Below, piece by piece: positions 1 to 64,000 of a stretch of DNA of 64,000 bases; positions within the stretch are counted from its first letter, which is position 1; each line of letters opens with the position of its first letter. The notes below the pieces were generated by a model that was not told where the DNA came from, ran no database searches, and saw nothing but the letters and a program-made list of their open reading frames with translations. The DNA is from Saprospiraceae bacterium (lineage in GTDB: Bacteria > Bacteroidota > Bacteroidia > Chitinophagales > Saprospiraceae): positions 1 through 64,000 of the forward strand of contig JAQXDE010000005.1 of NCBI GenBank assembly GCA_029251525.1, in the 5' to 3' direction. Both the position numbers and the translations under genes were made by a program.

Positions 1-15
1 TTTTTTTTTTTTTTT
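1..15. repeat. T15 homopolymer at window start
   Basis: The window opens with an uninterrupted run of 15 T, directly beyond the stop codon of the first minus-strand gene. On that gene's strand it reads as a run of A, so it is not the U-tract of an intrinsic terminator. It may be a genuine homopolymer or a contig edge; the window alone cannot tell. Confidence 0.6.
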
Positions 16-19
16 CATT

Positions 20-1501
20 CTATTTTAATCTTACTGCTCTAACAGAGTAAAAGAAAATTCCACCGAAGCCAAACATCAGTAGTAAATGAAATAACATAAA
101 TGAATTATCATCTAAATAAAAGCCACCAATTAAGCCACCTAAAAAATAGATAGAAAGTAAACCTTCGAAGATGGTACTCATGGGTAATTTTTTAGCTAAA
201 TATTTATGAGATTTGAATGAATCTTTGATACCAACTATATTAAATTTTGGGGTTCGAATAAAAGGTGATTTTTTTCCAATGTATCCTTGAATTACTGCAA
301 TAGTATTGTGTAGAGAAAGTCCCATGGACAATGCCAGAAAGACAGGAAAGAGAAAAACGAATTTTAAAAACATTTTCCCAAAAGATTCTTTATCTAATTC
401 TGCTTGAACATTAGCTACATAATAAACCGCAATCACGGAAACTGTTCCGACTAAAAATACCGCAAAAGGGGTAGTACTAAAGCCTAAAAATTCCATTGCA
501 AAAAGCATCGGTACACTAAAAACACCAGCAATAAATACAAAAAGGAAGACCCCACTATTCATCAAGTGACCTGTTGCGTGTATTTTTTGTTTAAAACTTA
601 AATTAGATTTCCAAATGGTTGGTAGTAATTTTCGAGCATTTTCAGCACCTCCTTTCATCCAACGAAATTGTTGAGATTTCAATCCATTCATTTCTGCAGG
701 TAATTCAGCAGGAGAACCAAATTTTTCCAAGTATTTAATTTTCCAACCTTTTAATTGAGCACGATAACTTAGATCTAAATCTTCAGTCAAAGTATCAGCC
801 TCCCAGCCTCCTGCATCGTCAATGCATTCACGCCGCCAAACTCCTGCTGTTCCATTAAATTGTAACAATAAATTTCCGGATCTTCGACCTTGCTGTTCTA
901 CGGTGAAATGAACATTTAATTGCATCGCTTGAAGTCTGGTTAACATTGAATAATCTTGATTGATATGTTCCCAGCGAGTTTGAACAACTCCAACTTTTTT
1001 ATTTTTAAAATGAGGAATTGTTGCTCGTAAAAATTCGGGGCGAGGTAGAAAATCTGCATCAAAGATGGCAATAAAATTTCCTTTGGCATGAATCATAGCT
1101 TCTTTGAGTGCACCCGCTTTATAACCTGAACGATCTGTTCGATGATAAAATTCGATATTGAAACCTTTAGCTTTATACTCATTAACTTTACGTTTGGAAA
1201 TGGTAACAGTTTCATCCGTTGAATCATCCAAAATATGAATCTCGTACTTGTCTTTTGGATAATTGAATTGTACAATATTATCAATCAACCTTTCGACTAC
1301 ATACATCTCATTAAAAATGGGTAATTGAATAGTGACAAAAGGGAGTTCTTCATCGGTTGGTTTTTCTAAGATCTCTTGCACATGGTTCCAATGAAATTTT
1401 TTATAGTAAAAAAGTAAATGTAATTGAACCATACAATAAAAAGTGATGTACACTAAAGCAATGATATAAACTGAAATAATAAAATAAGCTAAGATTTCCA
1501 T
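20..1501 (-). CDS. Membrane glycosyltransferase, family 2 (cellulose-synthase-like)
   Basis: Processive-type GT-A glycosyltransferase that probably uses a nucleotide sugar at the inner face of the inner membrane. The 493-residue protein has an N-terminal membrane helix (about 1-30), a cytosolic GT2 domain (about 54-290) and four to five C-terminal hydrophobic segments (about 310-490). The D,D,D,QxxRW signature is complete: LDDS at 91-94, DAD at 148-150, TEDLD at 239-243 and QQFRW at 277-281. This layout resembles the CslA/BcsA-like enzymes that make mannans, glucans or glycolipids. The gene lies 51 bp downstream of a second GT2 gene on the same strand, probably one operon. Sugar donor and product cannot be read from the sequence. 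Confidence 0.88.
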   Translation of the reverse strand: MEILAYFIISVYIIALVYITFYCMVQLHLLFYYKKFHWNHVQEILEKPTDEELPFVTIQLPIFNEMYVVERLIDNIVQFNYPKDKYEIHILDDSTDETVTISKRKVNEYKAKGFNIEFYHRTDRSGYKAGALKEAMIHAKGNFIAIFDADFLPRPEFLRATIPHFKNKKVGVVQTRWEHINQDYSMLTRLQAMQLNVHFTVEQQGRRSGNLLLQFNGTAGVWRRECIDDAGGWEADTLTEDLDLSYRAQLKGWKIKYLEKFGSPAELPAEMNGLKSQQFRWMKGGAENARKLLPTIWKSNLSFKQKIHATGHLMNSGVFLFVFIAGVFSVPMLFAMEFLGFSTTPFAVFLVGTVSVIAVYYVANVQAELDKESFGKMFLKFVFLFPVFLALSMGLSLHNTIAVIQGYIGKKSPFIRTPKFNIVGIKDSFKSHKYLAKKLPMSTIFEGLLSIYFLGGLIGGFYLDDNSFMLFHLLLMFGFGGIFFYSVRAVRLK

Positions 1502-1552
1502 AGTAATATTTTTTCGATAGACTTAATGACAGAAATAATAAAATGTCAATCG

Positions 1553-2248
1553 CTATAGTAATTTAAAAATTGTCCAAAGTATTTTATGTCCTGCAAGAAT
1601 GGTTCCCTTGATTGTTCCAGATACCTTTGAAACCCCAATTCTACGTCGGTATGTAACTGGAATTTCTTTACATCTTAATTTATGTTTAGCAGCTTTAACT
1701 TGCATCTCGACTGTCCAGCCAAAGTCTCGATCTTGCATATCAATCTCAATTAATTTGGCATATCGAATGGCTCTGAAAGGACCTAGGTCGGTGAATTGGT
1801 AATTATAAAAAAGTTGGATTAAAGTTGTTGCCAACCAATTTCCAAAAACCTGTTGTGGCATCATTGCTCCAGATTCCATATCTCCTAAGGCTCTGGATCC
1901 GATGACCATGTCGTTACCATTTAATAATGCTTGCACAAGTAAAACCATTTCTTCAGGGTGATCGGAATAGTCTCCATCGAGAAACACAACGATATCTGGT
2001 TTTTCGTTTTCAGTTCTATTTTTTATGTATTCAATTCCTTTTAAGCAGGCATTGCCGTAACCTTTTAGAGGTTGATCTAAAACGATTGCACCACCTGCTA
2101 TAGCAACAGATTTTGTATTATCCGTACTAGCATTATTGCAGACCAAGATGTCTCGAATCAATTCTTTTGGAATATCTGCAATGACCTTACCGATGGATGC
2201 TTCCTCATTGTAAGCTGGAATAATTACATCAATAACTGGTTTTGACAT
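1553..2248 (-). CDS. Glycosyltransferase family 2 (DPM1/polyprenyl-phosphate type)
   Basis: Soluble GT2 domain of 231 residues without a membrane anchor. The N-terminus carries the Rossmann-like start VIIPAYNEE (8-16), a CNNAS-type nucleotide-binding turn at about 37-41 and the metal-binding stretch FLDGDYSDHPEEM at about 89-101. This is the pattern of dolichyl/undecaprenyl-phosphate mannose or glucose synthases, which charge a lipid carrier with one sugar. The stand-alone length fits the DPM1-like subgroup that lacks C-terminal helices. It is probably the first gene of an operon with the membrane GT2 that follows. A pair of a lipid-phosphate-sugar synthase and a membrane transferase would suit an exported glycan, but that is inference. 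Confidence 0.85.
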   Translation of the reverse strand: MSKPVIDVIIPAYNEEASIGKVIADIPKELIRDILVCNNASTDNTKSVAIAGGAIVLDQPLKGYGNACLKGIEYIKNRTENEKPDIVVFLDGDYSDHPEEMVLLVQALLNGNDMVIGSRALGDMESGAMMPQQVFGNWLATTLIQLFYNYQFTDLGPFRAIRYAKLIEIDMQDRDFGWTVEMQVKAAKHKLRCKEIPVTYRRRIGVSKVSGTIKGTILAGHKILWTIFKLL

Positions 2249-2556
2249 GTTTGTTTATTAAGAATAAGGAGTAACCTCAGTAGTAAGTAGCCTTGAAAAA
2301 ATAAAATTACTATTAACTTTGGACTGATGATCACTTTAAATTATTTAAAAAACAGAATACAAATGTAGGCTTTTTCCCTAGATTTGCGGTGTTTGGAAAA
2401 GGACATTCTTCTATGATTTAAAAGGTATAGCCCAGACATCTTGGCAAATTCAACTTAAGCGTTATTTTTGCGTACCAATTGAGCAATTAAGTTTTTTTGA
2501 GAGGCAATAATCTGTCAATTTTAACCTTTAATTAAAGAAATAAGAACATTTTCAGT
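2249..2556. other. Divergent intergenic region
   Basis: This spacer separates the minus-strand glycosyltransferase pair from the plus-strand beta-helix lipoprotein and must hold promoters for both. A good plus-strand promoter is visible (see 2441-2470). I could not pick a convincing minus-strand promoter and see no coding sequence or repeat. Confidence 0.6.
2441..2470 (+). promoter_or_regulatory. Bacteroidota-type promoter for beta-helix lipoprotein
   Basis: TTG at 2441-2443, a 19-nt spacer, then TATTTTTG at 2463-2470. This matches the -33 TTG / -7 TAnnTTTG consensus of the Bacteroidota primary sigma factor. The predicted start of transcription near 2477 leaves a leader of about 80 nt before the ATG. 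Confidence 0.6.
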
Positions 2557-4092
2557 ATGAGATATTTATTACCCATTTTAGCTTTAATTTTAATGATAAG
2601 TTATTCCTGTAAACCAACTGACAGTTTTGACACAAGTTCAGGTGTGATGTTAGGATTTTCTGTGGATACTTTAAGATTTGATACTGTTTTTACTGAATTG
2701 GGTTCTGCTACTCGAATTCTTAAGGTTTACAATCAAGGTAAAAAGGATATCCAAATTAATAAAATTAGTATCAAGAACGAGACGTCCAATTTTTATAAAA
2801 TTAATGTAGATGGTATTCCAGGTAATGTGGCTACAGATATTGAAATAGCAGGAAACGACAGTTTATATATCTTTGCAGAGGTGACGATTGACCCAAATCA
2901 ACCACTTTCAAACAGCCCATTTGTAATTGAGGACTATTTGGTCTTTGAGATAAATGGAAATATACAAGAAATATTGTTGGAATCATGGGGGCAGAATGCT
3001 AATTATTTTCCAGATCGATTTAGTAATGGAGGTACTACTTTTCCTGATTGTAGCTCTTTACCTGGGGGGAATTTAGTTTTAGATGACCCAAAGCCTTATG
3101 TTTTTTATGGAACGGTGGTTTTTACTAATTGTAATGTGACTATGCCAGCAGGAACTAGAGTTCATGTTCACGGAGGAATTGTTCCATCGTTTGATGCTAA
3201 TAATATGAGATTCTTTTATAATGATGGACGAATTATTTTTGCTGGAAATAGTACTCTTAATATCGAAGGATCACAAGATAACCCTGTAATTATTTCAGGT
3301 GATCGTTTGGAGGAATCCTTTGATGAAGTTGCAGGGCAATGGTGGGGTATTTATTTAACAGGTGAGACTTCAAATCATTCGATAAATCATTTAGAATTAA
3401 AAAATTCAATTGTTGGGGTTGTGGTTGATTCAGCTGTAGACTTAACTATTGAAAATTCTAAAATTTATAATACGGCCAATGCAGGGCTAATAGGAATTCA
3501 TGCAAGTGTAGATGCGACTAATTGCCTTTTTTATAATAATGGTTCTAACGCTGTTCGGTTTTTATATGGAGGAGATTATAACTTTACTTATTGCACATTG
3601 GCTAGTTATGGTGTAGATGCTCCAGCGTTAAGTATGACTAATTTATTGTGTGGATCAGATGATCCACTGGGATGTAGCCCTTGTTTTGAGTATAGGTTAA
3701 ATGCATTATTTAAAAATTCAATTATTTTTGGTTCTAGAAGAGATGAGATATCGATGGTGAATGGAGATGCTTGTGTAGAAGGATTATCGAGTCCAATGAA
3801 TTATAAATTTGAGGATTGCATCGTTCGTGTAGATGAATTATTGGAGCAAGAAGGGTTCGAGGATTTTTTCACATCTACTTCTCCTTTGCGTTGTAATCCC
3901 TGTCAAAATGCAGATAATAATGACGCGATTTTTGAGGATCCGAATGAGGATGTTTACTACCTAGATACGTTGTCCATTGCGGAAATGAAAGCTGTTCCAA
4001 TTTCATCGCCAATACCTATATTCGAAGATTTAGATGGAAATTTGAGAGATGGAAGTTTGCCTGACTTAGGATGCTATGAATATCAGTATTGA
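2557..4092 (+). CDS. Lipoprotein with right-handed beta-helix domain
   Basis: Exported lipoprotein of 511 residues. The signal peptide ends in a lipobox (ISYSC, Cys18), so it should be lipidated and surface- or periplasm-facing. A beta-sandwich-like region (about 30-150) is followed by repeated short strands with Asn-rich turns (about 180-400), the pattern of a parallel beta-helix. Two Cys-rich loops (around 360-380 and 440-455) may form disulfides. The C-terminus closes with a short 'DLDGNLRDGSLPDLGCYEY' motif seen at the end of many Bacteroidota beta-helix proteins (choice-of-anchor Q-like). No catalytic residue pattern is recognisable, so adhesion, scaffolding or polysaccharide binding are all possible. 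Monocistronic with its own promoter. Confidence 0.75.
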   Translation: MRYLLPILALILMISYSCKPTDSFDTSSGVMLGFSVDTLRFDTVFTELGSATRILKVYNQGKKDIQINKISIKNETSNFYKINVDGIPGNVATDIEIAGNDSLYIFAEVTIDPNQPLSNSPFVIEDYLVFEINGNIQEILLESWGQNANYFPDRFSNGGTTFPDCSSLPGGNLVLDDPKPYVFYGTVVFTNCNVTMPAGTRVHVHGGIVPSFDANNMRFFYNDGRIIFAGNSTLNIEGSQDNPVIISGDRLEESFDEVAGQWWGIYLTGETSNHSINHLELKNSIVGVVVDSAVDLTIENSKIYNTANAGLIGIHASVDATNCLFYNNGSNAVRFLYGGDYNFTYCTLASYGVDAPALSMTNLLCGSDDPLGCSPCFEYRLNALFKNSIIFGSRRDEISMVNGDACVEGLSSPMNYKFEDCIVRVDELLEQEGFEDFFTSTSPLRCNPCQNADNNDAIFEDPNEDVYYLDTLSIAEMKAVPISSPIPIFEDLDGNLRDGSLPDLGCYEYQY

Positions 4093-4191
4093 GTTTTTTG
4101 CTAATGATTTGGATTAACTATTTTTATTCTTTTGCGTGGTGTCTCTATTTTGGTTGAGTCCTAATAATTTATTTAAGTCAGTTGCAAAGAA

Positions 4192-5523
4192 TTAGACCTC
4201 TACTGGGGTCTTTACCTTTACTGTCAATAAAACCCCAATTCCAATTAAGAAGTAAATAATTAAAAATAAAACACTATATCTTAAACCGAAACTTTCTCCG
4301 ATGAAACCAAAAATGAAAGTTCCAAAAACAATTCCTGTTTTTTCCAGCACATCAAAAAAGCTAAAAAACGAAGCAGTATCACTGGTATTTTTTGGTAGTA
4401 ATTTCGAATAAGTCGATCGAGAAAGAGATTGAATTCCACCCATCACTAACCCAACCACACCAGCCAAAGCAAAAAATTGATTTTCATCAGTAGTTAAATA
4501 TGCAGCTAAACAGATTCCAATCCAAATAAACAGCATCACAAGTAATGAAAATTTATTCCCTTTCAAAGAGGATAATTTTGCAAAAAGGTGAGCACCTGCT
4601 ATAGCAACTAATTGAATTACTAGGACAGTAATGATTAATTTACTGGTTTCCATTTTTAATTCATCTTCTGCAAAGATAGTGGCTAACATCATAACTGTCA
4701 TCACCCCAGAAATATAAAAAAAGTAAGCAGTCAAAAATCGTTTAGTGTCTGGCAAGGTTTTAAGGATCCCAAAAACCTTTTGTAATTCTTGATAACCTTT
4801 TTTCATCACACCTTGAGTTACTGGGGTTGGGATATCTTTAGGTAAAGCATTAAATGATATCTGAGCAAATCCAATCCACCATAATCCCACAGAGAGAAAT
4901 GCTATTCGAGTGGCCATTTGTTTGTCCAATCCTAATTCAGCATGAAAAGTGATCATTGTTAAATTGAAAATTAACAAAATGACACTTCCAATATAACCAC
5001 GAGAAAATCCTTTGGCACTTACATTATCTAAATTTTTCTCAGAAGCGATTATTGGCAAGTAAGAATTATAAAATACTTGCCCACCTGCAAAACCAATTAA
5101 AGCTAAAATAAAACCTATTACCCCTAGCCATAAATTTTCAGGGCCAGTAAAAAAGAATAATGACAAACATGCTAAAGAACCTAGCGTAGTGAAACGCTTC
5201 ATGAAATACATCTTACGCCCAGCATAATCGGCGATTCCAGTCAATAAAGGTAAGACGGAAGCAATTAATAAATACCCAAAAGAAACGGAATAAGAAAACA
5301 GTGTAGAATTCTTAAGTGTAATTCCTAAAAAGGTGACATTTTTCGAGATGAGATCATTAGTTACAGGATCATAAGTATTTGTTACACCATTAAAATATGC
5401 TGGAAAAATCGCGGCAGTAATTACTAAGGCATAGGCAGAATTAGCCCAATCAAACATTGCCCAGCCATTAATGATTTTCTTATCATCCAACGGAGTAGTA
5501 GAAGTTTGCTTCTTATCGCTCAT
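4192..5523 (-). CDS. MFS transporter, UMF1/Atg22 family
   Basis: Integral inner-membrane protein of 443 residues with about 12 hydrophobic segments. The N-terminus (NGWAMFDWANSAYALVI, about 19-35) is the hallmark of the UMF1 (unknown major facilitator 1) family, related to fungal Atg22 vacuolar amino-acid effluxers. A central charged loop around 225-255 separates the two six-helix halves. The motif GGIQSLSRSTYSKLLP at about 360-375 is also typical. Many Bacteroidota carry one copy; the substrate is not established. It is convergent with the lipoprotein gene and divergent from rimK, and appears monocistronic. Confidence 0.88.
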   Translation of the reverse strand: MSDKKQTSTTPLDDKKIINGWAMFDWANSAYALVITAAIFPAYFNGVTNTYDPVTNDLISKNVTFLGITLKNSTLFSYSVSFGYLLIASVLPLLTGIADYAGRKMYFMKRFTTLGSLACLSLFFFTGPENLWLGVIGFILALIGFAGGQVFYNSYLPIIASEKNLDNVSAKGFSRGYIGSVILLIFNLTMITFHAELGLDKQMATRIAFLSVGLWWIGFAQISFNALPKDIPTPVTQGVMKKGYQELQKVFGILKTLPDTKRFLTAYFFYISGVMTVMMLATIFAEDELKMETSKLIITVLVIQLVAIAGAHLFAKLSSLKGNKFSLLVMLFIWIGICLAAYLTTDENQFFALAGVVGLVMGGIQSLSRSTYSKLLPKNTSDTASFFSFFDVLEKTGIVFGTFIFGFIGESFGLRYSVLFLIIYFLIGIGVLLTVKVKTPVEV

Positions 5524-5677
5524 TTTTTACTTGTTTTACTAGGACTCAAGATAGAGAAATATCTCAAATTACTGGAAATAAATATTTATCTTGATTTTGG
5601 TAATGAAACGTTAAAAAGTGAGGTTGAAAAATTACAGATATACATTTGATTTTTATTAAAAAAAATAGTTTTAAAAA

Positions 5678-6565
5678 ATGAATATTGCTATTCTTTCAAG
5701 AGGGCCAGGATTGTATTCTACTCAAAATTTGTTACGAACAGGTTTAAGTAAAGGACATAACGTTCGAGTTTTGGATCATATGCGATGTAATATTGTAATT
5801 GAAAAAGACTGTCCCATTATTTATTATGGGAACGAAGTATTAACTAATGTTGATGCAATAATCCCTAGGATTGGAGCTTCTGTAACTTTTTATGGAGCTG
5901 CTATTGTTCGTCAATTTGAATTGATGGGGGTTCATTCTGCTACAAGTTCTGAAGGACTCTTGCGTTCTAGAGATAAATTAAGATGCTTACAGTTATTATC
6001 AACAGCAGGGTTGGGGATGCCCAAAACTGTTTTTTCAGATTATACGGGAAGTGCTGAAGATTTGGTTCGGGCTGTTGGAGGTTGCCCTGTTGTAATAAAA
6101 ATATTGTCAGGGACACATGGCATGGGAGTAGTCTTAGCAGAAACCAAACAAGCAGCCGTCTCGATGATTGATGCATTCAATAGTTTGAAGGAAAGAGTAT
6201 TAGTACAAGAATTTATAAATGAATCAAAAGGAACGGATATTAGAGCATTTGTGGTTGATGGAGAAGTTGTTGCAGCCATGAAACGTCGAGCACAGCCAGG
6301 AGAATTTCGATCTAATCTTCATCAAGGAGGAACGGCGATTGCAATTAAATTATCTGCTGAAGAAGAGAAAACTGCTTTGGATGCGGCAAGGATTTTAGGA
6401 TTAAAGGTTGCCGGTGTTGATATGTTGCCATCTAATAGAGGACCATTAATACTGGAAGTAAACCCTTCTCCAGGACTCGAAGGAATTACAAAAACTACAG
6501 GTATTAATGTTGCAGCAAGAATTATTGAATCAATAGAAAAAGAGTTAGCTTCCAAAAAAAATTAA
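5678..6565 (+). CDS. rimK: RimK-type ATP-grasp ligase (ribosomal protein S6 glutamate ligase)
   Basis: ATP-grasp enzyme of 295 residues, the normal RimK length. RimK adds glutamates to the C-terminus of ribosomal protein S6; relatives make poly-glutamate or modify other carboxylates. Residues 1-95 form the pre-ATP-grasp domain. The ATP-grasp core follows, with the conserved lysine/glycine loop VIKILSGTHGMGV (about 138-150) and the metal-binding ending LEVNPSPGLEGI (about 261-272). Only 59 bp separate it from an AspA/AstE-like deacylase and a strong terminator follows that gene, so the two form an operon. A TACATTTG -7-like element at 5641-5648 precedes the start, but no well-spaced -33 TTG is present. 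Confidence 0.88.
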   Translation: MNIAILSRGPGLYSTQNLLRTGLSKGHNVRVLDHMRCNIVIEKDCPIIYYGNEVLTNVDAIIPRIGASVTFYGAAIVRQFELMGVHSATSSEGLLRSRDKLRCLQLLSTAGLGMPKTVFSDYTGSAEDLVRAVGGCPVVIKILSGTHGMGVVLAETKQAAVSMIDAFNSLKERVLVQEFINESKGTDIRAFVVDGEVVAAMKRRAQPGEFRSNLHQGGTAIAIKLSAEEEKTALDAARILGLKVAGVDMLPSNRGPLILEVNPSPGLEGITKTTGINVAARIIESIEKELASKKN

Positions 6566-6624
6566 AGATTCTGACTATAATCTATTTGGCTAAAATCAAA
6601 GATCATCACATAGAAATTATTCCA

Positions 6625-7587
6625 ATGAATGACCAACCTTTTATTTTAAATAAGAAAAAAATTGAACTTGGGCAAAATGAAAATATTCAACTCCATGTCG
6701 CTAGACTTCCTTCTGGAACAGTTATCAATTTAAGAATCCATGTTTTTAGAAGTAAAAAACCAGGGCCAACATTACTCATCATGGGCGGTGTTCATGGTGA
6801 TGAAATTAATGGAGTAGAAACTGTTCGGCGAATGGTTGATGATAAAATCTTTCACAATTTGAAGAAAGGGAGTGTAATAGCCATTCCATTATTAAATGTA
6901 TACGGGTTTATCAATTTTTCACGAGATGCCTCAGATGGAAAAGATGTAAATCGTAGCTTTCCAGGTAGTACAAAAGGTTCTTTAGCATCAAGAGTTGCAG
7001 CAGCTTTGACAAGAAATGTATTACCATTAGTTGATATTGGAATTGATTTTCATACTGGCGGAAATGCTCGCTATAATTTTCCACAGATTCGATTTTCGAA
7101 TAAACATCCCAAGAGTTTAGAATTGGCTAAAGCATTTGCTTCACCTTATATTGTTGCCAAACCTGCGATTGATAAATCTCTTCGGAAAGTAATGATAAGT
7201 CAAAAAAAGCCACATTTAGTTTTTGAAGGTGGTGAATCACTACGTTATGATGGGTTTTCGATTTCAAATGGAATTGCGGGAACACAGAGAGTAATGAAGC
7301 ATTTGGGTATGATCAAAAGGGCACCTACTAAAAAACGAAAAGTTATTCTGTTTGAAAAGTCAAGTTGGGTTCGTGCAGATCGTTCAGGATTGTTTCGATG
7401 GACACAGCAGTCTGGTGCAAAAGTTAGTAAGGGTGAACCGCTAGGTGTAATAAATGATCCATATGGAGATAGCAAAAATATCGTTTTGGCACATCAAGAT
7501 GGATTTATTATTGGACATAATAATGCACCGGTGGTAAGTGCAGGAGATGCACTTTTTCATATTGGGTATAGAAGTCAAATTTTGTAA
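6625..7587 (+). CDS. Succinylglutamate desuccinylase/aspartoacylase (AstE/AspA) family zinc enzyme
   Basis: M14-like zinc deacylase. I chose the ATG at 6625 (320 residues), because family similarity seems to start there; an in-frame TTG at 6586 would add 13 residues. The zinc site is visible: GGVHGDE (H57, E60 in ATG numbering) and IDFHTGG (H143). The family motif VNRSFPG (about 108-114) binds substrate carboxylate. A C-terminal all-beta lobe (about 235-320) resembles a biotinyl-lipoyl-like fold. Family members remove acyl groups from amino-acid amides. Coupling with rimK in one operon suggests that it acts on the gamma-linked or C-terminal glutamates that RimK adds, but this is inference. 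Confidence 0.82.
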   Translation: MNDQPFILNKKKIELGQNENIQLHVARLPSGTVINLRIHVFRSKKPGPTLLIMGGVHGDEINGVETVRRMVDDKIFHNLKKGSVIAIPLLNVYGFINFSRDASDGKDVNRSFPGSTKGSLASRVAAALTRNVLPLVDIGIDFHTGGNARYNFPQIRFSNKHPKSLELAKAFASPYIVAKPAIDKSLRKVMISQKKPHLVFEGGESLRYDGFSISNGIAGTQRVMKHLGMIKRAPTKKRKVILFEKSSWVRADRSGLFRWTQQSGAKVSKGEPLGVINDPYGDSKNIVLAHQDGFIIGHNNAPVVSAGDALFHIGYRSQIL

Positions 7588-7635
7588 CTAAATCACTTAC
7601 AAGGTGATGATATTCGACTTACGAGTAAAATCAAT

Positions 7636-7674
7636 AAAAAAAGTGAGGCAGAACACTTCTGCCTCACTTTTTTT
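7636..7674 (+). terminator. Intrinsic terminator of rimK operon
   Basis: A perfect 13-bp inverted repeat (AAGTGAGGCAGAA at 7641-7653 and its complement at 7657-7669) with a 3-nt loop, flanked by A and T runs. It ends the rimK-deacylase operon and insulates it from the ECF promoter that starts about 20 bp downstream. Its position shows that the open frame beginning at 7604 is not translated from there. Confidence 0.92.
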
Positions 7675-7692
7675 ATTTCACCTATTCGCCAA

Positions 7693-7743
7693 TTTTAAAA
7701 AAAATAAAGACTCAGGCAACTATTCTTATCGTTCTTACACCAA
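7693..7743 (+). promoter_or_regulatory. Putative ECF-sigma promoter, copy A (sigma operon)
   Basis: This is an A-rich upstream tract (7693-7711), TCAGGCAAC (7712-7720) as -35 element, a 15-nt spacer and TACACCAA (7736-7743) as -10 element. The same arrangement with the same spacer length recurs at 10041-10091. The flanks are 33/36 identical between the copies, while the spacer matches at only 6/15 positions, the pattern expected of a sigma-factor recognition site. Transcription would start near 7749, about 20 nt before the TTG start of the sigma gene, implying autoregulation. Confidence 0.7.
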
Positions 7744-7768
7744 AGATATAAACCTAATAATTTTCAAC

Positions 7769-8308
7769 TTGGAGCAATCGGATAAAATATTACTAAAAGG
7801 CTGTTTGAAAGGAGATCGAAATGCTCAAAAAGCACTTTATGAAAAATTTAAAGTGCCTATGTTTCGAATTTGCTTACGCTATGCAAATGATCGTCCTGAG
7901 GCCGAAGATATGCTACAAGAAGGGTTTGTAAAAGTGTTTTTAGATTTACATCAATTTCGCAAAGAAGGCCCCTTGGGAGGATGGATTAGAAGAGTAATAG
8001 TCAATGTGGCACTGATGCAAATTAGAAAAAGAAGGAAATTATTCTCGAATGTAGAAGTTGAAAATCTTTCAGATAGTGTGACGACGGATGAAGATGTATT
8101 TGCAGAAATGAATGCGAAAGCGTTGACTAGGATTATTCAAAAATTACCAACAGGTTATCGAGTCGTTTTTAATATGTATGTGATTGAAGGATATTCACAC
8201 AAAGAAATTGCAGAAAAATTAGAGGTCTCCGTTAATACTTCAAAGTCGCAATTATCGAAAGCTAAGGCGACTTTACGAAAAATGTTAGAGAAGTGTATTG
8301 TAGGATAA
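7769..8308 (+). CDS. ECF-type RNA polymerase sigma-70 factor
   Basis: Extracytoplasmic-function sigma factor, 179 residues from a TTG start at 7769. The frame is open back to 7604, but that stretch covers the rimK terminator and the putative promoter, so the upstream start is rejected. Region 2 runs from LLKGCLKGDRNAQ (about 7-19) through EAEDMLQEGFVKVF (about 45-58) to GWIRRVIVNVAL. Region 4 has the helix-turn-helix YSHKEIAEKLEVSVNTSKSQ at about 144-163. It directs RNA polymerase to a small envelope-response regulon. The next gene, 40 bp downstream, encodes a membrane protein with an anti-sigma-like N-terminus. The shared upstream motif suggests that it transcribes its own operon and the 10198 lipoprotein. 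Confidence 0.9.
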   Translation: MEQSDKILLKGCLKGDRNAQKALYEKFKVPMFRICLRYANDRPEAEDMLQEGFVKVFLDLHQFRKEGPLGGWIRRVIVNVALMQIRKRRKLFSNVEVENLSDSVTTDEDVFAEMNAKALTRIIQKLPTGYRVVFNMYVIEGYSHKEIAEKLEVSVNTSKSQLSKAKATLRKMLEKCIVG

Positions 8309-8348
8309 CGTCGATCGTAAAACGTTTAACGACTAACGAAAAAAAAAT

Positions 8349-9875
8349 ATGGATAAAAATTTACCAAAAGATCCCCTTGAAGAATTTTTTAAAAAATCTT
8401 TAGAAGGGCAAAATGAACTTCCTTCCGATAATGGTTGGGATATTCCTTCCTTGAATGTGTGGGATAGGGTAGAGGCAGATATTCAACCAACTGCAATCGT
8501 TCGACCGATTAATTATTGGAAATGGGCAACAGTTGTTGCATCTATGGTATTATTGTTTTTTACATATAAATGGAGTACTCAAAATGAACAAATTGAAGAA
8601 TTAGTAATTGAAATAAATGAGAATAATGAGCAATTAGAAACTGTAAAAGGATTGTTGAAAAACAAAGAAAAAGAAATTGAATCACTTGTAGTTGAACAAA
8701 ATATAGATAATATATATAATCAACAAAGTATTGAAAATGAAGAAGTTGTGCAAAGAGATGATGTGAGAGTATCTCATCGCGCGACTCATTTTTCTGAAAA
8801 AAATAAAAATGAAATAGGAGGAAAAAATAATAATGAATCGCCAAAAAATCCAACTCTAAATACTGGAAATATGGTCAACCAAAAAGTAGAAAATATAATC
8901 GTAGAAAATTTAGATAAAGCTAATTTTGACAACAGCAAAGAGGAATTAATAGATAAAAAAATAATACAAGAGATTAATGAATTACCTAAACGTAATTTTG
9001 TAGTTGAGTCTTCAGTTGATAATGAAAAATTAAAAGCTGAATGGGGTAGGGTTGCGACTATTAACCTTAAAAAAGAAAGATTAAATAGTAAACTTTTTGT
9101 AGGAGTTTATGGGAGTCGGAATTTTGGGATGCGATCCATTGTTGCCGACGATTCAAGTATTTCTCAAATTAGAAAAAATGAGATTAAAAACATTCGAGAA
9201 AAAGAATCTTGGACAACTGGAGGAGGTGTGAAACTAGGTTTTCAAATCAATAAAAATTGGAGTATCGAAACAGGTCTTCAATACACAAAATCAGAAATTA
9301 CAGCAAGACACCTAATCCAAAAACAATATAATGCTGCGAGCGAAATACAAAATTCTTCTGGTGATTTTGAAAATGAATTTGCCTTTTTATTAGTCACACC
9401 AATGGGTGATGTAGAGTCAGATGTGACCTTATCGCGTTCTGCGATGAGTACTGCAATTCCAGATCAATTAGTCTATATTCCAGTTGAAAGTAATCAAAAG
9501 ATTAGTTTCTTAGGTATCCCAATTTTGGCGAAATATAGATTCGGAAATGAAACATTTAGGCTTGGGTTGAAGGGTGGCGTTTTGGCTAATTTTATTTTGG
9601 ATGCGGATGTTGAAATTAGTAATGTCGATACCCCATTCCCAAATCTTCGTCATCGAAAACATCGAATTAGTAATAAAACAGAATTGGAAAATCTAAAAAC
9701 AACTACGATAAATTGGTTAGCTGGGGTCGAAGCTGAGGTGAAATTAAATGATAAAATGTATTTTTTATTTGAGCCTTCTTTCTCGAAAAATATATCACCC
9801 ATCTTTGAAAAAAACAATGTTAAAACATATCCTCTGATGGCGAATGTAAAAGTAGGTGTGAATTATTTGTTTTAA
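8349..9875 (+). CDS. Anti-sigma-like single-pass protein fused to an outer-membrane beta-barrel
   Basis: 508-residue protein with an unusual architecture. Residues 1-56 are hydrophilic with Trp/Asp motifs (GWDIPSLNVWDRVEADI) and sit where an anti-sigma domain would. Residues 57-75 form one membrane helix. Residues 78-116 are a heptad-rich coiled coil, followed by a Glu/Asn/Lys-rich linker to about 245. Residues 249-508 alternate polar and hydrophobic strands like a PorT/OMP_b-brl barrel (start LFVGVYGSRNFG) and end in ...VNYLF, the terminal Phe expected of a BAM substrate. An inner-membrane helix and a barrel in one chain imply a protein crossing the whole envelope. It is operonic with the ECF sigma gene, so it is probably the anti-sigma factor. 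Confidence 0.78.
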   Translation: MDKNLPKDPLEEFFKKSLEGQNELPSDNGWDIPSLNVWDRVEADIQPTAIVRPINYWKWATVVASMVLLFFTYKWSTQNEQIEELVIEINENNEQLETVKGLLKNKEKEIESLVVEQNIDNIYNQQSIENEEVVQRDDVRVSHRATHFSEKNKNEIGGKNNNESPKNPTLNTGNMVNQKVENIIVENLDKANFDNSKEELIDKKIIQEINELPKRNFVVESSVDNEKLKAEWGRVATINLKKERLNSKLFVGVYGSRNFGMRSIVADDSSISQIRKNEIKNIREKESWTTGGGVKLGFQINKNWSIETGLQYTKSEITARHLIQKQYNAASEIQNSSGDFENEFAFLLVTPMGDVESDVTLSRSAMSTAIPDQLVYIPVESNQKISFLGIPILAKYRFGNETFRLGLKGGVLANFILDADVEISNVDTPFPNLRHRKHRISNKTELENLKTTTINWLAGVEAEVKLNDKMYFLFEPSFSKNISPIFEKNNVKTYPLMANVKVGVNYLF

Positions 9876-10197
9876 GTAAATACCATAAGTTTTATAATTA
9901 CAGATTTTTCCAAATCATCAAGTTAATTATTTTGTTTATTTTTTGGTAGGCATAAAAGCCTGCTGTCACATTAATATAGGTGCAAGTCATTCCTATAAAT
10001 TGATTTATATTAAATACTTGTAAATGAATTGTTATTAATATTTTCAAAAAAATAAAAATTCAGGCAACCTTTTTTTTATTCAATACACCAATAGATTGTA
10101 TTTAGTTTTTTACTTAGAACTTTTAAATAAAGATTTTTATCGAAAAAATTTACTAGTTTCTTGTAAACCATTTTTTCATCATTAAAACCATTCTTCA
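9876..10197. other. Intergenic region with ECF promoter copy B
   Basis: AT-rich spacer between the barrel gene and the PepSY-like lipoprotein. It holds a short GTAGGC/GCCTGC inverted repeat near 9946-9962 without a following T-run, then the second copy of the ECF-like promoter (10041-10091) and a leader of about 100 nt. No coding sequence was seen. Confidence 0.6.
10041..10091 (+). promoter_or_regulatory. Putative ECF-sigma promoter, copy B (PepSY-like lipoprotein)
   Basis: A-rich tract (10041-10059), TCAGGCAAC (10060-10068), a 15-nt spacer and TACACCAA (10084-10091). It is aligned base for base with the block in front of the ECF sigma gene. Only three mismatches fall outside the spacer. This makes the following lipoprotein gene a likely target of the neighbouring sigma factor. 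Confidence 0.7.
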
Positions 10198-10956
10198 ATG
10201 AGAAATTTATCAATCATTTTAACTTCAATCGTTGGCCTAAGTTTATTTGCAATATCATGTAACAAGGACTCAAGTATTTCCGAAGACACGGAATTAATCC
10301 AACAAATTGTAGAGTCAGAAAATAGATCAACTATTGATCCAAGTGATTTGCCAACTGTAACAAAAATAACTCTTGATGAAGAGTATTTTGAGACATATAT
10401 AGAAAATGTTGTTGTAGCGAGAGGTCTAGGATTTGAAGTAGAGTTAGGTAATGGGGAAAATATTTATTTTAGCGAGCGAGGAGAAGGACTAGTCAGTCGA
10501 AGAGGATTCCGCCACGGGCATGGACCATGTGGAATGGGACATCGAGGAATTCGAGTACCAATAGCAAACTTGCCAACAAGCATCGTAGATTACATCGCTG
10601 CAAATTACCTAGGTGCAGAAACCAAAAGAGCAAAGACAAATAACAATAATGGGAATTATTTTGTTTTGATAAAAACCGATGACGGAAGAGTTGTTTTGAA
10701 ATTTGATGCAGACGGCAATTTCATAGAAGAAGTATCATGTATTTATCATGGCTGTGGCGGTATTATTCAAGTAGACGTAGCTGACTTATTAACGACAATT
10801 GTAGATTATATTATTGCCAATTATCCTACTGCAGACATTCAAAAAGCAGGGCAAAAAATAAATTCTGGAAACTATGGCGTGGTGTTAAATATAGATGGTG
10901 ACCGAGTGATTGTAGTCTTCGATGAAGGTGGAAATTTTTTATTTGAAAGATCATAA
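10198..10956 (+). CDS. Lipoprotein with two PepSY-like repeats
   Basis: Lipoprotein of 252 residues: lipobox FAISC with Cys21, so anchored after LspA cleavage. Two tandem beta-alpha-beta modules at about 118-179 and 189-249 share the pattern NLPTSIVDYIAANY ... GNY.V......GR..L.FD..GNF. This is the PepSY-like/BLIP-like fold used by periplasmic inhibitor or sensor proteins. Before each repeat is a short His/Cys-rich segment (GHGPCGMGH at 107-115; CIYHGCGG at 181-188) that could bind a metal or form disulfides. A promoter-like block shared with the ECF sigma operon lies upstream, suggesting that it is induced by envelope stress. The function is unknown; a feedback ligand of the barrel protein is one speculative possibility. 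Confidence 0.75.
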   Translation: MRNLSIILTSIVGLSLFAISCNKDSSISEDTELIQQIVESENRSTIDPSDLPTVTKITLDEEYFETYIENVVVARGLGFEVELGNGENIYFSERGEGLVSRRGFRHGHGPCGMGHRGIRVPIANLPTSIVDYIAANYLGAETKRAKTNNNNGNYFVLIKTDDGRVVLKFDADGNFIEEVSCIYHGCGGIIQVDVADLLTTIVDYIIANYPTADIQKAGQKINSGNYGVVLNIDGDRVIVVFDEGGNFLFERS

Positions 10957-11027
10957 CAGAAAAATGGTAGTTGAAGGAGGATAATTATTTATCCACCCTT
11001 AAGAGAAAATATATTAGGTTTCTTCTC

Positions 11028-11067
11028 AAAAAAGGTAGAAGTGTTTGAGCACGCTTCTACTTTTTTT
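11028..11067 (+). terminator. Intrinsic terminator of PepSY-like lipoprotein gene
   Basis: GTAGAAGTG (11035-11043) pairs with CGCTTCTAC (11052-11060), allowing one G-U pair, around an 8-nt loop. A-run before and seven T after. Confidence 0.82.
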
Positions 11068-11240
11068 ATTTCCTAAAGTCATTGGATAAATTTTACGATG
11101 CCATATATGTCTCATTCACTTGCCTTTCGTTGAGTGCTTGCTCAAAACCAAACACTTTTCATTTTTCCACTTAATTTGAATCTGACTAAAGGATAAATTT
11201 TATTTTTGAGAAGTAAAACACTACGGTTATAAAAGAAATA

Positions 11241-11278
11241 AAAAAGGTGTTTAGAATTTATAATCCGAACACCTTTTT
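11241..11278 (-). terminator. Intrinsic terminator of FtsX-type permease gene
   Basis: AAAAAGGTGTT (11241-11251) and its complement AACACCTTTTT flank an 18-nt loop. It lies 14 bp beyond the stop codon of the minus-strand permease gene, with A/T runs that would allow it to work in both directions. Confidence 0.75.
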
Positions 11279-11291
11279 CACCAAATATTTA

Positions 11292-13832
11292 TTAAGCCTC
11301 CTTCCTCAAGACCTCTAAGGGAGGCTTGGTTAATACTTCTCGGCTATTAAACAAACCAATTAAAAGGGTTAGACCTGTAATACTCAAAAACAACCAAAGA
11401 GTTGGAAATAAATTAGGAGTAAATGGAATATCAAAAAGAAAGGTCGCCAGTAAATAACTTCCAATAAATGCTAATCCGATACCTGTTAACGTTGCTAACG
11501 CACCTAACATAAAATATTCTAATGCGTTTATCATCAATATCTGCCGACTCTTCGCTCCTAGAGTTCGAAGTAAAACACTCTCTTGAATCCGTTGATATTT
11601 GCTAAGGACGACGGAACTAATCAAAACTAATAATCCAGTCATGATACTAAACAACGCCATAAACCGAATTACAAAAGATACTTTTCCAATAATTTCATCT
11701 ACGGCTTTTAGCACTTGGGAAAAGTCTCCTGCTAATACACTGGGAAATTTTTTTACTAATTCCTTTTGGAAGTCTGCAGATTGCTGAGGATTTTCTGCAC
11801 GAGAAAGTAAGAAATAAAATTGCGGTGCTTTTTCTAAAACACCATTTGGAAATAAAACAAAAAATCGAGCTTGCGTATTTGCTAATTCCATCCTTTTGCG
11901 AATACTTCCAACAAAGGTTTCTATCAATGCACCTTGAACATTCCAAATTATTTTCGTTCCTATACCCGCATTAGAACCTTCAGCTAATCGTTCGGAGATA
12001 GAAATAAAAATGGAATCGTTTTTAGGTTGATTTCCATGCCATGACCCTTTAATGATCTCCTCATTTTCATTTAAAGTATCACGATAACTTACTCGATATT
12101 CTCGTCGAAAGACCCAACGGCTCATTTCACTTGTGGTATCTTTCATGTGTTCTGCTTTGCTAATATCATCTATAGATTCTAATCGCATGGTAACGATTGG
12201 AATATTTTGCAAGACAGGAAGTTCATAGGATTTTGCGAGGTCAGCAATAGCATCTTTATCTTTACCTTGGATATTGTAAACCAACATATTTGGTTGATCG
12301 TTTCCACTTGTGATATCCAATCGTTGCAATAAAAGATCTTGTGTGAAAAATAAAACTGAAATAAAAGTAGTTCCTAGTCCAATTGAGACAATCAATGTTA
12401 ATGTCTGATTATTAGGGCGATATAAATTGGCAATACTTTGTCTCCAAACAAAACTCCAATTAGTTGGAAAAAATTTCCGCACTCCCCAAACAGCTAATTT
12501 TGCAATTCCCGCTAAGAGTAATAATCCAAGTCCAATACCAATTGGAAAGAAAATTGCCTCCGCACCTCCTCCAGTTTGAAAGAAAGTAAAAGCTGTAATA
12601 AAAATAAAAATCAAAACATAAACCAACCATCGCAAAGGATCTATTCCTGTAGTATCGTCTTCGAAAGATGCTCTTAAACTACGTAATGGGGAAATTCTTC
12701 GAATGCTCAATAAAGGTAATAATGCAAACAAAACTGCAATACTTAATCCAGTCAAAACTCCTTGTCCAATCGAAATAATAGAAATACTCGAGCTAATGTT
12801 TTCTAAAGGCAAAAAGTCTTTTAAAATTGCCGGTAATAAAACTTGAATACCACTTCCGAGTAAAGCCCCTATCATAGAACCTACGAATCCCATTGCAACG
12901 ATTTGCAAAAGGTAAATTAAAAATGCTTGTTGACCACTCGCTCCTAAACATCGTAAGATTGAAACTGTGGAAATTTTATCTTTTATGTAAATATGTACGG
13001 CACTCGCTACACCTATACAGCCTAATAGCAATGCGATAAAACCAACTAAATTCAGAAATACATTAACAGTGTCAAATGCTTCACTTATATTCTCTTTTCT
13101 ACTAGCCACTGATTCTGATCTTGCACTAGCCAGTCTGAGACGAGGCTGGATATCTTCTCGAAAGGTTTCAATATCAAAGTTTTTGTCAAATAAAAAATAA
13201 GTTTGATAATCGACTCGGCTTCCAATTTGAATTAATTGAGTTTCTTCAATATAATCCATCGGGATAAAAATCGAAGGGGTAACTGAAGAAGTGATTCCTG
13301 CTGAACCAGGTGCACCATTCAGTTGTCCAGCAATTTCGAAAACGACTTCTCCTACCTTAATTGAATCTCCAACAGTCATATTGAATTGCAAAAGCATCGA
13401 CTTGTCAACCAATGCCATTTTTCCATTTTTAAATTTTTGAGCTGCTTCAATAGGTGTAGTATTTAATTTTCCATAAAAAGGAAATCCTCCTTCCAAACCA
13501 TTAATCATGGATAACCTAGTATCTCCAGTCTTGGGGAATGAGGCCATGGAAACAAATTGAAGTATGGTCGATTTCTCTATACTATTTTCTTTCAATTCAA
13601 TAGAAAGTGAATCAGGAAGTTGTTGATTACTTTCTATTTTCAAATCTGCTCCAAGTAATGTTTGAGCTTGCGCATCAATATCAGCCTGGAGGTTTTCGCT
13701 AAAAGAATTGATTGCCACTAGGGCTGCAATCCCAATTACAATGGAAGAGATAAATAAAAGTAGACGGGAAATATTGCGACGACTATCTCGCCAAGCCATA
13801 ATTACTAACCATGAAAAAGAAGGTTTGGACAT
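11292..13832 (-). CDS. ABC transporter permease, FtsX/YbbP family
   Basis: Inner-membrane protein of 846 residues with duplicated FtsX-type permease units. It has an N-terminal helix (about 20-42), a periplasmic MacB-like domain (about 45-250) and a helix bundle (about 255-385). Further helices at about 400-440, a second extracytoplasmic domain (about 490-700) and a C-terminal bundle (about 715-840) follow. The overall plan matches the YbbP group, whose partners are a small ATPase (YbbA) and sometimes an esterase. No ATPase gene is adjacent here, so the partner must be encoded elsewhere. The substrate is unknown; relatives act in lipoprotein or lipid handling. It is divergent from the PBP4 gene, with 97 bp between the starts. 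Confidence 0.85.
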   Translation of the reverse strand: MSKPSFSWLVIMAWRDSRRNISRLLLFISSIVIGIAALVAINSFSENLQADIDAQAQTLLGADLKIESNQQLPDSLSIELKENSIEKSTILQFVSMASFPKTGDTRLSMINGLEGGFPFYGKLNTTPIEAAQKFKNGKMALVDKSMLLQFNMTVGDSIKVGEVVFEIAGQLNGAPGSAGITSSVTPSIFIPMDYIEETQLIQIGSRVDYQTYFLFDKNFDIETFREDIQPRLRLASARSESVASRKENISEAFDTVNVFLNLVGFIALLLGCIGVASAVHIYIKDKISTVSILRCLGASGQQAFLIYLLQIVAMGFVGSMIGALLGSGIQVLLPAILKDFLPLENISSSISIISIGQGVLTGLSIAVLFALLPLLSIRRISPLRSLRASFEDDTTGIDPLRWLVYVLIFIFITAFTFFQTGGGAEAIFFPIGIGLGLLLLAGIAKLAVWGVRKFFPTNWSFVWRQSIANLYRPNNQTLTLIVSIGLGTTFISVLFFTQDLLLQRLDITSGNDQPNMLVYNIQGKDKDAIADLAKSYELPVLQNIPIVTMRLESIDDISKAEHMKDTTSEMSRWVFRREYRVSYRDTLNENEEIIKGSWHGNQPKNDSIFISISERLAEGSNAGIGTKIIWNVQGALIETFVGSIRKRMELANTQARFFVLFPNGVLEKAPQFYFLLSRAENPQQSADFQKELVKKFPSVLAGDFSQVLKAVDEIIGKVSFVIRFMALFSIMTGLLVLISSVVLSKYQRIQESVLLRTLGAKSRQILMINALEYFMLGALATLTGIGLAFIGSYLLATFLFDIPFTPNLFPTLWLFLSITGLTLLIGLFNSREVLTKPPLEVLRKEA

Positions 13833-13841
13833 ATTTTTTTA

Positions 13842-13875
13842 TTGACTAAAATTCGATTGTTTATGATTATTTTTG
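13842..13875 (+). promoter_or_regulatory. Bacteroidota-type promoter for PBP4-type gene
   Basis: TTG at 13842-13844, a 23-nt spacer and TATTTTTG at 13868-13875. It fits the TTG/TAnnTTTG consensus at the upper spacing limit. The ATG lies 54 nt after the -7 element. Confidence 0.5.
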
Positions 13876-13929
13876 TTTTCAAAACAAAGTCTGTTTTAAA
13901 GACTCTATTCCAAATTAAACACCAAAAAT

Positions 13930-15396
13930 ATGAATCGGTTTTCGTTTACTATCATTTTGTTAGGTCTTTTTCTACCAAATGTTTTTTCTCAAAGATTAAA
14001 TGATGCAATCCGAGTATTTGTAAATGATGCTGATTTTAAATTTGGTGGAATTAGTATTAGTATACTTGACGTTGAGAATGGAAAATTGTTAGCTGGGCAT
14101 AATCCTAATCTTGGTTTGATACCTGCATCTTCTCTTAAAGTGATAACTACAGCTACAGCACTTCATTTCTTAGGTGATAGTTTTCGATTTAAGACGGAGC
14201 TTCAATATGATGGTGAGATTGATATGAATGGAACATTGAATGGCAATTTATTTGTCAAAGGATATGGTGATCCAACTTTAGGATCTGCTTATTTTGACAA
14301 AGCAGAAAAATTGGATGTAGTGATGCATAAATTTGTTGAAGCCATCCAAGCCTTTGGGATTAAAAAAGTTAACGGACGTATTATTGGTGATGCATCTTTT
14401 TTTGAGTCAGAAGTGATAGGTTCGAAATGGTTATGGGAAGATTTGGGAAATTATTACGGTGCTGGCTCATATGGATTGAATATTCAAGAAAATTTATATT
14501 TCATAGATTTTAAGCAAATGAGGGAAGTAAAAGAAAAGCCGCCAATCGTAGCTATTCGACCTTCTATACCAAATTTATTATTAATAAATGAGGTTAAATC
14601 TGATGTTAAAGGGAGTGGTGATAATGCCTATATTTTTGGAGCACCATATACCTATACCCGATATGTTAGAGGGACAATACCCGTTGGTGAGAATAAATTC
14701 ACCATAAAAGGATCGATACCTGATCCACCTTTTTTTGCAGCTCATTATTTAGCAGGATTTTTGGAAAAAAATGGGATTGAAACATCAAAACTGACTGCAT
14801 CTTATTTCGATTTAGAAAGAGAAAATAAAATTTCTACTGTTAAAAGAAATATTATTTTTATTTACCAATCTCCGCCACTTAGAGATATAGTGAAGAGAAC
14901 AAATATGAAAAGTGTCAATTTATATTGTGAAGCAATGTTAAGGATGCTCGGAAAAAAAATGAAAGGTAAAGGCACTCCAAAAGCTGGTTTGGAAGTGGTT
15001 TATGATTTTTTGAAGGAAAGAAAGATGGATACGGAAGGTTTTTTTTTACTTGATGGAAGTGGTTTGTCTCCAATGAATTCTGCAACTACTTACCAAATGG
15101 CAAGTGCGATTCGAATTTTTTTAAATGACGATGAGATTTCTAATTCGTTCAAAAATTCAATGCCCGTTTCAGCTAAGTCAGGGGCATTGAAATATATGCT
15201 TAAGGGAACTGCTGCTGCTGGGAATGTGTTTGCAAAAAGTGGTGGCATGGAACGCGTAAGATCCTATACCGGTTTTATTAAAACTAAAAAAGGGAGAGTG
15301 GTTAGCTTTTCGATGATTGCTAATAATTTTACTTGCAAGAGTTCTCAAGTAAGAGAGAAAATGGAAAAATTGATGCTAGCAATATATGAAAATTAA
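13930..15396 (+). CDS. dacB: D-alanyl-D-alanine carboxypeptidase/endopeptidase, PBP4 (peptidase S13)
   Basis: Penicillin-binding protein of class C that trims or cleaves D-Ala cross-links in peptidoglycan in the periplasm. It has 488 residues with a signal peptide ending near ...VFSQ (20-21). The serine active-site triad of motifs is present: SxxK as S67-S-L-K70 in PASSLK, SxN as SVN in MKSVNLYCEAM (about residue 330), and a KTG-like KSG in FAKSGGMERV (about 435-445), with Ser in place of Thr. The large insertion between SxxK and SxN is typical of PBP4. The gene is divergently oriented from the permease and followed by the lipoprotein methyltransferase on the same strand. Confidence 0.88.
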   Translation: MNRFSFTIILLGLFLPNVFSQRLNDAIRVFVNDADFKFGGISISILDVENGKLLAGHNPNLGLIPASSLKVITTATALHFLGDSFRFKTELQYDGEIDMNGTLNGNLFVKGYGDPTLGSAYFDKAEKLDVVMHKFVEAIQAFGIKKVNGRIIGDASFFESEVIGSKWLWEDLGNYYGAGSYGLNIQENLYFIDFKQMREVKEKPPIVAIRPSIPNLLLINEVKSDVKGSGDNAYIFGAPYTYTRYVRGTIPVGENKFTIKGSIPDPPFFAAHYLAGFLEKNGIETSKLTASYFDLERENKISTVKRNIIFIYQSPPLRDIVKRTNMKSVNLYCEAMLRMLGKKMKGKGTPKAGLEVVYDFLKERKMDTEGFFLLDGSGLSPMNSATTYQMASAIRIFLNDDEISNSFKNSMPVSAKSGALKYMLKGTAAAGNVFAKSGGMERVRSYTGFIKTKKGRVVSFSMIANNFTCKSSQVREKMEKLMLAIYEN

Positions 15397-15461
15397 CAAC
15401 TGTACAGGTTTTTTAACAAAAAAATAATTCGTCAACTCAACTAACAAAACATAACGTTTTT

Positions 15462-15469
15462 TAACTTTG
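15462..15469 (+). promoter_or_regulatory. Possible -7 element for methyltransferase gene
   Basis: TAACTTTG matches TAnnTTTG and lies 16 nt before the ATG, giving a very short leader. No well-placed TTG is present, so this is only a candidate. Confidence 0.35.
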
Positions 15470-15485
15470 TGAAAACAAAATTTGA

Positions 15486-16190
15486 ATGAAATTAATTTAT
15501 ACTCTCCTATTTGCTTTTGCAATGATTTTCATCTCATGTAATGATGATGAATTGAAAAGTGGTACAAATTCAAATCTCCCTATCCTTCATAACTATGATT
15601 CAGATCCTGATGGGTATTCGAAATTAGATGATGCTATTAAAAAGAGTGAAAATCCAGATCGAAATAATTGGCAAAAACCAAGGAAGGTAATCGATCGATT
15701 AGGAGCTTTGAAGAATAAAGTGGTTGCTGACATTGGAGCAGGTTCAGGTTATTTTTCATTTCAATTACTACCTAGTGCCGGAAAAGTGATTGCGATTGAT
15801 ATCGACCAAAATGCTCTAGCTCAAATTGATACCCTTGCTAGATCTCTTTCTTCAACTTTGTATTCAAAATTAGAAACTCGATTGGTTGGATTTGACGATC
15901 CAATGTTAAAAGATGAAGAGATAGACATAGTATTCTTGTCGAATACTTATTCTTATATTGAAGATAAAGTCGATTATTTAAAGACTGTTTACAAAGGTGT
16001 GAAGCCGAAAGGGCGAATTTATATTGTGGATTTTAAAATGAAAATCCTCCCTCAAATTTTTCCAAAGGCAGAGGAGCGAATTCCACTTTTTGAAGTAGAA
16101 CGACACTTAGAAGAAGCAGGTTTTAAGCATATATTTTCGGATGATAAATCGCTTGATTATCAATATATTGTAATTGCTGAAAAGGGATAG
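15486..16190 (+). CDS. Class I SAM-dependent methyltransferase with lipoprotein signal
   Basis: 234-residue protein that combines a lipoprotein signal peptide (MKLIYTLLFAFAMIFISC, Cys18) with a seven-beta-strand methyltransferase domain. Motif I is clear (VVADIGAGSGYFSFQL, about 79-94). The acidic end of strand 2 follows (VIAIDIDQNAL, about 102-112), with a motif IV-like DIVFLSNTYSY at about 142-152. The fold is the ubiE/arsenite-methyltransferase type. A methyltransferase outside the cytoplasm is odd, because S-adenosylmethionine is not expected there. Either the leader is used differently, the Cys is accidental, or the domain has another job. The acceptor is unknown. It stands alone between the PBP4 gene and convergent purA. 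Confidence 0.78.
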   Translation: MKLIYTLLFAFAMIFISCNDDELKSGTNSNLPILHNYDSDPDGYSKLDDAIKKSENPDRNNWQKPRKVIDRLGALKNKVVADIGAGSGYFSFQLLPSAGKVIAIDIDQNALAQIDTLARSLSSTLYSKLETRLVGFDDPMLKDEEIDIVFLSNTYSYIEDKVDYLKTVYKGVKPKGRIYIVDFKMKILPQIFPKAEERIPLFEVERHLEEAGFKHIFSDDKSLDYQYIVIAEKG

Positions 16191-16263
16191 AATGATTTGC
16201 TTGATTAGCTGTAGTAATTTCTTCAAAAAAGGTATACTGAATTAGTAGATAAATAACAACAAT

Positions 16264-16297
16264 AAAAAAGGTGAATTACTTTAAAGTAATTCACCTT
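16264..16297 (-). terminator. purA: Terminator of purA (perfect 30-nt palindrome)
   Basis: AAGGTGAATTACTTT (16268-16282) is followed directly by its exact complement (16283-16297). Six A precede it on the plus strand, which give the U-tract on the minus strand, so it terminates purA. The plus-strand side has only a weaker T-rich flank. Confidence 0.82.
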
Positions 16298-16320
16298 AAT
16301 TTATGTAGTTTTTTGGATGA

Positions 16321-17670
<1,350 letters not shown>

Positions 17671-17804
17671 AATTATTGAGGAATAATTAAAGTCAAAGAT
17701 ACAAACTTTCTTATTCAGGACTAATCTTTTGCAAATATTTGATAGAAATGTGGAAAAGTTTTTTAGGGGAGTTTATTTTCAATAATAGTTTATGGAAATA
17801 CTTT

Positions 17805-18146
17805 TTATTCTTCTAAATTTCTCATTGCTTCATCCACAGAAGAGGATAATTGAAAGAATGATTTTAGTTTAGTGACTTCAAGAAGTTTAACTATATTTTC
17901 AGAAGCATTTGCTATGGTTAGTTTACCACCTGATTTTTTTGACTTTTTCATCATGAAAATTAAAAAATTCAAACCTACACTATTCATAATATCCATTAAA
18001 GAGAGGTCAAGTACAAATTTATTCCATCCTTGGTTAATTCGCTTTTCAACATCTCGCATGATGAATTTATTATCGTATTCGTTGAGAAGACTTTTTACTT
18101 GGAGTACTTGGATTTGATTATCATGTTGAGAAAATGAATGAGTCAT
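17805..18146 (-). CDS. STAS-domain protein (anti-sigma factor antagonist-like)
   Basis: Small soluble protein of 113 residues from the ATG at 18144-18146; a TTG 11 codons upstream is possible but gives a non-typical N-terminus. It shows the STAS pattern of SpoIIAA/RsbV: a strand, then NKFVLDLSLMDIMNSVGLNFLIF (shown in part: DLSLMDIMNSVGL, about 54-66), in which the Ser of MNSVG occupies the usual phosphorylation site. The following basic stretch KKSKKSGGKL and a terminal helix fit the family. Such proteins act in partner-switching with a HPK-type kinase and an anti-sigma or output protein. No kinase is nearby, so the output is unknown. It lies between the Fur-family gene and purA, all on the minus strand. 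Confidence 0.8.
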   Translation of the reverse strand: MTHSFSQHDNQIQVLQVKSLLNEYDNKFIMRDVEKRINQGWNKFVLDLSLMDIMNSVGLNFLIFMMKKSKKSGGKLTIANASENIVKLLEVTKLKSFFQLSSSVDEAMRNLEE

Positions 18147-18263
18147 TAACGGTTTGTTTAATAGTTGATTGTAATCCAACTAGATTTTCAAAGTAAAAGT
18201 TACTTTACAAATTCTTTTTAAGAAAAAATCACCAAATGAGAGGATACGTGAAATTGAATTTTC

Positions 18264-18743
18264 CTACTCCTCCTTCTTTTGTGTTCTTGGACAAGCTCCA
18301 TCACAATTTCCATATAAATTTAAGGAATGATCCACTACTTTAAATTTTAGAATATCCCCCATCATATTTTTGATTTGTTGAATTCTAGGATCGCAAAACT
18401 CTAAAACTTTTCCACAATCAATACAGATCAAATGATCGTGTTGTTTGTATCCATAAGATTTTTCGTATTGTGCTAAATTTTTACCAAACTGATGCTTCTT
18501 GACTAGGTCACAATTAACTAAAAGTTCCAAGGTATTATAAACTGTAGCACGACTCACCCGATAATTTTGGTTCTTCATGTGAATGTATAAGGCTTCTGCA
18601 TCAAAGTGATCATTACGTTTGTATATCTCTTCGAGGATAGCAAATCGCTCAGGTGTTTTTCTAAAACTATTGTCCTCAAGGTGTTTTGAGAAAATATCTA
18701 ATACTTCCTGAATTACCGCATCGTCTACTTTTGGCGTATCCAT
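18264..18743 (-). CDS. Fur-family transcriptional regulator
   Basis: Metal- or peroxide-responsive repressor of 159 residues. The N-terminal winged helix spans about 10-95, with KTPERFAILEEIY (18-30) and recognition helix YRVSRATVYNTLELL (about 62-76). The dimerisation domain carries the HDHLICIDCGKVLEFCDP zinc/metal site (about 107-124) and a final NCDGACP pair of cysteines, so the structural Cys4-type zinc site seems present. It cannot be assigned to Fur, PerR or Zur by eye. No CAAAnnTA-type promoter was found upstream. The gene could repress targets elsewhere; none is evident beside it. Confidence 0.9.
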   Translation of the reverse strand: MDTPKVDDAVIQEVLDIFSKHLEDNSFRKTPERFAILEEIYKRNDHFDAEALYIHMKNQNYRVSRATVYNTLELLVNCDLVKKHQFGKNLAQYEKSYGYKQHDHLICIDCGKVLEFCDPRIQQIKNMMGDILKFKVVDHSLNLYGNCDGACPRTQKKEE

Positions 18744-18886
18744 TTTATTGAATTTTTATTGACGTAAAGGTACTAAAGAAACAACAAATAGTCTGAAGAA
18801 GTTCAGATTAATAAGATTTGATGAGTTATGCATGTTGAGCTACTTATTTCCAAAATTAGTGAAAGGCTATTACCCTATAAGTGGTA

Positions 18887-19087
18887 TTAACCAAAGTATT
18901 TTATATCAAAAAAACTGATCCAGACTAATTTACCTAAGCTTGCTCCTACAAACATAAATAGCCATAAAGCTGGAAATCCTCCAAGATTTGATAACATTCT
19001 TACCCCATCAATTCCAGTTGAAGAAACCATCACAAATGAAATTCCTCCAATTAAAACACCCCAAATAATTTTAGTCGGCAAAGGTGA
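18887..19087 (-). pseudogene. Detached C-terminal part of BCCT transporter
   Basis: After the TAA at 19088-19090 the same frame stays open: SPLPTKIIWG leads into two further membrane segments (WGVLIGGISFVMV and ALWLFMFVGASLG) and ends at 18887-18889. These are the last helices of the BCCT fold, so the segment is a continuation of the upstream gene and not an independent gene. The nearest start-like codon is the TTG at 19079-19081, which is unlikely to be used. Either the stop is a nonsense mutation or sequencing error, or it is read through. Confidence 0.8.
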
Positions 19088-20413
19088 TTATGGATTTTCA
19101 GGTGATATACCATGATTTGAAATATTACTCATTGCAGTTGTATTTGAATCAGCTGCCGTAACAAATGATAAAAATGTAACAAAGAGAAAAACGATACTTA
19201 CAAAACTTTCCCAAGGTAGATATTTGAGTAAACCAAAAATAACTCCTTGTACTCCTTGCTCTGCCATAATTTGATTTAGAGGATAGTTTGTTTCACCACT
19301 TAGATCAACTGCCATAGTTGTTCCACTCAAGATAATCATCCAAAACATGCTGAATAGTGATGGGAATATTAAATTGAAATGAATAAACGATCTTACTCGA
19401 TAACCCACAGAGAGAAATCCTAAAAACAAAGTACTGATCGGTGCCCATGCCATCCAATTGGCAAAGTAGAATGCTGTCCAATTATTTCTCCAAGTGTCGT
19501 CTAATTCATTTCCCAAACTCAAACTTCGTGGAATAAAATTGATGATATAATCTTTAATTCCATTCCAACCAAAAGTTAACATTTCTAAATTGGGACCCGT
19601 TAGAAAAATAAAAATGGCGAGTCCAAAAAATATTTTAATATTAACATCAGATAATACTTTTATTCCTTTTTGTAGACCAGATATGGAGGAGAAAACAAAT
19701 GAAATCACAATCAATAAACCGATCATTCCAAGCAAAGGCGTTGTTTGCTCTATCCCAAAGATGGCATTCATTCCTCCTGAAAGCGTCAACATTCCTGTAC
19801 CTAAACTTGCAGCCATTCCAGCGACTAAGCTAAACAAACAAATGGCATCAATTCCATGAGCTAAATTTCCCGAAATTGATTTCTGTCGTAAAGGGAAAAA
19901 TAATGCTCCCAAACTAAATCGTTGTTTGAAATTGTAAAAGCATAAGGCAAAGAGTAACCCTCCAACGGTATAAATTCCATATGGTGAAAATGTCCAATGC
20001 ATGAACATTGTTGACATTGCAAAATCTTGGGCACCCATAGAAGCCGATTCAACTCCCAAACCTTCGGGTGGATTATGCATATGTGAAAGTGGTTCTGCTG
20101 CGCCCCAAAATAATATCCCAGTAGCAATTGTTGTACAAATGGTAATCGAAAACCATTTCCATCTATTTAAGATTGGGCTAGCATTTTCGCCACCAATTTT
20201 AACATTCCCCAAGGGTGAAAAATAAACTATAATTAGCAAGATTAGAAAAGCAAAAGTGCTCCATGAGAATAGAATTCCAAAATTTTCGAGAATCCAATTA
20301 TTAGCTGCAGTTGTTTTTTTGAGAAATAACTCTTGATCTAAAAAATTAAAAAGTAAGGAGAGTAAAACTAAAAAGAAAGGAATCCAAAAGACTTTATGAT
20401 TGAGGTTTTTCAT
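19088..20413 (-). CDS. BCCT-family betaine/carnitine/choline transporter, truncated by in-frame TAA
   Basis: Secondary transporter for quaternary ammonium compounds, probably for glycine betaine or choline uptake in osmoprotection. The intact part has 441 residues and about ten membrane helices. Family marks are visible: FGILFSWSTFAF near residue 45-56, the glycine-rich helix AASLGTGMLTLSGGMN (about 198-213) and the NWTAFYFANWMAWAPI signature (about 306-321). Translation stops at GISPENP, just before the last two helices, but the frame continues beyond the TAA with the missing C-terminus. Stop included, the uninterrupted frame would encode about 508 codons, the usual BCCT length. Without the last helices the protein is probably non-functional. 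Confidence 0.85.
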   Translation of the reverse strand: MKNLNHKVFWIPFFLVLLSLLFNFLDQELFLKKTTAANNWILENFGILFSWSTFAFLILLIIVYFSPLGNVKIGGENASPILNRWKWFSITICTTIATGILFWGAAEPLSHMHNPPEGLGVESASMGAQDFAMSTMFMHWTFSPYGIYTVGGLLFALCFYNFKQRFSLGALFFPLRQKSISGNLAHGIDAICLFSLVAGMAASLGTGMLTLSGGMNAIFGIEQTTPLLGMIGLLIVISFVFSSISGLQKGIKVLSDVNIKIFFGLAIFIFLTGPNLEMLTFGWNGIKDYIINFIPRSLSLGNELDDTWRNNWTAFYFANWMAWAPISTLFLGFLSVGYRVRSFIHFNLIFPSLFSMFWMIILSGTTMAVDLSGETNYPLNQIMAEQGVQGVIFGLLKYLPWESFVSIVFLFVTFLSFVTAADSNTTAMSNISNHGISPENP

Positions 20414-20574
20414 AAAGCTAAAATAAGAAAAAAATGATTGGCTTAAATTTAATAATCAATTATCTTGAGAATTGAATCAGTTTCAAGTATTTTAAGGTTT
20501 ATACTTTAAAGGTGTTTTATGATATAACTGTGCAATATGCAATTTAGTTTGATCCCTAAGGAAAGAAAAATAGT

Positions 20575-21102
20575 TTAAATAGGATCATTTTCTATTGAAG
20601 CGTCCTCTTTTCTGGTTGCATCTTGAATGTAAAACAAAATTAAAAATCCCATTCCAACCATAATCGAAACATCCGCCATATTAAAAACTCCAGTTCTGAA
20701 GATACCTCCTAGATCTATGAATAAAAAATCAGTCACTGAACCAAATTTGATGCGATCATACATATTTCCTATCCCTCCTCCAATGACAAAGCTCCAACCA
20801 ATCAGCGCAACCTTAGGTAATTTTGATTCTGAAAAAAGATAAAATAAAACACCTATTAGCATTATTGTTGGAAGTCCAAGTAAAGTTATTTTTTTAACTA
20901 ATGGAGATGCGTTACTAAATACACTCAAAAATGCACCATTATTTTCAACATTCATCAAGAGGAAATTTTGATTGATGAGTTCAATTCGATCACCTGGTGA
21001 AACAGATTCTCGGACAATTTTTTTGGAAATTTGATCGCAGCCAATATTTGCGATGACAATAAGTAAAATGATGATATTGCGAAATGATTTATTTTCAAAC
21101 AT
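20575..21102 (-). CDS. lspA: Signal peptidase II (lipoprotein signal peptidase)
   Basis: Inner-membrane aspartyl protease that cleaves lipoprotein signal peptides ahead of the lipidated Cys, thus needed for every lipoprotein in this window. It has 175 residues and four membrane helices. The catalytic aspartates are D116 in GNMYDRI and D144 in VFNMADVSI, both in conserved settings; D23 in GCDQISK and N53-G56 in VENNGAF also match. The position next to the broken BCCT gene seems incidental. A TAAATTTG box (reverse complement of 21124-21131) about 20 bp upstream of the start is a candidate -7 element. Confidence 0.94.
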   Translation of the reverse strand: MFENKSFRNIIILLIVIANIGCDQISKKIVRESVSPGDRIELINQNFLLMNVENNGAFLSVFSNASPLVKKITLLGLPTIMLIGVLFYLFSESKLPKVALIGWSFVIGGGIGNMYDRIKFGSVTDFLFIDLGGIFRTGVFNMADVSIMVGMGFLILFYIQDATRKEDASIENDPI

Positions 21103-21193
21103 GAATTTTGTTTTTTATCTCTGCAAATTTAAGAATGATTTCTAATTAGACGATTCAAAATGACTTTTTAGTTTAAGAGTTTACTTAATTGCA

Positions 21194-21952
21194 CTAAATC
21201 TCAAAAAATTTATTTCTACGAAAATTCTCATATTCACCATATCCAACGTATCCTAACTGGTTCGTTAATAATTTAGTTCCACCAATTTTGAAATCTGGCA
21301 TATTTCGATGACTATGTCCATAAATCCAAAAATCAATAGGGAGATCTTCAATCCACATTGTCAGATCTGTACAAAATCCTTCATTCAGAGAACTTCCTTT
21401 AAATTCCGCAGCATTGCATCTTTCGCTAGGTAGGTGGTGTGTCATGACCACGCATTTGTCTCCAGTTTTTTTAGTAATGGCGTTGGTTAAAAAATCTATA
21501 CTTATTTGATGTAATTCATTATAGTTTTTAATTGAAAATGGTTTTCCGTTAAATTGTATTTTTCGAAAATCGTGCATTCCCTTATAGACTGCATCAACGT
21601 GTTTTTCCACTTTAGACCAAAGTGTAGAGAAAATAAAGTGAACACCTTTATATTCCAGAGCCTGGTTGTGGAATAAGGTGATATTTGGTCGAATCTTAAT
21701 TTGGAGTTGATCTTTAGATTGAGCAATATCAAATTTTCCATAATACTCATGATTACCCGGAATCATGAATACTTGTTCAAATTTCTCTGACAACTCATCA
21801 AAAATCCAAGGATTAGTAAATTGATTTCCCAAATGATAAGTGTCCCCTGCAATGAGTAAAATCTCACCTTTTGGGGAAATAGGATTCTCTTTGAGCCATT
21901 TTCGGTTTTGTGGAAATTCGAAATGGAGATCGGATAAATATTGAATTTTCAT
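21194..21952 (-). CDS. Calcineurin-like metallophosphoesterase
   Basis: Dinuclear-metal phosphoesterase of 252 residues, started at the ATG 21950-21952 because YLSDLHFEF immediately follows; the frame opens 12 codons earlier with a less likely start. Metal ligands of the family are present: SDLHFEF (D7, H9), AGDTYH (about 35-40), GNHEYY (about 66-71), MTHHLP (about 162-167) and YGHSHR (about 210-215). The branch resembles bacterial 'Icc/YkuE-like' proteins that act on phosphodiesters of unknown identity. No export signal, so cytosolic. A monocistronic gene between lspA and the ssb gene; substrate unknown. Confidence 0.85.
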   Translation of the reverse strand: MKIQYLSDLHFEFPQNRKWLKENPISPKGEILLIAGDTYHLGNQFTNPWIFDELSEKFEQVFMIPGNHEYYGKFDIAQSKDQLQIKIRPNITLFHNQALEYKGVHFIFSTLWSKVEKHVDAVYKGMHDFRKIQFNGKPFSIKNYNELHQISIDFLTNAITKKTGDKCVVMTHHLPSERCNAAEFKGSSLNEGFCTDLTMWIEDLPIDFWIYGHSHRNMPDFKIGGTKLLTNQLGYVGYGEYENFRRNKFFEI

Positions 21953-21989
21953 TATTTTTATTTGACTGCATAAAGTATTGTAAATCAAT

Positions 21990-22386
21990 TGATTAAGAGT
22001 TATTTTTAGGCTTTTAAGAGTTCACAAACGGCTACAAACGACACTACTCATTTAAAAAACGACTATCGCTTGCAGTGCTCCTATCTTTGTATTATCAATC
22101 ATCTAAGTATTGTATTACATGTTTAAAATACAACGAGAGTGTCATGTTCTTCTGAAAACTTACAAAGACATACTTTAATTTAAGAAAAAATATCCATGCA
22201 TTGGAAAACACCAATTTTGAACATCTAGATGATTTCTTAAAAAAAGTAAACGATTCTACAACGTACACGAAACAAGCGAAATTATTTTACCGAACTAAGA
22301 AAAATCATGATTTAAAAGTTACCGCAAAGAATATTTAAAAGAAGTAAAAATTTAATTCATTTAACAAATCTAAAAAAAATTAAAAT
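21990..22386. other. Intergenic region upstream of ssb; possible short coding remnant
   Basis: About 400 bp with two GGCTACAAACGAC/AAAAACGAC-like stretches near 22030-22063 and a TATCTTTG box at 22082-22089. A plus-strand frame without stops runs from 22159 to 22338. From a TTG at 22201 it would give a 45-residue Lys-rich peptide (begins ENTNFEHLDDFLKKVND). No match is recognised and no ATG is available, so I treat it as a remnant or chance frame. Confidence 0.4.
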
Positions 22387-22743
22387 ATGAGTAATCTAAG
22401 AAACAATGTTCAACTTATCGGACGATTAGGAAAAGATCCAGAAGTGAAACAATTAGAAAGTGGCAGATTTGTCGCTAATGTTTCCATCGCTACCAATGAT
22501 ATTTATAAAAATACTAAAGGAGAAAAAGTAATCGAAACACAATGGCATAGTATAGTGGCATGGGGAAAAAATGCAGAGAACTTTCAAAAGATTTTAAATA
22601 AAGGTGATGAGGTGGCGGTTCAAGGAAAATTGACGCACCGTTCTTATGAAGATAAAGATGGTATCACTCGCTATGCAACAGAGATTATGGTAAACGAATT
22701 TGTTAAATTGAGTCATAAATCTCAATTAGACAACGTGGCTTAA
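22387..22743 (+). CDS. ssb: Single-stranded DNA-binding protein, short form
   Basis: OB-fold SSB of 118 residues that binds single-stranded DNA during replication, repair or recombination. Typical motifs are seen: RNNVQLIGRLGKDPEVKQL (about 5-23), TQWHSIVAWGKNAE (about 52-65) and VAVQGKLTHRSYEDKDG (about 78-94). The protein ends right after the OB fold (FVKLSHKSQLDNVA). The acidic D-D-I-P-F-like tail that recruits partner proteins in the housekeeping SSB is absent. It is therefore probably a secondary SSB, such as those used in competence or repair. A housekeeping copy should exist elsewhere. A terminator follows directly. Confidence 0.88.
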   Translation: MSNLRNNVQLIGRLGKDPEVKQLESGRFVANVSIATNDIYKNTKGEKVIETQWHSIVAWGKNAENFQKILNKGDEVAVQGKLTHRSYEDKDGITRYATEIMVNEFVKLSHKSQLDNVA

Positions 22744-22783
22744 CAACTAGAGTTTCTTTTTAGTAATCCATAGCTATTTTTTG

Positions 22784-22820
22784 AATGGGTACAGTTCGGT
22801 TGAGTTGTACCTATTTTTTT
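22784..22820 (+). terminator. Terminator of ssb
   Basis: ATGGGTACAG pairs with TTGTACCTAT around a 10-nt loop and is followed by seven T. Confidence 0.7.
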
Positions 22821-22974
22821 GAATTTTGCTAAGGACATAGATTGATGGTTATGACTTGTGTAACATTTGGTAAAACTGGATATGCTTGATTTTTTTTCTA
22901 AAAAAGCATTAGGTTTGAGTTCCGTTTAAAAAATTCTATAAAGTCAGTTCAGGTCCGTGTTAAAAAAACTCAAT

Positions 22975-23913
22975 ATGAAAAAATCAACCAATCTTGCCAT
23001 CGTTCAAGAATCAGCTATTCATCTTGATGTAAAAAAGAGTTTGGAAAAAGCTATTCAACTTATTCAACAAGCTGCTGCACAAAATGCAGAACTTATCGTA
23101 TTCGGAGAATCTTGGTTGAGTGGATATCCAGTTTGGTTAGATCATTGTCCAGATATTGCTCGATGGAATCATAATCCAACAAAAAAGGTTTTTGCTAGAA
23201 TGTATCAAAATAGTGTGGAAGTTGGAGGAATAGAAACGCAAAAACTTTGTCAAATGGCGTTGGAAAATAAAATAGTTATTGTAATGGGTATTAATGAAAT
23301 AGTTCAGGAAGGCTTTGGAAATGGGACAATTTATAATTCATTTATCATTATTGATTCAACTGGCGAAATTGTTTGTCATCGAAGAAAATTGGTACCTACT
23401 TTTACAGAAAAATTGGTTTATGGCTTGGGAGATGGAAAAGATTTGAATGCGGTAAATACTTCTGCAGGACGAATTGGTGGATTAATTTGTTGGGAACATT
23501 GGATGCCTTTGTCAAGAATGGCAATGCATGAAAGTAATGAGCATATTCATTTTTCCCTATTTCCGATGGTTCATGAAATGCATCAAGTTACTTGTCGACA
23601 ATATGCCTTTGAGGGAAGATGCTTTGTCGTAGCTGTAGGCCAAGTGATAAGGGGGAGTGATTTTCCAAAGGAGTTAAAATTGCCAGATTATTTAGCGGTG
23701 AATTCTGATCAAATGGTTTTAGATGGGTCGAGTTGTGTGATTAGTCCAAGCGGAAAAGTATTGTTAGAGCCACAAGTGGGAGTTGAAAAAATGATATTTT
23801 ATACGATTGAAAACATGGATCAAATTTATGAAGAACGAATGTCATTGGATACATCGGGACATTATAATAGGAGAGATGTCTTTGAATTTAAGGTGAATAA
23901 GGGAAGAGGATAA
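22975..23913 (+). CDS. Nitrilase (branch 1 carbon-nitrogen hydrolase)
   Basis: Hydrolase of 312 residues that probably converts organic nitriles to carboxylates and ammonia. The start is the ATG at 22975; a GTG six codons upstream is possible. The Cys-Glu-Lys triad is intact in the sequence contexts of true nitrilases, not amidases: E45 in VFGESWLSGYP, K138 in CHRRKLVPT and C172 in GGLICWEHWMPL. The length matches the family. The enzyme forms helical oligomers in known cases. It stands alone with a long bidirectional terminator behind it. Natural substrate unknown; cyanide hydratase activity is a possible alternative. Confidence 0.9.
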   Translation: MKKSTNLAIVQESAIHLDVKKSLEKAIQLIQQAAAQNAELIVFGESWLSGYPVWLDHCPDIARWNHNPTKKVFARMYQNSVEVGGIETQKLCQMALENKIVIVMGINEIVQEGFGNGTIYNSFIIIDSTGEIVCHRRKLVPTFTEKLVYGLGDGKDLNAVNTSAGRIGGLICWEHWMPLSRMAMHESNEHIHFSLFPMVHEMHQVTCRQYAFEGRCFVVAVGQVIRGSDFPKELKLPDYLAVNSDQMVLDGSSCVISPSGKVLLEPQVGVEKMIFYTIENMDQIYEERMSLDTSGHYNRRDVFEFKVNKGRG

Positions 23914-23961
23914 AATTAGTAGCAGACGAAAACAAACTTATTTTCGTCTGCTGCTAATTTT
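23912..23961. terminator. Long bidirectional terminator between nitrilase and PLD-family gene
   Basis: A 21-bp inverted repeat (23912-23932 and 23941-23961) with one G-T mismatch and an 8-nt loop. It starts inside the nitrilase stop codon and its far arm overlaps the stop codon of the convergent minus-strand gene. A/T runs on both sides let it serve both genes. Confidence 0.88.
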
Positions 23962-26116
23962 ATTTTTTCAAAACTTTTCCAATTTGCTGTGTATTATCCC
24001 CAATAAATCTTACAAAATAAATTCCGCTCATCCAGTTCTTTGTGTTTAATTGATTTTGACCAGCAATAATTTTTTGTTGAAAAAGAATCCGTCCTGTCAA
24101 ATCATTTACAATCAAATTACCTTTTTCAGAAACCTTAAAATTAAGTTGGTCAGAAAAAGGATTAGGAGAGATTTTCAATGGATCAACGTTCTGTTCACTT
24201 GTCGCATCGGTAAAACCTTGGAAACGAGCAGAAAATTCTTGGTAATAAATATTCGCTAAAGTATGATCATAGATCAGTAAAGTGTTTTCATCATGAATCG
24301 AATTTGCTGAAGCACTCCAATTATGCGAACCAGTAATCAAAAGCGGAATTGCACTTCCTTGCGCATAATCGAAAATTGCATATTTATGATGTAAGGTTGG
24401 ACCATCAGGCCATTGTGAACCATCGTCATTTTGATAATCTTGTACCTCAATATTATTATCCAAAAGATAATTATACTCACTACCATTAAATTCTACATAA
24501 TCGATAATTCCTTGCGTCGTTACACCTCGATCATAAGCATTTTTAACAGCGGTTCCCAAAGCGTTTTCCGTAAAAACTAGAATAGCAAAAGCCAATTCAT
24601 TTTCTGCTTCATTAATAGCTGTGGTAATTCGTTGAGCAGTCCCATCAGAAGGAGAGAAGTATAGTTCAACCGGAATATTATTTATAGAAAAGTGATGAGG
24701 TGTATTATTTAATTTTTCATTTCCAAACTTTGAATTAGATAAGTCGAATTGTGATTCATTGCTTCCCCACATTTCATTAAATTCCAATGTGTATGCTTTA
24801 GCGAGAGATTGATCTTGGATTGTGATAATATTGTTGTAATCCCAACCTAAATTGTTGACGGTATGGTTCATTGAACCAGTCAAGATCCAAGAATTATTTA
24901 CATCTTCACGATCAATGATGAAAAATTTGTCATGCATAATTCCCGTTGTGTTTCCTTCGAGGTAGGGAATATTAGAATCTAAGTTGTCAAAAGTTTCATT
25001 GTTTCCCATATCGTCAGAAATTACTCTGACTGTTACGCCTCTATTAGAAGCTGCATTTATGGCATCTACAATTGACTGATTCTCAGATTCGTACATTGTA
25101 ATATCCAGTGATTGTTGAGCTAAGTCAATGTAGCTAATAATTGTATCAACGATGTTAGGTGTATAGGTTGCCAACTTATTAGTTGCTACGGAGTGATCAA
25201 CAGAATGATTAAAATAAACATTTATTTTTCCTGAACTATTGGAGGCAGTAGCCATAACTAGAGTTTCTGAAGGAGTAACCTCATTACCATCTTCTGAATA
25301 AGGTTTGACATAATAAATCGTAGCTGGGGATAGGTTTTCGAGGACAATCTCATGAGCGTTACTTAAAGTTAAATCCTCTAAAGTTCCCAACTCTAAAGCA
25401 TCAGTTAGTCCATAAGAAATTTTAGTGTTGGCTGGTATATTTGTCTCCCAATTTACTGTCAAACTAGAAGTGGTAATATTGGTTTCTTTTGGAGTAACAG
25501 TAAAGTATAATGGAATCTGAATTTCTATATCATCCATTGAACGAGGCTCGATTTTATAATTACTAAAAGAATAGGTCAAGATACCAGTTACGCCATAATC
25601 GATATTCAAATCAGGTGAAAATAGATACATTAAATCATCCACAGCTAGGGTGCCACTTCCATCATTCACTTGCCATTCTCCGAACCCAATATCAATATTT
25701 GTACATGTTGCATTTTCGATACTTATTAACATCCCTTCATAATCTTCATTATTTGCATTGTCTGTTGAGATCAAAAGTGGGTCAGGAAGAGTATTGTTAG
25801 AAGAGTTAATGGTGAAACTAGTCAAATCAACTATTTCGGTTAACTCATAATATTCAGTTACCATTCCTGTCAAAGTAACTTCATCTCCAACAGCAGGCGA
25901 ATTATCTTGTTCATAAACATAAATTCCACTTCTTAAAGTGAATCCATCCTGAATAAAATAACCTTGAGGAGCAATTGCAGTAACAATTCCTGTAGTGGTT
26001 ACTATCTGTCCATCATATGGTGAAACATCTCCATTGCCTTGAATATCAACAATTGTTTGTGCACTTAGGGAAATTGAAAAGGATAGTAGGAAAGTAAAGA
26101 GTAGAGTTTTTTTCAT
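23960..26116 (-). CDS. Secreted phospholipase D-family protein with T9SS sorting domain
   Basis: Exported protein of 718 residues. It has a signal peptide (to about ...SLSAQ, 19), an OB-like domain (about 20-195, YDGQIVTTTGIVTA) and a fibronectin type III-like domain (about 205-290). Two PLD catalytic halves carry HKD motifs: MHDKFFIIDRE near 392 and HHKYAIFD near 573, each followed by a TGSxNxS/T strand. The last 75 residues (ISPNPFSDQLNFKV ... GIYFVRF) are a T9SS type A sorting domain, so the enzyme should be secreted or surface-bound. PLD-family enzymes of this type are nucleases or phospholipases; an extracellular nuclease is favoured because OB-like domains commonly accompany such enzymes, but this is not proven. 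Confidence 0.85.
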   Translation of the reverse strand: MKKTLLFTFLLSFSISLSAQTIVDIQGNGDVSPYDGQIVTTTGIVTAIAPQGYFIQDGFTLRSGIYVYEQDNSPAVGDEVTLTGMVTEYYELTEIVDLTSFTINSSNNTLPDPLLISTDNANNEDYEGMLISIENATCTNIDIGFGEWQVNDGSGTLAVDDLMYLFSPDLNIDYGVTGILTYSFSNYKIEPRSMDDIEIQIPLYFTVTPKETNITTSSLTVNWETNIPANTKISYGLTDALELGTLEDLTLSNAHEIVLENLSPATIYYVKPYSEDGNEVTPSETLVMATASNSSGKINVYFNHSVDHSVATNKLATYTPNIVDTIISYIDLAQQSLDITMYESENQSIVDAINAASNRGVTVRVISDDMGNNETFDNLDSNIPYLEGNTTGIMHDKFFIIDREDVNNSWILTGSMNHTVNNLGWDYNNIITIQDQSLAKAYTLEFNEMWGSNESQFDLSNSKFGNEKLNNTPHHFSINNIPVELYFSPSDGTAQRITTAINEAENELAFAILVFTENALGTAVKNAYDRGVTTQGIIDYVEFNGSEYNYLLDNNIEVQDYQNDDGSQWPDGPTLHHKYAIFDYAQGSAIPLLITGSHNWSASANSIHDENTLLIYDHTLANIYYQEFSARFQGFTDATSEQNVDPLKISPNPFSDQLNFKVSEKGNLIVNDLTGRILFQQKIIAGQNQLNTKNWMSGIYFVRFIGDNTQQIGKVLKK

Positions 26117-26288
26117 AATGTAATTTTTTGTATTTAAGGTTAACTTTTTTGTATATTTCTTTTATTGTTAAGAGACATCAATCAGAAAGTCTAACGTAAA
26201 GATAGTCAGAAATGAATCTTAAGTTTAATTAGGAAGGGTGAATTAATATTAGTGAATTATTTTTTAAAATTTCAAGGAGTAAAATTAG

Positions 26289-26951
26289 TTAGCTGATGAT
26301 TTGAGATTCGAAAGAAGATCCAGCTGCAAACTTTTCCAATAAATAAATTGCATCACTCATTACTTCTTCCAAGTTTTTAATTCCTCCAAAGTTGAAAATA
26401 GGCATCAAAAATTGTTGAGTTTTAGGTGATACCATTGTACGAACGGAGTCACTTGTTGGGGTTCCGAAAGGTCCTTCTTGGTCTCGAAAAGTAGGTAAGG
26501 ATTCAATGTTTAATTTTCCTCTTCCAATTGCTTCATAGGGCTCATTAGCCTTTCCAATACTTAATTGAATATCACCTACCACCTTTTCAACATCATAACC
26601 ACCTATGGAAAAACCCGACTTTACAGAAGTCAGGTTCAATAAATCAACCACATTATTCACTTGATATAGCCCTTTTCCTTTAATGACTCTACGAAGTAAA
26701 GCTTCAGCAGAAAGTCTATAACGGGCAGGATCTTTCCCTAAAGATTTGTATCCAATACGAGAAGATTGAATTGCGGGAATTTTGGAAATGTCTGCGACAG
26801 ATAGTTGATTTTGTAAGGCTGAAAGTTCTTTTTTGATTAATTCAAGCAGAGAATGATATTCATTTGTTACAATTAAATTACATTGAACACAACCTAGATG
26901 AAGATGAGGACATTTTGATTTAACTTCTGACGAAATGGAGATAGGAATCAT
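26289..26951 (-). CDS. B3/B4 tRNA-binding-domain protein
   Basis: Stand-alone B3/B4 domain of 220 residues, the fold found in the beta subunit of phenylalanyl-tRNA synthetase. Characteristic segments are SSRIGYKSLGKDPARYRLSAEALLRRV (about 64-90, shown because it marks the family: core SLGKDPARYRLSAE), VVDLLNLTSVKSGFSIGGYD (about 101-120) and the C-terminal SVRTMVSPKTQQFLMPIF (about 168-185). Stand-alone members may edit or bind tRNA or act on related small substrates; none is confirmed by sequence here. It has no signal peptide. It is monocistronic between the PLD gene and the porP/sprF gene. Confidence 0.82.
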   Translation of the reverse strand: MIPISISSEVKSKCPHLHLGCVQCNLIVTNEYHSLLELIKKELSALQNQLSVADISKIPAIQSSRIGYKSLGKDPARYRLSAEALLRRVIKGKGLYQVNNVVDLLNLTSVKSGFSIGGYDVEKVVGDIQLSIGKANEPYEAIGRGKLNIESLPTFRDQEGPFGTPTSDSVRTMVSPKTQQFLMPIFNFGGIKNLEEVMSDAIYLLEKFAAGSSFESQIIS

Positions 26952-27050
26952 TTTTTCTTTTATGTAAAAGAAGGGAAAACAATATTGAAAACAAAATATG
27001 ACTTAATTTATGTGAAGGGTTACGACTTCTATTTTTTTTTTTGATAAAAA

Positions 27051-27085
27051 AAGCAAGCCATCCTATGCTACTTAGGATGGCTTTA
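27051..27085 (-). terminator. Terminator of PorP/SprF-SprB operon
   Basis: AAGCCATCCTA (27055-27065) pairs with TAGGATGGCTT (27073-27083). A run of A at 27046-27052 supplies the minus-strand U-tract, 34 bp beyond the last stop codon. Confidence 0.85.
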
Positions 27086-27116
27086 CTAAAAAATCTCACT
27101 TAAAAATAAACATAAA

Positions 27117-28046
27117 TTATCCTTTAAACCTTTTGGTTGGTTTTGCTCTTTTAGTATTATTTTTTCCAAGTTCCCAGACTAAAGACATTTCATGTGTACC
27201 ACCTGTATACCGATAGATTTCACCTAATGAATAGTCATATGAATATGCAATTTTTCCTTCCGGTAGTATTTGATAGCCAAGTGTCATTGTGACAATATCT
27301 GTCGTGCCGTAGGTGAAAGCTGTAAAAAACCTTTCTTGCATCATTCCAATTTTCATTGTCAAAAGTGCTTGAAAAGGAAGAGTTTCCACCTTACGCACAA
27401 GAATGGAAGGCTCTACACTGAACATTGCTTTCTCAGGCAAGTATCGGTAGCCTGCAGTAAAAATATATTGACGTGTTAGTTGGGAAATTGTACTAATATT
27501 TGTGCCAATTGTGTTCAATCGTGCTTGAATTAAATTAGGTACTGAAAATCCAACATACATTCTATTATTTGAAAAATAGACTCCTAAGTTTGCATCATAA
27601 ACATTCAATCCATTCATAGCATCGGTGACAACTATGTCATCCGGGTTTTCTAGTCCCTCTAATGCGTTGTTGTCCAAAAAGAATCGTTGATAGTGTCCTG
27701 AAATACCAATGGACAAAGTATATCGATCAATCGTTGATCGATAAGCATAAGCAAAGTTTGCCCCAAATCGTTTTAATGATGCTACCTGATCTGAGAAAAC
27801 CATTGCACCTAATCCAACTTTCCCAAAAGGAGCTTGAAAGCTAATGAGACCTGTTTTAGGTGAATTAGGTAAACTAGTCCATTGGAAACGGCCATGAAGA
27901 AATATTGTAGGTAAATTGTTGGATCCTGCTGCTGCTGGATTTAACAAAAAGGGATTAAGGTGATATTGGGAAAATGCATTTTCTTGTTGAGCGTAGATAT
28001 TTCCTAAGCAAAAATAGCAAGATATGATAAGTAGTATTTTCTTCAT
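27117..28046 (-). CDS. PorP/SprF family outer-membrane protein (type IX secretion partner)
   Basis: Outer-membrane beta-barrel of 309 residues that helps to export or anchor a matching gliding-type adhesin. Signal peptide to about residue 20 (YAQQENAFSQYHLNPFLLNPAAAG, core FSQYHLNPFLLNPA at about 24-37), the classic opening of the family. Glycine/aromatic-rich strands follow, among them FGKVGLGAMVFSD and VGFSVPNLIQ, and KIAYSYDYSLGEI ... HEMSLVWEL closes the barrel. The gene follows the SprB-repeat gene by 56 bp, an arrangement repeated across Bacteroidota where each SprF serves its own SprB-like substrate. The C-terminus carries a short basic tail (KRAKPTKRFKG). Confidence 0.9.
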   Translation of the reverse strand: MKKILLIISCYFCLGNIYAQQENAFSQYHLNPFLLNPAAAGSNNLPTIFLHGRFQWTSLPNSPKTGLISFQAPFGKVGLGAMVFSDQVASLKRFGANFAYAYRSTIDRYTLSIGISGHYQRFFLDNNALEGLENPDDIVVTDAMNGLNVYDANLGVYFSNNRMYVGFSVPNLIQARLNTIGTNISTISQLTRQYIFTAGYRYLPEKAMFSVEPSILVRKVETLPFQALLTMKIGMMQERFFTAFTYGTTDIVTMTLGYQILPEGKIAYSYDYSLGEIYRYTGGTHEMSLVWELGKNNTKRAKPTKRFKG

Positions 28047-28102
28047 TTAAAAATGGTTTTGAACAGTATTATTATTTGAAGTAACAATACAATTACATTT
28101 TT

Positions 28103-30403
28103 TTAGCGAATGATAGTCAGCGAACCTTTAAAAGTTCTTTTTCCAGTAGGCAATACAACTTTAATTATATAAAAATATCCACCATCTGGCACTTGCTTAT
28201 TTTTTTTCAAACCAGTCCAACTTCCATCATAATTGATTGACTGAAATACAATATTTCCCCAACGGTCATAAAGTTCAACATCATTCTTGAAAGGATGAAT
28301 ACAATCTAAAGTAAGAAAGTCGTTTCGTCCATCTCCATTTGGAGTGATGACTATATTCTTTTTAATACAAAGTATTTCAAGGGATTTTTCTACTTCAATC
28401 TGTTCCTCCTCTTGACATCCATTTGCATCGGTTACAGTCACTCGATACCAGCCAGGTTCGAGAAAGTTAAGTGATTCACTAGAGCGAGCCTGAGAATCAT
28501 TCCAAATGAAGTTATAAGGAGCAGAGCCACCTCGTGCAATAACTGAAACTGTTCCATCACCGGGATTTGAGGAAGGTGTGCTTTGTAACTCTAACTCTAT
28601 AGGGTCAGGCTCATAGAGAGTCACATCTGTTGAGAAATTTGCTCCGTTTGCATCAGTTATTGTTACCTGATGACTTCCTGGTTTGAGTTGAATTGTACTA
28701 TCTGTAAAAACATTGTTAGACCAAGCATATGTGTATGGGGGTACTGCACCAAAACCAAAGGCAATTGCTTTTCCATCCTCATTTCCAGTACATGTGATAT
28801 CTTGACCATTATAATCTGAAAGTACATCCGCATATCCATCCAAGATTGTAGGTTGATTAATTTCAATGGAAGCTTGTGCAATACATCCGTTTGCATCTAT
28901 GAGAGAAATATTTTGAATTCCTGCAGAAAGAGAATCATTTTCAAAATTCGTTTCTCCATTTTCCCAAAGGACAGAATAAGGAGAAGTTCCTCCAGTAGGG
29001 TTGATTTCTGCAATTCCGTCATTTGATCCATTTATGCTTATATTAAAACCATTATAATTGGAAGTTGCTACAGGTAATAGATGAATTGGAGTTGGTGCTT
29101 CAATTGAAGTCTCCTCTGTTGCTGAACAACCAAATTCACTCGTTACGGTTAAGGTATAAGTTCCAGCAGAAATATTTTCTAACAAAGCATTTTCGGCACC
29201 TGTATTCCATGTGAAGGAAATATTTGAAGGACTAGTTGTCCCTGCGATTACGGATGCGAGAATCACGCCATCGTTTCCCTCTGGGCAACTAATTGCTACG
29301 CCATTATAATTACTTAAAATGTTATTTGTAATAGATATTTCATAGTAGCTTAGATCAATTGTCTCTTCAATAATACAACCTGTGGCATCTGTTACTGTAA
29401 CATTGTTTTCACCATCATTCAAAGCCATTGCATGAGATTCTGTTTCACCATTTTGCCAGGCAAAAGAATAAGGTGCAATTCCATTGTTCATTGCTATCGA
29501 AACTTCTCCATCAGTGGCATTAATACAACTCACCGCGTACCCTTCATAGTTGGAAAGAACAGTTGGAGTTAATTCCATTGGATCAGGAGCACTTAATATT
29601 ATGAATTCAGTTACTGAACAGCCATTGTCGTCAGTCACAATTAAACTATTAATTCCTGCTGTTAAATTAGTGGCTGAAATATTAGTAGTTCCTGAACTCC
29701 ATTCAAAAGAGTAGGGAGCTATTCCATTTTGCACATTTGCTTGTGCAATTCCATCAGCTGATTCAGGACAGCTTACATTGAAGCCATTAAAATTAGAGAT
29801 TGCACTTATATTTACATTTATTACTGGAGGACATTGTAATCCAAAAACAGCAGATTGAGAGCACCCATTGGCATCAGTTACAGTTAATGGATAAATTCCA
29901 CATGTTAAGTTTTCATTAGTTGAACTTTGATTCCCGTCTTCCCATTGATAACTGTAAGGAGGTGTTCCGCCTGTGATATTTGCATCAATTATTCCATCAG
30001 GGGTATTAATACAACTTACAGGACTAATGATATCATTATTGATATTTATTGGGTTAGGATCTTGCAAAGTAATAGATGAACTTAAACTACATCCGTTTAA
30101 ATCTGTAACTGTTACAGCATATGTTCCCGCGCTTAAATTATTTCTTAGAGAATCGACTGTCCCATTTTCCCATTGGTAATTATATGGTCCTGTTCCTCCA
30201 AATACAATGATCGAAAGTGAACCATCAGAAGCGGTTGAACAACTAATGACTTGGCCATTATAATCAGAAGATACAAAGGCGAAATTTAAACAATTGTTAG
30301 AAGCCCCAAATAAAGGGTTATTACTCAAATCTAAATTAAGCCCAAGCGAAGAAACGAGATGGAAGATCATAAATATAGAACAGGTAATTATCTTATTCAA
30401 CAT
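28103..30403 (-). CDS. SprB-repeat adhesin with gliding-type (T9SS type B) C-terminus
   Basis: Surface protein of 766 residues. After a signal peptide, eight tandem SprB-like repeats of about 70-75 residues cover about 40-665. Each has the pattern (Y/F)NG..(I/V)SC....DG....GG..PY.(Y/F).W..G......L..G.Y.VTVTD.NGC. The C-terminal 85 residues hold IVITPNGDGRNDFL ... LYDRWGNIVFQS ... WTG, the gliding motility-associated type B sorting domain, which is processed by T9SS and needs a PorP/SprF partner. That partner is the next gene. Adhesion or gliding is the expected role; the repeat number is small compared with SprB of Flavobacterium. Confidence 0.9.
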   Translation of the reverse strand: MLNKIITCSIFMIFHLVSSLGLNLDLSNNPLFGASNNCLNFAFVSSDYNGQVISCSTASDGSLSIIVFGGTGPYNYQWENGTVDSLRNNLSAGTYAVTVTDLNGCSLSSSITLQDPNPININNDIISPVSCINTPDGIIDANITGGTPPYSYQWEDGNQSSTNENLTCGIYPLTVTDANGCSQSAVFGLQCPPVINVNISAISNFNGFNVSCPESADGIAQANVQNGIAPYSFEWSSGTTNISATNLTAGINSLIVTDDNGCSVTEFIILSAPDPMELTPTVLSNYEGYAVSCINATDGEVSIAMNNGIAPYSFAWQNGETESHAMALNDGENNVTVTDATGCIIEETIDLSYYEISITNNILSNYNGVAISCPEGNDGVILASVIAGTTSPSNISFTWNTGAENALLENISAGTYTLTVTSEFGCSATEETSIEAPTPIHLLPVATSNYNGFNISINGSNDGIAEINPTGGTSPYSVLWENGETNFENDSLSAGIQNISLIDANGCIAQASIEINQPTILDGYADVLSDYNGQDITCTGNEDGKAIAFGFGAVPPYTYAWSNNVFTDSTIQLKPGSHQVTITDANGANFSTDVTLYEPDPIELELQSTPSSNPGDGTVSVIARGGSAPYNFIWNDSQARSSESLNFLEPGWYRVTVTDANGCQEEEQIEVEKSLEILCIKKNIVITPNGDGRNDFLTLDCIHPFKNDVELYDRWGNIVFQSINYDGSWTGLKKNKQVPDGGYFYIIKVVLPTGKRTFKGSLTIIR

Positions 30404-30560
30404 AAAAAACGAGTTGGAACAATTAAATCAATGTCTTAGGTTGAGTTTTTGTAGATTAGTGGTATATAATTAAGGAAAGATATTTTTTTTCATAATTTTT
30501 TTTTATCAATAATAATTGTAACTGTGACATGATACATTGTGCCTTGAGCATTTTTTTGAT

Positions 30561-30604
30561 AAAAAAAAGGCGTTAACTAGCCCTATTTGACTACCAACGC
30601 TTTG
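30561..30604 (-). terminator. Probable terminator of BNR-repeat gene
   Basis: An imperfect inverted repeat (GGCGTTAACTAG against CTACCAACGC) next to eight A at 30561-30568, which give a minus-strand U-tract, 25 bp after the stop codon. The stem has a bulge and mismatches. Confidence 0.5.
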
Positions 30605-30628
30605 AGAATTTCTTGGTTAAATCTAATG

Positions 30629-31984
30629 TTAATGATGAAGTATCAAATTTCCATTAGAGAGAATGCCATTTTTTGATTTTAAAATATAAAAATAGACACC
30701 ATTAGAAATTGTAGGGAATAAAATATTGGAATTTGCAAAAATCAATTTCTTGCTCATTATCCTTTTTCCTAAAATATTAAAGACATCTAGTTTAAGATCG
30801 TCGTTTTTATATTTTTCATAATCAATATTATCCATTTCAAAATGAAAGGTGGTTGAAAATGGATTGGGAAAGATATTGATTTTTAAACTACTTTTAGCGA
30901 TAGAATTCTCGGAAGAAACGATACCCTCCCATTTGTACAAAGTTGCAGGGAAATCAGTAGAGGTTTGACTATTTCCTACCCAACCTAATTCGGGTGTGAT
31001 AAACTCCAATGCATTATATGGTCGATAACTGAAGTTCTGCCAAGTCTGAGCATTATTAGTTAAAATGGTGGAAAGTCCATTAGTTACTCCCATGAATTTA
31101 TTTTCAAGACCAGGAATCGAAGCCATACAATTTATTTTGAACCCCAGAAGTGTATCAGCCAATTCCCATGTTTCACCACCGTCAAAGGTAATTGCAACTT
31201 TAGTATTATCATCAAATAAAATCGCACCTTGAAAGAAAGTAGAATAGGATATAATGATACCTTCTTGTGAGTTTCGAAAAGCGGTAGAGATGATTACATC
31301 ATTATTCTCAAAAGGAGTATCAAATACCTCCCAATCTATTCCTTTATTAATACTCCTGAGAACACGACCCCTAGTTGTTCCAAACCAAAGGGTATCACCT
31401 GAGGAAGCCAAAGCATTGTTGGCCGCTGTATAAACTGTAGTTTCATAATCACCAAGAGGAAGGTTGTTATTGGAAAGGTTTTCCCAGTTTTCGCCACCAT
31501 CAATTGTGTGAGTTAAAAATTGATCATGAATTGCTATACCATCTAAGTCATTAAAAAAATGTATCAGCCCACCTCCTGCAGCACCATCAAATTTTTCAGT
31601 CCATGAATTTCCACTATCCGTAGTCTTGAATAATCCTCGAAGACTATCAGCAGTTAACCCATTAGTGGAAATCCAGGCGGTGCTATCATTAACTCCAAAA
31701 ATGTCTTGACAAATCCGACCTTCAATTTCAATGATAGGATTTATTTCCCAATTTTCACCACGATCCTTAGTGAGAAATACCCATGGAATTGTTGTGCTAG
31801 GGACAGGTGCGGGTGTCTTATCATAGAAAGAAATACCCCAAACAATGTCTTCGTTTAAAACAGAGATAGAGGCCACTCGTTGAGTATCAGGCAATAAATT
31901 AAGGCCTGAAGGCTGCCATTGAGCTGGTAGCGAAATGAGTATAAATAAAATAAAGGAAAATGTCATTAGGATTTTGGGGAGCAT
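30629..31984 (-). CDS. Secreted BNR/Ycf48-like beta-propeller with T9SS sorting domain
   Basis: Exported protein of 451 residues: signal peptide (to about ISLPAQ, 21) and then seven to eight BNR-type blades with S.D.G..W motifs (GENWEINP, GNSWTEKF, GENWENLS, GIDWEVFD, GETWELAD). They span about 25-370. The remaining 80 residues (INIFPNPFSTTFHFEM ... GVYFYILK) are a T9SS type A sorting domain. The fold resembles Ycf48/photosystem assembly-like or sialidase-like propellers, but no sialidase active site is evident. Function unknown, probably surface binding. Monocistronic. Confidence 0.8.
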   Translation of the reverse strand: MLPKILMTFSFILFILISLPAQWQPSGLNLLPDTQRVASISVLNEDIVWGISFYDKTPAPVPSTTIPWVFLTKDRGENWEINPIIEIEGRICQDIFGVNDSTAWISTNGLTADSLRGLFKTTDSGNSWTEKFDGAAGGGLIHFFNDLDGIAIHDQFLTHTIDGGENWENLSNNNLPLGDYETTVYTAANNALASSGDTLWFGTTRGRVLRSINKGIDWEVFDTPFENNDVIISTAFRNSQEGIIISYSTFFQGAILFDDNTKVAITFDGGETWELADTLLGFKINCMASIPGLENKFMGVTNGLSTILTNNAQTWQNFSYRPYNALEFITPELGWVGNSQTSTDFPATLYKWEGIVSSENSIAKSSLKINIFPNPFSTTFHFEMDNIDYEKYKNDDLKLDVFNILGKRIMSKKLIFANSNILFPTISNGVYFYILKSKNGILSNGNLILHH

Positions 31985-32079
31985 AATTTTTGTTTCAGTT
32001 TTTGAAATAGATAAAAGCGGGAGAGAGTGATTTTCTATTCTTATTACTAAAACAGAAAAAGAGGTAAACAGACTAGTAG

Positions 32080-32121
32080 ATCAGGTAACTAGTCTTCTAT
32101 AGGGATTACTGGTTACCTGAT
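32080..32121. terminator. Inverted repeat near the stop of H1-like gene
   Basis: ATCAGGTAACTAGT (32080-32093) pairs with ACTGGTTACCTGAT (32108-32121), 13 of 14 positions, around a 14-nt loop. It sits 9 bp beyond the minus-strand stop codon. The minus-strand U-tract is poor, so the terminator role is only likely. Confidence 0.5.
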
Positions 32122-32129
32122 TAACTAAA

Positions 32130-33080
32130 CTATTTTTTTCCACCATCAAGCTCTTTTTGCCATTCTTTTAATTCATTAAACTTACCTCTTGCTGCAAATC
32201 TTGCTTGACGAGCCCATGTGTCTGGTTTATGGATTTTAAACCTACCGCCAGCTTCTTCTAAAATATTTCGAAGAACCCCAATTCTTGTTTTGGATAAATC
32301 TGAAACAGTATTGATTCCTTTAGATTTTAAAAGTTTTTCAATCGCTGGTCCGATACCTTCCACAATTTTCAAATTTTCTAGCTGAGTTTGCGTAACTATC
32401 CGTTTTTGAGTTGTTGGTTTCTTTTTAGCAGCAGTTTTACTAGTTCTAGTTATTTTTTTTGATGAAGTAAATGGAACATCTTCACTGCTTACCTTCACTA
32501 CTTTTTTAGGAATACTTTTTTTAGTTGCTGGCTTTACTGAAGAAACTATTTTTTTTGGAGTAGTTTTTTTGGCAACTACTTTTTTAGGAATAAGTTTTTT
32601 TGTGACCTTTACTTTTTTCGGAGCAGGGTCAACTACCTTTAAAATTGTTTTTTTTAGTGCTACTTTTTTAGGTAAGGTAGTTTTTCTTTTTTTTGTGTTT
32701 GTCTTTGATTTTTTGACTCTAAGTGCTTTAGGTAACCGTTTGATTGGCTTTTTGGAAGTTGTTGGTTCGAGTTTATCAAGTGTTGTTACTCGAGCATTAC
32801 TTTTTGGTTTTTTTGGTGCTGTGACTTTATTAGAATCTGTTTTTTTTGTTTTGGCTTTTGAGCTAGATTTAGGTCTGTTAGGTTTATTTTTTGTTTTTTT
32901 ATCAAAAAACTCTTTAGCTGTTTTGTATGCATTTTTCGCTTCCTTCATTTCTTTCTTAGCTTTAAGAAAACGCTCTTTTAATGCTTTTAAGATTTTTTTA
33001 TCAATTTTTTTTGACAAATTTTTCTTGATTTTTTTATTGTTACCCATAGATGCTTTTTTTAATTGCTTGATGATTTTCAT
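32130..33080 (-). CDS. Lysine-rich histone H1-like protein with C-terminal helix-hairpin-helix domain
   Basis: 316-residue, strongly basic protein. Residues 1-60 form a Lys-rich helix, about 62-225 are low-complexity repeats of Lys, Thr, Pro, Ala and Val (KKVVAKKTTPKKIV-type), like bacterial histone H1 mimics and AlgP. Residues 228-316 are a compact domain: LENLKIVEGIGPAIEKLLKS (the HhH core VEGIGPAIEKLL at about 236-247), then GRFKIHKPDTWARQARFAARG. This domain is known as a C-terminal extension on other Bacteroidota proteins, for example on ribosomal protein L21. It is likely a nucleoid or nucleic-acid-binding protein. The basic repeats make the opposite strand openly readable, which is an artefact. 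Confidence 0.8.
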   Translation of the reverse strand: MKIIKQLKKASMGNNKKIKKNLSKKIDKKILKALKERFLKAKKEMKEAKNAYKTAKEFFDKKTKNKPNRPKSSSKAKTKKTDSNKVTAPKKPKSNARVTTLDKLEPTTSKKPIKRLPKALRVKKSKTNTKKRKTTLPKKVALKKTILKVVDPAPKKVKVTKKLIPKKVVAKKTTPKKIVSSVKPATKKSIPKKVVKVSSEDVPFTSSKKITRTSKTAAKKKPTTQKRIVTQTQLENLKIVEGIGPAIEKLLKSKGINTVSDLSKTRIGVLRNILEEAGGRFKIHKPDTWARQARFAARGKFNELKEWQKELDGGKK

Positions 33081-33150
33081 ATTTCACACATTTTATTTAA
33101 AACTAAAAATAAGATAAATTTTAGAATTAACTAAAGGGAAGGAAAATGAA

Positions 33151-34107
33151 TTAATAAACAACCTCTGCAACTCTTCGAATCGTTTCTACATCACCCATTG
33201 TATAATAGTGAAGGCAAGGTGCACCTTTCGCTTTTAACTCTTTTGATTGTGTAATCAACCATTCGATACCGACTTCTTTTCGAGAATTTGAATCTTTTGC
33301 TTTCATCATTTCTTTAGATAATGCTTCTGGCATATTAATGTAAAATAAACGAGGAATTGAGTTTAGTTGGTACTGTTTGGTCAATGGCTTAAGTCCTGGA
33401 ACTATTGGAACATTAATCCCTATAGCACGACAAGCAGCGACATATTCGAAATATTTTTCATTGTCAAAAAACATTTGCGTCACAATATAATCAGCACCTG
33501 CATCAACTTTTTGTTTAGTAAATGCTAGGTCTGTCGCTAAGTTTGGAGACTCAAAATGTTTCTCAGGGTAACCAGCTATACCGATACAAAAATCAGTAGG
33601 TACGCCATTTTCAATATTTTTATCTAGGTATTTTCCATTATTAATATCATTGATTTGCTTGATTAAATCTAGGGCATATTGATGACCATGAGGTTCACGA
33701 ATGAATTTTCCATCAAACTTTCGGGCATCCCCTCTTAGTGCTAAAACATTATTGATATTCAAAAAATTTAGATCAATTAATGCGTTCTCAGTATCCTCTT
33801 TTGTAAAACCACCACACAATAAATGTGGAACAGCATCTACCCCATACCGATGCATGATTGCAGCACATATTCCAACTGTGCCTGGACGTTTTCTAATTGC
33901 CGCTTTTTCATAATATCCACTTTCCCGTTGCTTATATATAAAATCCTCTCTGTGGTAAGTTACATCAATAAATGGAGGTTTAAATTCCATCAAGGGATCC
34001 AAAACATCAAAAATGGCTTTCATACTCCCTCCTTTAAGTGGTGGTAAAACTTCGAATGAAATTAGAGTTTCTCCATTTGCCTTCTCAAAATATTCCGTTA
34101 CTTTCAT
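33151..34107 (-). CDS. metF: Methylenetetrahydrofolate reductase
   Basis: Flavoenzyme of 318 residues that reduces 5,10-methylene-THF to 5-methyl-THF for methionine synthesis. Typical signs: LISFEVLPPLKGG (about 15-27), the catalytic Glu in that segment, VTYHREDF (about 49-56), HLLCGGFTKEDTENAL (about 95-110), NVLALRGDARKFDG (about 118-131) and DAGADYIVTQMFFDNEKYFEY (about 197-217, core ADYIVTQMFFD). The length fits the bacterial TIM-barrel form without regulatory domain. No riboswitch-like structure was recognised upstream. A CAAAAATA (minus-strand TATTTTTG) at 34162-34169 may be its -7 element. Confidence 0.94.
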   Translation of the reverse strand: MKVTEYFEKANGETLISFEVLPPLKGGSMKAIFDVLDPLMEFKPPFIDVTYHREDFIYKQRESGYYEKAAIRKRPGTVGICAAIMHRYGVDAVPHLLCGGFTKEDTENALIDLNFLNINNVLALRGDARKFDGKFIREPHGHQYALDLIKQINDINNGKYLDKNIENGVPTDFCIGIAGYPEKHFESPNLATDLAFTKQKVDAGADYIVTQMFFDNEKYFEYVAACRAIGINVPIVPGLKPLTKQYQLNSIPRLFYINMPEALSKEMMKAKDSNSRKEVGIEWLITQSKELKAKGAPCLHYYTMGDVETIRRVAEVVY

Positions 34108-34760
34108 TGTGAAAAATTATTTAAAATTAAACCTACCGGTGATGGGCTTTTGGTAAAAATGCAAAAATAAGTATTTTAACGATTAATGTTGGACTGACAT
34201 ACAGTTAACTTTTTCCTGAATTCTGAATTTCTAAGCTGTGATTGAATTTCTTAACAATACCAAAGATCACTATAATTCCAATCTAAAATGAAGTATATTT
34301 TTTTGAAACAGACTTATCGAGGTGCATATTAATTTAGTCGTTAGGTAAACATAACAAAATGGAAAAGGTTAACTTCTTCGTGAGAAATTATAAATACAAT
34401 TTGGTGTTTAGGAATCACGCAATCAAAACTTTGGGTAATCAAAAGTGTAAAACGTCTTCAGTAAAACTAAATGTATTTTTTTTAATCAAAAGCATTGATC
34501 CAGACTGAGTTACCTGAAGTATAGTTATATTTTCTTGAAAAAATAGGATGAATATTTTTTGCAAAATTTTTTAAGACATCGAATTTTTAATTTCGTTAGA
34601 TACTTTTTTAAGCAGCGATTTTAAATGATTTTATATCAACAATTAAAGTCGAGCAATTACAAAATATATAGATAATTAGTAGGGAGGATTATAAAGGTCA
34701 ACTACCCGAATCCTCAAGATAGAGAATTCGGGAGTTGACCTTTATAATTTCTATAATAAA
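34108..34760. other. 653-bp gene-poor region upstream of metF
   Basis: AT-rich sequence with stops in all frames; the longest minus-strand stretch (about 34480-34580) reads only about 35 codons without a start. Near its end is a long inverted repeat (34689-34747). A few bases near 34495 resemble the end of the BCCT gene, but see the rejected items. No RNA gene was recognised. Confidence 0.5.
34689..34747 (-). terminator. Long inverted repeat downstream of thiolase gene
   Basis: About 25-bp arms (34689-34715 and 34722-34747) with one bulged A and one mismatch, 14 bp beyond the thiolase stop codon. Very stable, but followed on the minus strand only by a short TTT, so terminator function is likely rather than sure. 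Confidence 0.6.
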
Positions 34761-35942
34761 TTACTTTATTCGCTCAATAATAATTGAGGAAGCACCACCA
34801 CCGCCATTACAAATTGCTGCCAATCCAATGCTAGCATCTTTCTGGTGTAAAACATTATTTAAGGTAGTCAAAATTCGAGCACCCGAAGCACCAAGTGGGT
34901 GTCCTAAAGAAACTGCACCACCAAAAACATTCACTTTATTTTCTTTTAATTTCATTTCTTTGTTAAATGCCATTGTTACTGTTGCAAATGCTTCATTTAC
35001 CTCGTAATAATCAATTTCCGATTTTTTTATACCAGCTAATTTAATTGCTTTTTTAGCAGCCTTTGGAGGTGCTGTTGTAAACCATTCTGGCTCGTGAGCA
35101 GCATCTGCAAAAGAAAGAATTTTTGCTACGGGCTTTAATTTATATTTTTTCACAGCCTCTGCACTTGCCAAAACTACCGCTGATGCTCCATCATTGATAG
35201 TAGAAGCATTTGCCGCAGTAACAGTTCCATCTTTGGTGAAGGCAGCTCGAAGAGCAGGAATCTTTTCAAATTTCACTTTTTTATATTCTTCATCTTGAGC
35301 AACTATTATTGCATTACCTCTTCGTTGAGGGACACTTACTGAGATTATTTCATCTGCGAAAGATCCATTGTCAGTTGCTGCTGAAGCTCGTTCATAAGAC
35401 TGAATAGCATAAGCGTCTTGCTGCTCCCTTGTGAAACCATATTTTTTAGCAGTTGCATCAGCACAAACACCCATTGGCATTTTTCCATAAGCATCTTGCA
35501 AACCATCTTGAACAAGTCCGTCGATGAATTGAGCATTTCCAAATTTATTTCCCCAACGCATTTTTGGGGCATAAAATGGGATATTACTCATACTTTCCAT
35601 TCCACCTGCAACAACAATATCAGCTTGACCAATCATAATATTGGCAGCACCAATCATAATTGATTTCATTCCTGATGAGCAAACTTTATTTACAGTGGTA
35701 CAGGGTACATTATTGCCAATACCAGCTCCCAAAGCTGCTTGTCTTGCAGGTGCTTGACCCAGCCCAGCTGAGACTACGTTACCCATCAAAACTTCTTGAA
35801 CTTTAGCAGGACTTACCTTTGCTCTTTTTAATGCACCTTCGATAGCAAACGATCCCAATTGAACGGCCGAAAAACTAGATAGTGCACCACCAAAACTTCC
35901 CATAGGAGTTCTTACTGCTGATACGATATAAACTTCTTTCAT
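34761..35942 (-). CDS. Acetyl-CoA C-acetyltransferase (thiolase)
   Basis: Biosynthetic/degradative thiolase of 393 residues that condenses two acetyl-CoA into acetoacetyl-CoA or runs the reverse. Both active-site cysteines and the His are in place: C88 in NKVCSSGMKS, H in SLGHPLGASGAR (about 347-358) and the second Cys in AICNGGGGASS (about 376-386). GGMESMSN (about 117-124) and NEAFA (about 315-319) are also conserved. The N-terminus VYIVSAVRTPMGSFGGAL is standard. It stands alone; TACTTTTG (reverse complement of 35983-35990) about 45 bp upstream is a candidate -7 element. Confidence 0.94.
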   Translation of the reverse strand: MKEVYIVSAVRTPMGSFGGALSSFSAVQLGSFAIEGALKRAKVSPAKVQEVLMGNVVSAGLGQAPARQAALGAGIGNNVPCTTVNKVCSSGMKSIMIGAANIMIGQADIVVAGGMESMSNIPFYAPKMRWGNKFGNAQFIDGLVQDGLQDAYGKMPMGVCADATAKKYGFTREQQDAYAIQSYERASAATDNGSFADEIISVSVPQRRGNAIIVAQDEEYKKVKFEKIPALRAAFTKDGTVTAANASTINDGASAVVLASAEAVKKYKLKPVAKILSFADAAHEPEWFTTAPPKAAKKAIKLAGIKKSEIDYYEVNEAFATVTMAFNKEMKLKENKVNVFGGAVSLGHPLGASGARILTTLNNVLHQKDASIGLAAICNGGGGASSIIIERIK

Positions 35943-36037
35943 GTTTGTATTAATTATGTATAGTTAAATTGGTTTGATGCCGCAAAAGTAATAGTTTTTT
36001 GGCAATGTTTATATTCTTAAAGCGCTGAAATGAAAGC

Positions 36038-37117
36038 TTAGTTTACCTGGATTGGAATTGTTTTTTTAACATTAATTCCTTCGAGTGAAAGCCAATAAAT
36101 CCCAGGTTCGATTGAAATGCCTGCAAATGACAAACTATACCTACCTTTCATTTGTTCTCCTTGCAAAAGTGTTTTTATTATTTTCCCTTCTTTGTTAAAA
36201 ATAGATAATTGTAATTTTATTTTTTTATCCAAAGAAAATTGAATGATGGAATTTTCAGTAACTGGATTGGGGAAAACTTCTAACTCGAAATCGTTGGAGA
36301 AGATATCCTGAGTGGAGGAAATTGTATCAGAATTAAATCCAACGAAAGTAACAATGTTTCCAGAATGAGGAATAGCTAAGGTATCAATTTCTTTGGCGTA
36401 ACAAATGTCAGCAGGATTTTCTAAAAATGGAGTGGAAATAACTTCTGGGGGATTTGCAAATGCATTGTCGTATTTAGCAATTTTGCTAGGAGACCAGTAA
36501 GATATATAGTAATTTCCATCATTGTCCTCATCTATACCATCGATATTCCCTACACTAGTTGTAACAATTGTACTGACTGAATTGTCTGTTAGGTCGACTG
36601 CTTTGATTGTCGCATTATTTCCCCAACTAACAAAAATTAACCTGTTGTTTGTCCCATCAAAAACGATTCCGTTGGGCGTAGAGCCGGTATCTTCTACTAT
36701 GACTTCGTAACTAGGGTTAGCGATATCCGAAACATCAATTTTATAGATTTTCTTTCCAAGAAAAGCAGTTGCATAAAGTGTGGAAACACCATCATTCGTT
36801 AGACCATTTAGAAAATTAAATCCTGGAATATTAAGAGTCATTACTTGATTTTCTGTACCTAGCTCGATACCTCGAATTGTAGAACCATCGATTACAAAAA
36901 GATAACCCGCCATAATTTCCATTCCATATTCCGCTGGGACTGAACCGAAGATACTTAAATCACCGTTACTAGCTCTAGCAATGATATTATCCGCATTAGA
37001 AATGAAAAATCTATTTTGTAAAGCGTCATATTCTACAGATTCAATGGTGCTGAGTGTTTGACTTTGTAAATTTATGGTGCATAAGATTAGAAAAACGAAA
37101 AGTTGATTTTTTTTCAT
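36038..37117 (-). CDS. Secreted NHL/SMP-30-like beta-propeller with T9SS sorting domain
   Basis: Exported protein of 359 residues with a signal peptide (to about LQSQ, 20). A six-bladed propeller of the SMP-30/NHL type spans about 22-275: blades show patterns such as NRFFISNADN, NGLTNDGVSTLYAT, NGIVFDGTNNRLIFV and IDGIDEDNDGNYYIS. The final 80 residues (LEVFPNPVTENSIIQF ... IEPGIYWLSLEG) form a T9SS type A sorting domain. Gluconolactonase-like metal ligands are not clear, so a binding function is as likely as catalysis. Monocistronic. Confidence 0.8.
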   Translation of the reverse strand: MKKNQLFVFLILCTINLQSQTLSTIESVEYDALQNRFFISNADNIIARASNGDLSIFGSVPAEYGMEIMAGYLFVIDGSTIRGIELGTENQVMTLNIPGFNFLNGLTNDGVSTLYATAFLGKKIYKIDVSDIANPSYEVIVEDTGSTPNGIVFDGTNNRLIFVSWGNNATIKAVDLTDNSVSTIVTTSVGNIDGIDEDNDGNYYISYWSPSKIAKYDNAFANPPEVISTPFLENPADICYAKEIDTLAIPHSGNIVTFVGFNSDTISSTQDIFSNDFELEVFPNPVTENSIIQFSLDKKIKLQLSIFNKEGKIIKTLLQGEQMKGRYSLSFAGISIEPGIYWLSLEGINVKKTIPIQVN

Positions 37118-37855
37118 GAGTAATTTTTTGATTTGAAATGATTAATCAAAGGTATTTTTTTTGATAGTATTAAAAGTGAATGAAAAGAGCTTAGAGAAAT
37201 AGGCGACAAAATCGATTTATATTTTTTCATCATTAGGAAATAATTTTTTGGGTTATATTTTTCGTCTTTTTCAACTCAAGAAAATGAATTGTAAATTTGT
37301 AAAAAATAACACTTTATAGTTTCTCAATTGAGAAAAAAAAACTGAGAATTAGGTACTTAGTGATTTTGATTTGAATGTAATTGCAAGTAAGATTTTAGAT
37401 GAAATAGTCGGAAAAGGTGGTTATTTATTTTGATCTGTGATATGATGAAGACCTTGTCAATTGTCTTAAACGCTGTAATAAGAATTGAGAAAAATGTTTT
37501 TATTTTTTGTTCACCAGATCAATTAATTGATAGGATTTTGTTCAAAGAAAAAGATTATAGACTAACGATATTGAATTATTACTGGACGACCTTACTCAAA
37601 TATCGTTAAAATTTTCCTTTTTGTACTCTGATAAATATAGGGGAATGATGAATCAACTGGCTGTTCATTTGATTGTATTGAAAGCGCTTAGAGTAAACTG
37701 AAATATAGAGTCATAAAGCTATTTAAGCAGATGATACAAAAGAATACAAATGAACAATTAATAATAATTTTCAGTGAGTAATTATAGGTGAGACATATAT
37801 GGAGGTGGAAAAGAGTGAAAGAAAAGTAATTGAGGAAACGAAATGAATAAATCTA
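37118..37855. other. 738-bp gene-poor region
   Basis: AT-rich spacer between the end of the sugar-nucleotide operon and the propeller gene. A CAAAGGTA (minus-strand TACCTTTG) at 37147-37154 is a candidate -7 element of the propeller gene. The stretch 37440-37700 reads as short plus-strand pieces (for example LLLDDLTQISLKF) broken by stops, possibly a decayed gene, but nothing is recognisable. Confidence 0.45.
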
Positions 37856-39727
37856 TCAATCTAGTTTCTCAAAAATTGAATTATTACTTTTATACTCAGG
37901 AATATATTTCTTTAAAATTTTGACAAGTTCGTTGTTGTTTTGTTTGTCAAAAAGATAAGTTAGTTTATTGACGACAGATTTTATTTTTTCAAAATTATAC
38001 TCACGAACAGTAGCGATCATAATTTTTTTATGATGAGTCGGTAAACTAGTTTCCGAGGGATTAAGCAATTCTTCGAACAGTTTTTCTCCAGGTCGCAAAC
38101 CTGTAAAAGTGATCTGAATATCTTTTTCTAATTCCAATCCGGATAGTCGAATCATACTTTTGGCGAGGTCTAAAATCTTGATAGATTTTCCCATGTCAAA
38201 AACATAAATTTCACCACCTTTTCCCATGCATCCAGCTTCCAAAACTAATTGACAAGCCTCAGGAATTGTCATAAAATATCGAGTCATTTCAGGATGAGTT
38301 ACAGTAACAGGACCTCCTGATGCAATTTGTTTTTTAAACAAAGGAATGACAGAGCCATTACTGCCCAAAACGTTTCCAAAACGAGTTGTGATAAATTTTG
38401 TATTAGTATTAGTGTTTTCTTTGAAGTGATTTAAAGATTGTACATAAATTTCAGCCATTCTCTTACTTGCGCCCATGATATTCGTTGGGTTTACTGCTTT
38501 ATCTGTACTAACAAAAACAAATTTTTCTACGTGGAATTCTTTGGCTAAATCAGCTGTGATTCCAGTACCGCTTATGTTTGTAAGTATAGCTTCTGAGGGG
38601 TTAGCTTCCATCATCGGCACATGCTTATAAGCTGCGGCGTGGTAAACGATATCTGGGCGGTAAGACTTGAAAATATGTTGCATTCGTTCATAATTTCGAA
38701 TGTCTCCAATGACCACCTCATGTTTTAGATGGGAAAAGGTATTACTTAGTTCTATGTCGATTTCGTATAGTGGTGTTTCAGCTTGATCTAGAAGTACTAA
38801 AAGTTTGGGGTGAAAGCGCAAGACTTGTCGTGCAATTTCGCTACCTATGGAACCTGCAGCTCCTGTTATTAAAATCGTTTTATTTTTGAGTTGATTTTCA
38901 ATGTTTTCCCAATCTAATTGGATTGGATCACGCTCTAATAAATCATCAATATTTATTTCTTTGATTTGCTGCAAACTGAGTTCTCCATTAATCCATTTTT
39001 CAACTGGAGGAACATTTCTGACCTTAACATTATACTTCAAGCAGAGTTCGAAGATCTCTTGTTTTTTATCCGTAGAAATATTGTTATCCGAAATAACTAA
39101 AAGTTGGGGCTGGTTTGCCAAGAGGTATCTTTCGAGAAATTTTCCAGGATAAATTGTAACGCCCAGTAATCGCTTTTTTCGAAAATTAGAGTTGTCATCA
39201 AAAAAAGCGTTAACGGAAAACTTATTACCCATATCTCTTTCCAGTGCAGTTTTGGTAGTGATACCAGTTTCACCCGCACCGTAAATTGCTACGAATTTTT
39301 TATCTTTTTTTCCACTTCTAAATTCAATGTATAAAATTTTCACCAAGGCTCGATACGCCGTGAGCATAAAAATAGAAACTAAAAAATCAATAATTAAAAT
39401 AGAATAGGGTAGGGCAAAATGGCCAGTTATTTTATAAAAACCTAAGTTGCCCAATGTCGCCATAAAAATACTACCACTCAAGACTGCCCAGAAAATTCGC
39501 TGAGCATCTTCAATACTTGTATGTAGAATTATTCCTGCGTATGTTTTAAAAATAAAAAAGCTAAACACTCGGATAACAATCATTACAGGTGTTCCTAGCA
39601 ATAAGTTATCATAATCTTCGGTCGTTGGGATATTGAAATTGAATCGAAGTAAGTGAGCGAGCGCTAACGAGAATATGATGATTCCAATATCAATAATTAA
39701 TACTCCCCAACGAGAAATTTGCTGCAT
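37856..39727 (-). CDS. Membrane-anchored UDP-sugar 4,6-dehydratase (CapD/PglF/WbpM family)
   Basis: Enzyme of 623 residues. Four N-terminal membrane helices (about 10-130) precede a Rossmann-like domain (about 140-260) and the catalytic SDR domain (about 285-600). NAD-binding ITGAAGSIGSEIA lies at about 287-299, AAYKHVPMMEANP at about 365-377 and VSTDKAVNPTNIMGASKRMAE at about 405-425 (core NIMGASKR). As recalled for this family, Met replaces the usual SDR Tyr. It probably converts UDP-GlcNAc to the 4-keto-6-deoxy sugar, the first step to bacillosamine-type sugars. Last gene of a three-gene operon, directly after the sugar-transferase gene. Confidence 0.9.
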   Translation of the reverse strand: MQQISRWGVLIIDIGIIIFSLALAHLLRFNFNIPTTEDYDNLLLGTPVMIVIRVFSFFIFKTYAGIILHTSIEDAQRIFWAVLSGSIFMATLGNLGFYKITGHFALPYSILIIDFLVSIFMLTAYRALVKILYIEFRSGKKDKKFVAIYGAGETGITTKTALERDMGNKFSVNAFFDDNSNFRKKRLLGVTIYPGKFLERYLLANQPQLLVISDNNISTDKKQEIFELCLKYNVKVRNVPPVEKWINGELSLQQIKEINIDDLLERDPIQLDWENIENQLKNKTILITGAAGSIGSEIARQVLRFHPKLLVLLDQAETPLYEIDIELSNTFSHLKHEVVIGDIRNYERMQHIFKSYRPDIVYHAAAYKHVPMMEANPSEAILTNISGTGITADLAKEFHVEKFVFVSTDKAVNPTNIMGASKRMAEIYVQSLNHFKENTNTNTKFITTRFGNVLGSNGSVIPLFKKQIASGGPVTVTHPEMTRYFMTIPEACQLVLEAGCMGKGGEIYVFDMGKSIKILDLAKSMIRLSGLELEKDIQITFTGLRPGEKLFEELLNPSETSLPTHHKKIMIATVREYNFEKIKSVVNKLTYLFDKQNNNELVKILKKYIPEYKSNNSIFEKLD

Positions 39728-39728
39728 T

Positions 39729-40319
39729 TTATTTTTTTAATATTCTTAAAGCTGTTTTTCCAATGATTATCAAGTCAATTAAAAAGCTATTAGATTGAGC
39801 ATACTCCAAATTGAGTATTAATTTTTGAGGCATAATTTCATTGATGTAAGTTTTTTCAGGATCATCGCTTTTTCCAAGTAATAAATTCTCATCAAAATAT
39901 TTTAGTGAAGCGTAATCTGTAATTCCTGGTTTCACTTCGAAAACTTGTCTTTGTTTTTTATCATAAAAATTCACGTAATAAGGTACTTCAGGTCTTGGGC
40001 CAACAATACTCATTTCTCCAATCAATACATTCCAAAACTGAGGTAACTCATCCAGTTTGTAGTTTCTCAAAAAAAAACCAACTCGCGTAATTCTTGGATC
40101 TCGATCTCCAACAGTAATCTGACTTTTTTTTTCAGAGTCCACAAACATGGTTCTGAATTTTAAAATCTGAAATGGTTGTTCATTTTTTCCAACCCTTTTT
40201 TGAGAAAAAAACATTCCACCGCGTGATTCCATAATAATCGAAACCCCAATGATGAATAAAATTGGAAAAAGTAATAACAATATACTTGTAGAAAATAATA
40301 TGTCAAAAATTCTTTTCAA
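39729..40319 (-). CDS. Monotopic phosphoglycosyl transferase (undecaprenyl-phosphate sugar transferase)
   Basis: Small initiating sugar transferase of 196 residues, about the size of PglC. It moves a sugar-1-phosphate from a UDP-sugar to undecaprenyl phosphate at the inner membrane. The start codon is TTG (MKRIFDILFSTSI, typical opening); no ATG is in frame between it and the preceding stop. One re-entrant helix (about 8-28) is followed by ILKFRTMFVDSE (about 53-64), the catalytic Asp-Glu in NYKLDELPQFWNVLIGEMS (core LDELPQFWN at about 94-102) and VGPRPEVP (about 109-116). It is coupled to the dehydratase gene by a 1-bp gap and to the aminotransferase gene by 19 bp. Confidence 0.9.
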   Translation of the reverse strand: MKRIFDILFSTSILLLLFPILFIIGVSIIMESRGGMFFSQKRVGKNEQPFQILKFRTMFVDSEKKSQITVGDRDPRITRVGFFLRNYKLDELPQFWNVLIGEMSIVGPRPEVPYYVNFYDKKQRQVFEVKPGITDYASLKYFDENLLLGKSDDPEKTYINEIMPQKLILNLEYAQSNSFLIDLIIIGKTALRILKK

Positions 40320-40338
40320 AGCGGAAGAGATTTTATTG

Positions 40339-41556
40339 TTATAAATAATGTTCTACTGCTTCCACAATCACTTCAACGACTCGATCCACTTGTTTCTTTT
40401 CCAAATCATAAAATACAGGCAAAGTAATTACCCGATGAAAGGTATCAAGTGAGATAGGATAATCTTTTGATTGATAACCTAGTTTTTTATAAAGGGTCAA
40501 CTCTGGTAATGGTTTATAATGAACATTTACAGAAACGCCTGCATCAAAAATACGATTGATGATAGCATTGCGCTGCTCCAAAGAAATATTTTTTATTCGC
40601 AATAAATATAAATGATAGGAGGAAATCTTTTCTGCTGTTTTATAGACAGGTAATTCTGCCCATTCATACTTTGATAAAAGTTGACTGTAAATGTCAAAAA
40701 TAGCTTTACGTTTTGTTAATGTTTCATTTTGATATCTTTTGATCTCTACCAAACCAATTGCAGCTAAAACATCAGGCATGTTGAATTTGTAACCAGCTTC
40801 AACCACATCATATTCCCAAGAGTTTTTTCCAAATTTAGCTAAAGCATCTTTGGATTGACCATGAACAGTTTTGGAATTTAGCTTTGCATAAATTTCATTT
40901 AAATCAAAGGAGTCAGGTAAGTTTAAGCAAATTGCACCACCTTCCGCAGTGGTTAAATTTTTGACAGCATGAAAAGAAAAAACAGTTATATCAGCTTGTT
41001 TTGCGGCAGGTTGATCGAGGTAACTCGCTCCGATGGAATGAGCCGCATCAGTGATAACTGCAATACGATTTAATTGTTTTTGAATATCAGTTCTAGGTTG
41101 AAATTGATTTTTGATATCATTAGATTTTACTACTCTTAAGAGTTTAGTATAGTCAACTGGCATTCCTCCCAAATCGACAGGAACAATCGCTTTAGTTTTT
41201 GTGGTAATTGCATTTTTTACAGCCTCGATATCAATGGTGAGATCATCAGGTTTGATATCAACCATAATTGGAGTTGCACCACAATGCAAAACAACATTGG
41301 CGGTTGCGCAATAGGTGAAAGCAGGTATAATTACTTCATCTCCCTCTTGAATACCAAGCCATCTCATCATTAATTCCAAACCTCCTGTGCAGGAATTGAC
41401 GCAAAGTACTTTAGGAACCTGGGCTAGTTTTTCCACTTCTTTTTCAAGAGCCTTAGTTCTTGGACCAGTTGTAATCCATCCAGAATTCAACGTAGCCACG
41501 ACCTCATCAATGATTGCTTTGTCCATTTTAGGAGGAGAGAAAGGAATTTTTTTCAT
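40339..41556 (-). CDS. DegT/DnrJ/EryC1/StrS-family sugar aminotransferase
   Basis: PLP enzyme of 405 residues that aminates a keto sugar nucleotide. Visible: SGWITTGPRTKALEKEV (about 28-44), the PLP-phosphate contacts SCTGGLELMM (about 60-69), ITDAAHSIGASY (about 166-177, Asp binding the pyridine N) and the Schiff-base Lys in FSFHAVKNLTTAEGG (about 193-207). N-terminal and C-terminal lengths are normal for ArnB/PglE-like enzymes. Together with the neighbouring dehydratase it would give a 4-amino-4,6-dideoxy sugar, which the small transferase could load on the lipid carrier. An acetyltransferase (PglD-like) is not in this cluster. First gene of the operon. Confidence 0.9.
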   Translation of the reverse strand: MKKIPFSPPKMDKAIIDEVVATLNSGWITTGPRTKALEKEVEKLAQVPKVLCVNSCTGGLELMMRWLGIQEGDEVIIPAFTYCATANVVLHCGATPIMVDIKPDDLTIDIEAVKNAITTKTKAIVPVDLGGMPVDYTKLLRVVKSNDIKNQFQPRTDIQKQLNRIAVITDAAHSIGASYLDQPAAKQADITVFSFHAVKNLTTAEGGAICLNLPDSFDLNEIYAKLNSKTVHGQSKDALAKFGKNSWEYDVVEAGYKFNMPDVLAAIGLVEIKRYQNETLTKRKAIFDIYSQLLSKYEWAELPVYKTAEKISSYHLYLLRIKNISLEQRNAIINRIFDAGVSVNVHYKPLPELTLYKKLGYQSKDYPISLDTFHRVITLPVFYDLEKKQVDRVVEVIVEAVEHYL

Positions 41557-41644
41557 ATAAAAAATGCAAATTTTGGTTTATGTACTTTCTAAGTTTGGTA
41601 CAAAATTAATTTATTTAAAATTAACTTCAGAAATAAGTAGCAAA

Positions 41645-41678
41645 TTGTTTGTTTAATTCAAAAAAGACTTTACTTTTG
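41645..41678 (+). promoter_or_regulatory. Bacteroidota-type promoter for initiator tRNA
   Basis: TTG (41649-41651, alternative 41645-41647), a 19-nt spacer and TACTTTTG at 41671-41678. Transcription would start near 41685, giving a leader of about 65 nt before the mature tRNA. Confidence 0.6.
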
Positions 41679-41750
41679 CAATCCAATATCGCAGAGCGGA
41701 CGTCTATTAATGAATAGAAAAGCTTGTCAGTCGTTATTGATTGGTAACAT

Positions 41751-41823
<73 letters not shown>

Positions 41824-41825
41824 CA

Positions 41826-41870
41826 AAAAAAAGCCTGGTAATCGTAAGATTATCGGGCTTTTGTCGTTTT
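41826..41870 (+). terminator. Terminator after initiator tRNA
   Basis: AAAAGCCTGGTAATC pairs with GATTATCGGGCTTTT around GTAA, with A-run before and T-rich tail after. Confidence 0.75.
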
Positions 41871-42117
41871 AGGAATATATCTCAAAACTTTATTTAATTA
41901 TTTTGTTTTAGTATCTAAAACAAAGTTGATATCTTAGTAGCGGTGGATAAACATAATTCACGCCTAGTTATTAATGTCCTCCTACCGTTTTAAGAATCTT
42001 GAATTTATAATAGTTTTCACCTAGTATACAAATTTTGCTTATATCTGGTTTGATTCTTGACCTACATCTTAGGATTTAATGTTGTTGACTAAACATATCA
42101 ATTTTTAAATAAAAGGA

Positions 42118-45100
42118 ATGAAATATTTATACTTACTTACACTTTTTTGTTTGCTTTTTTCTTGTAAAAATGAAAAGGCAAATACCGATACTCAACCTTC
42201 TGAAACGCCCAAAATTGAAACAACGGTTTTCACCGAAATGCATCCCAAGAAAACCAATCTCTACTTCAGTAACCGAATAGTAGAAAATGACGAGATTAAT
42301 TATTTTGGATATACCTACTTGTATAATGGCGGCGGAGTTGCATTAGTCGATATCAATAATGACGATTTACCAGATGTCTATTTTACCTCAACCCAAAAAG
42401 CAGATAAATTATATTTGAATCTGGGAAACTTAAGATTTAAAGATATTAGTAAGTCTTCAGGAATAGATAAATTTAAAGGATGCAAAACTGGTGTAAGTTT
42501 TACTGATATCAACAATGATGGTTGGACTGATTTATATGTTTGCCGAGCTGGGTGGTCAAAAAACCCAAAGGATAGAAAAAATCTTCTTTTTATTAACAAT
42601 CAAGACAATACATTTAAAGAATCAGCTGCTGAATATGGAATTGATGATGAAAATCGATCGATACAATCGGTCTTTTTTGATTATGACAAAGATGGAGATT
42701 TAGATATGTATTTATCGAATCATCCAAAAGTTTTTAGGCAGTCCATCGAACAAGTAATTGCAAAAGTCAATAATCCTACTGATGAAAATACCGATAAGTT
42801 TTATATTAAAAATGATGACGGAACCTACACTGAATCAGGAAAAAAAGCTGGAATATTTAATCATGGCTGGGGATTAGGTTTGGTGGCAGCTGATTTGAAT
42901 AATGATGGTTGGACGGATGTATATGTGTCCAATGATTTTCAGGCGCATGATTATTATTACGTCAATAATGGAGACGGAACATTTACCGAATCCCTAAAAA
43001 AATACTTTCCACACACTTCCTATTTTGCTATGGGGGTAGATTTGGTGGATATCAATGATGATAAGAACCTAGATATTTTTGTTGGAGAAATGCTTTCCGA
43101 AACTAACGTAAGACAAAAAACGAACATGGCTCCAATGGATGCTGATCGGTTTAAGCAATTGGTGAATAGTGATTTGCATTATCAATATATGCGTAACTCA
43201 TTCCATTTAAACAATGGAAATGGACATTTTAGTGATATAGCAGAGTACGCTGGAATTTCGAAAACAGACTGGAGTTGGAGTTCTTTATTTGGGGATTACG
43301 ATCATGATGGCGACAATGATTTATTGGTCGTCAATGGTTGGCTGAAAGATACGCAGGATAAGGATTTCTCCAAAAAGGCGAACAAATATGCACAAAAATA
43401 TAACAACAAACTCAAGTACGCACAAGTTGATTCTTTTCTGAAAAGTACGCCTCTTGAAAACTACGCTTTTGAATATGAAGGAGATTTGAAGTTTAAAAAA
43501 GTATCTGAAAAATGGGGTTTTAATTTCAAGGGATTTTCAAATGGAATGGCTTATGGAGACCTGGATAATGATGGAGATTTAGATATTGTAGTTAATAATA
43601 TGAACGCTAATACTTCGCTTTATGAAAATAATACCAATGGTTCCTACCTCAAATTAAAATTGAATGGTCCAAAAGAAAATAGATTCGGAGTCAACAGTAA
43701 AATCACCTTAACGACCAATCAAGGAATTCAATATAAAGAATTTATTACGACAAGAGGTTTCCAATCTTCTTGTGAACCTGTGGTACACTTTGGATTGAAA
43801 TCAGGTACTCAAATAGAAAGTCTTTCTGTAATTTGGGCAGATGGAAAAGAGCAAGTAATCAAAGAAATAACTGCCAATCAAACTCATACGGTTGAATATA
43901 AAGATGCCAAAAGAAGCAATGCTAAAAAAGAGAATACTTCACCAACATTTAAAGAACTAAATGCCAAAAATGTAATCGACTTTACTCATCAAGAGATTTA
44001 TTATGATGATTATAAAGAGGAGGTTTTACTTCCTCATCAATTATCTCAAATGGGGCCAGCTTTAGTTGTAGCTGATATTGATAATAATGGGTTGGATGAT
44101 TTTTATATCGGAGGAGCGCATCAGCAGGCTGGTGCTTTATTTTTGCAAAAACAATCTCAAAAATTTGTAAAAACCCAACCTACTCTTTGGTTAGCAGATT
44201 CTAAATATGAAGATGTAGATGCGTTATTTTTTGATGCAGATGGAGACAAAGATTTAGACCTTTATGTTGTGAGTGGAAGTAATGAATTTTTGCAGGAATC
44301 AGCAATGCTTGAAGATCGGCTCTATTTGAATAATGGCAAAGGAGTATTTGAAAAATCGACTGGACTACTTCCTCAATTTGTGACTAATGGTGGAACTATT
44401 TCTGCGGCTGATTTTGATAAAGATGGCGACCAAGATTTATTTATTGGAGGAGGAGTAGAACCTGGTAAATATCCCTATGCGTCAAAAAGTATTTTATTAC
44501 AAAATAATGAAGATGGATTTAAAGAGGTAACTTCAACACTTGCTCCCGATTTGGAAAGAGCAGGAATCACTCAATCATCAGTATGGTCAGATTTTAATGG
44601 AGATGGTACTTTGGATTTGATCGTGGTAGGAGAATGGACAAGTCCTATGTTCTTTGCAAATGATGGTGCAGAGTTTAGTTTGACAAAATTGGGAGAAGTA
44701 GATAAGATGGTCGGCTGGTGGAATAACGTTACTGCAATTGATTTGGATAATGATGGAGATGAAGATTATTTGTTAGGAAATTTAGGTGAAAATTATAAAT
44801 ATAAAGCAACTGACGAAGAACCATTTGAAATATTTAGTGGTGATTTTGACAATAATGGAAAGCAAGATATTGTATTAGGATATTACTCGGAATCTAATTT
44901 ATATCCAGTAAGAGGTTTCCAATGTTCTTCGGAGCAAATGCCTGATTTGCAAAATCAATTTGATAGTTACAAATCTTTTGGGACAGCAGATATTTTTGAA
45001 ATTTATGGCACTGAATTAGAAGATGCCTTGCATTATAAAGCTAATAATTTTTCTTCCCTAATTCTTTGGAACAAAGGCGATGAAGAATTTGAAATCGAAA

Positions 45101-45417
45101 AATTGCCTGGACAAGCACAGCTAGCTCCGATTCAAGATTTCCTTATTCAAGATTTTGATAAAGATAATGATCTCGATATTTTGATGGCTGGAAATTGGTA
45201 CGTTTCAGAAATCGAAACACCTCGAGCAGATGCTGGAACAGGACTTCTTTTGATCAATAATGAAAATAAATTTTCTCCTCAGTCTGTTCCTCAATCTGGA
45301 TTTTTTGCCAATAAGGATGCTCGAAAGTTGGCTTATATTTCATGTGGAAAAAAATCACCATTAGTAGTTGTAGCAAATAATAATAGTAGGGTGCAGATAT
45401 TTGAATATATAAATTAA
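42118..45417 (+). CDS. CRTAC1-like FG-GAP/VCBS-repeat lipoprotein with ASPIC/UnbV domain
   Basis: Large lipoprotein of 1099 residues; lipobox LLFSC with Cys16. FG-GAP/VCBS propeller repeats with calcium-binding D.D.DG..D motifs (DINNDDLPDVY, DINNDGWTDLY, DYDKDGDLDMY, DLNNDGWTDVY, DLDNDGDLDIV) fill about 45-500. An ASPIC/UnbV domain lies at about 520-600 (RFGVNSKITLTT ... VHFGLKSG ... VIWADGK). A second propeller follows at about 640-1080. Bacteroidota carry many paralogues, often beside SusC/SusD-type genes, but none is here. Role unknown, probably a cell-surface binding protein that needs calcium. Monocistronic, closed by a strong terminator. Confidence 0.88.
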   Translation: MKYLYLLTLFCLLFSCKNEKANTDTQPSETPKIETTVFTEMHPKKTNLYFSNRIVENDEINYFGYTYLYNGGGVALVDINNDDLPDVYFTSTQKADKLYLNLGNLRFKDISKSSGIDKFKGCKTGVSFTDINNDGWTDLYVCRAGWSKNPKDRKNLLFINNQDNTFKESAAEYGIDDENRSIQSVFFDYDKDGDLDMYLSNHPKVFRQSIEQVIAKVNNPTDENTDKFYIKNDDGTYTESGKKAGIFNHGWGLGLVAADLNNDGWTDVYVSNDFQAHDYYYVNNGDGTFTESLKKYFPHTSYFAMGVDLVDINDDKNLDIFVGEMLSETNVRQKTNMAPMDADRFKQLVNSDLHYQYMRNSFHLNNGNGHFSDIAEYAGISKTDWSWSSLFGDYDHDGDNDLLVVNGWLKDTQDKDFSKKANKYAQKYNNKLKYAQVDSFLKSTPLENYAFEYEGDLKFKKVSEKWGFNFKGFSNGMAYGDLDNDGDLDIVVNNMNANTSLYENNTNGSYLKLKLNGPKENRFGVNSKITLTTNQGIQYKEFITTRGFQSSCEPVVHFGLKSGTQIESLSVIWADGKEQVIKEITANQTHTVEYKDAKRSNAKKENTSPTFKELNAKNVIDFTHQEIYYDDYKEEVLLPHQLSQMGPALVVADIDNNGLDDFYIGGAHQQAGALFLQKQSQKFVKTQPTLWLADSKYEDVDALFFDADGDKDLDLYVVSGSNEFLQESAMLEDRLYLNNGKGVFEKSTGLLPQFVTNGGTISAADFDKDGDQDLFIGGGVEPGKYPYASKSILLQNNEDGFKEVTSTLAPDLERAGITQSSVWSDFNGDGTLDLIVVGEWTSPMFFANDGAEFSLTKLGEVDKMVGWWNNVTAIDLDNDGDEDYLLGNLGENYKYKATDEEPFEIFSGDFDNNGKQDIVLGYYSESNLYPVRGFQCSSEQMPDLQNQFDSYKSFGTADIFEIYGTELEDALHYKANNFSSLILWNKGDEEFEIEKLPGQAQLAPIQDFLIQDFDKDNDLDILMAGNWYVSEIETPRADAGTGLLLINNENKFSPQSVPQSGFFANKDARKLAYISCGKKSPLVVVANNNSRVQIFEYIN

Positions 45418-45466
45418 GAATTTACGCTGAATTATGTGAGTAATATTTTCAGGAAAATTTTTTCAT

Positions 45467-45507
45467 TAAAAATGGCTACGTTGATTTATCATCGTAGCCA
45501 TTTTTTT
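45467..45507. terminator. Bidirectional terminator between convergent genes
   Basis: AAAAATGGCTACG pairs with CGTAGCCATTTTT around a 12-nt loop. Seven T follow on the plus strand and A-rich sequence precedes, so it can end the FG-GAP gene and the convergent M14 peptidase gene. Confidence 0.85.
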
Positions 45508-45534
45508 CATTAAGAAATGGGGCGAATATATTTC

Positions 45535-48105
45535 TTATTCTACAGTCCTTCCTCCAATTATGTTACCGAAGAAAATAGCATTAGCAAATAATTTATTTGT
45601 TCCATACCAAAATGCTCGAAAGTTAGTATTGTCCGCCATGTTAATGACTTTTCCTTGCCCAATTCCGCTCACGACTATGGAAGCAGAGTTACCTATAGTT
45701 TTCAGATTTGCCTTAGAAATATATCCACTCAGTAGGGGAGACGAAGTGTAAACCAAGGGAGTAGCATATGGGTTTTTTGCAGGCTCAAGGAAAAGTGTTC
45801 CTCTTCTGAAAATGGGTAAAATTGAACTGTGGTATCCAAAACCTAACGGATGAGTTAAATCTAATTCCGTTGAAAAAATAGCTCCACCAATTACCTCTGC
45901 TCCAGCATCTGCACCTTGCTTTTCGTAAGGTCTACGCTTCTTATTTTTTGAATCATCATCACTAGATTTTTTAAAAGTAACCTTAGAAATGCCTTTTGAT
46001 TTTGCCCACCGAATCGCTCGCTTGAATGGAATCAAAGTTCCTCCTTTTTGCACCCAAGTTTTTAATTTTTCGGACTGATTGGAAATGCTGTTATAACTTC
46101 CATCAACCATCACAATCACATTGTATCGACTCAAATCTGCTCGGCTAAATCTACTCACATCCATTTTTGTAACTGGCATATCGTACCGTTGATCGAGTAG
46201 ATGCCACACTTCACCCGCATCATAACTATTCACTCCGCTACCTACTAAAAGTAGCACTTCTGGTTTTTCTAAAACTTCAAAATCACCACTTCCCAAATCA
46301 CTTCCCATCGGAGTCAAACCAGTTTTTACAGCATAAATTTTTAATTGATTTTTGCCCGCTACTTTTTTTACGAGGTCAAAAATTTCAGCGGAAGTTCCTC
46401 TTTGGTTATTGCCGACAGGAATTTGAATTGTTCCATAATCGAATAACTTCATACCTTCGGAAGTTTCAATTTTCAGTTGTTGAGTGCCTACTTTTACGAT
46501 TAAATTTTTACTCAATAATTCATTCAATGCATTGGGTGCATAATATTCATTCCACTCCAAAAGGTAGGCGTATTCACTCTTTCCACCTATAACTTTTCCT
46601 TCAGGTTTTTCTAAGTAAGGCATTGATTCAGTCATCATTTTGTTACCAGTTACTTCTTGGTAATCAATATTGTAGGCCATAGGAAGTGTAAAGGCAGAAA
46701 CATCGTAAAACAAACTATCATCAAATTTAAAAATAGGATCAAAGACTGATTTGATTAATCGATATTGAGGTTGTTCAAGCGAAACATAATAAGAATGTTT
46801 TTTATCAAATTGCTTCCCGTTAGCTGAAATATTTTGTTGCAAAGTTTGCACTTGAATGTCATGTTTTTGCAATAGGTTGACGAAGTGAGTCAATCTACTT
46901 TTGTCTTTTGGTTCAGAAAAAATAAAACCGGTGCGCGAATCTTTTTTGGCTTCTTGTATTGCGGATTGATAAAATTCTCGTTGGTAGTTTAACAATTCTT
47001 CTCGCATACTTGAAGCGGCTTGAAGTGTTGATATGGCAGTTGTTGTTTGGTTTCTAATCGTAAATGGAAAGCTCATTAAACCATTATTAGTTTCTTGTAA
47101 ATGTCCTCTCGAACTTGCTTGTTCAAACAAAATTCCAACCGAACCATTCGCATCAGGATACGTTGAACCTTTGCCGTAATAATAATCATCGTAGCGTTCT
47201 TCAGTAAAATAAAGGGAGCCAATTTTGTCCAAGGCTTTAGCATGGAATGTTCCAATTTTAGCTGTCAACTCCTGATTCTTTTTTGGAGTCAATGGATGAA
47301 TCCTAGTTTGAATTCCCGGCATAAAAAAGAAAGTTTGGTTGGTTCCCATTTCATGATGATCGGTCAAAATATTTGGTTTCCATTCATGGAATTTAGCGAC
47401 TCGTCCTCGACTTTCTGGATGTGCCAAAAGCAACCAATCTCGATTCAAATCAAACCAATAATGATTCGTTCGACCTCTCGGGAAAACTTCATTATACTCT
47501 CGATCATTTGGGTCGGAAGACATATTTTTACTTTTGTGAGAATTGGCCCAAGTTGAAAAACGATGAAATCCATCTGGGTTATAAACTGGGTCTAACAATA
47601 TAATTACATTTTTTAAAATGTCATTGACTTCAGGGCATTGACCTGCCGCCAAATGATAAGCAACGAGCATGCTGGCATTCCCACCACTCGGTTCATTTCC
47701 ATGAATACTAAATCCTTGGTACACTACTGAAGGCATTTTAGAAATGTCTAAATTCGCAGATCTATCAGGTTGAGATAATTGATAATGTTCTTTTTGAATA
47801 TCATCGAGGCGAGCATGATTCGTTTTTGAAGTAATGTATAAATGATATAATGGTCTGTTTTCGTAACTCCGTGCATATTCCTTCATTTCGATACGAGGTG
47901 AGACTTTCGCTAGTTCCCGCAAGTACATCACTACTTGATCGTGACTGGCATGCCATTCGCCAACTTGATAGCCGAGAATAGATTCAGGTGTTGGAATTTT
48001 TGCATCGTATTCACAATCTGAAAAAAAATAATTAATGGCTTTTTTTTGGGAAAAAGAAAATAGGATGTTAGAAACTACAAATGTAATGGTTAATAATTTT
48101 CTCAT
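45535..48105 (-). CDS. Secreted M14-family zinc carboxypeptidase-like protein
   Basis: Exported protein of 856 residues, started at the ATG of MRKLLTITFVVSNILFSFSQ; a TTG two codons upstream is less likely. The signal peptide ends near residue 20. The M14 peptidase domain (about 50-370) has zinc ligands H and E in GFSIHGNEPSGGNASM (about 130-145) and a later His in LTDHHEMGTNQ (about 248-258); NPDGFHRFSTWAN and FDLNRDWLL are substrate-site motifs. The C-terminal part (about 530-856) includes a glutamine-amidotransferase-like domain (about 620-850) without a visible catalytic Cys triad. Bacteroidota homologues form a well-known group of uncharacterised peptidases. No T9SS domain is present. 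Confidence 0.87.
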   Translation of the reverse strand: MRKLLTITFVVSNILFSFSQKKAINYFFSDCEYDAKIPTPESILGYQVGEWHASHDQVVMYLRELAKVSPRIEMKEYARSYENRPLYHLYITSKTNHARLDDIQKEHYQLSQPDRSANLDISKMPSVVYQGFSIHGNEPSGGNASMLVAYHLAAGQCPEVNDILKNVIILLDPVYNPDGFHRFSTWANSHKSKNMSSDPNDREYNEVFPRGRTNHYWFDLNRDWLLLAHPESRGRVAKFHEWKPNILTDHHEMGTNQTFFFMPGIQTRIHPLTPKKNQELTAKIGTFHAKALDKIGSLYFTEERYDDYYYGKGSTYPDANGSVGILFEQASSRGHLQETNNGLMSFPFTIRNQTTTAISTLQAASSMREELLNYQREFYQSAIQEAKKDSRTGFIFSEPKDKSRLTHFVNLLQKHDIQVQTLQQNISANGKQFDKKHSYYVSLEQPQYRLIKSVFDPIFKFDDSLFYDVSAFTLPMAYNIDYQEVTGNKMMTESMPYLEKPEGKVIGGKSEYAYLLEWNEYYAPNALNELLSKNLIVKVGTQQLKIETSEGMKLFDYGTIQIPVGNNQRGTSAEIFDLVKKVAGKNQLKIYAVKTGLTPMGSDLGSGDFEVLEKPEVLLLVGSGVNSYDAGEVWHLLDQRYDMPVTKMDVSRFSRADLSRYNVIVMVDGSYNSISNQSEKLKTWVQKGGTLIPFKRAIRWAKSKGISKVTFKKSSDDDSKNKKRRPYEKQGADAGAEVIGGAIFSTELDLTHPLGFGYHSSILPIFRRGTLFLEPAKNPYATPLVYTSSPLLSGYISKANLKTIGNSASIVVSGIGQGKVINMADNTNFRAFWYGTNKLFANAIFFGNIIGGRTVE

Positions 48106-48413
48106 ATTCAAAATTATTGATTGGTCTAGAATTAAAGTTATAATTGAAGTAAGAAGTTTAAAAGTACAAAAGGAAAATTTATGATTCTTGTTTTTAAAAT
48201 AAAAGAATATAGTTACTGATGTTAAATTTTGATAAAATGTAAAAGCGTTGTTTGGAATTTCCTAAACAACGCTTTTTTTCTAAAAATTTTGAAGTGAAAA
48301 AACGCACGGCTAACAATTTCTTTTTAGTGATAATTAATCGGTTTTTGGAATGTAGATTGAAATTGTTATTGCCGTGCTAATTTGTAAGGTGTTTTTCTAT
48401 AAGGTCTGTTCGT
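48106..48413. other. Intergenic region with terminator
   Basis: Between the M14 peptidase start and the end of the next minus-strand gene. It holds the hairpin at 48241-48279; the rest is AT-rich with no other recognisable element. Confidence 0.5.
48241..48279. terminator. Intrinsic terminator downstream of large T9SS protein gene
   Basis: AAAAGCGTTGTTT (48241-48253) and AAACAACGCTTTT (48264-48276) with a 10-nt loop and seven T on the plus strand; on the minus strand it lies 135 bp after the stop codon. Confidence 0.75.
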
Positions 48414-51400
48414 TTATCGGATGAAAATTATTTTCTTGCTGGCCGAAAATGTTGGTGTAACCAACTTGTAAAGATAAATTCCGGGGCTAGGGAAAATGTG
48501 TTGATCTAAATCAATACTATGAATTCCTTCTGGATATTGCTTTTGAAAAGTGTGAATGATTTTACCCGAAACATCTAAAATCTGGAGTTTTATATCCTGA
48601 AAATGGGGTAACTGAAATTTTATTTTGGTGGACGTTGTAAATGGATTTGGTTGATTTTGAAATAATTGAACTTCAACCGAATGGCTTTCTAAATCCAAAT
48701 TATTATTTTTGAATAATAATTCCATTGTATATATTTTATTTTTCACGCTATATGCCTCAGTTGGAGTATAAGTGGAATTAATCCATAAATTATTTTCTAA
48801 AAATAAGTTATTTTTAGCCCTGATGTTCAAGTAAAATAGAGGGTTTTGTGAGGAGATTTCATTTTGATTTTTCTTATTCCAGCTACAAGTTATTGATCCC
48901 TTTTGCTGAAATTTAAATCCAAAATTCTCTTTTTCTAATATGTTCTTCTCGACATTTAAAAGTTCGATTTGATCAGGGGGGAAATTTAGAGTGAATTGAA
49001 ATCCAATAATCTCCTCCATGTTTTTTGCATAAACTGGGATCTTTGTTACCCGGTTTCTTTCTAACCAAAAATTATCAATTTGTAAAATAACTTCGCCTTC
49101 ATCATATCGTGTATTTATTGAGGCAAGGTTATTTGGAGATGCTGTCCCGTTGACATCACCTACTTTTATTCCGATAAAATCCATCCCTAATTCACTTTGT
49201 GATAAATTTAAACAACTCATGCTTTCGGGGAAGTTTTCTGTAAGAGGATGTAATGGATTATCAAATTCATAGTGGGTATCCAAAAATCTCCACGATTTAT
49301 TATTAGGCAACTCATTAATCGAATGCAAAATTAAGGAACGCAATAGAGCTAAATCTAGAGCGGTCAAGCTCCCAGATCGATTAGCATCTGCTGCGATAAT
49401 TTTATAAGGAGAGTCTAATAGTTGAGTTCCTAGAATATGCTTTGAAATTAAAACTAGATCGTAAGTTGTTACCCCATTTAATAAGTTTATATTTTTAGAG
49501 GGTTTGATGGAATAATTATTTCCTGATGTCAAATTATCATTTAAATAAAATCCATTGGGTGAATAATTTAAAATAGAATCTGACGAGGATGTAATAGTTA
49601 CCATGACATCATCTACTGGTTCGTTTTGCTCAGTTTCAATTTTACCTGCAAGTGCTAAATTAGATGCACAGATATATCGAAGAGTAATTGAGACGGTTTT
49701 AGAATTACCAGTATCGTCTATTGCCGAAACTTCAACTATATCATCATATGTGGTTCCAGAGAAATCAGAACAATTAACCATTTTACCAAAATCAAGTGTG
49801 GATTCATTTAAAACGATACCGCTAGGATTAGAGCAATTATCTATTGCATAGATTTGATCTGAATAATCATTTATGTCTATTGTTATCATTCCTGAGGTAG
49901 GAGAGATTTGAATATTAACTTCATCGTCAATTGCACTGAAAATAATTTCTGGACTTGTAATGTCTTCGACTATAACAACAGTTTTGCATACGGATTCATT
50001 TCCACAATAGTCCGATGCATTGAAGGTTACAGTGGTTTCTCCTGTAGGAAAAAAACCAGCTACGGAGAATCCTAACGGTGTAAAGGAAGATGTATAATCA
50101 TTTGTGATTGTATCAACTCCAGAACAACTATCAACAGCTATTGCAATAAATCCAATAAATTCCTCGCAATCTCCGTTGAAATCAGGACTTGTATACAGTG
50201 TATCTTGGCAAGTCATTATTGGACCTTCTAAGTCAGCAATAAGAATAATTTGCATCGCTGTATTTAATAAAAAAGTATCCGCACAATTATCATAGAACCC
50301 CCAGGTGATAAAAAGCTTCTCTTTACATTCACTTATGTTGAATCTCACAGAATCCATGACTGCTTCGATAATATTATTGCATCCACCTGTAACAGTTGGT
50401 CGTCCTGTTATATCGGGATTAAAAATCGTTGCACAAGCAATAGTGTCATTTTTGGGAAATGTAAAGACTAGCGGGGTATTATTTTCTAGAGTTATTAATT
50501 GAGTACAGCTATCCATTAGCCCACCTAAATCGATTGCAAACCACTCACGTAAAATAACTCCTGTCATGTTACATGTATTAAGTCCAGAGGAGTCATCAAT
50601 AAAATACATAGAGTCTAAACCACAGTTATCCATTAAAATTGGCGGTGTAAATGTAGTGGTGGAAAGTTGGGTACATTCAATCGTTAAATCATCTGGACAA
50701 CTTAAGACTGGAGGAAGGTTATCTTTAACAATAGCTTCGACCATACATTCATTATAATTACCACCTTCATCATAAATTCTTAAAACTATCACTATAGTAT
50801 CTCCTATGTCATTACAATCAAAATTGACACAGTCAGTAAAATTTGAATCCTCCATTCTCCTAACTAAAAAAGAATCAATGCCACAATTGTCTGTGCTCCC
50901 ATTGTCAAAAGAATTGGCGAAAACTTTAGCAGTTCCATCTGTACCTATGGATACTTGGGTAAGATTATCACATATTGCAATTGGAGAAATCAAATCTTCC
51001 ATTATTACATTAAATGTACACGTGGCACTATTACCACAATCATCGGTTACAGTATAGGCAACAAGATGTGTACCTAAAGGAATATCGGAATAAATATTTC
51101 CTGAGAGTGGAAAATCAAAGTCTACTATAATAGTATAGTTAGAACAATCGTCAATTATTTCTGGCAATGGTAGTATAACGCTTCCTGTACAATTATTGCT
51201 TGATGTACTTGTGCTTAAATTATTTGGACATATAATGCTTGGAGGAGTAGTGTCTGAAACTTCGATGGTTTGATTGCCAGTTATAATATCATTCGTACAC
51301 CAATCTATTACAACCCACTCACGAAAAAATTTATAGCCACTTCCGCAAGTTGGAAAAGGGTTTCCGTCCACCTTTGTAAGTATCAAATTACAACTATTTC

Positions 51401-52097
51401 CAATTGATATTCCATTGACCATAGGTTCTCCTGTAAAAGATGGGTCAAGATTTATATTATTACAATCAACTGTAAAAGTAGGAGGGAAAATGACTTGTGA
51501 GATATCTAAGTTTTTAATGAAAATATTTTGTTCGCAACTATTTGTATTTCCATTAGTGTCGGTAACCGTCCAGGTCCTTTTGATTACTGCTTTAAACTGC
51601 GGATTGGTGCAGTCAAAATTTTCTAAAGTATCAAAATAGGTAGGGTTAGGTAATGCCAAACAATTATCAGAAACAATTGGAATACCTGTATTTACTGGGC
51701 TGGTATCTTCATTACAACCTATCTCTATATCAATACAATTAATTGTTGGTTCTAATTTATCCTCCACTAGGATACTTCCCCAGCAATTATTTCCAGAAGC
51801 CGGATGAACTATTGAAACCATCAAAGTTTGGCCAGCATAATTGCAATCTACTGTATTGCCAATGTCAATACCATTTGTATCCATGATATGAACTTCTAGA
51901 ATTTCAGAACAATTAGATACTGAAGACATCATACTAGGTGTAACAATAACGAGACCTGTTTCAGGTAAGGATAAATTAACTTGGCCAGTACAACTTAATG
52001 CACAAAAAACTGTTGTTTTATTTTCTGACAATGAAAATGAAGTGAAGGACAAGCATACAAGCACTGCCGTACACATGAGGGGGTAAAGTATTTTCAT
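48414..52097 (-). CDS. Large secreted multidomain protein: HYR-like repeats, dockerin-like and cohesin-like modules, T9SS sorting domain
   Basis: Exported protein of 1227 residues. After the signal peptide come Cys-rich immunoglobulin-like repeats (about 30-835) with the HYR-type motif 'D...P.I.CP......' and 'V.D..GN...C', such as SCPDDLTIECTQLSTT and VTDDCGNSATCTFNV. A Gla-type carboxy segment (GKIETEQNEPVDDVMV, about 845) leads to a dockerin-I-like unit (NGVTTYDLVLISKHILG and DANRSGSLTALDLALLRSLIL, about 893-950). A cohesin-like beta domain (about 1015-1115) and a T9SS type A domain (VQLFQNQPNPFTTSTKIKF ... GIYLYKL) end the protein. A surface or matrix scaffold is likely; no enzyme motif is seen. 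Confidence 0.8.
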   Translation of the reverse strand: MKILYPLMCTAVLVCLSFTSFSLSENKTTVFCALSCTGQVNLSLPETGLVIVTPSMMSSVSNCSEILEVHIMDTNGIDIGNTVDCNYAGQTLMVSIVHPASGNNCWGSILVEDKLEPTINCIDIEIGCNEDTSPVNTGIPIVSDNCLALPNPTYFDTLENFDCTNPQFKAVIKRTWTVTDTNGNTNSCEQNIFIKNLDISQVIFPPTFTVDCNNINLDPSFTGEPMVNGISIGNSCNLILTKVDGNPFPTCGSGYKFFREWVVIDWCTNDIITGNQTIEVSDTTPPSIICPNNLSTSTSSNNCTGSVILPLPEIIDDCSNYTIIVDFDFPLSGNIYSDIPLGTHLVAYTVTDDCGNSATCTFNVIMEDLISPIAICDNLTQVSIGTDGTAKVFANSFDNGSTDNCGIDSFLVRRMEDSNFTDCVNFDCNDIGDTIVIVLRIYDEGGNYNECMVEAIVKDNLPPVLSCPDDLTIECTQLSTTTFTPPILMDNCGLDSMYFIDDSSGLNTCNMTGVILREWFAIDLGGLMDSCTQLITLENNTPLVFTFPKNDTIACATIFNPDITGRPTVTGGCNNIIEAVMDSVRFNISECKEKLFITWGFYDNCADTFLLNTAMQIILIADLEGPIMTCQDTLYTSPDFNGDCEEFIGFIAIAVDSCSGVDTITNDYTSSFTPLGFSVAGFFPTGETTVTFNASDYCGNESVCKTVVIVEDITSPEIIFSAIDDEVNIQISPTSGMITIDINDYSDQIYAIDNCSNPSGIVLNESTLDFGKMVNCSDFSGTTYDDIVEVSAIDDTGNSKTVSITLRYICASNLALAGKIETEQNEPVDDVMVTITSSSDSILNYSPNGFYLNDNLTSGNNYSIKPSKNINLLNGVTTYDLVLISKHILGTQLLDSPYKIIAADANRSGSLTALDLALLRSLILHSINELPNNKSWRFLDTHYEFDNPLHPLTENFPESMSCLNLSQSELGMDFIGIKVGDVNGTASPNNLASINTRYDEGEVILQIDNFWLERNRVTKIPVYAKNMEEIIGFQFTLNFPPDQIELLNVEKNILEKENFGFKFQQKGSITCSWNKKNQNEISSQNPLFYLNIRAKNNLFLENNLWINSTYTPTEAYSVKNKIYTMELLFKNNNLDLESHSVEVQLFQNQPNPFTTSTKIKFQLPHFQDIKLQILDVSGKIIHTFQKQYPEGIHSIDLDQHIFPSPGIYLYKLVTPTFSASKKIIFIR

Positions 52098-52334
52098 AAT
52101 AACCGTTTTAAAAATAGCTTTAACCTGATCTTACTCAAAGTTAAAGTGGGGTAACATTTTTTTAAAAAAAAATGAATTTTTTGTTTTGTATTCCTTAAAT
52201 AAAATTACAAAAGCAGTTTTTTAAAATATTACGGAAAATATATATTTGTGTGACAGGGAAAAAAGGATAGGTATCTTTTTGTAAATTAATTATCTTTATT
52301 TTTTGATAAAAATCACGTATTCAGATAGAAAAAT

Positions 52335-52649
52335 ATGTTTGTATTATTAGTTTCCATTGTTGTAGCGCTTTTTGTGGCCATGCTTTTTTTGAATGTTTAC
52401 TTTCGAGTTAAAGTATTTAAAGCTTATAAGGTGCTGACGCAAAATGATATTAAATTTAATTCCGCCCATTTTTTCAATAAAGAGAGAATGGAAAAAGAAG
52501 TCATAGCTCAACATCCTGAACATCGGGAGTCAATTGAATTATTTGTTAAGTATATGAAAAACTCAATTAATATGGCAACGGTATTGATTGCTTTGATTAC
52601 CATATTTGGAGGTATCTTAATGTATTATCGTCATGGGATTGAGGGATAG
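52335..52649 (+). CDS. Small two-helix membrane protein, unknown function
   Basis: 104 residues with an N-terminal membrane helix (about 2-24), a basic cytosolic or periplasmic loop (VFKAYKVLTQNDIKFN...HPEHRESIELFVKYM) and a second helix (about 80-98). I recognise no named family. The start ATG follows an A-rich leader; a terminator follows the stop at 33 bp, which supports a real gene. Its coding pattern resembles neighbouring genes. The function is unknown. Confidence 0.7.
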   Translation: MFVLLVSIVVALFVAMLFLNVYFRVKVFKAYKVLTQNDIKFNSAHFFNKERMEKEVIAQHPEHRESIELFVKYMKNSINMATVLIALITIFGGILMYYRHGIEG

Positions 52650-52682
52650 TAATCGTGAATGATAAGTTTACGGTCTTTTATG

Positions 52683-52722
52683 AAAAAATCCTTTTGATCA
52701 ATCAAGTCAAAAGGATTTTTTT
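52683..52722 (+). terminator. Terminator of small membrane protein gene
   Basis: AAAAAATCCTTTTGA pairs with TCAAAAGGATTTTTT around a 9-nt loop, followed by T. It may also end the convergent minus-strand gene, whose stop codon lies 22 bp beyond. Confidence 0.85.
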
Positions 52723-52743
52723 GTGGAGCAGAATAGTCAAAAT

Positions 52744-54741
52744 TCACCATTTTAGAAACTTATGAATATAGGTTCCGCCCGTGGAATTAGAGATTTTAAT
52801 AAAATAAGTCCCTGGTGAAAATGAGCCTACTTCATTTAAGTTAACGATATGAAATTCATGATCAATTTTAACTTTTTTATGTAAAATCTCTTTACCAAAT
52901 ATATTAAAGATTGAGAAGACAATTTTTTTTTGTTTAAAATCTGCGAGGGAAATGTTTATTTCATCAAGTACTGGGTTTGGGTAAGTGTTAATTTTTCCAT
53001 TATCAATTTCGATAGCTTCAATATTACTGAACGAACTTGTTTCGTCAAAGTCAGTTTGCATTAATCGGTAATAATTAATACCTCTTTTAGGTGTTTTGTG
53101 AAAGGTGGAATACGAAAGTAAAGAAGTGCTGTTTCCAGCACCATTGATATCTTCCATATCTTGAAAATTGAATCCATCCATAGAATGTTGAACGGTAAAA
53201 TATTCATTGTTAGTTTCATTTGCAGTCATCCAGGAGAGTCTCACTTTGTCTCGGAGGAGATTTGCTCTAAAAGCAATTAATTCAATCGGTAGTACAGTTT
53301 GATTTTCATATGCTCCAATATCAATCGTTGTATTAATTATCCGATTATTTCCGATTAAATCAAAAGGTTCAGAGTTAACGCTATTTAGTCCTTGATCGGT
53401 AGCTGGTGAATTAGCGCTGGAAAGTGTTAAATCACCAGCGGTTAAATTAGTAAAAAGTGGATTCTGATTATAAACCATTCCCGCTCCACAAGTAATATTT
53501 GAACCACTTTGTAGTTCTGAGCAATTACTTACATCGACTAAGCAGTAACTGAGAACAGGTTCTCCATCAACAGATCTGATAATTTCAGATCCATTAGAAT
53601 TTTGAGTCGTATTACCCCAAAAAATACAATTAGCAATTGTTGGTTTGCTTTCTCCGTTGATGCTTCCATTGGCATAAATTGCTCCACCATTCCCGCTTGG
53701 GTCAGTTGTGAAATTTCCTACAAAAGTACAATTTGTAATGGTAGGGTTACTTTTTCCTCCTGCCGTTCCATTATTGTAAATTCCTCCAGCTGCGTAGCCA
53801 CTATTATCATAAAATCGACAATTGATAATGGTAGGATTAGAAACACCCATTTGGGTTCCTAAATTATACATAGCACCACCATGTTGTTCTATCGAGTTAT
53901 TTGAACTAAAATTACATTGCTTGAAAATTGGACTGGTATTTCCTATATCTCCCCCGTGATTAAAAACCGCACCTCCTGATGATCCAGCAGTATTATTTAA
54001 GAAGTCACAGTTATTGAAAGTTGTCGTAATTAGTCCGTTGGAATAACCACTATGGTATATAGCACCGCCACTTGAGCTTGCTTTATTATTTTGAAATGTA
54101 CAATTTTCAAATACAGGATAAGCAACGCCTCCATTTCCAGCTTCCACATAGATTGCACCTCCTTGACCTTTGGAAAAGTTAGATTGGAAAGTGCAGTTAT
54201 AAAAATTGGGAGTACTTCCAAGAGAGGTAGAATAAGCATTTACATTTACAGCTGCTCCATTATTTGTTTCTCCGCCACCTTGCCCGTTTGCATTTCCATT
54301 TTCAATGGTGAATCCATCTAGTGTCACCGTAGTAACAGTTTGACCTATTGAGAAAATACAATAGGAATTACCTGAGGTATCATTATTCATATTAATATCA
54401 CCACTCAAAATGGTTGGATTATTTACCCAATCTCTTTGATTCAAGAGAGTTTGTCCATTCTGAAATCCTCCATAAATTTTGGTTCCTTGAACTGAAACAG
54501 TAAATGAAGCAGCTTTATCTGTACCTGAGGTTGGATAATAAGTACCTTGTGCTACCCAAAATTCTTCTCCTGTTGTAGCGTTGGCTAGAGCAGTGGCTAA
54601 GTCAGAATAAGCATTAGCCCAGGAAGACCCATTTTGGGTACCACCGCCTACATTTGTATCAACATAAGTCTGAGCTTGCGAAAAATTAATATTAAGCAAT
54701 ACTAATAGAGCGCAACAGAAATGTAAATAGTTAGATTTCAT
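52744..54741 (-). CDS. Secreted beta-helix protein (Pmp-like repeats) with T9SS sorting domain
   Basis: Exported protein of 665 residues from ATG at 54741 (MKSNYLHFCCALLVLLNINF), which gives a clean signal peptide; an ATG four codons upstream is also in frame. A right-handed beta-helix spans about 25-480: repeated turns of the type FENCTFQNNKASSSGGAIYH and TITNCTFVGN, the chlamydial polymorphic-membrane-protein pattern GG(A/I)... and FxxN. It closes with NRIINTTIDIGAYENQ, a choice-of-anchor Q-like end. A beta domain (about 490-580) and a T9SS type A domain (INTYPNPVLDEINISL ... FSPGTYFIKIS) follow. Surface adhesion is likely. No pectate-lyase motif was seen. Confidence 0.85.
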   Translation of the reverse strand: MKSNYLHFCCALLVLLNINFSQAQTYVDTNVGGGTQNGSSWANAYSDLATALANATTGEEFWVAQGTYYPTSGTDKAASFTVSVQGTKIYGGFQNGQTLLNQRDWVNNPTILSGDINMNNDTSGNSYCIFSIGQTVTTVTLDGFTIENGNANGQGGGETNNGAAVNVNAYSTSLGSTPNFYNCTFQSNFSKGQGGAIYVEAGNGGVAYPVFENCTFQNNKASSSGGAIYHSGYSNGLITTTFNNCDFLNNTAGSSGGAVFNHGGDIGNTSPIFKQCNFSSNNSIEQHGGAMYNLGTQMGVSNPTIINCRFYDNSGYAAGGIYNNGTAGGKSNPTITNCTFVGNFTTDPSGNGGAIYANGSINGESKPTIANCIFWGNTTQNSNGSEIIRSVDGEPVLSYCLVDVSNCSELQSGSNITCGAGMVYNQNPLFTNLTAGDLTLSSANSPATDQGLNSVNSEPFDLIGNNRIINTTIDIGAYENQTVLPIELIAFRANLLRDKVRLSWMTANETNNEYFTVQHSMDGFNFQDMEDINGAGNSTSLLSYSTFHKTPKRGINYYRLMQTDFDETSSFSNIEAIEIDNGKINTYPNPVLDEINISLADFKQKKIVFSIFNIFGKEILHKKVKIDHEFHIVNLNEVGSFSPGTYFIKISNSTGGTYIHKFLKW

Positions 54742-54753
54742 GGGATAATGCAT

Positions 54754-55136
54754 AAAAGTTGTTGATAAAAAAAGCAGGAACTGAAAGAAGATTGATTTGT
54801 GGTTTTAGCGAAAATAGTTTTTTTTAAAGTTGTTTAAATTAAAGATACGGTGCCTATGTTGATTGCAAAATACCGTTTTTAGGGTAATTCTGATATTTAT
54901 AAAATTGCAATACGTTAATTTAGCCTTAATAATTAATAACTCTTCAACAAGGGTAGATTTCTTTTAAGAGTAAATACTTTTCTGCTTTAAAATTTGAGGT
55001 GGTTATTAATGCTTTAGGTTTTATATGGACACGATAAGAATGGGTTATGTCATTTTGTAAGCCAATTTTAAACACTTTGATTGTCCCTATATTTTTGTAT
55101 CAAAAAATAGTTAAAAAGTTTAATTAAAGTATTTTG
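54754..55136. other. 383-bp AT-rich intergenic region
   Basis: Between two minus-strand genes. It is AT-rich with many stops and no clear hairpin, repeat or RNA gene. The promoter of the beta-helix gene must be near 54760-54850, but I could not identify a CAAAnnTA element. Confidence 0.45.
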
Positions 55137-56048
55137 TTAGTACTGATCAGATTTTTGGTAGGCTTTAATTACGGCTAATTCTCCTTCTTTCCCTTTAGAG
55201 GAATTTCCATGCTCCATACCCAGGATTCCTTTGAATCCTCTCTTATGAATGTACTTGAAAATATTTGTATAGTTGATTTCGCCAGAGGTTGGTTCGTTTC
55301 TTCCAGGGTTATCTCCAATTTGAAAATAAGCTATTTCATCCCAACATTTTTCGATATTAGGAAGTAGATTTCCTTCCTGAATTTGTTGATGATAAATATC
55401 AAATAAAATTTTACAAGAGGGACTTCCGACACCTTTACAAATTGCATATGCCTGGGCTGATTCTGTCAAAAATAAACCAGGATGATCTCTAAAATTAAGT
55501 GGTTCTAATACCATAGTTAAGTTATGAGGTTCTAAAATTTCACAAGCTCTTTTGAGCGTATCCATTACATTGATCATTTGATATCCCATATCTTGTTTTA
55601 AATCCAAATGACCGGGAACAACCGTCATCCATTTTGCATTTACCCGTTTGGCAACTTTAACGGATTCTTTTATTTGTTGTAAAAATTCATTCCGCCATTC
55701 CTCCTTTCCAGAGGCTAAGTTTGGTTCTTTCCAAAAAATTTTATGCGCAACAAAAACACCCATTGAAATTCCTAATTGAGTCATGGTTTTAGCCATTTTT
55801 TCTTGCATATCAATTGGACGATTTTTCATATTATTATCCTCGAAAGCAGTAAAGCCTTGATCAGCCATAAAAATCAATTGCTCAATTGGATCATTTCCTG
55901 CATGATTTTTAAACATCCCTAAATGGGGTGCATATTTTAATCGAAAATCATATTTGGTGAAATTTTTGGAGGCAGAATCTACAGTGGTAGCAGCTAAAAG
56001 AGTAGGGGTTGCAAGAAGGCTATTTTTAACGAAGTTTCTTCTTTTCAT
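55137..56048 (-). CDS. Exported TIM-barrel protein, hydroxypyruvate isomerase/xylose isomerase-like
   Basis: 303 residues. The N-terminus MKRRNFVKNSLLATPTLLAA has a twin-arginine-like signal (KRRNFVK), typical of Bacteroidota enzymes that are exported folded. The TIM barrel resembles the hydroxypyruvate/sugar isomerases of the AP endonuclease 2 superfamily. Metal ligands are in MVLEPLNFRDHPG (about 177-189), ILFDIYHQQIQEGN (about 211-224), YFQIGDNPGRNEPTSGEINY (about 239-258, core FQIGDNPGRNEP) and LGMEHG (about 274-279). The substrate cannot be inferred, and family members often act on keto-sugars or inositol derivatives. It lies upstream of the BNR/VPS10 gene on the same strand with 89 bp between them, a possible operon. 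Confidence 0.85.
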   Translation of the reverse strand: MKRRNFVKNSLLATPTLLAATTVDSASKNFTKYDFRLKYAPHLGMFKNHAGNDPIEQLIFMADQGFTAFEDNNMKNRPIDMQEKMAKTMTQLGISMGVFVAHKIFWKEPNLASGKEEWRNEFLQQIKESVKVAKRVNAKWMTVVPGHLDLKQDMGYQMINVMDTLKRACEILEPHNLTMVLEPLNFRDHPGLFLTESAQAYAICKGVGSPSCKILFDIYHQQIQEGNLLPNIEKCWDEIAYFQIGDNPGRNEPTSGEINYTNIFKYIHKRGFKGILGMEHGNSSKGKEGELAVIKAYQKSDQY

Positions 56049-56137
56049 ATTAGTTTCTTTTTTTTATAGTGTGTATGTATTATGATATGCGATGAACGAA
56101 TGTATATTTAGAGAAACACAAAACGTTAAACAGCGAT

Positions 56138-59100
56138 CTAATTTATTTTTATTTGTTTGTAATCTTTAAAAATTGGTGTTTGTGCTGCTTCTACTTTTGC
56201 TCTGTAATCTTTCCAATCAATTTCAAAAAATGCGTTCAATTTAATTAGAGCATCAGTAATTTTTTCCTCTGCTTTGGCAGTTGAGTATTGAGCCATTTGA
56301 CTTGGTTTGCCGGGCGAATCGTAAATGTATCCAGCTGCTGTAAACAAATAAGAATTGATCCGATCGTCTCTCCGTTGGATCCCTTTTGCATCTCTTGGAG
56401 AAGTGAAAAGGTATTGCAATTGAGAAATAGAATCAGTCAAAGATTTTCCTAATTTCTTTATTTCAGTTTTAATAGAATCAGGAGCATTGACCATTTGATC
56501 ATTGACTAACTTGATTGTTTTTTTCGATTCCTTTAATCGTTCAAAACCTTTGTAGGCCGTTATCACTAGATCTGAGAAATCATTAATCGCTTGCTCTTGT
56601 TGTTGCATTTGATAAGGAGTCATTTTTCGTCTAGGGTCAAGGTTGACTTTGACCATAGTTGAGTCTTTGAAGTCACCATAGCTAAAAACCATTTTATAAG
56701 TTCCAGGCGAAACATCTGGGCCATTGCCTGGAGGATCAGCATCTTCTTCAATAGTTCTCCAAGAAGGATAGCGAACACCATCACGGTTCATGCTCCAACC
56801 AAATCTATTCATACCTGGATCTAATTTACGAGAGTAAGTTCTGATTGTGTCGCCAGCCATATTTATTACACGGATTTTTACTTTTCCATTTTTTGCACCT
56901 ACTTTTTTCTTTGATTTATCTTCGGTTATTGGTTCATTTTCGTCCTTTTTATCTTTTTTCTTTTTTTTCTCAGCTCTTGTTTTCTCTTTGTCTTCTTTTT
57001 TTACCCAGATAGAAATCATCGGATTTGCTCCTTTATTATCCCCTATGAAGGTTGCATCAGCTGTAAATCGAACTCCATCAACTGATCGAAATGATGCGAG
57101 ATATCCTTCTGTTGCAGAAATTACGTCAAAGTCTTTTTTTAATAAGTCACCTTTTGTTTTTGCTAGCTCTCGAAATACTCTGATGTCATCAAAAATCCAA
57201 ATTGATCGTCCAAAACTCCCCACGATCAGATCGTGATCTCTTGGGTGAATTTTTAAATCACGCGTCGAAACAGAGGGATAATCTTTCATCCACTTGTTCC
57301 AATTTTGACCTTTATCGATTGAAAAATATAAGCCATAATCGGTTCCTAAAATCAATAAGTCTTCTTCAACAGGATCTTGAACGATGGAAAGAGTGTGACC
57401 TTTTACAGTACTTCCATCGGCCAATCTTTGGAAAGTTTCACCAAAGTTAGTCGTGTGGTAAAGGTAAGTTCCCCAGTCATTTTGACGATAATTATTTAGT
57501 ATAATAAATGCTTCCCCAGCATTTTTTTGATTTAGTTCGATATATGGAATCCAAGCATTTTTTGGAGCACCTGGAAGACGATTAGAAAGGTTAGCCCAGT
57601 TTTTTCCACCATCACGCGTGAGTTGTAAATTACCATCGTCAGTTCCCACCCAAATGGTGTTTTTATCAACAGGACTTGGAAGGATAGCTAAAATTGTTGC
57701 GTGATTTTCAGCACGTGTAACGTCAGGTGTTAATCCTCCAGTTTTAAAACCAGCATTAATTTTCGCTGTATCATTCGTTGTCAAATCAGGAGAAATAATC
57801 TCCCAACTCATACCTGAGTCATTGCTTTTGTGAACGAATTGACTTCCAAAATAAAGTCCATTTTCATTAAACGGATTTTGTGCAATCGCTGAGTTCCAAT
57901 TGAACCTCAATTCCATTCCATCTGGGTGAACTGGTTTAATCGAAGTTGTGTGACCTGTTTCTCGATCCACCAAACCAACAAACCCACCTTGAGACATTGA
58001 CCACAAGTATCGACTATTTCCTTTTTTGAAAATCATATCAAAACCATCACCGAACATAACTTCTTGATAGTCCTCATTTCGAATTCCCCCTCGTTTCCAA
58101 ATCGAGCTTGGTCCAACCCAAGAACCATTGTCTTGCATTCCTCCTCCTATGTTGTAGGGTATTTCCATATCATAATTGATATGGTAAAACTGACCAACGG
58201 GGATGTTCTCCACAAACCTCCAATTTATTCCATTGTCTCTAGAAATATTTATACCACCATCGTTACCTTCAATCATATAACTTGGATCAGTTGGGTGTTG
58301 CCAAAATGCATGATGATCAGGATGTACTCCTTTTCCGTAATCTAAGATAACTTTAAATGTTTTACCTCCATCCTCACTTTTGGTAACATAAGTATGTAAG
58401 TTCCAGAGACGATTTTCATTGCCAGAATCCACAAAGATATCTGCATAATAAAATGGTCTTCCTCCAATATTTTTCTTCGAAACTAATTTCCAATTTTCAC
58501 CACCATCAGTAGATTTGTACAAGCCATTTTCTTTCGCTTCAATTAAAGAATAAATAATATTTGGTTTGCTTGGAGCAAAGGCAAGCCCTATTCGTCCCAA
58601 GTTTCCTTCAGGCATTCCATTATCTTTTGTATTTAATTTTTTCCAAGTCTCTCCACCATCATATGTGATGTGCATCCCTGAGCCCATACCTCCTGAATTA
58701 AAGGTCCACGGTTTTCGACCAAATTCCCACATAGCTGCAACTAATTTGTTCGAATTAGAAGGGTCTATCACGAGATCAGCAATTCCAGTTGAATCATTGA
58801 CGTATAAAATTTTTTCCCAAGTCTTACCACTATCAATTGTTTTGAATACACCTCGATCGGAATTGGTACCCCAAGCTTGACCTTGAACTCCTGCGTATAC
58901 AATATTTGGATTGTCTTTATTGATTATAATTCGGTGAATGACTCTTGTTTTTTCTAAACCCATTCGCTTCCAAGTCTTACCGCCATCAATTGTTTTAAAT
59001 ATTCCTTCTCCACTATTTTGAGAATTACGAGGATTTCCCTCTCCTGTTCCTACCCAAATTTCATCGGTATTTTTTTGATTGACTGCAATACTTCCAATTG

Positions 59101-59359
59101 ACTGTAATGGAGCATCATCAAAAATTGGTTCCCACCGTATTCCTCCACTCTCTGATTTCCAAACACCTCCTGAAGCTGTACCGACATAAATGATTTGAGG
59201 ATTGGATAAATCTACATCAATGGAGGTAACTCGACCACTCATTCCTGCTGGTCCAATATTTCGCATCTCGAGATTTTCGAGATCTTCAACATTTATTTTT
59301 TGCGAAAAACTATAAACTGGAATAAGGGTTACAAAGAGAAAAATGAACAGAATTCTCAT
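56138..59359 (-). CDS. Large exported VPS10/sortilin-like BNR-repeat protein
   Basis: 1073 residues with a signal peptide (to about YSFSQ, 19). Two ten-bladed-type BNR arrays fill about 20-720, with repeated S.DGG.TW blades (GGIRWEPIF, GGKTWKRMG, SGKTWEKIL, GGETWKKLN, GGENWKLVS, GGKNWANLS, KGQNWNKWM). A long beta/helical C-terminal part (about 745-1073) includes an FlgD-like beta domain. Within it (about 790-835) is an unusual Lys/Glu/Asp-rich insert. As recalled, homologues are common in Bacteroidota and annotated as glycosyl hydrolase-like; no catalytic residues are obvious. It lacks a T9SS domain, so it probably stays in the periplasm or is anchored otherwise. Confidence 0.82.
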   Translation of the reverse strand: MRILFIFLFVTLIPVYSFSQKINVEDLENLEMRNIGPAGMSGRVTSIDVDLSNPQIIYVGTASGGVWKSESGGIRWEPIFDDAPLQSIGSIAVNQKNTDEIWVGTGEGNPRNSQNSGEGIFKTIDGGKTWKRMGLEKTRVIHRIIINKDNPNIVYAGVQGQAWGTNSDRGVFKTIDSGKTWEKILYVNDSTGIADLVIDPSNSNKLVAAMWEFGRKPWTFNSGGMGSGMHITYDGGETWKKLNTKDNGMPEGNLGRIGLAFAPSKPNIIYSLIEAKENGLYKSTDGGENWKLVSKKNIGGRPFYYADIFVDSGNENRLWNLHTYVTKSEDGGKTFKVILDYGKGVHPDHHAFWQHPTDPSYMIEGNDGGINISRDNGINWRFVENIPVGQFYHINYDMEIPYNIGGGMQDNGSWVGPSSIWKRGGIRNEDYQEVMFGDGFDMIFKKGNSRYLWSMSQGGFVGLVDRETGHTTSIKPVHPDGMELRFNWNSAIAQNPFNENGLYFGSQFVHKSNDSGMSWEIISPDLTTNDTAKINAGFKTGGLTPDVTRAENHATILAILPSPVDKNTIWVGTDDGNLQLTRDGGKNWANLSNRLPGAPKNAWIPYIELNQKNAGEAFIILNNYRQNDWGTYLYHTTNFGETFQRLADGSTVKGHTLSIVQDPVEEDLLILGTDYGLYFSIDKGQNWNKWMKDYPSVSTRDLKIHPRDHDLIVGSFGRSIWIFDDIRVFRELAKTKGDLLKKDFDVISATEGYLASFRSVDGVRFTADATFIGDNKGANPMISIWVKKEDKEKTRAEKKKKKDKKDENEPITEDKSKKKVGAKNGKVKIRVINMAGDTIRTYSRKLDPGMNRFGWSMNRDGVRYPSWRTIEEDADPPGNGPDVSPGTYKMVFSYGDFKDSTMVKVNLDPRRKMTPYQMQQQEQAINDFSDLVITAYKGFERLKESKKTIKLVNDQMVNAPDSIKTEIKKLGKSLTDSISQLQYLFTSPRDAKGIQRRDDRINSYLFTAAGYIYDSPGKPSQMAQYSTAKAEEKITDALIKLNAFFEIDWKDYRAKVEAAQTPIFKDYKQIKIN

Positions 59360-59540
59360 ATTGTTCTTGATTTTATATTTTAGTAAAAGAAATTTAAATG
59401 AAGGCTAATTTATTGAAAAAAAATGTAAGGAGGAAAGAATAAAGAGATGATGATTTAGAGAAGTCATTTTGGAGTTAAAAAAAAATAAGTGGATAGCTTT
59501 AAATGTCTTTTTTGAGATAAAAAAAGATAACAAGATTACT

Positions 59541-59548
59541 TATTTTTG
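59541..59548 (+). promoter_or_regulatory. Possible -7 element for 71-residue gene
   Basis: TATTTTTG matches TAnnTTTG 21 nt before the ATG. The nearest upstream TTG (59512-59514) is 26 nt away, longer than usual. Confidence 0.35.
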
Positions 59549-59569
59549 ATAATTTAGAAATACGTAGAT

Positions 59570-59785
59570 ATGAAATTATATTATCCAGTTTTTGATGAAA
59601 AAATAAAAACTCTCGAAGAAAAAATGATTGAGATGGTGGTGTCTCATAAATTAATTTTCAGGAAAAAGCTTAATGAACCCACACTCGAATTTGGTGAAGA
59701 TAGGGTAGAGGGTGTAGATAAGATTATGAGTTATTTGGAAGATTTGCATAGAGATATACAGAAAGGCTATTTTTGTGGATGTTAA
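59570..59785 (+). CDS. Small protein with C-terminal CxC, thioredoxin-fold-like (unsure)
   Basis: 71 residues. It starts MKLYYPVFDEKIKTLEEK and ends ...IQKGYFCGC, with the middle LEFGEDRVEGVDKIMSYLEDLHRDI. The layout resembles short Bacteroidota proteins in which a glutaredoxin-like fold has lost its usual active site and keeps a terminal Cys-x-Cys that might bind metal. This reading comes from memory of similar proteins, not from a search. It has a plausible promoter and starts with ATG. The neighbour on one side is the BNR gene, divergent; on the other side is a gene-poor stretch. Confidence 0.55.
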   Translation: MKLYYPVFDEKIKTLEEKMIEMVVSHKLIFRKKLNEPTLEFGEDRVEGVDKIMSYLEDLHRDIQKGYFCGC

Positions 59786-60608
59786 TCTATTTTAGACTAA
59801 AAATGGTGGGTGAATTTTTAAAATAAAAGTGTTCGATAATTTCTTGGTAAGGCCCAAAAAATATTCTAAATATAAGGAGTCTGAAGAAAATACCCTTTAC
59901 AAAAAAACATATTTTTTGTCTAAATCGACTAGGAGTTGTCTGAATTATTAGAGTGACACTTTGTGAACAATAAGGTAGGCTCTTTGTCATGTTAGAGAAT
60001 TGAAGGGTTATGGATATAGAATTTGGAAAATGACAAAGAAAAATTATCGAAATTCATTGGAGATTCAAAGAAAAATCGTATTTTTATGTGACAATTCGAT
60101 AAAATTTTTCTCCCTGATTCCATAGAAAAATTTACTCCTATTTCCCAATTAGAGATACGTGCCAGCCGAATAAAAACTTTACCTTTATAAATATTGGAAT
60201 TGAAGAATTTGGAAAAGTTAGATTTGTGTTAGAATATTAATTCGAGCATACCAAAATAGATATTTGATTTGGAAAAAAGAGGATGTTTGGTTTATCTTTA
60301 AACCTGAGGTATAACTACATTTAGATGAGGGTTATATTTTGCAAATTATGAATAATACGAGGCATCATTTTGTCTCAAATGTGTATCTTTATATTTTCAT
60401 TGTCTAATGAACATCATTAATGTTTCAAAATGAAGTTCATTCCCTCTGAGATGAAAAAATCTAATTTTATCTTTTTTTCGAAAAGAATTAATCCTATTTA
60501 ATGTCCTAGATATCAAATAGAATTTCCTAATTAATCATTAAGAAATAGATATTAGAGTTTGATACGTATATTTAGTTGAAATATTATACTTAACCTGAAC
60601 TACTTAAA
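59786..60608. other. 823-bp gene-poor region before adhesin gene
   Basis: AT-rich with stops in all frames and no convincing gene. A TATATTTTG-like element near 60332-60342 could be part of a promoter, but it lies about 270 nt before the adhesin start and lacks a good TTG. No RNA or repeat was recognised. Confidence 0.45.
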
Positions 60609-63600
60609 ATGAAAAGATTTTTACTTTCTATAACTACAGTTTTTATTTTATTTCTTTCGATGGCCTTCACTTTTGATTCCAATGGTAAAAATGATTATTT
60701 TGAATGCACAGTTGATGATGTAATACTGAATTTGTCTGAGTCAGTGGAACGGATAAAGTTTACTTTGCCAGTAGGAGGAATTAATAATGTGGTCTTATGT
60801 GATTTAAAGGTTGGTGCAACTTATGATTTACATCTTATCGATGTGACAAGTGCATGTGGAATTCCACCTGAATTTGAAGGTAATCCAGTTGGTAGTGAAA
60901 CTTATTTACAAATAACTCCAACTTCAACTTGTTATGATTTAAGCGTCAATAATTTTTGTAATTTTAAGAAGCCAGTAAGGCTATCTGTTTCCGAACAAGG
61001 AACTACAGCCGGATCTAATATTTTGACTGGAGCAGATATGATTCCGATCACTACAAATACTAATTATACAGCTGCTGAATTGATAGAAGACGTATTTATT
61101 GGAGGAGGATGTTTTGATGTATCAAATGTTACTTCAATTGGCTCCTTAACAGGAATTGGAGCTTTTGCAAATGGGATTAATTCTATCGGGTTTGATGAAG
61201 GAGTAGTAATATCCTCTGGGAATATAGCTACGGTTTCTGGACCTAATAATTCAGAGAGTGCTGGTTCAGCTACTGGTGGAGGGTCAGATCCAGATTTACA
61301 ACAGTTGAACTCACAAAATATTTTTGATGCCACAGGGATTGAGTTTGATTTTGCGCCTACTTTACCTAGTGTTGATTTTAGATTTGTATTTGGATCAGAG
61401 GAGTATTGTGAATTTGTTAATGCGAATGTTAATGATGTATTTGGGTTTTTTATCAGTGGACCAGGCATAACAGGACCATTTTCTAATAATTCTACCAACT
61501 TGGCTTTGATACCAATGACTAATATCCCAATAAGTATTGATGATGTAAATAATAATAGTAATCCTACCTATTTTGTACCTAATAGTGCAAATTGTGGAGG
61601 TATAACCAATGCTGCAGATATTCAATTTGATGGCTATACAATAGCTTTAACTGCCACGGCAAATGTAATTCCATGTGAAACTTATCATATAAAACTAGTA
61701 GTAGGAGATGGCGGAGATGCAATTTATGATTCGGCTGTATTTCTAGAAGCAGGTAGTTTCAATGCTGGGGGACAAGCAACTGTAAGTGCGGTAAATGCAT
61801 CTACAGGTACCAATGTTGTATATGAAGATTGTGGAGATGCGTTGATTACATTTACAAGGCAGACAGGGGACCTGAGTCTTCCTTTGTTAATTACCTACAC
61901 TATTGATCCAGCAAGTACTGCAACAAATGGAGTTGATTATACGGGACTTCCCTCGTCAATAACAATTCCTGCAGGCCAAACAGAAGTTACAATTTCTTTG
62001 ACAATATTTTCGGATGGAATTATAGAGGGATTGGAAACAATAATTATTAATATGGATAATTCTTGTTCCTGTGTTAATAGTACAGCTACGATAGAAATAC
62101 TTGATGTTCCTCCGCTGATAGTGGACCCCATGTTAGATCAATTTCTTTGTGGGCCAGAGACTGTAACGTTAGCTTCAGGAATATCAGGAGGAGTTTCTCC
62201 TTTTACTTATTTATGGAGTACAGGAGCAACAACTGCTGCCATTTCAGAGTTTGTTCCTTCTACCATGACTTATACTGTTACTGTAATGGATGCCTGTGGG
62301 AACTCAATCCAAGATGATGTTATGATTGAAGTTGGGACTACTCCAACTGCATTTATAAGCGGGGTTGGAGACATATGTCCACCAAATAATCCACTTGCAG
62401 TCATACAAATAGATTTTACAGGAACTGGTCCTTGGGATGTTTTTTATGCAATTGACGGTGTTGTACAAGCACCATTAATGGGGATTGTTGACAATCCATA
62501 CATCTTATCGGTATCAGAAATAGGTACTTACACAATCTCTCAATTAATGGTAAATGGATGTCCTGGTGATGCATCAGGTTTAGCTGTTATTACTGAAACC
62601 ATAATTGCCCCAGTATCGGTAGGAACGGATATTAGTTGTTGGGGATTTAATGATGGCTCAATTAATGTTTTTCCAATAGGTGGACAAAATCCATATTCTT
62701 ACAATTGGAGTAATCCTATCGCAAATGGAGATAGTCCAACAAATTTACCACCAGGTGATTATACAGTAACGGTTTATGATGATAATGGATGCACAGGTTT
62801 GACAAGTATAACCCTTGAGGAACCTTCTCCTATTCTATTGACAACTGTGGAGAATTCTGTTGATTGTAGTGACCCTAATAGTGGAAGTATAGATCTAACA
62901 GTGGAAGGAGGGATATTCCCCTATTCAACAATATGGAGTAATGGTACAAATGGTGAGGATCCAACCGGTTTAGCAGTAGGAACTTATACTGTTACCGTAA
63001 CAGATTTGGGAGGATGTTTTGTAACTCTAACTACTATAATAGAAAATAATGCTAGTTTTCCATCAGCTGTGGCAAATGCACCTGATTCATTAAGTTGTTC
63101 CAATCCCCAAATAAGTATTAATGGTAATGGTTCAAGTTTAGGGATTGGATATACTTATTTGTGGACAACAACTAATGGGGCTATTGTTAATAATGAAACA
63201 ACTTTAAATCCTACCATTAGTTCAACAGGTACGTACCAAATAATGGTAACTGATCCAATAGGTTGCACCCAAATTGATACGGTAATTGTTGGAGAAAATA
63301 TTACTCCACCATTAGCAGATGCGGGTTTAGAAATGATCATAGACTGCGGGACAACTATAGTTTCACTAAATGGTGGTAATTCAAGTTCTGGAAGTAGTTA
63401 TACATATGAATGGACGACTTCCGGGGGGAATATTGTCTCAGGGGGGAACACATTAAATCCCTTGGTTGATGCAGCAGGAGGTTACATTTTAACTGTAACG
63501 AATACTGCAAATGGTTGCACATCAACTTCTAGCACTAACGTAACTATTTCTGCAGATATACCTGCTGCAAATGCAGGAATATCACAATCACTGACATGTG

Positions 63601-64000
63601 GAATATTAGAGGTAACATTAGATGGTTCTGGTTCGGAGGTTGGAACAAATATTACTTACCTCTGGACGACGATAGATGGAAATATAATATCTGGAAATAA
63701 CAGCTTAAATCCGATCGTTAATGAAGTTGGAATATATCAACTTTTAGTAACGGATACTGATAATGGATGTACAGCAATTTCAACTGTTGATGTCGGTATT
63801 GATGACCAGCCTCCGGTGGCAGTAGCCAATGCACCCAACTTATTAACCTGTTCTACTTCAATAGTTTCAATAAATGGGAATGGATCTAGTTCAGGTATTA
63901 ATTTTACCTACCAATGGACTACGATTGATGGAAATATTGTGTCAGGGGAAAATTCTTTTACACCAGAAGTCGATGAAGTGGGGGTATATCAAATCTTAGT
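60609..64000 (+). CDS. Giant surface adhesin, N-terminal part; gene continues beyond the window
   Basis: Partial gene of at least 1130 codons, open to the window edge. Starts MKRFLLSITTVFILFLSMAF, a signal peptide. Residues about 150-375 are a choice-of-anchor L domain: NGINSIGFDEGVVISSGN (about 197-214), FDFAPTLPSVDFRFVFGSEEYCEF and the HIKLVVGDGGD end. A Calx-beta-like domain follows at about 395-495 (NGVDYTGLPSSITIPAG). After about 500 come SprB-like and PKD-like repeats (GGVSPFTYLWSTGATT; GGQNPYSYNWSNP; then four repeats with GSGSEVGTNITYLWTTIDGNI-type cores). The pattern suits a T9SS type B adhesin, but the sorting domain would lie outside the window. Open minus-strand frames here are shadows. 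Confidence 0.85.
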   Translation, partial: MKRFLLSITTVFILFLSMAFTFDSNGKNDYFECTVDDVILNLSESVERIKFTLPVGGINNVVLCDLKVGATYDLHLIDVTSACGIPPEFEGNPVGSETYLQITPTSTCYDLSVNNFCNFKKPVRLSVSEQGTTAGSNILTGADMIPITTNTNYTAAELIEDVFIGGGCFDVSNVTSIGSLTGIGAFANGINSIGFDEGVVISSGNIATVSGPNNSESAGSATGGGSDPDLQQLNSQNIFDATGIEFDFAPTLPSVDFRFVFGSEEYCEFVNANVNDVFGFFISGPGITGPFSNNSTNLALIPMTNIPISIDDVNNNSNPTYFVPNSANCGGITNAADIQFDGYTIALTATANVIPCETYHIKLVVGDGGDAIYDSAVFLEAGSFNAGGQATVSAVNASTGTNVVYEDCGDALITFTRQTGDLSLPLLITYTIDPASTATNGVDYTGLPSSITIPAGQTEVTISLTIFSDGIIEGLETIIINMDNSCSCVNSTATIEILDVPPLIVDPMLDQFLCGPETVTLASGISGGVSPFTYLWSTGATTAAISEFVPSTMTYTVTVMDACGNSIQDDVMIEVGTTPTAFISGVGDICPPNNPLAVIQIDFTGTGPWDVFYAIDGVVQAPLMGIVDNPYILSVSEIGTYTISQLMVNGCPGDASGLAVITETIIAPVSVGTDISCWGFNDGSINVFPIGGQNPYSYNWSNPIANGDSPTNLPPGDYTVTVYDDNGCTGLTSITLEEPSPILLTTVENSVDCSDPNSGSIDLTVEGGIFPYSTIWSNGTNGEDPTGLAVGTYTVTVTDLGGCFVTLTTIIENNASFPSAVANAPDSLSCSNPQISINGNGSSLGIGYTYLWTTTNGAIVNNETTLNPTISSTGTYQIMVTDPIGCTQIDTVIVGENITPPLADAGLEMIIDCGTTIVSLNGGNSSSGSSYTYEWTTSGGNIVSGGNTLNPLVDAAGGYILTVTNTANGCTSTSSTNVTISADIPAANAGISQSLTCGILEVTLDGSGSEVGTNITYLWTTIDGNIISGNNSLNPIVNEVGIYQLLVTDTDNGCTAISTVDVGIDDQPPVAVANAPNLLTCSTSIVSINGNGSSSGINFTYQWTTIDGNIVSGENSFTPEVDEVGVYQIL

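Follow-up and report, generated by a model that had tools for sequence, protein, structure and literature searches.

A predicted Dma-type anti-sigma factor in a Saprospiraceae bacterium, with matching candidate promoters before its operon and a nearby lipoprotein gene

The question raised by this locus is whether a single polypeptide chain could hold an ECF sigma factor at the inner membrane and, from the outer membrane, decide on its release. In our reading, to which a probability of roughly 0.85 is assigned, the locus encodes a sigma factor together with a Dma-type anti-sigma factor, with damage-triggered release and an output from two promoters. All of its genes lie on the plus strand of the window, i.e., the whole stretch of 64,000 nucleotides that was analysed (assembly GCA_029251525.1, contig JAQXDE010000005.1, positions 1 to 64,000). 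The ECF sigma factor gene (7769..8308), for which a matching frame is found in related loci, encodes sigma-70 region 2 (Pfam Sigma70_r2, 3.8e-14) and region 4 (Sigma70_r4_2, 1.8e-17). Its likely start is the TTG codon at 7769-7771, which agrees with the placement in the first-pass annotation; the sigma alignments start at 7772, one codon after it. Directly after the sigma gene, as had also been stated there, follows a frame of 508 residues, which is one intact ORF (8349..9875) with an ATG start. The next gene of the locus (10198..10956) encodes a PepSY-like lipoprotein, and candidate ECF promoters precede the sigma gene (7713..7741) and the lipoprotein gene (10061..10089). Upstream genes of the RimK and AstE/AspA types are separated from the locus by a hairpin of 20 pairs (7633-7677, listed on the minus strand), which is taken for a terminator. 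The closest named relatives of the sigma gene among the best 80 loci are Saprospiraceae MAGs. Elsewhere in the window, at 32130-33080 on the minus strand, a very lysine-rich protein of 316 residues with a helix-hairpin-helix-like end (ENLKIVEGIGPAIEKLL...) is encoded, which we take to be reminiscent of nucleoid proteins.

The anatomy of the 508-residue protein was modelled with AlphaFold from a 41-row alignment, window included (mean pLDDT 74.8, pTM 0.54). The putative N-terminal anti-sigma domain (residues 1-56; 8349..8516), delimited by alignments, model and profiles, contains two short helices (9-19 and 35-44) and the residues P33 and W38, which are invariant in the alignments; it is poorly modelled, with block pLDDT values of 49-71 for residues 1-60. 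It is followed by a single unbroken helix (56-116), which would comprise the membrane helix (residues 57-77; 8517..8579) and, continuous with it, a periplasmic coiled coil (residues 78-116; 8580..8696). Both elements had been proposed from the first inspection of the sequence. One membrane helix is in accordance with the model and with a hydrophobic stretch that keeps its position across the homologues, and the coiled coil is reflected in a heptad pattern, which over the 39 residues following that helix has p = 0.006 for the window protein and is found at p <= 0.05 in 19 of the 41 proteins, window included, versus 1 of 41 mid-tether control segments. The linker, estimated at roughly 130 residues, measures 132 (residues 117-248; 8697..9092) and is predicted to be a disordered periplasmic tether, with pLDDT below 50 across most of 118-242. 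Among the 41 proteins, the distance from membrane helix to barrel is 124-343 residues (median 180, window 172). The idea that the tether is a molecular ruler of fixed length was rejected, its CV being 0.24 versus 0.09-0.11 for the other parts. In the relative G020 (L004, G020:C1; L058/L017, G020:C38) the tether contains a run of repeated Glu-Val-Ala, and both contigs stop within that run, which is a tandem repeat, perhaps of variable length.

The C-terminal region (residues 249-508; 9093..9872), for which a missing barrel had been named as one of the findings that would overturn the original idea, is predicted by AlphaFold to form an outer-membrane beta-barrel, with strands from 249 to 507 and pLDDT mostly above 90. 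The prediction is backed by VIA-align, whose matches span about residues 244-508, i.e., the barrel (Z-scores: Legionella porin III 19.1, NspA 18.8, OprF 18.3, OmpA 18.1, OmpW 17.8), and by two Pfam barrel models above cut-off, OMP_b-brl_2 (1.6e-8) and OMP_b-brl (1.5e-7), which at E <= 0.01 match 23 and 26 of the 41 proteins, respectively. The barrel is confidently predicted to be OmpA/OmpW-like. From the small-barrel fold matches we infer eight membrane strands, so that both barrel ends would face the periplasm, as the tether needs. A strand pair at 340-363 of the model is taken for a surface hairpin. The C-terminal Phe noted at the outset is present in the window protein (...NYLF) but does not hold as a general mark, being the last residue in 25 of the 41 proteins (otherwise L in 8, R in 4, D in 2, K and W in 1 each). 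In NCBIfam, no family scores above cut-off for the anti-sigma factor or the lipoprotein, and a sequence search of solved structures with the whole anti-sigma factor gave a single chance-like match (E 0.84).

The Dma family of Bacteroides, which the first-pass annotation had cited, is indeed published, and with the domain order of the window protein: N-terminal anti-sigma domain, membrane helix, disordered tether, barrel (2026 Dma2 paper, PMC13088901). In the excerpts of that paper, this anatomy, with one membrane helix, is described for Dma1-Dma3/Das of Bacteroides thetaiotaomicron; ECF21 sigma factors adjoin Dma genes, the sigma gene being the neighbour in the cases of Dma1 and Dma2, and, as in the window, a third gene lies beside the sigma-dma pair. 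In the Dma2 operon the third gene is BT_1557, of unknown function, whereas in the window it encodes a PepSY-like lipoprotein with its own promoter-like site. The coiled coil after the membrane helix is a feature of the window protein that the excerpts do not mention for Dma, and three Dma proteins are named there for B. thetaiotaomicron (PMC13088901), in contrast to up to eleven pairs in the genome of the window. A second known system, EcfO-Reo of Phocaeicola vulgatus and Bacteroides fragilis, likewise contains a periplasm-spanning anti-sigma factor with a C-terminal outer-membrane barrel, and raises its own sigma gene together with lipoprotein genes, as is predicted for the window; its output consists of NigD proteins, the NigD lipoproteins of P. 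vulgatus being driven by EcfO, and differs in this from the PepSY-like lipoprotein (excerpts of PMC9308784, PMC13114119). In P. vulgatus, the sigma gene paired with Reo, a protein of the same layout, is up 33-fold under an envelope toxin (PMC9308784). According to the excerpted accounts of these published relatives, absence of the anti-sigma factor frees the sigma factor, and envelope damage induces the system. A mark of the Dma factors is that sigma activity and vesicle formation rise when the protein is lost.

Since its domain order is that of the published Dma/Reo architecture, the window protein is of a kind that is already known. It is most likely a Dma protein, as judged by anatomy and by the neighbouring ECF sigma gene; no Bacteroides title occurs among the best 80 sigma-gene loci. 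Among the literature matches listed are the papers on Dma and Reo, and no paper there deals with a pair of this kind from Saprospiraceae; a literature search for barrel-bearing anti-sigma factors in this group gave unrelated material only. Four features do not appear in the excerpted text of the Dma/Reo papers, namely the two paired promoters, a PepSY-like lipoprotein as output, the sister clade devoid of barrels, and the count of pairs per genome.

From predicted anatomy, gene order, paired promoter-like sites and co-variation of the N-terminal domain with the sigma factor, the following course of events is proposed. Residues 1-56 would retain the sigma factor at the inner membrane, the single helix would cross that membrane and continue as coiled coil, the disordered tether would span the periplasm, and the C-terminal barrel would reside in the outer membrane. 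If the outer membrane or the insertion of the barrel were disturbed, the chain would change and the sigma factor would be freed. Release is the least certain step. Most likely the chain would be cut, first within the periplasm and thereafter within the membrane; tension alone, transmitted by the tether, is possible but less likely. The freed sigma factor would then read two near-identical promoters, of which the one before its own operon would provide self-amplification and resupply of the inhibitor, and the one before the PepSY-like lipoprotein gene would yield the main output. That the protein senses the state of the outer membrane, as had been suggested initially, would follow by analogy with Reo and Dma.

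What the barrel senses could be more specific. TonB-dependent transducers read a specific ligand at the cell surface, and the barrel of the window protein, with the same anatomy throughout, may read a surface ligand or partner instead of general outer-membrane damage. This alternative is rather unlikely, albeit the strongest of those considered; it would accord with up to eleven Dma-like pairs in this one genome, each with its own barrel sequence, and with the putative surface hairpin at 340-363. Against it speak the inducers that excerpts of PMC9308784 and PMC13114119 give for Reo, namely oxygen, residence in the mouse gut and antibacterial toxins, among which is an inhibitor of BamA.

The number of pairs was estimated from 28 sigma-like matches in the own genome of the window. 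Twelve proteins of 330-500 residues follow other sigma matches, ten of which are found by the barrel profile at E < 1e-3 (the weakest being L148, 8e-4; L145 and L150 are unmatched), and five of the ten scanned pass the Pfam barrel cut-off. With the window counted, the genome may thus contain up to eleven Dma-like pairs. Because only three of the ten barrel-matching proteins (L142, L143, L144) are found by the N-domain profile at E < 1e-3, the remaining pairs are Dma-like by anatomy and gene order and not by their N-terminal domain. A second sigma/barrel-like stretch (L150, L137; G000:C25:381106-382756) carries in-frame stops in both matches and looks decayed. Across the phylum, the N-terminal domain (E <= 1e-4) is present in at least 93 of 395 genomes; with 13 candidates scored in each genome, the true number may be higher. 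Frame lengths among the 150 phylum matches listed are 150-349 residues in 67 cases, 350-399 in 4, 400-699 in 72, and more than 700 in 7. All of 20 hand-picked phylum loci have an ECF sigma gene directly upstream, preceded in 7 by [GT]GCAAC[CT]. The barrel profile matches 11 of the 14 long ones; the other three (L176, L177, L178) are long proteins beside ECF sigma genes, in which another C-terminal domain may replace the barrel. On a contig labelled Thermoanaerobaculia (Acidobacteriota), the pair L094 is nested among Saprospirales ones, and the contig is probably misbinned.

With regard to the question of which end holds the sigma factor, comparison of evolutionary distances, a group of short homologues and the place of these in the sigma tree point to residues 1-56; they lend indirect support to a contact between N-terminus and sigma factor, the absence of which had been named at the start as a third way to refute the idea. 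Distances between N-terminal domains correlate with those between the neighbouring sigma factors at rho 0.43 (820 pairs, 41 proteins), a modest value that includes shared phylogeny; for the barrel, mean rho is 0.19 and the highest 0.33 over 100 length-matched column samples, the N-terminal domain thus tracking sigma evolution better than every one of them. At 14 loci between L070 and L110, in Saprospirales relatives, the anti-sigma factors are only 169-229 residues long (L098 is cut by the contig end). Beside a related sigma gene, they have the N-terminal domain and the membrane helix in common with the window protein and differ from it in being devoid of tether and barrel. They were chosen by eye, by their N-termini, beside related sigma genes, and all 14 are found, at E 5e-9 to 6e-15, by a profile built from residues 1-56 of barrel forms only; the barrel profile reaches E 4 at best, and two FecR-type controls give E 1.3 and 0.57 with the N-domain profile. 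Among 11 other barrel-less neighbours, this profile finds seven at E < 1e-3 (L105, L109, L111, L117, L119, L121, L122) and misses L113, L115, L116 and L118. The latter four, from Flavobacteriia/Flavobacteriales, are 214-279 residues long, lie next to related sigma genes, have ...SLTI(T/L)R as their last residues, and match neither the N-domain nor the barrel profile.

The short forms may be derived from barrel-containing ones. In an unrooted sigma tree of 76 rows (loci L049, L057, L081, L082 and L120 left out), the 14 short forms make up one clade (100/100), which is placed among barrel forms with an enclosing branch of 92/88; in its labels, L058, L060 and L090 count as long though their contigs end before any barrel could show, and L098 and L105 as barrel-less though cut. 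In all 14 of these loci, GGCAACC precedes the sigma gene. In the sequence that follows 15 barrel-less loci, up to 3 kb and inside the contigs, a search for remnants of a barrel gave none; L070, L091 and L098 offer fewer than 300 bases there. Loss of the barrel is the likelier reading, with others possible, as the root of the sigma tree was not inferred.

A whole clade without tether and barrel would also fit a different course, in which the chain is cut after export into a free barrel, which is no sensor, and a free anti-sigma factor of the inner membrane, each acting independently. The tether could be cut, since it is disordered and poorly conserved and since the stretch from membrane helix to barrel ranges from 124 to 343 residues in the 41 proteins. 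Yet the long forms have retained both tether and barrel over great divergence, and Dma1 reportedly acts as a single chain, according to the abstract of the Dma1 study, which makes separate action of the two halves improbable; the uncut, membrane-to-membrane chain is preferred.

The protein is present in 14 of 60 genomes searched, own genome included; in that search it was not found in the same-genus genomes G002 and G003 (66% complete). A frameshift or an assembly join, which had been named at the start as a way to refute the fusion, is rejected, the gene being whole in G004 and represented by long frames in 40 further homologues. These 40 long frames, hand-picked from the best 80 sigma-gene loci, constitute with the window the set of 41 proteins; they align over their full length, L071, L072 and L074 with a shorter barrel part. 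The copy in G001 is 87% identical from residue 38 onward, where the contig end cuts it. In G004 the search gave 65-68% identity; by region, the copy is identical to 86% in the N-terminal domain, 71% in the membrane helix, 56% in the coil, 49% in the tether and 76% in the barrel. That an ordinary inner-membrane anti-sigma factor was joined to an unrelated outer-membrane protein, be it by frameshift, assembly join or a functionless recent fusion, is hardly credible: a membrane helix and a barrel in a single chain are unusual, and barrel-less short forms exist, but 40 further homologues share the layout, the G001 and G004 copies are free of stops, and of 14 loci with long frames in the phylum-wide sample, 11 match the barrel profile.

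The two candidate promoters conform to CAGGCAAC-N15-[TG][AG]CACC, and in the window both sites read CAGGCAAC, 15 bases, TACACC. Equal spacing recurs at both places in G004, G005, G020 and G035; in G001 the site is present at the lipoprotein gene, the sigma gene lying off the contig. Among 7 relatives, the strict pattern yields 11 sites in five genomes, 9 of them at the locus and 2 elsewhere, none in the other two, and none across all 7 with the reversed control. A looser pattern finds 5 sites in the own genome (reversed control 1), 2 of them at the locus, which are the only ones with CA before GGCAAC. The other three matches and the two strays of the relatives all lie inside mechanical open frames; as the first site of the window also lies inside such a frame, namely the GTG-extended sigma frame 7604-8308, this test for strays is not clean. 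De novo, GCAACC is the top six-mer in the 200 bases upstream, being present at 62 of 79 sigma genes versus 5.9 expected (L108, whose match begins at the contig end, is omitted). At loci with a similar -35 and a different -10 element, the second site repeats the -10 of its own locus, which is GTACT in L051 and L061, ACCTA in L102 and L104, and TTACAT in the G004 paralogue L025.

In a fixed-spacing test, 45 loci with anti-sigma factors longer than 300 residues yielded a second site in 13 cases (p <= 0.05), chance being about 2 of 45, and 17 loci with shorter ones yielded none. The 13 positives include the window and L003, which are same-genus relatives, and L045, which was scored away from its visible second site, the spacer there being one base shorter and outside the fixed-spacing scoring. 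The other Dma locus of the own genome that was tested, L022, gave p = 0.34. L076 and L083, promoter pairs by eye, were discarded with p values of 0.99 and 0.18. Because the minus strand often scores equally or higher (32 of 62 rows), clear pairing is confined to a minority of loci, which includes the window. The excerpts of PMC7366714, PMC12596196, PMC8999054 and PMC12045153 contain no motif or class usable for comparison.

The predicted output of the sigma factor is the PepSY-like lipoprotein, which passes the Pfam cut-off for PepSY_like (PF11396; 1.9e-11, 44.5 bits versus 28.3) and carries a lipobox-type Cys 21 that is invariant in 9 of 9 aligned rows, window included. Its AlphaFold model (mean pLDDT 79.7) consists of three alpha-beta repeats, and the best Foldseek matches, 3u1w, 3db7 (BT0923), 3elg and 3due, are Bacteroidales proteins of the PepSY/DUF2874 kind, with E values of 1e-7 to 2e-5 and low whole-model TM-scores. 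Among downstream proteins of 10 related loci scanned with Pfam, six pass the PepSY_like cut-off (L045, L053, L006, L010, L100, L104), L004 (27.9 bits) and L087 (21.4 bits) remain below it, and neither L022 nor L012 gives a PepSY match. L022, L018, L025 and L008 represent another Dma-type pair of the genus, with a relative in G008, which is followed by a different type of lipoprotein with a sequence near ACIxLVYPISYxMPDG; that of L022 has no Pfam match, and that of L025 has its own promoter letters. Among the known systems, Dma1 acts through NigD1; a literature search gave no paper joining a PepSY-like protein with a sigma factor and an anti-sigma factor.

Summarizing, gut Bacteroides already provide examples of this design, and the novelty lies in two predicted switches that match each other; a nearby lipoprotein gene would be under the control of one of them. 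For the recently described Dma class, little is settled about the inducing signal or the direct targets. The predicted two-site regulon, which recurs in the genomes of relatives and at some loci has its own -10 element, makes the direct targets testable, and the clade devoid of barrels offers a natural experiment, in which the part presumed to hold the sigma factor is separated from the part presumed to sense. Tentatively, each sigma-Dma pair may be a closed, insulated channel, with one sensor, one sigma factor and two promoters of locus-specific -10 that drive the pair and one lipoprotein, up to eleven of which would run in parallel. If so, the cell would read several separate aspects of its outer membrane, each of them answered by a lipoprotein of its own.
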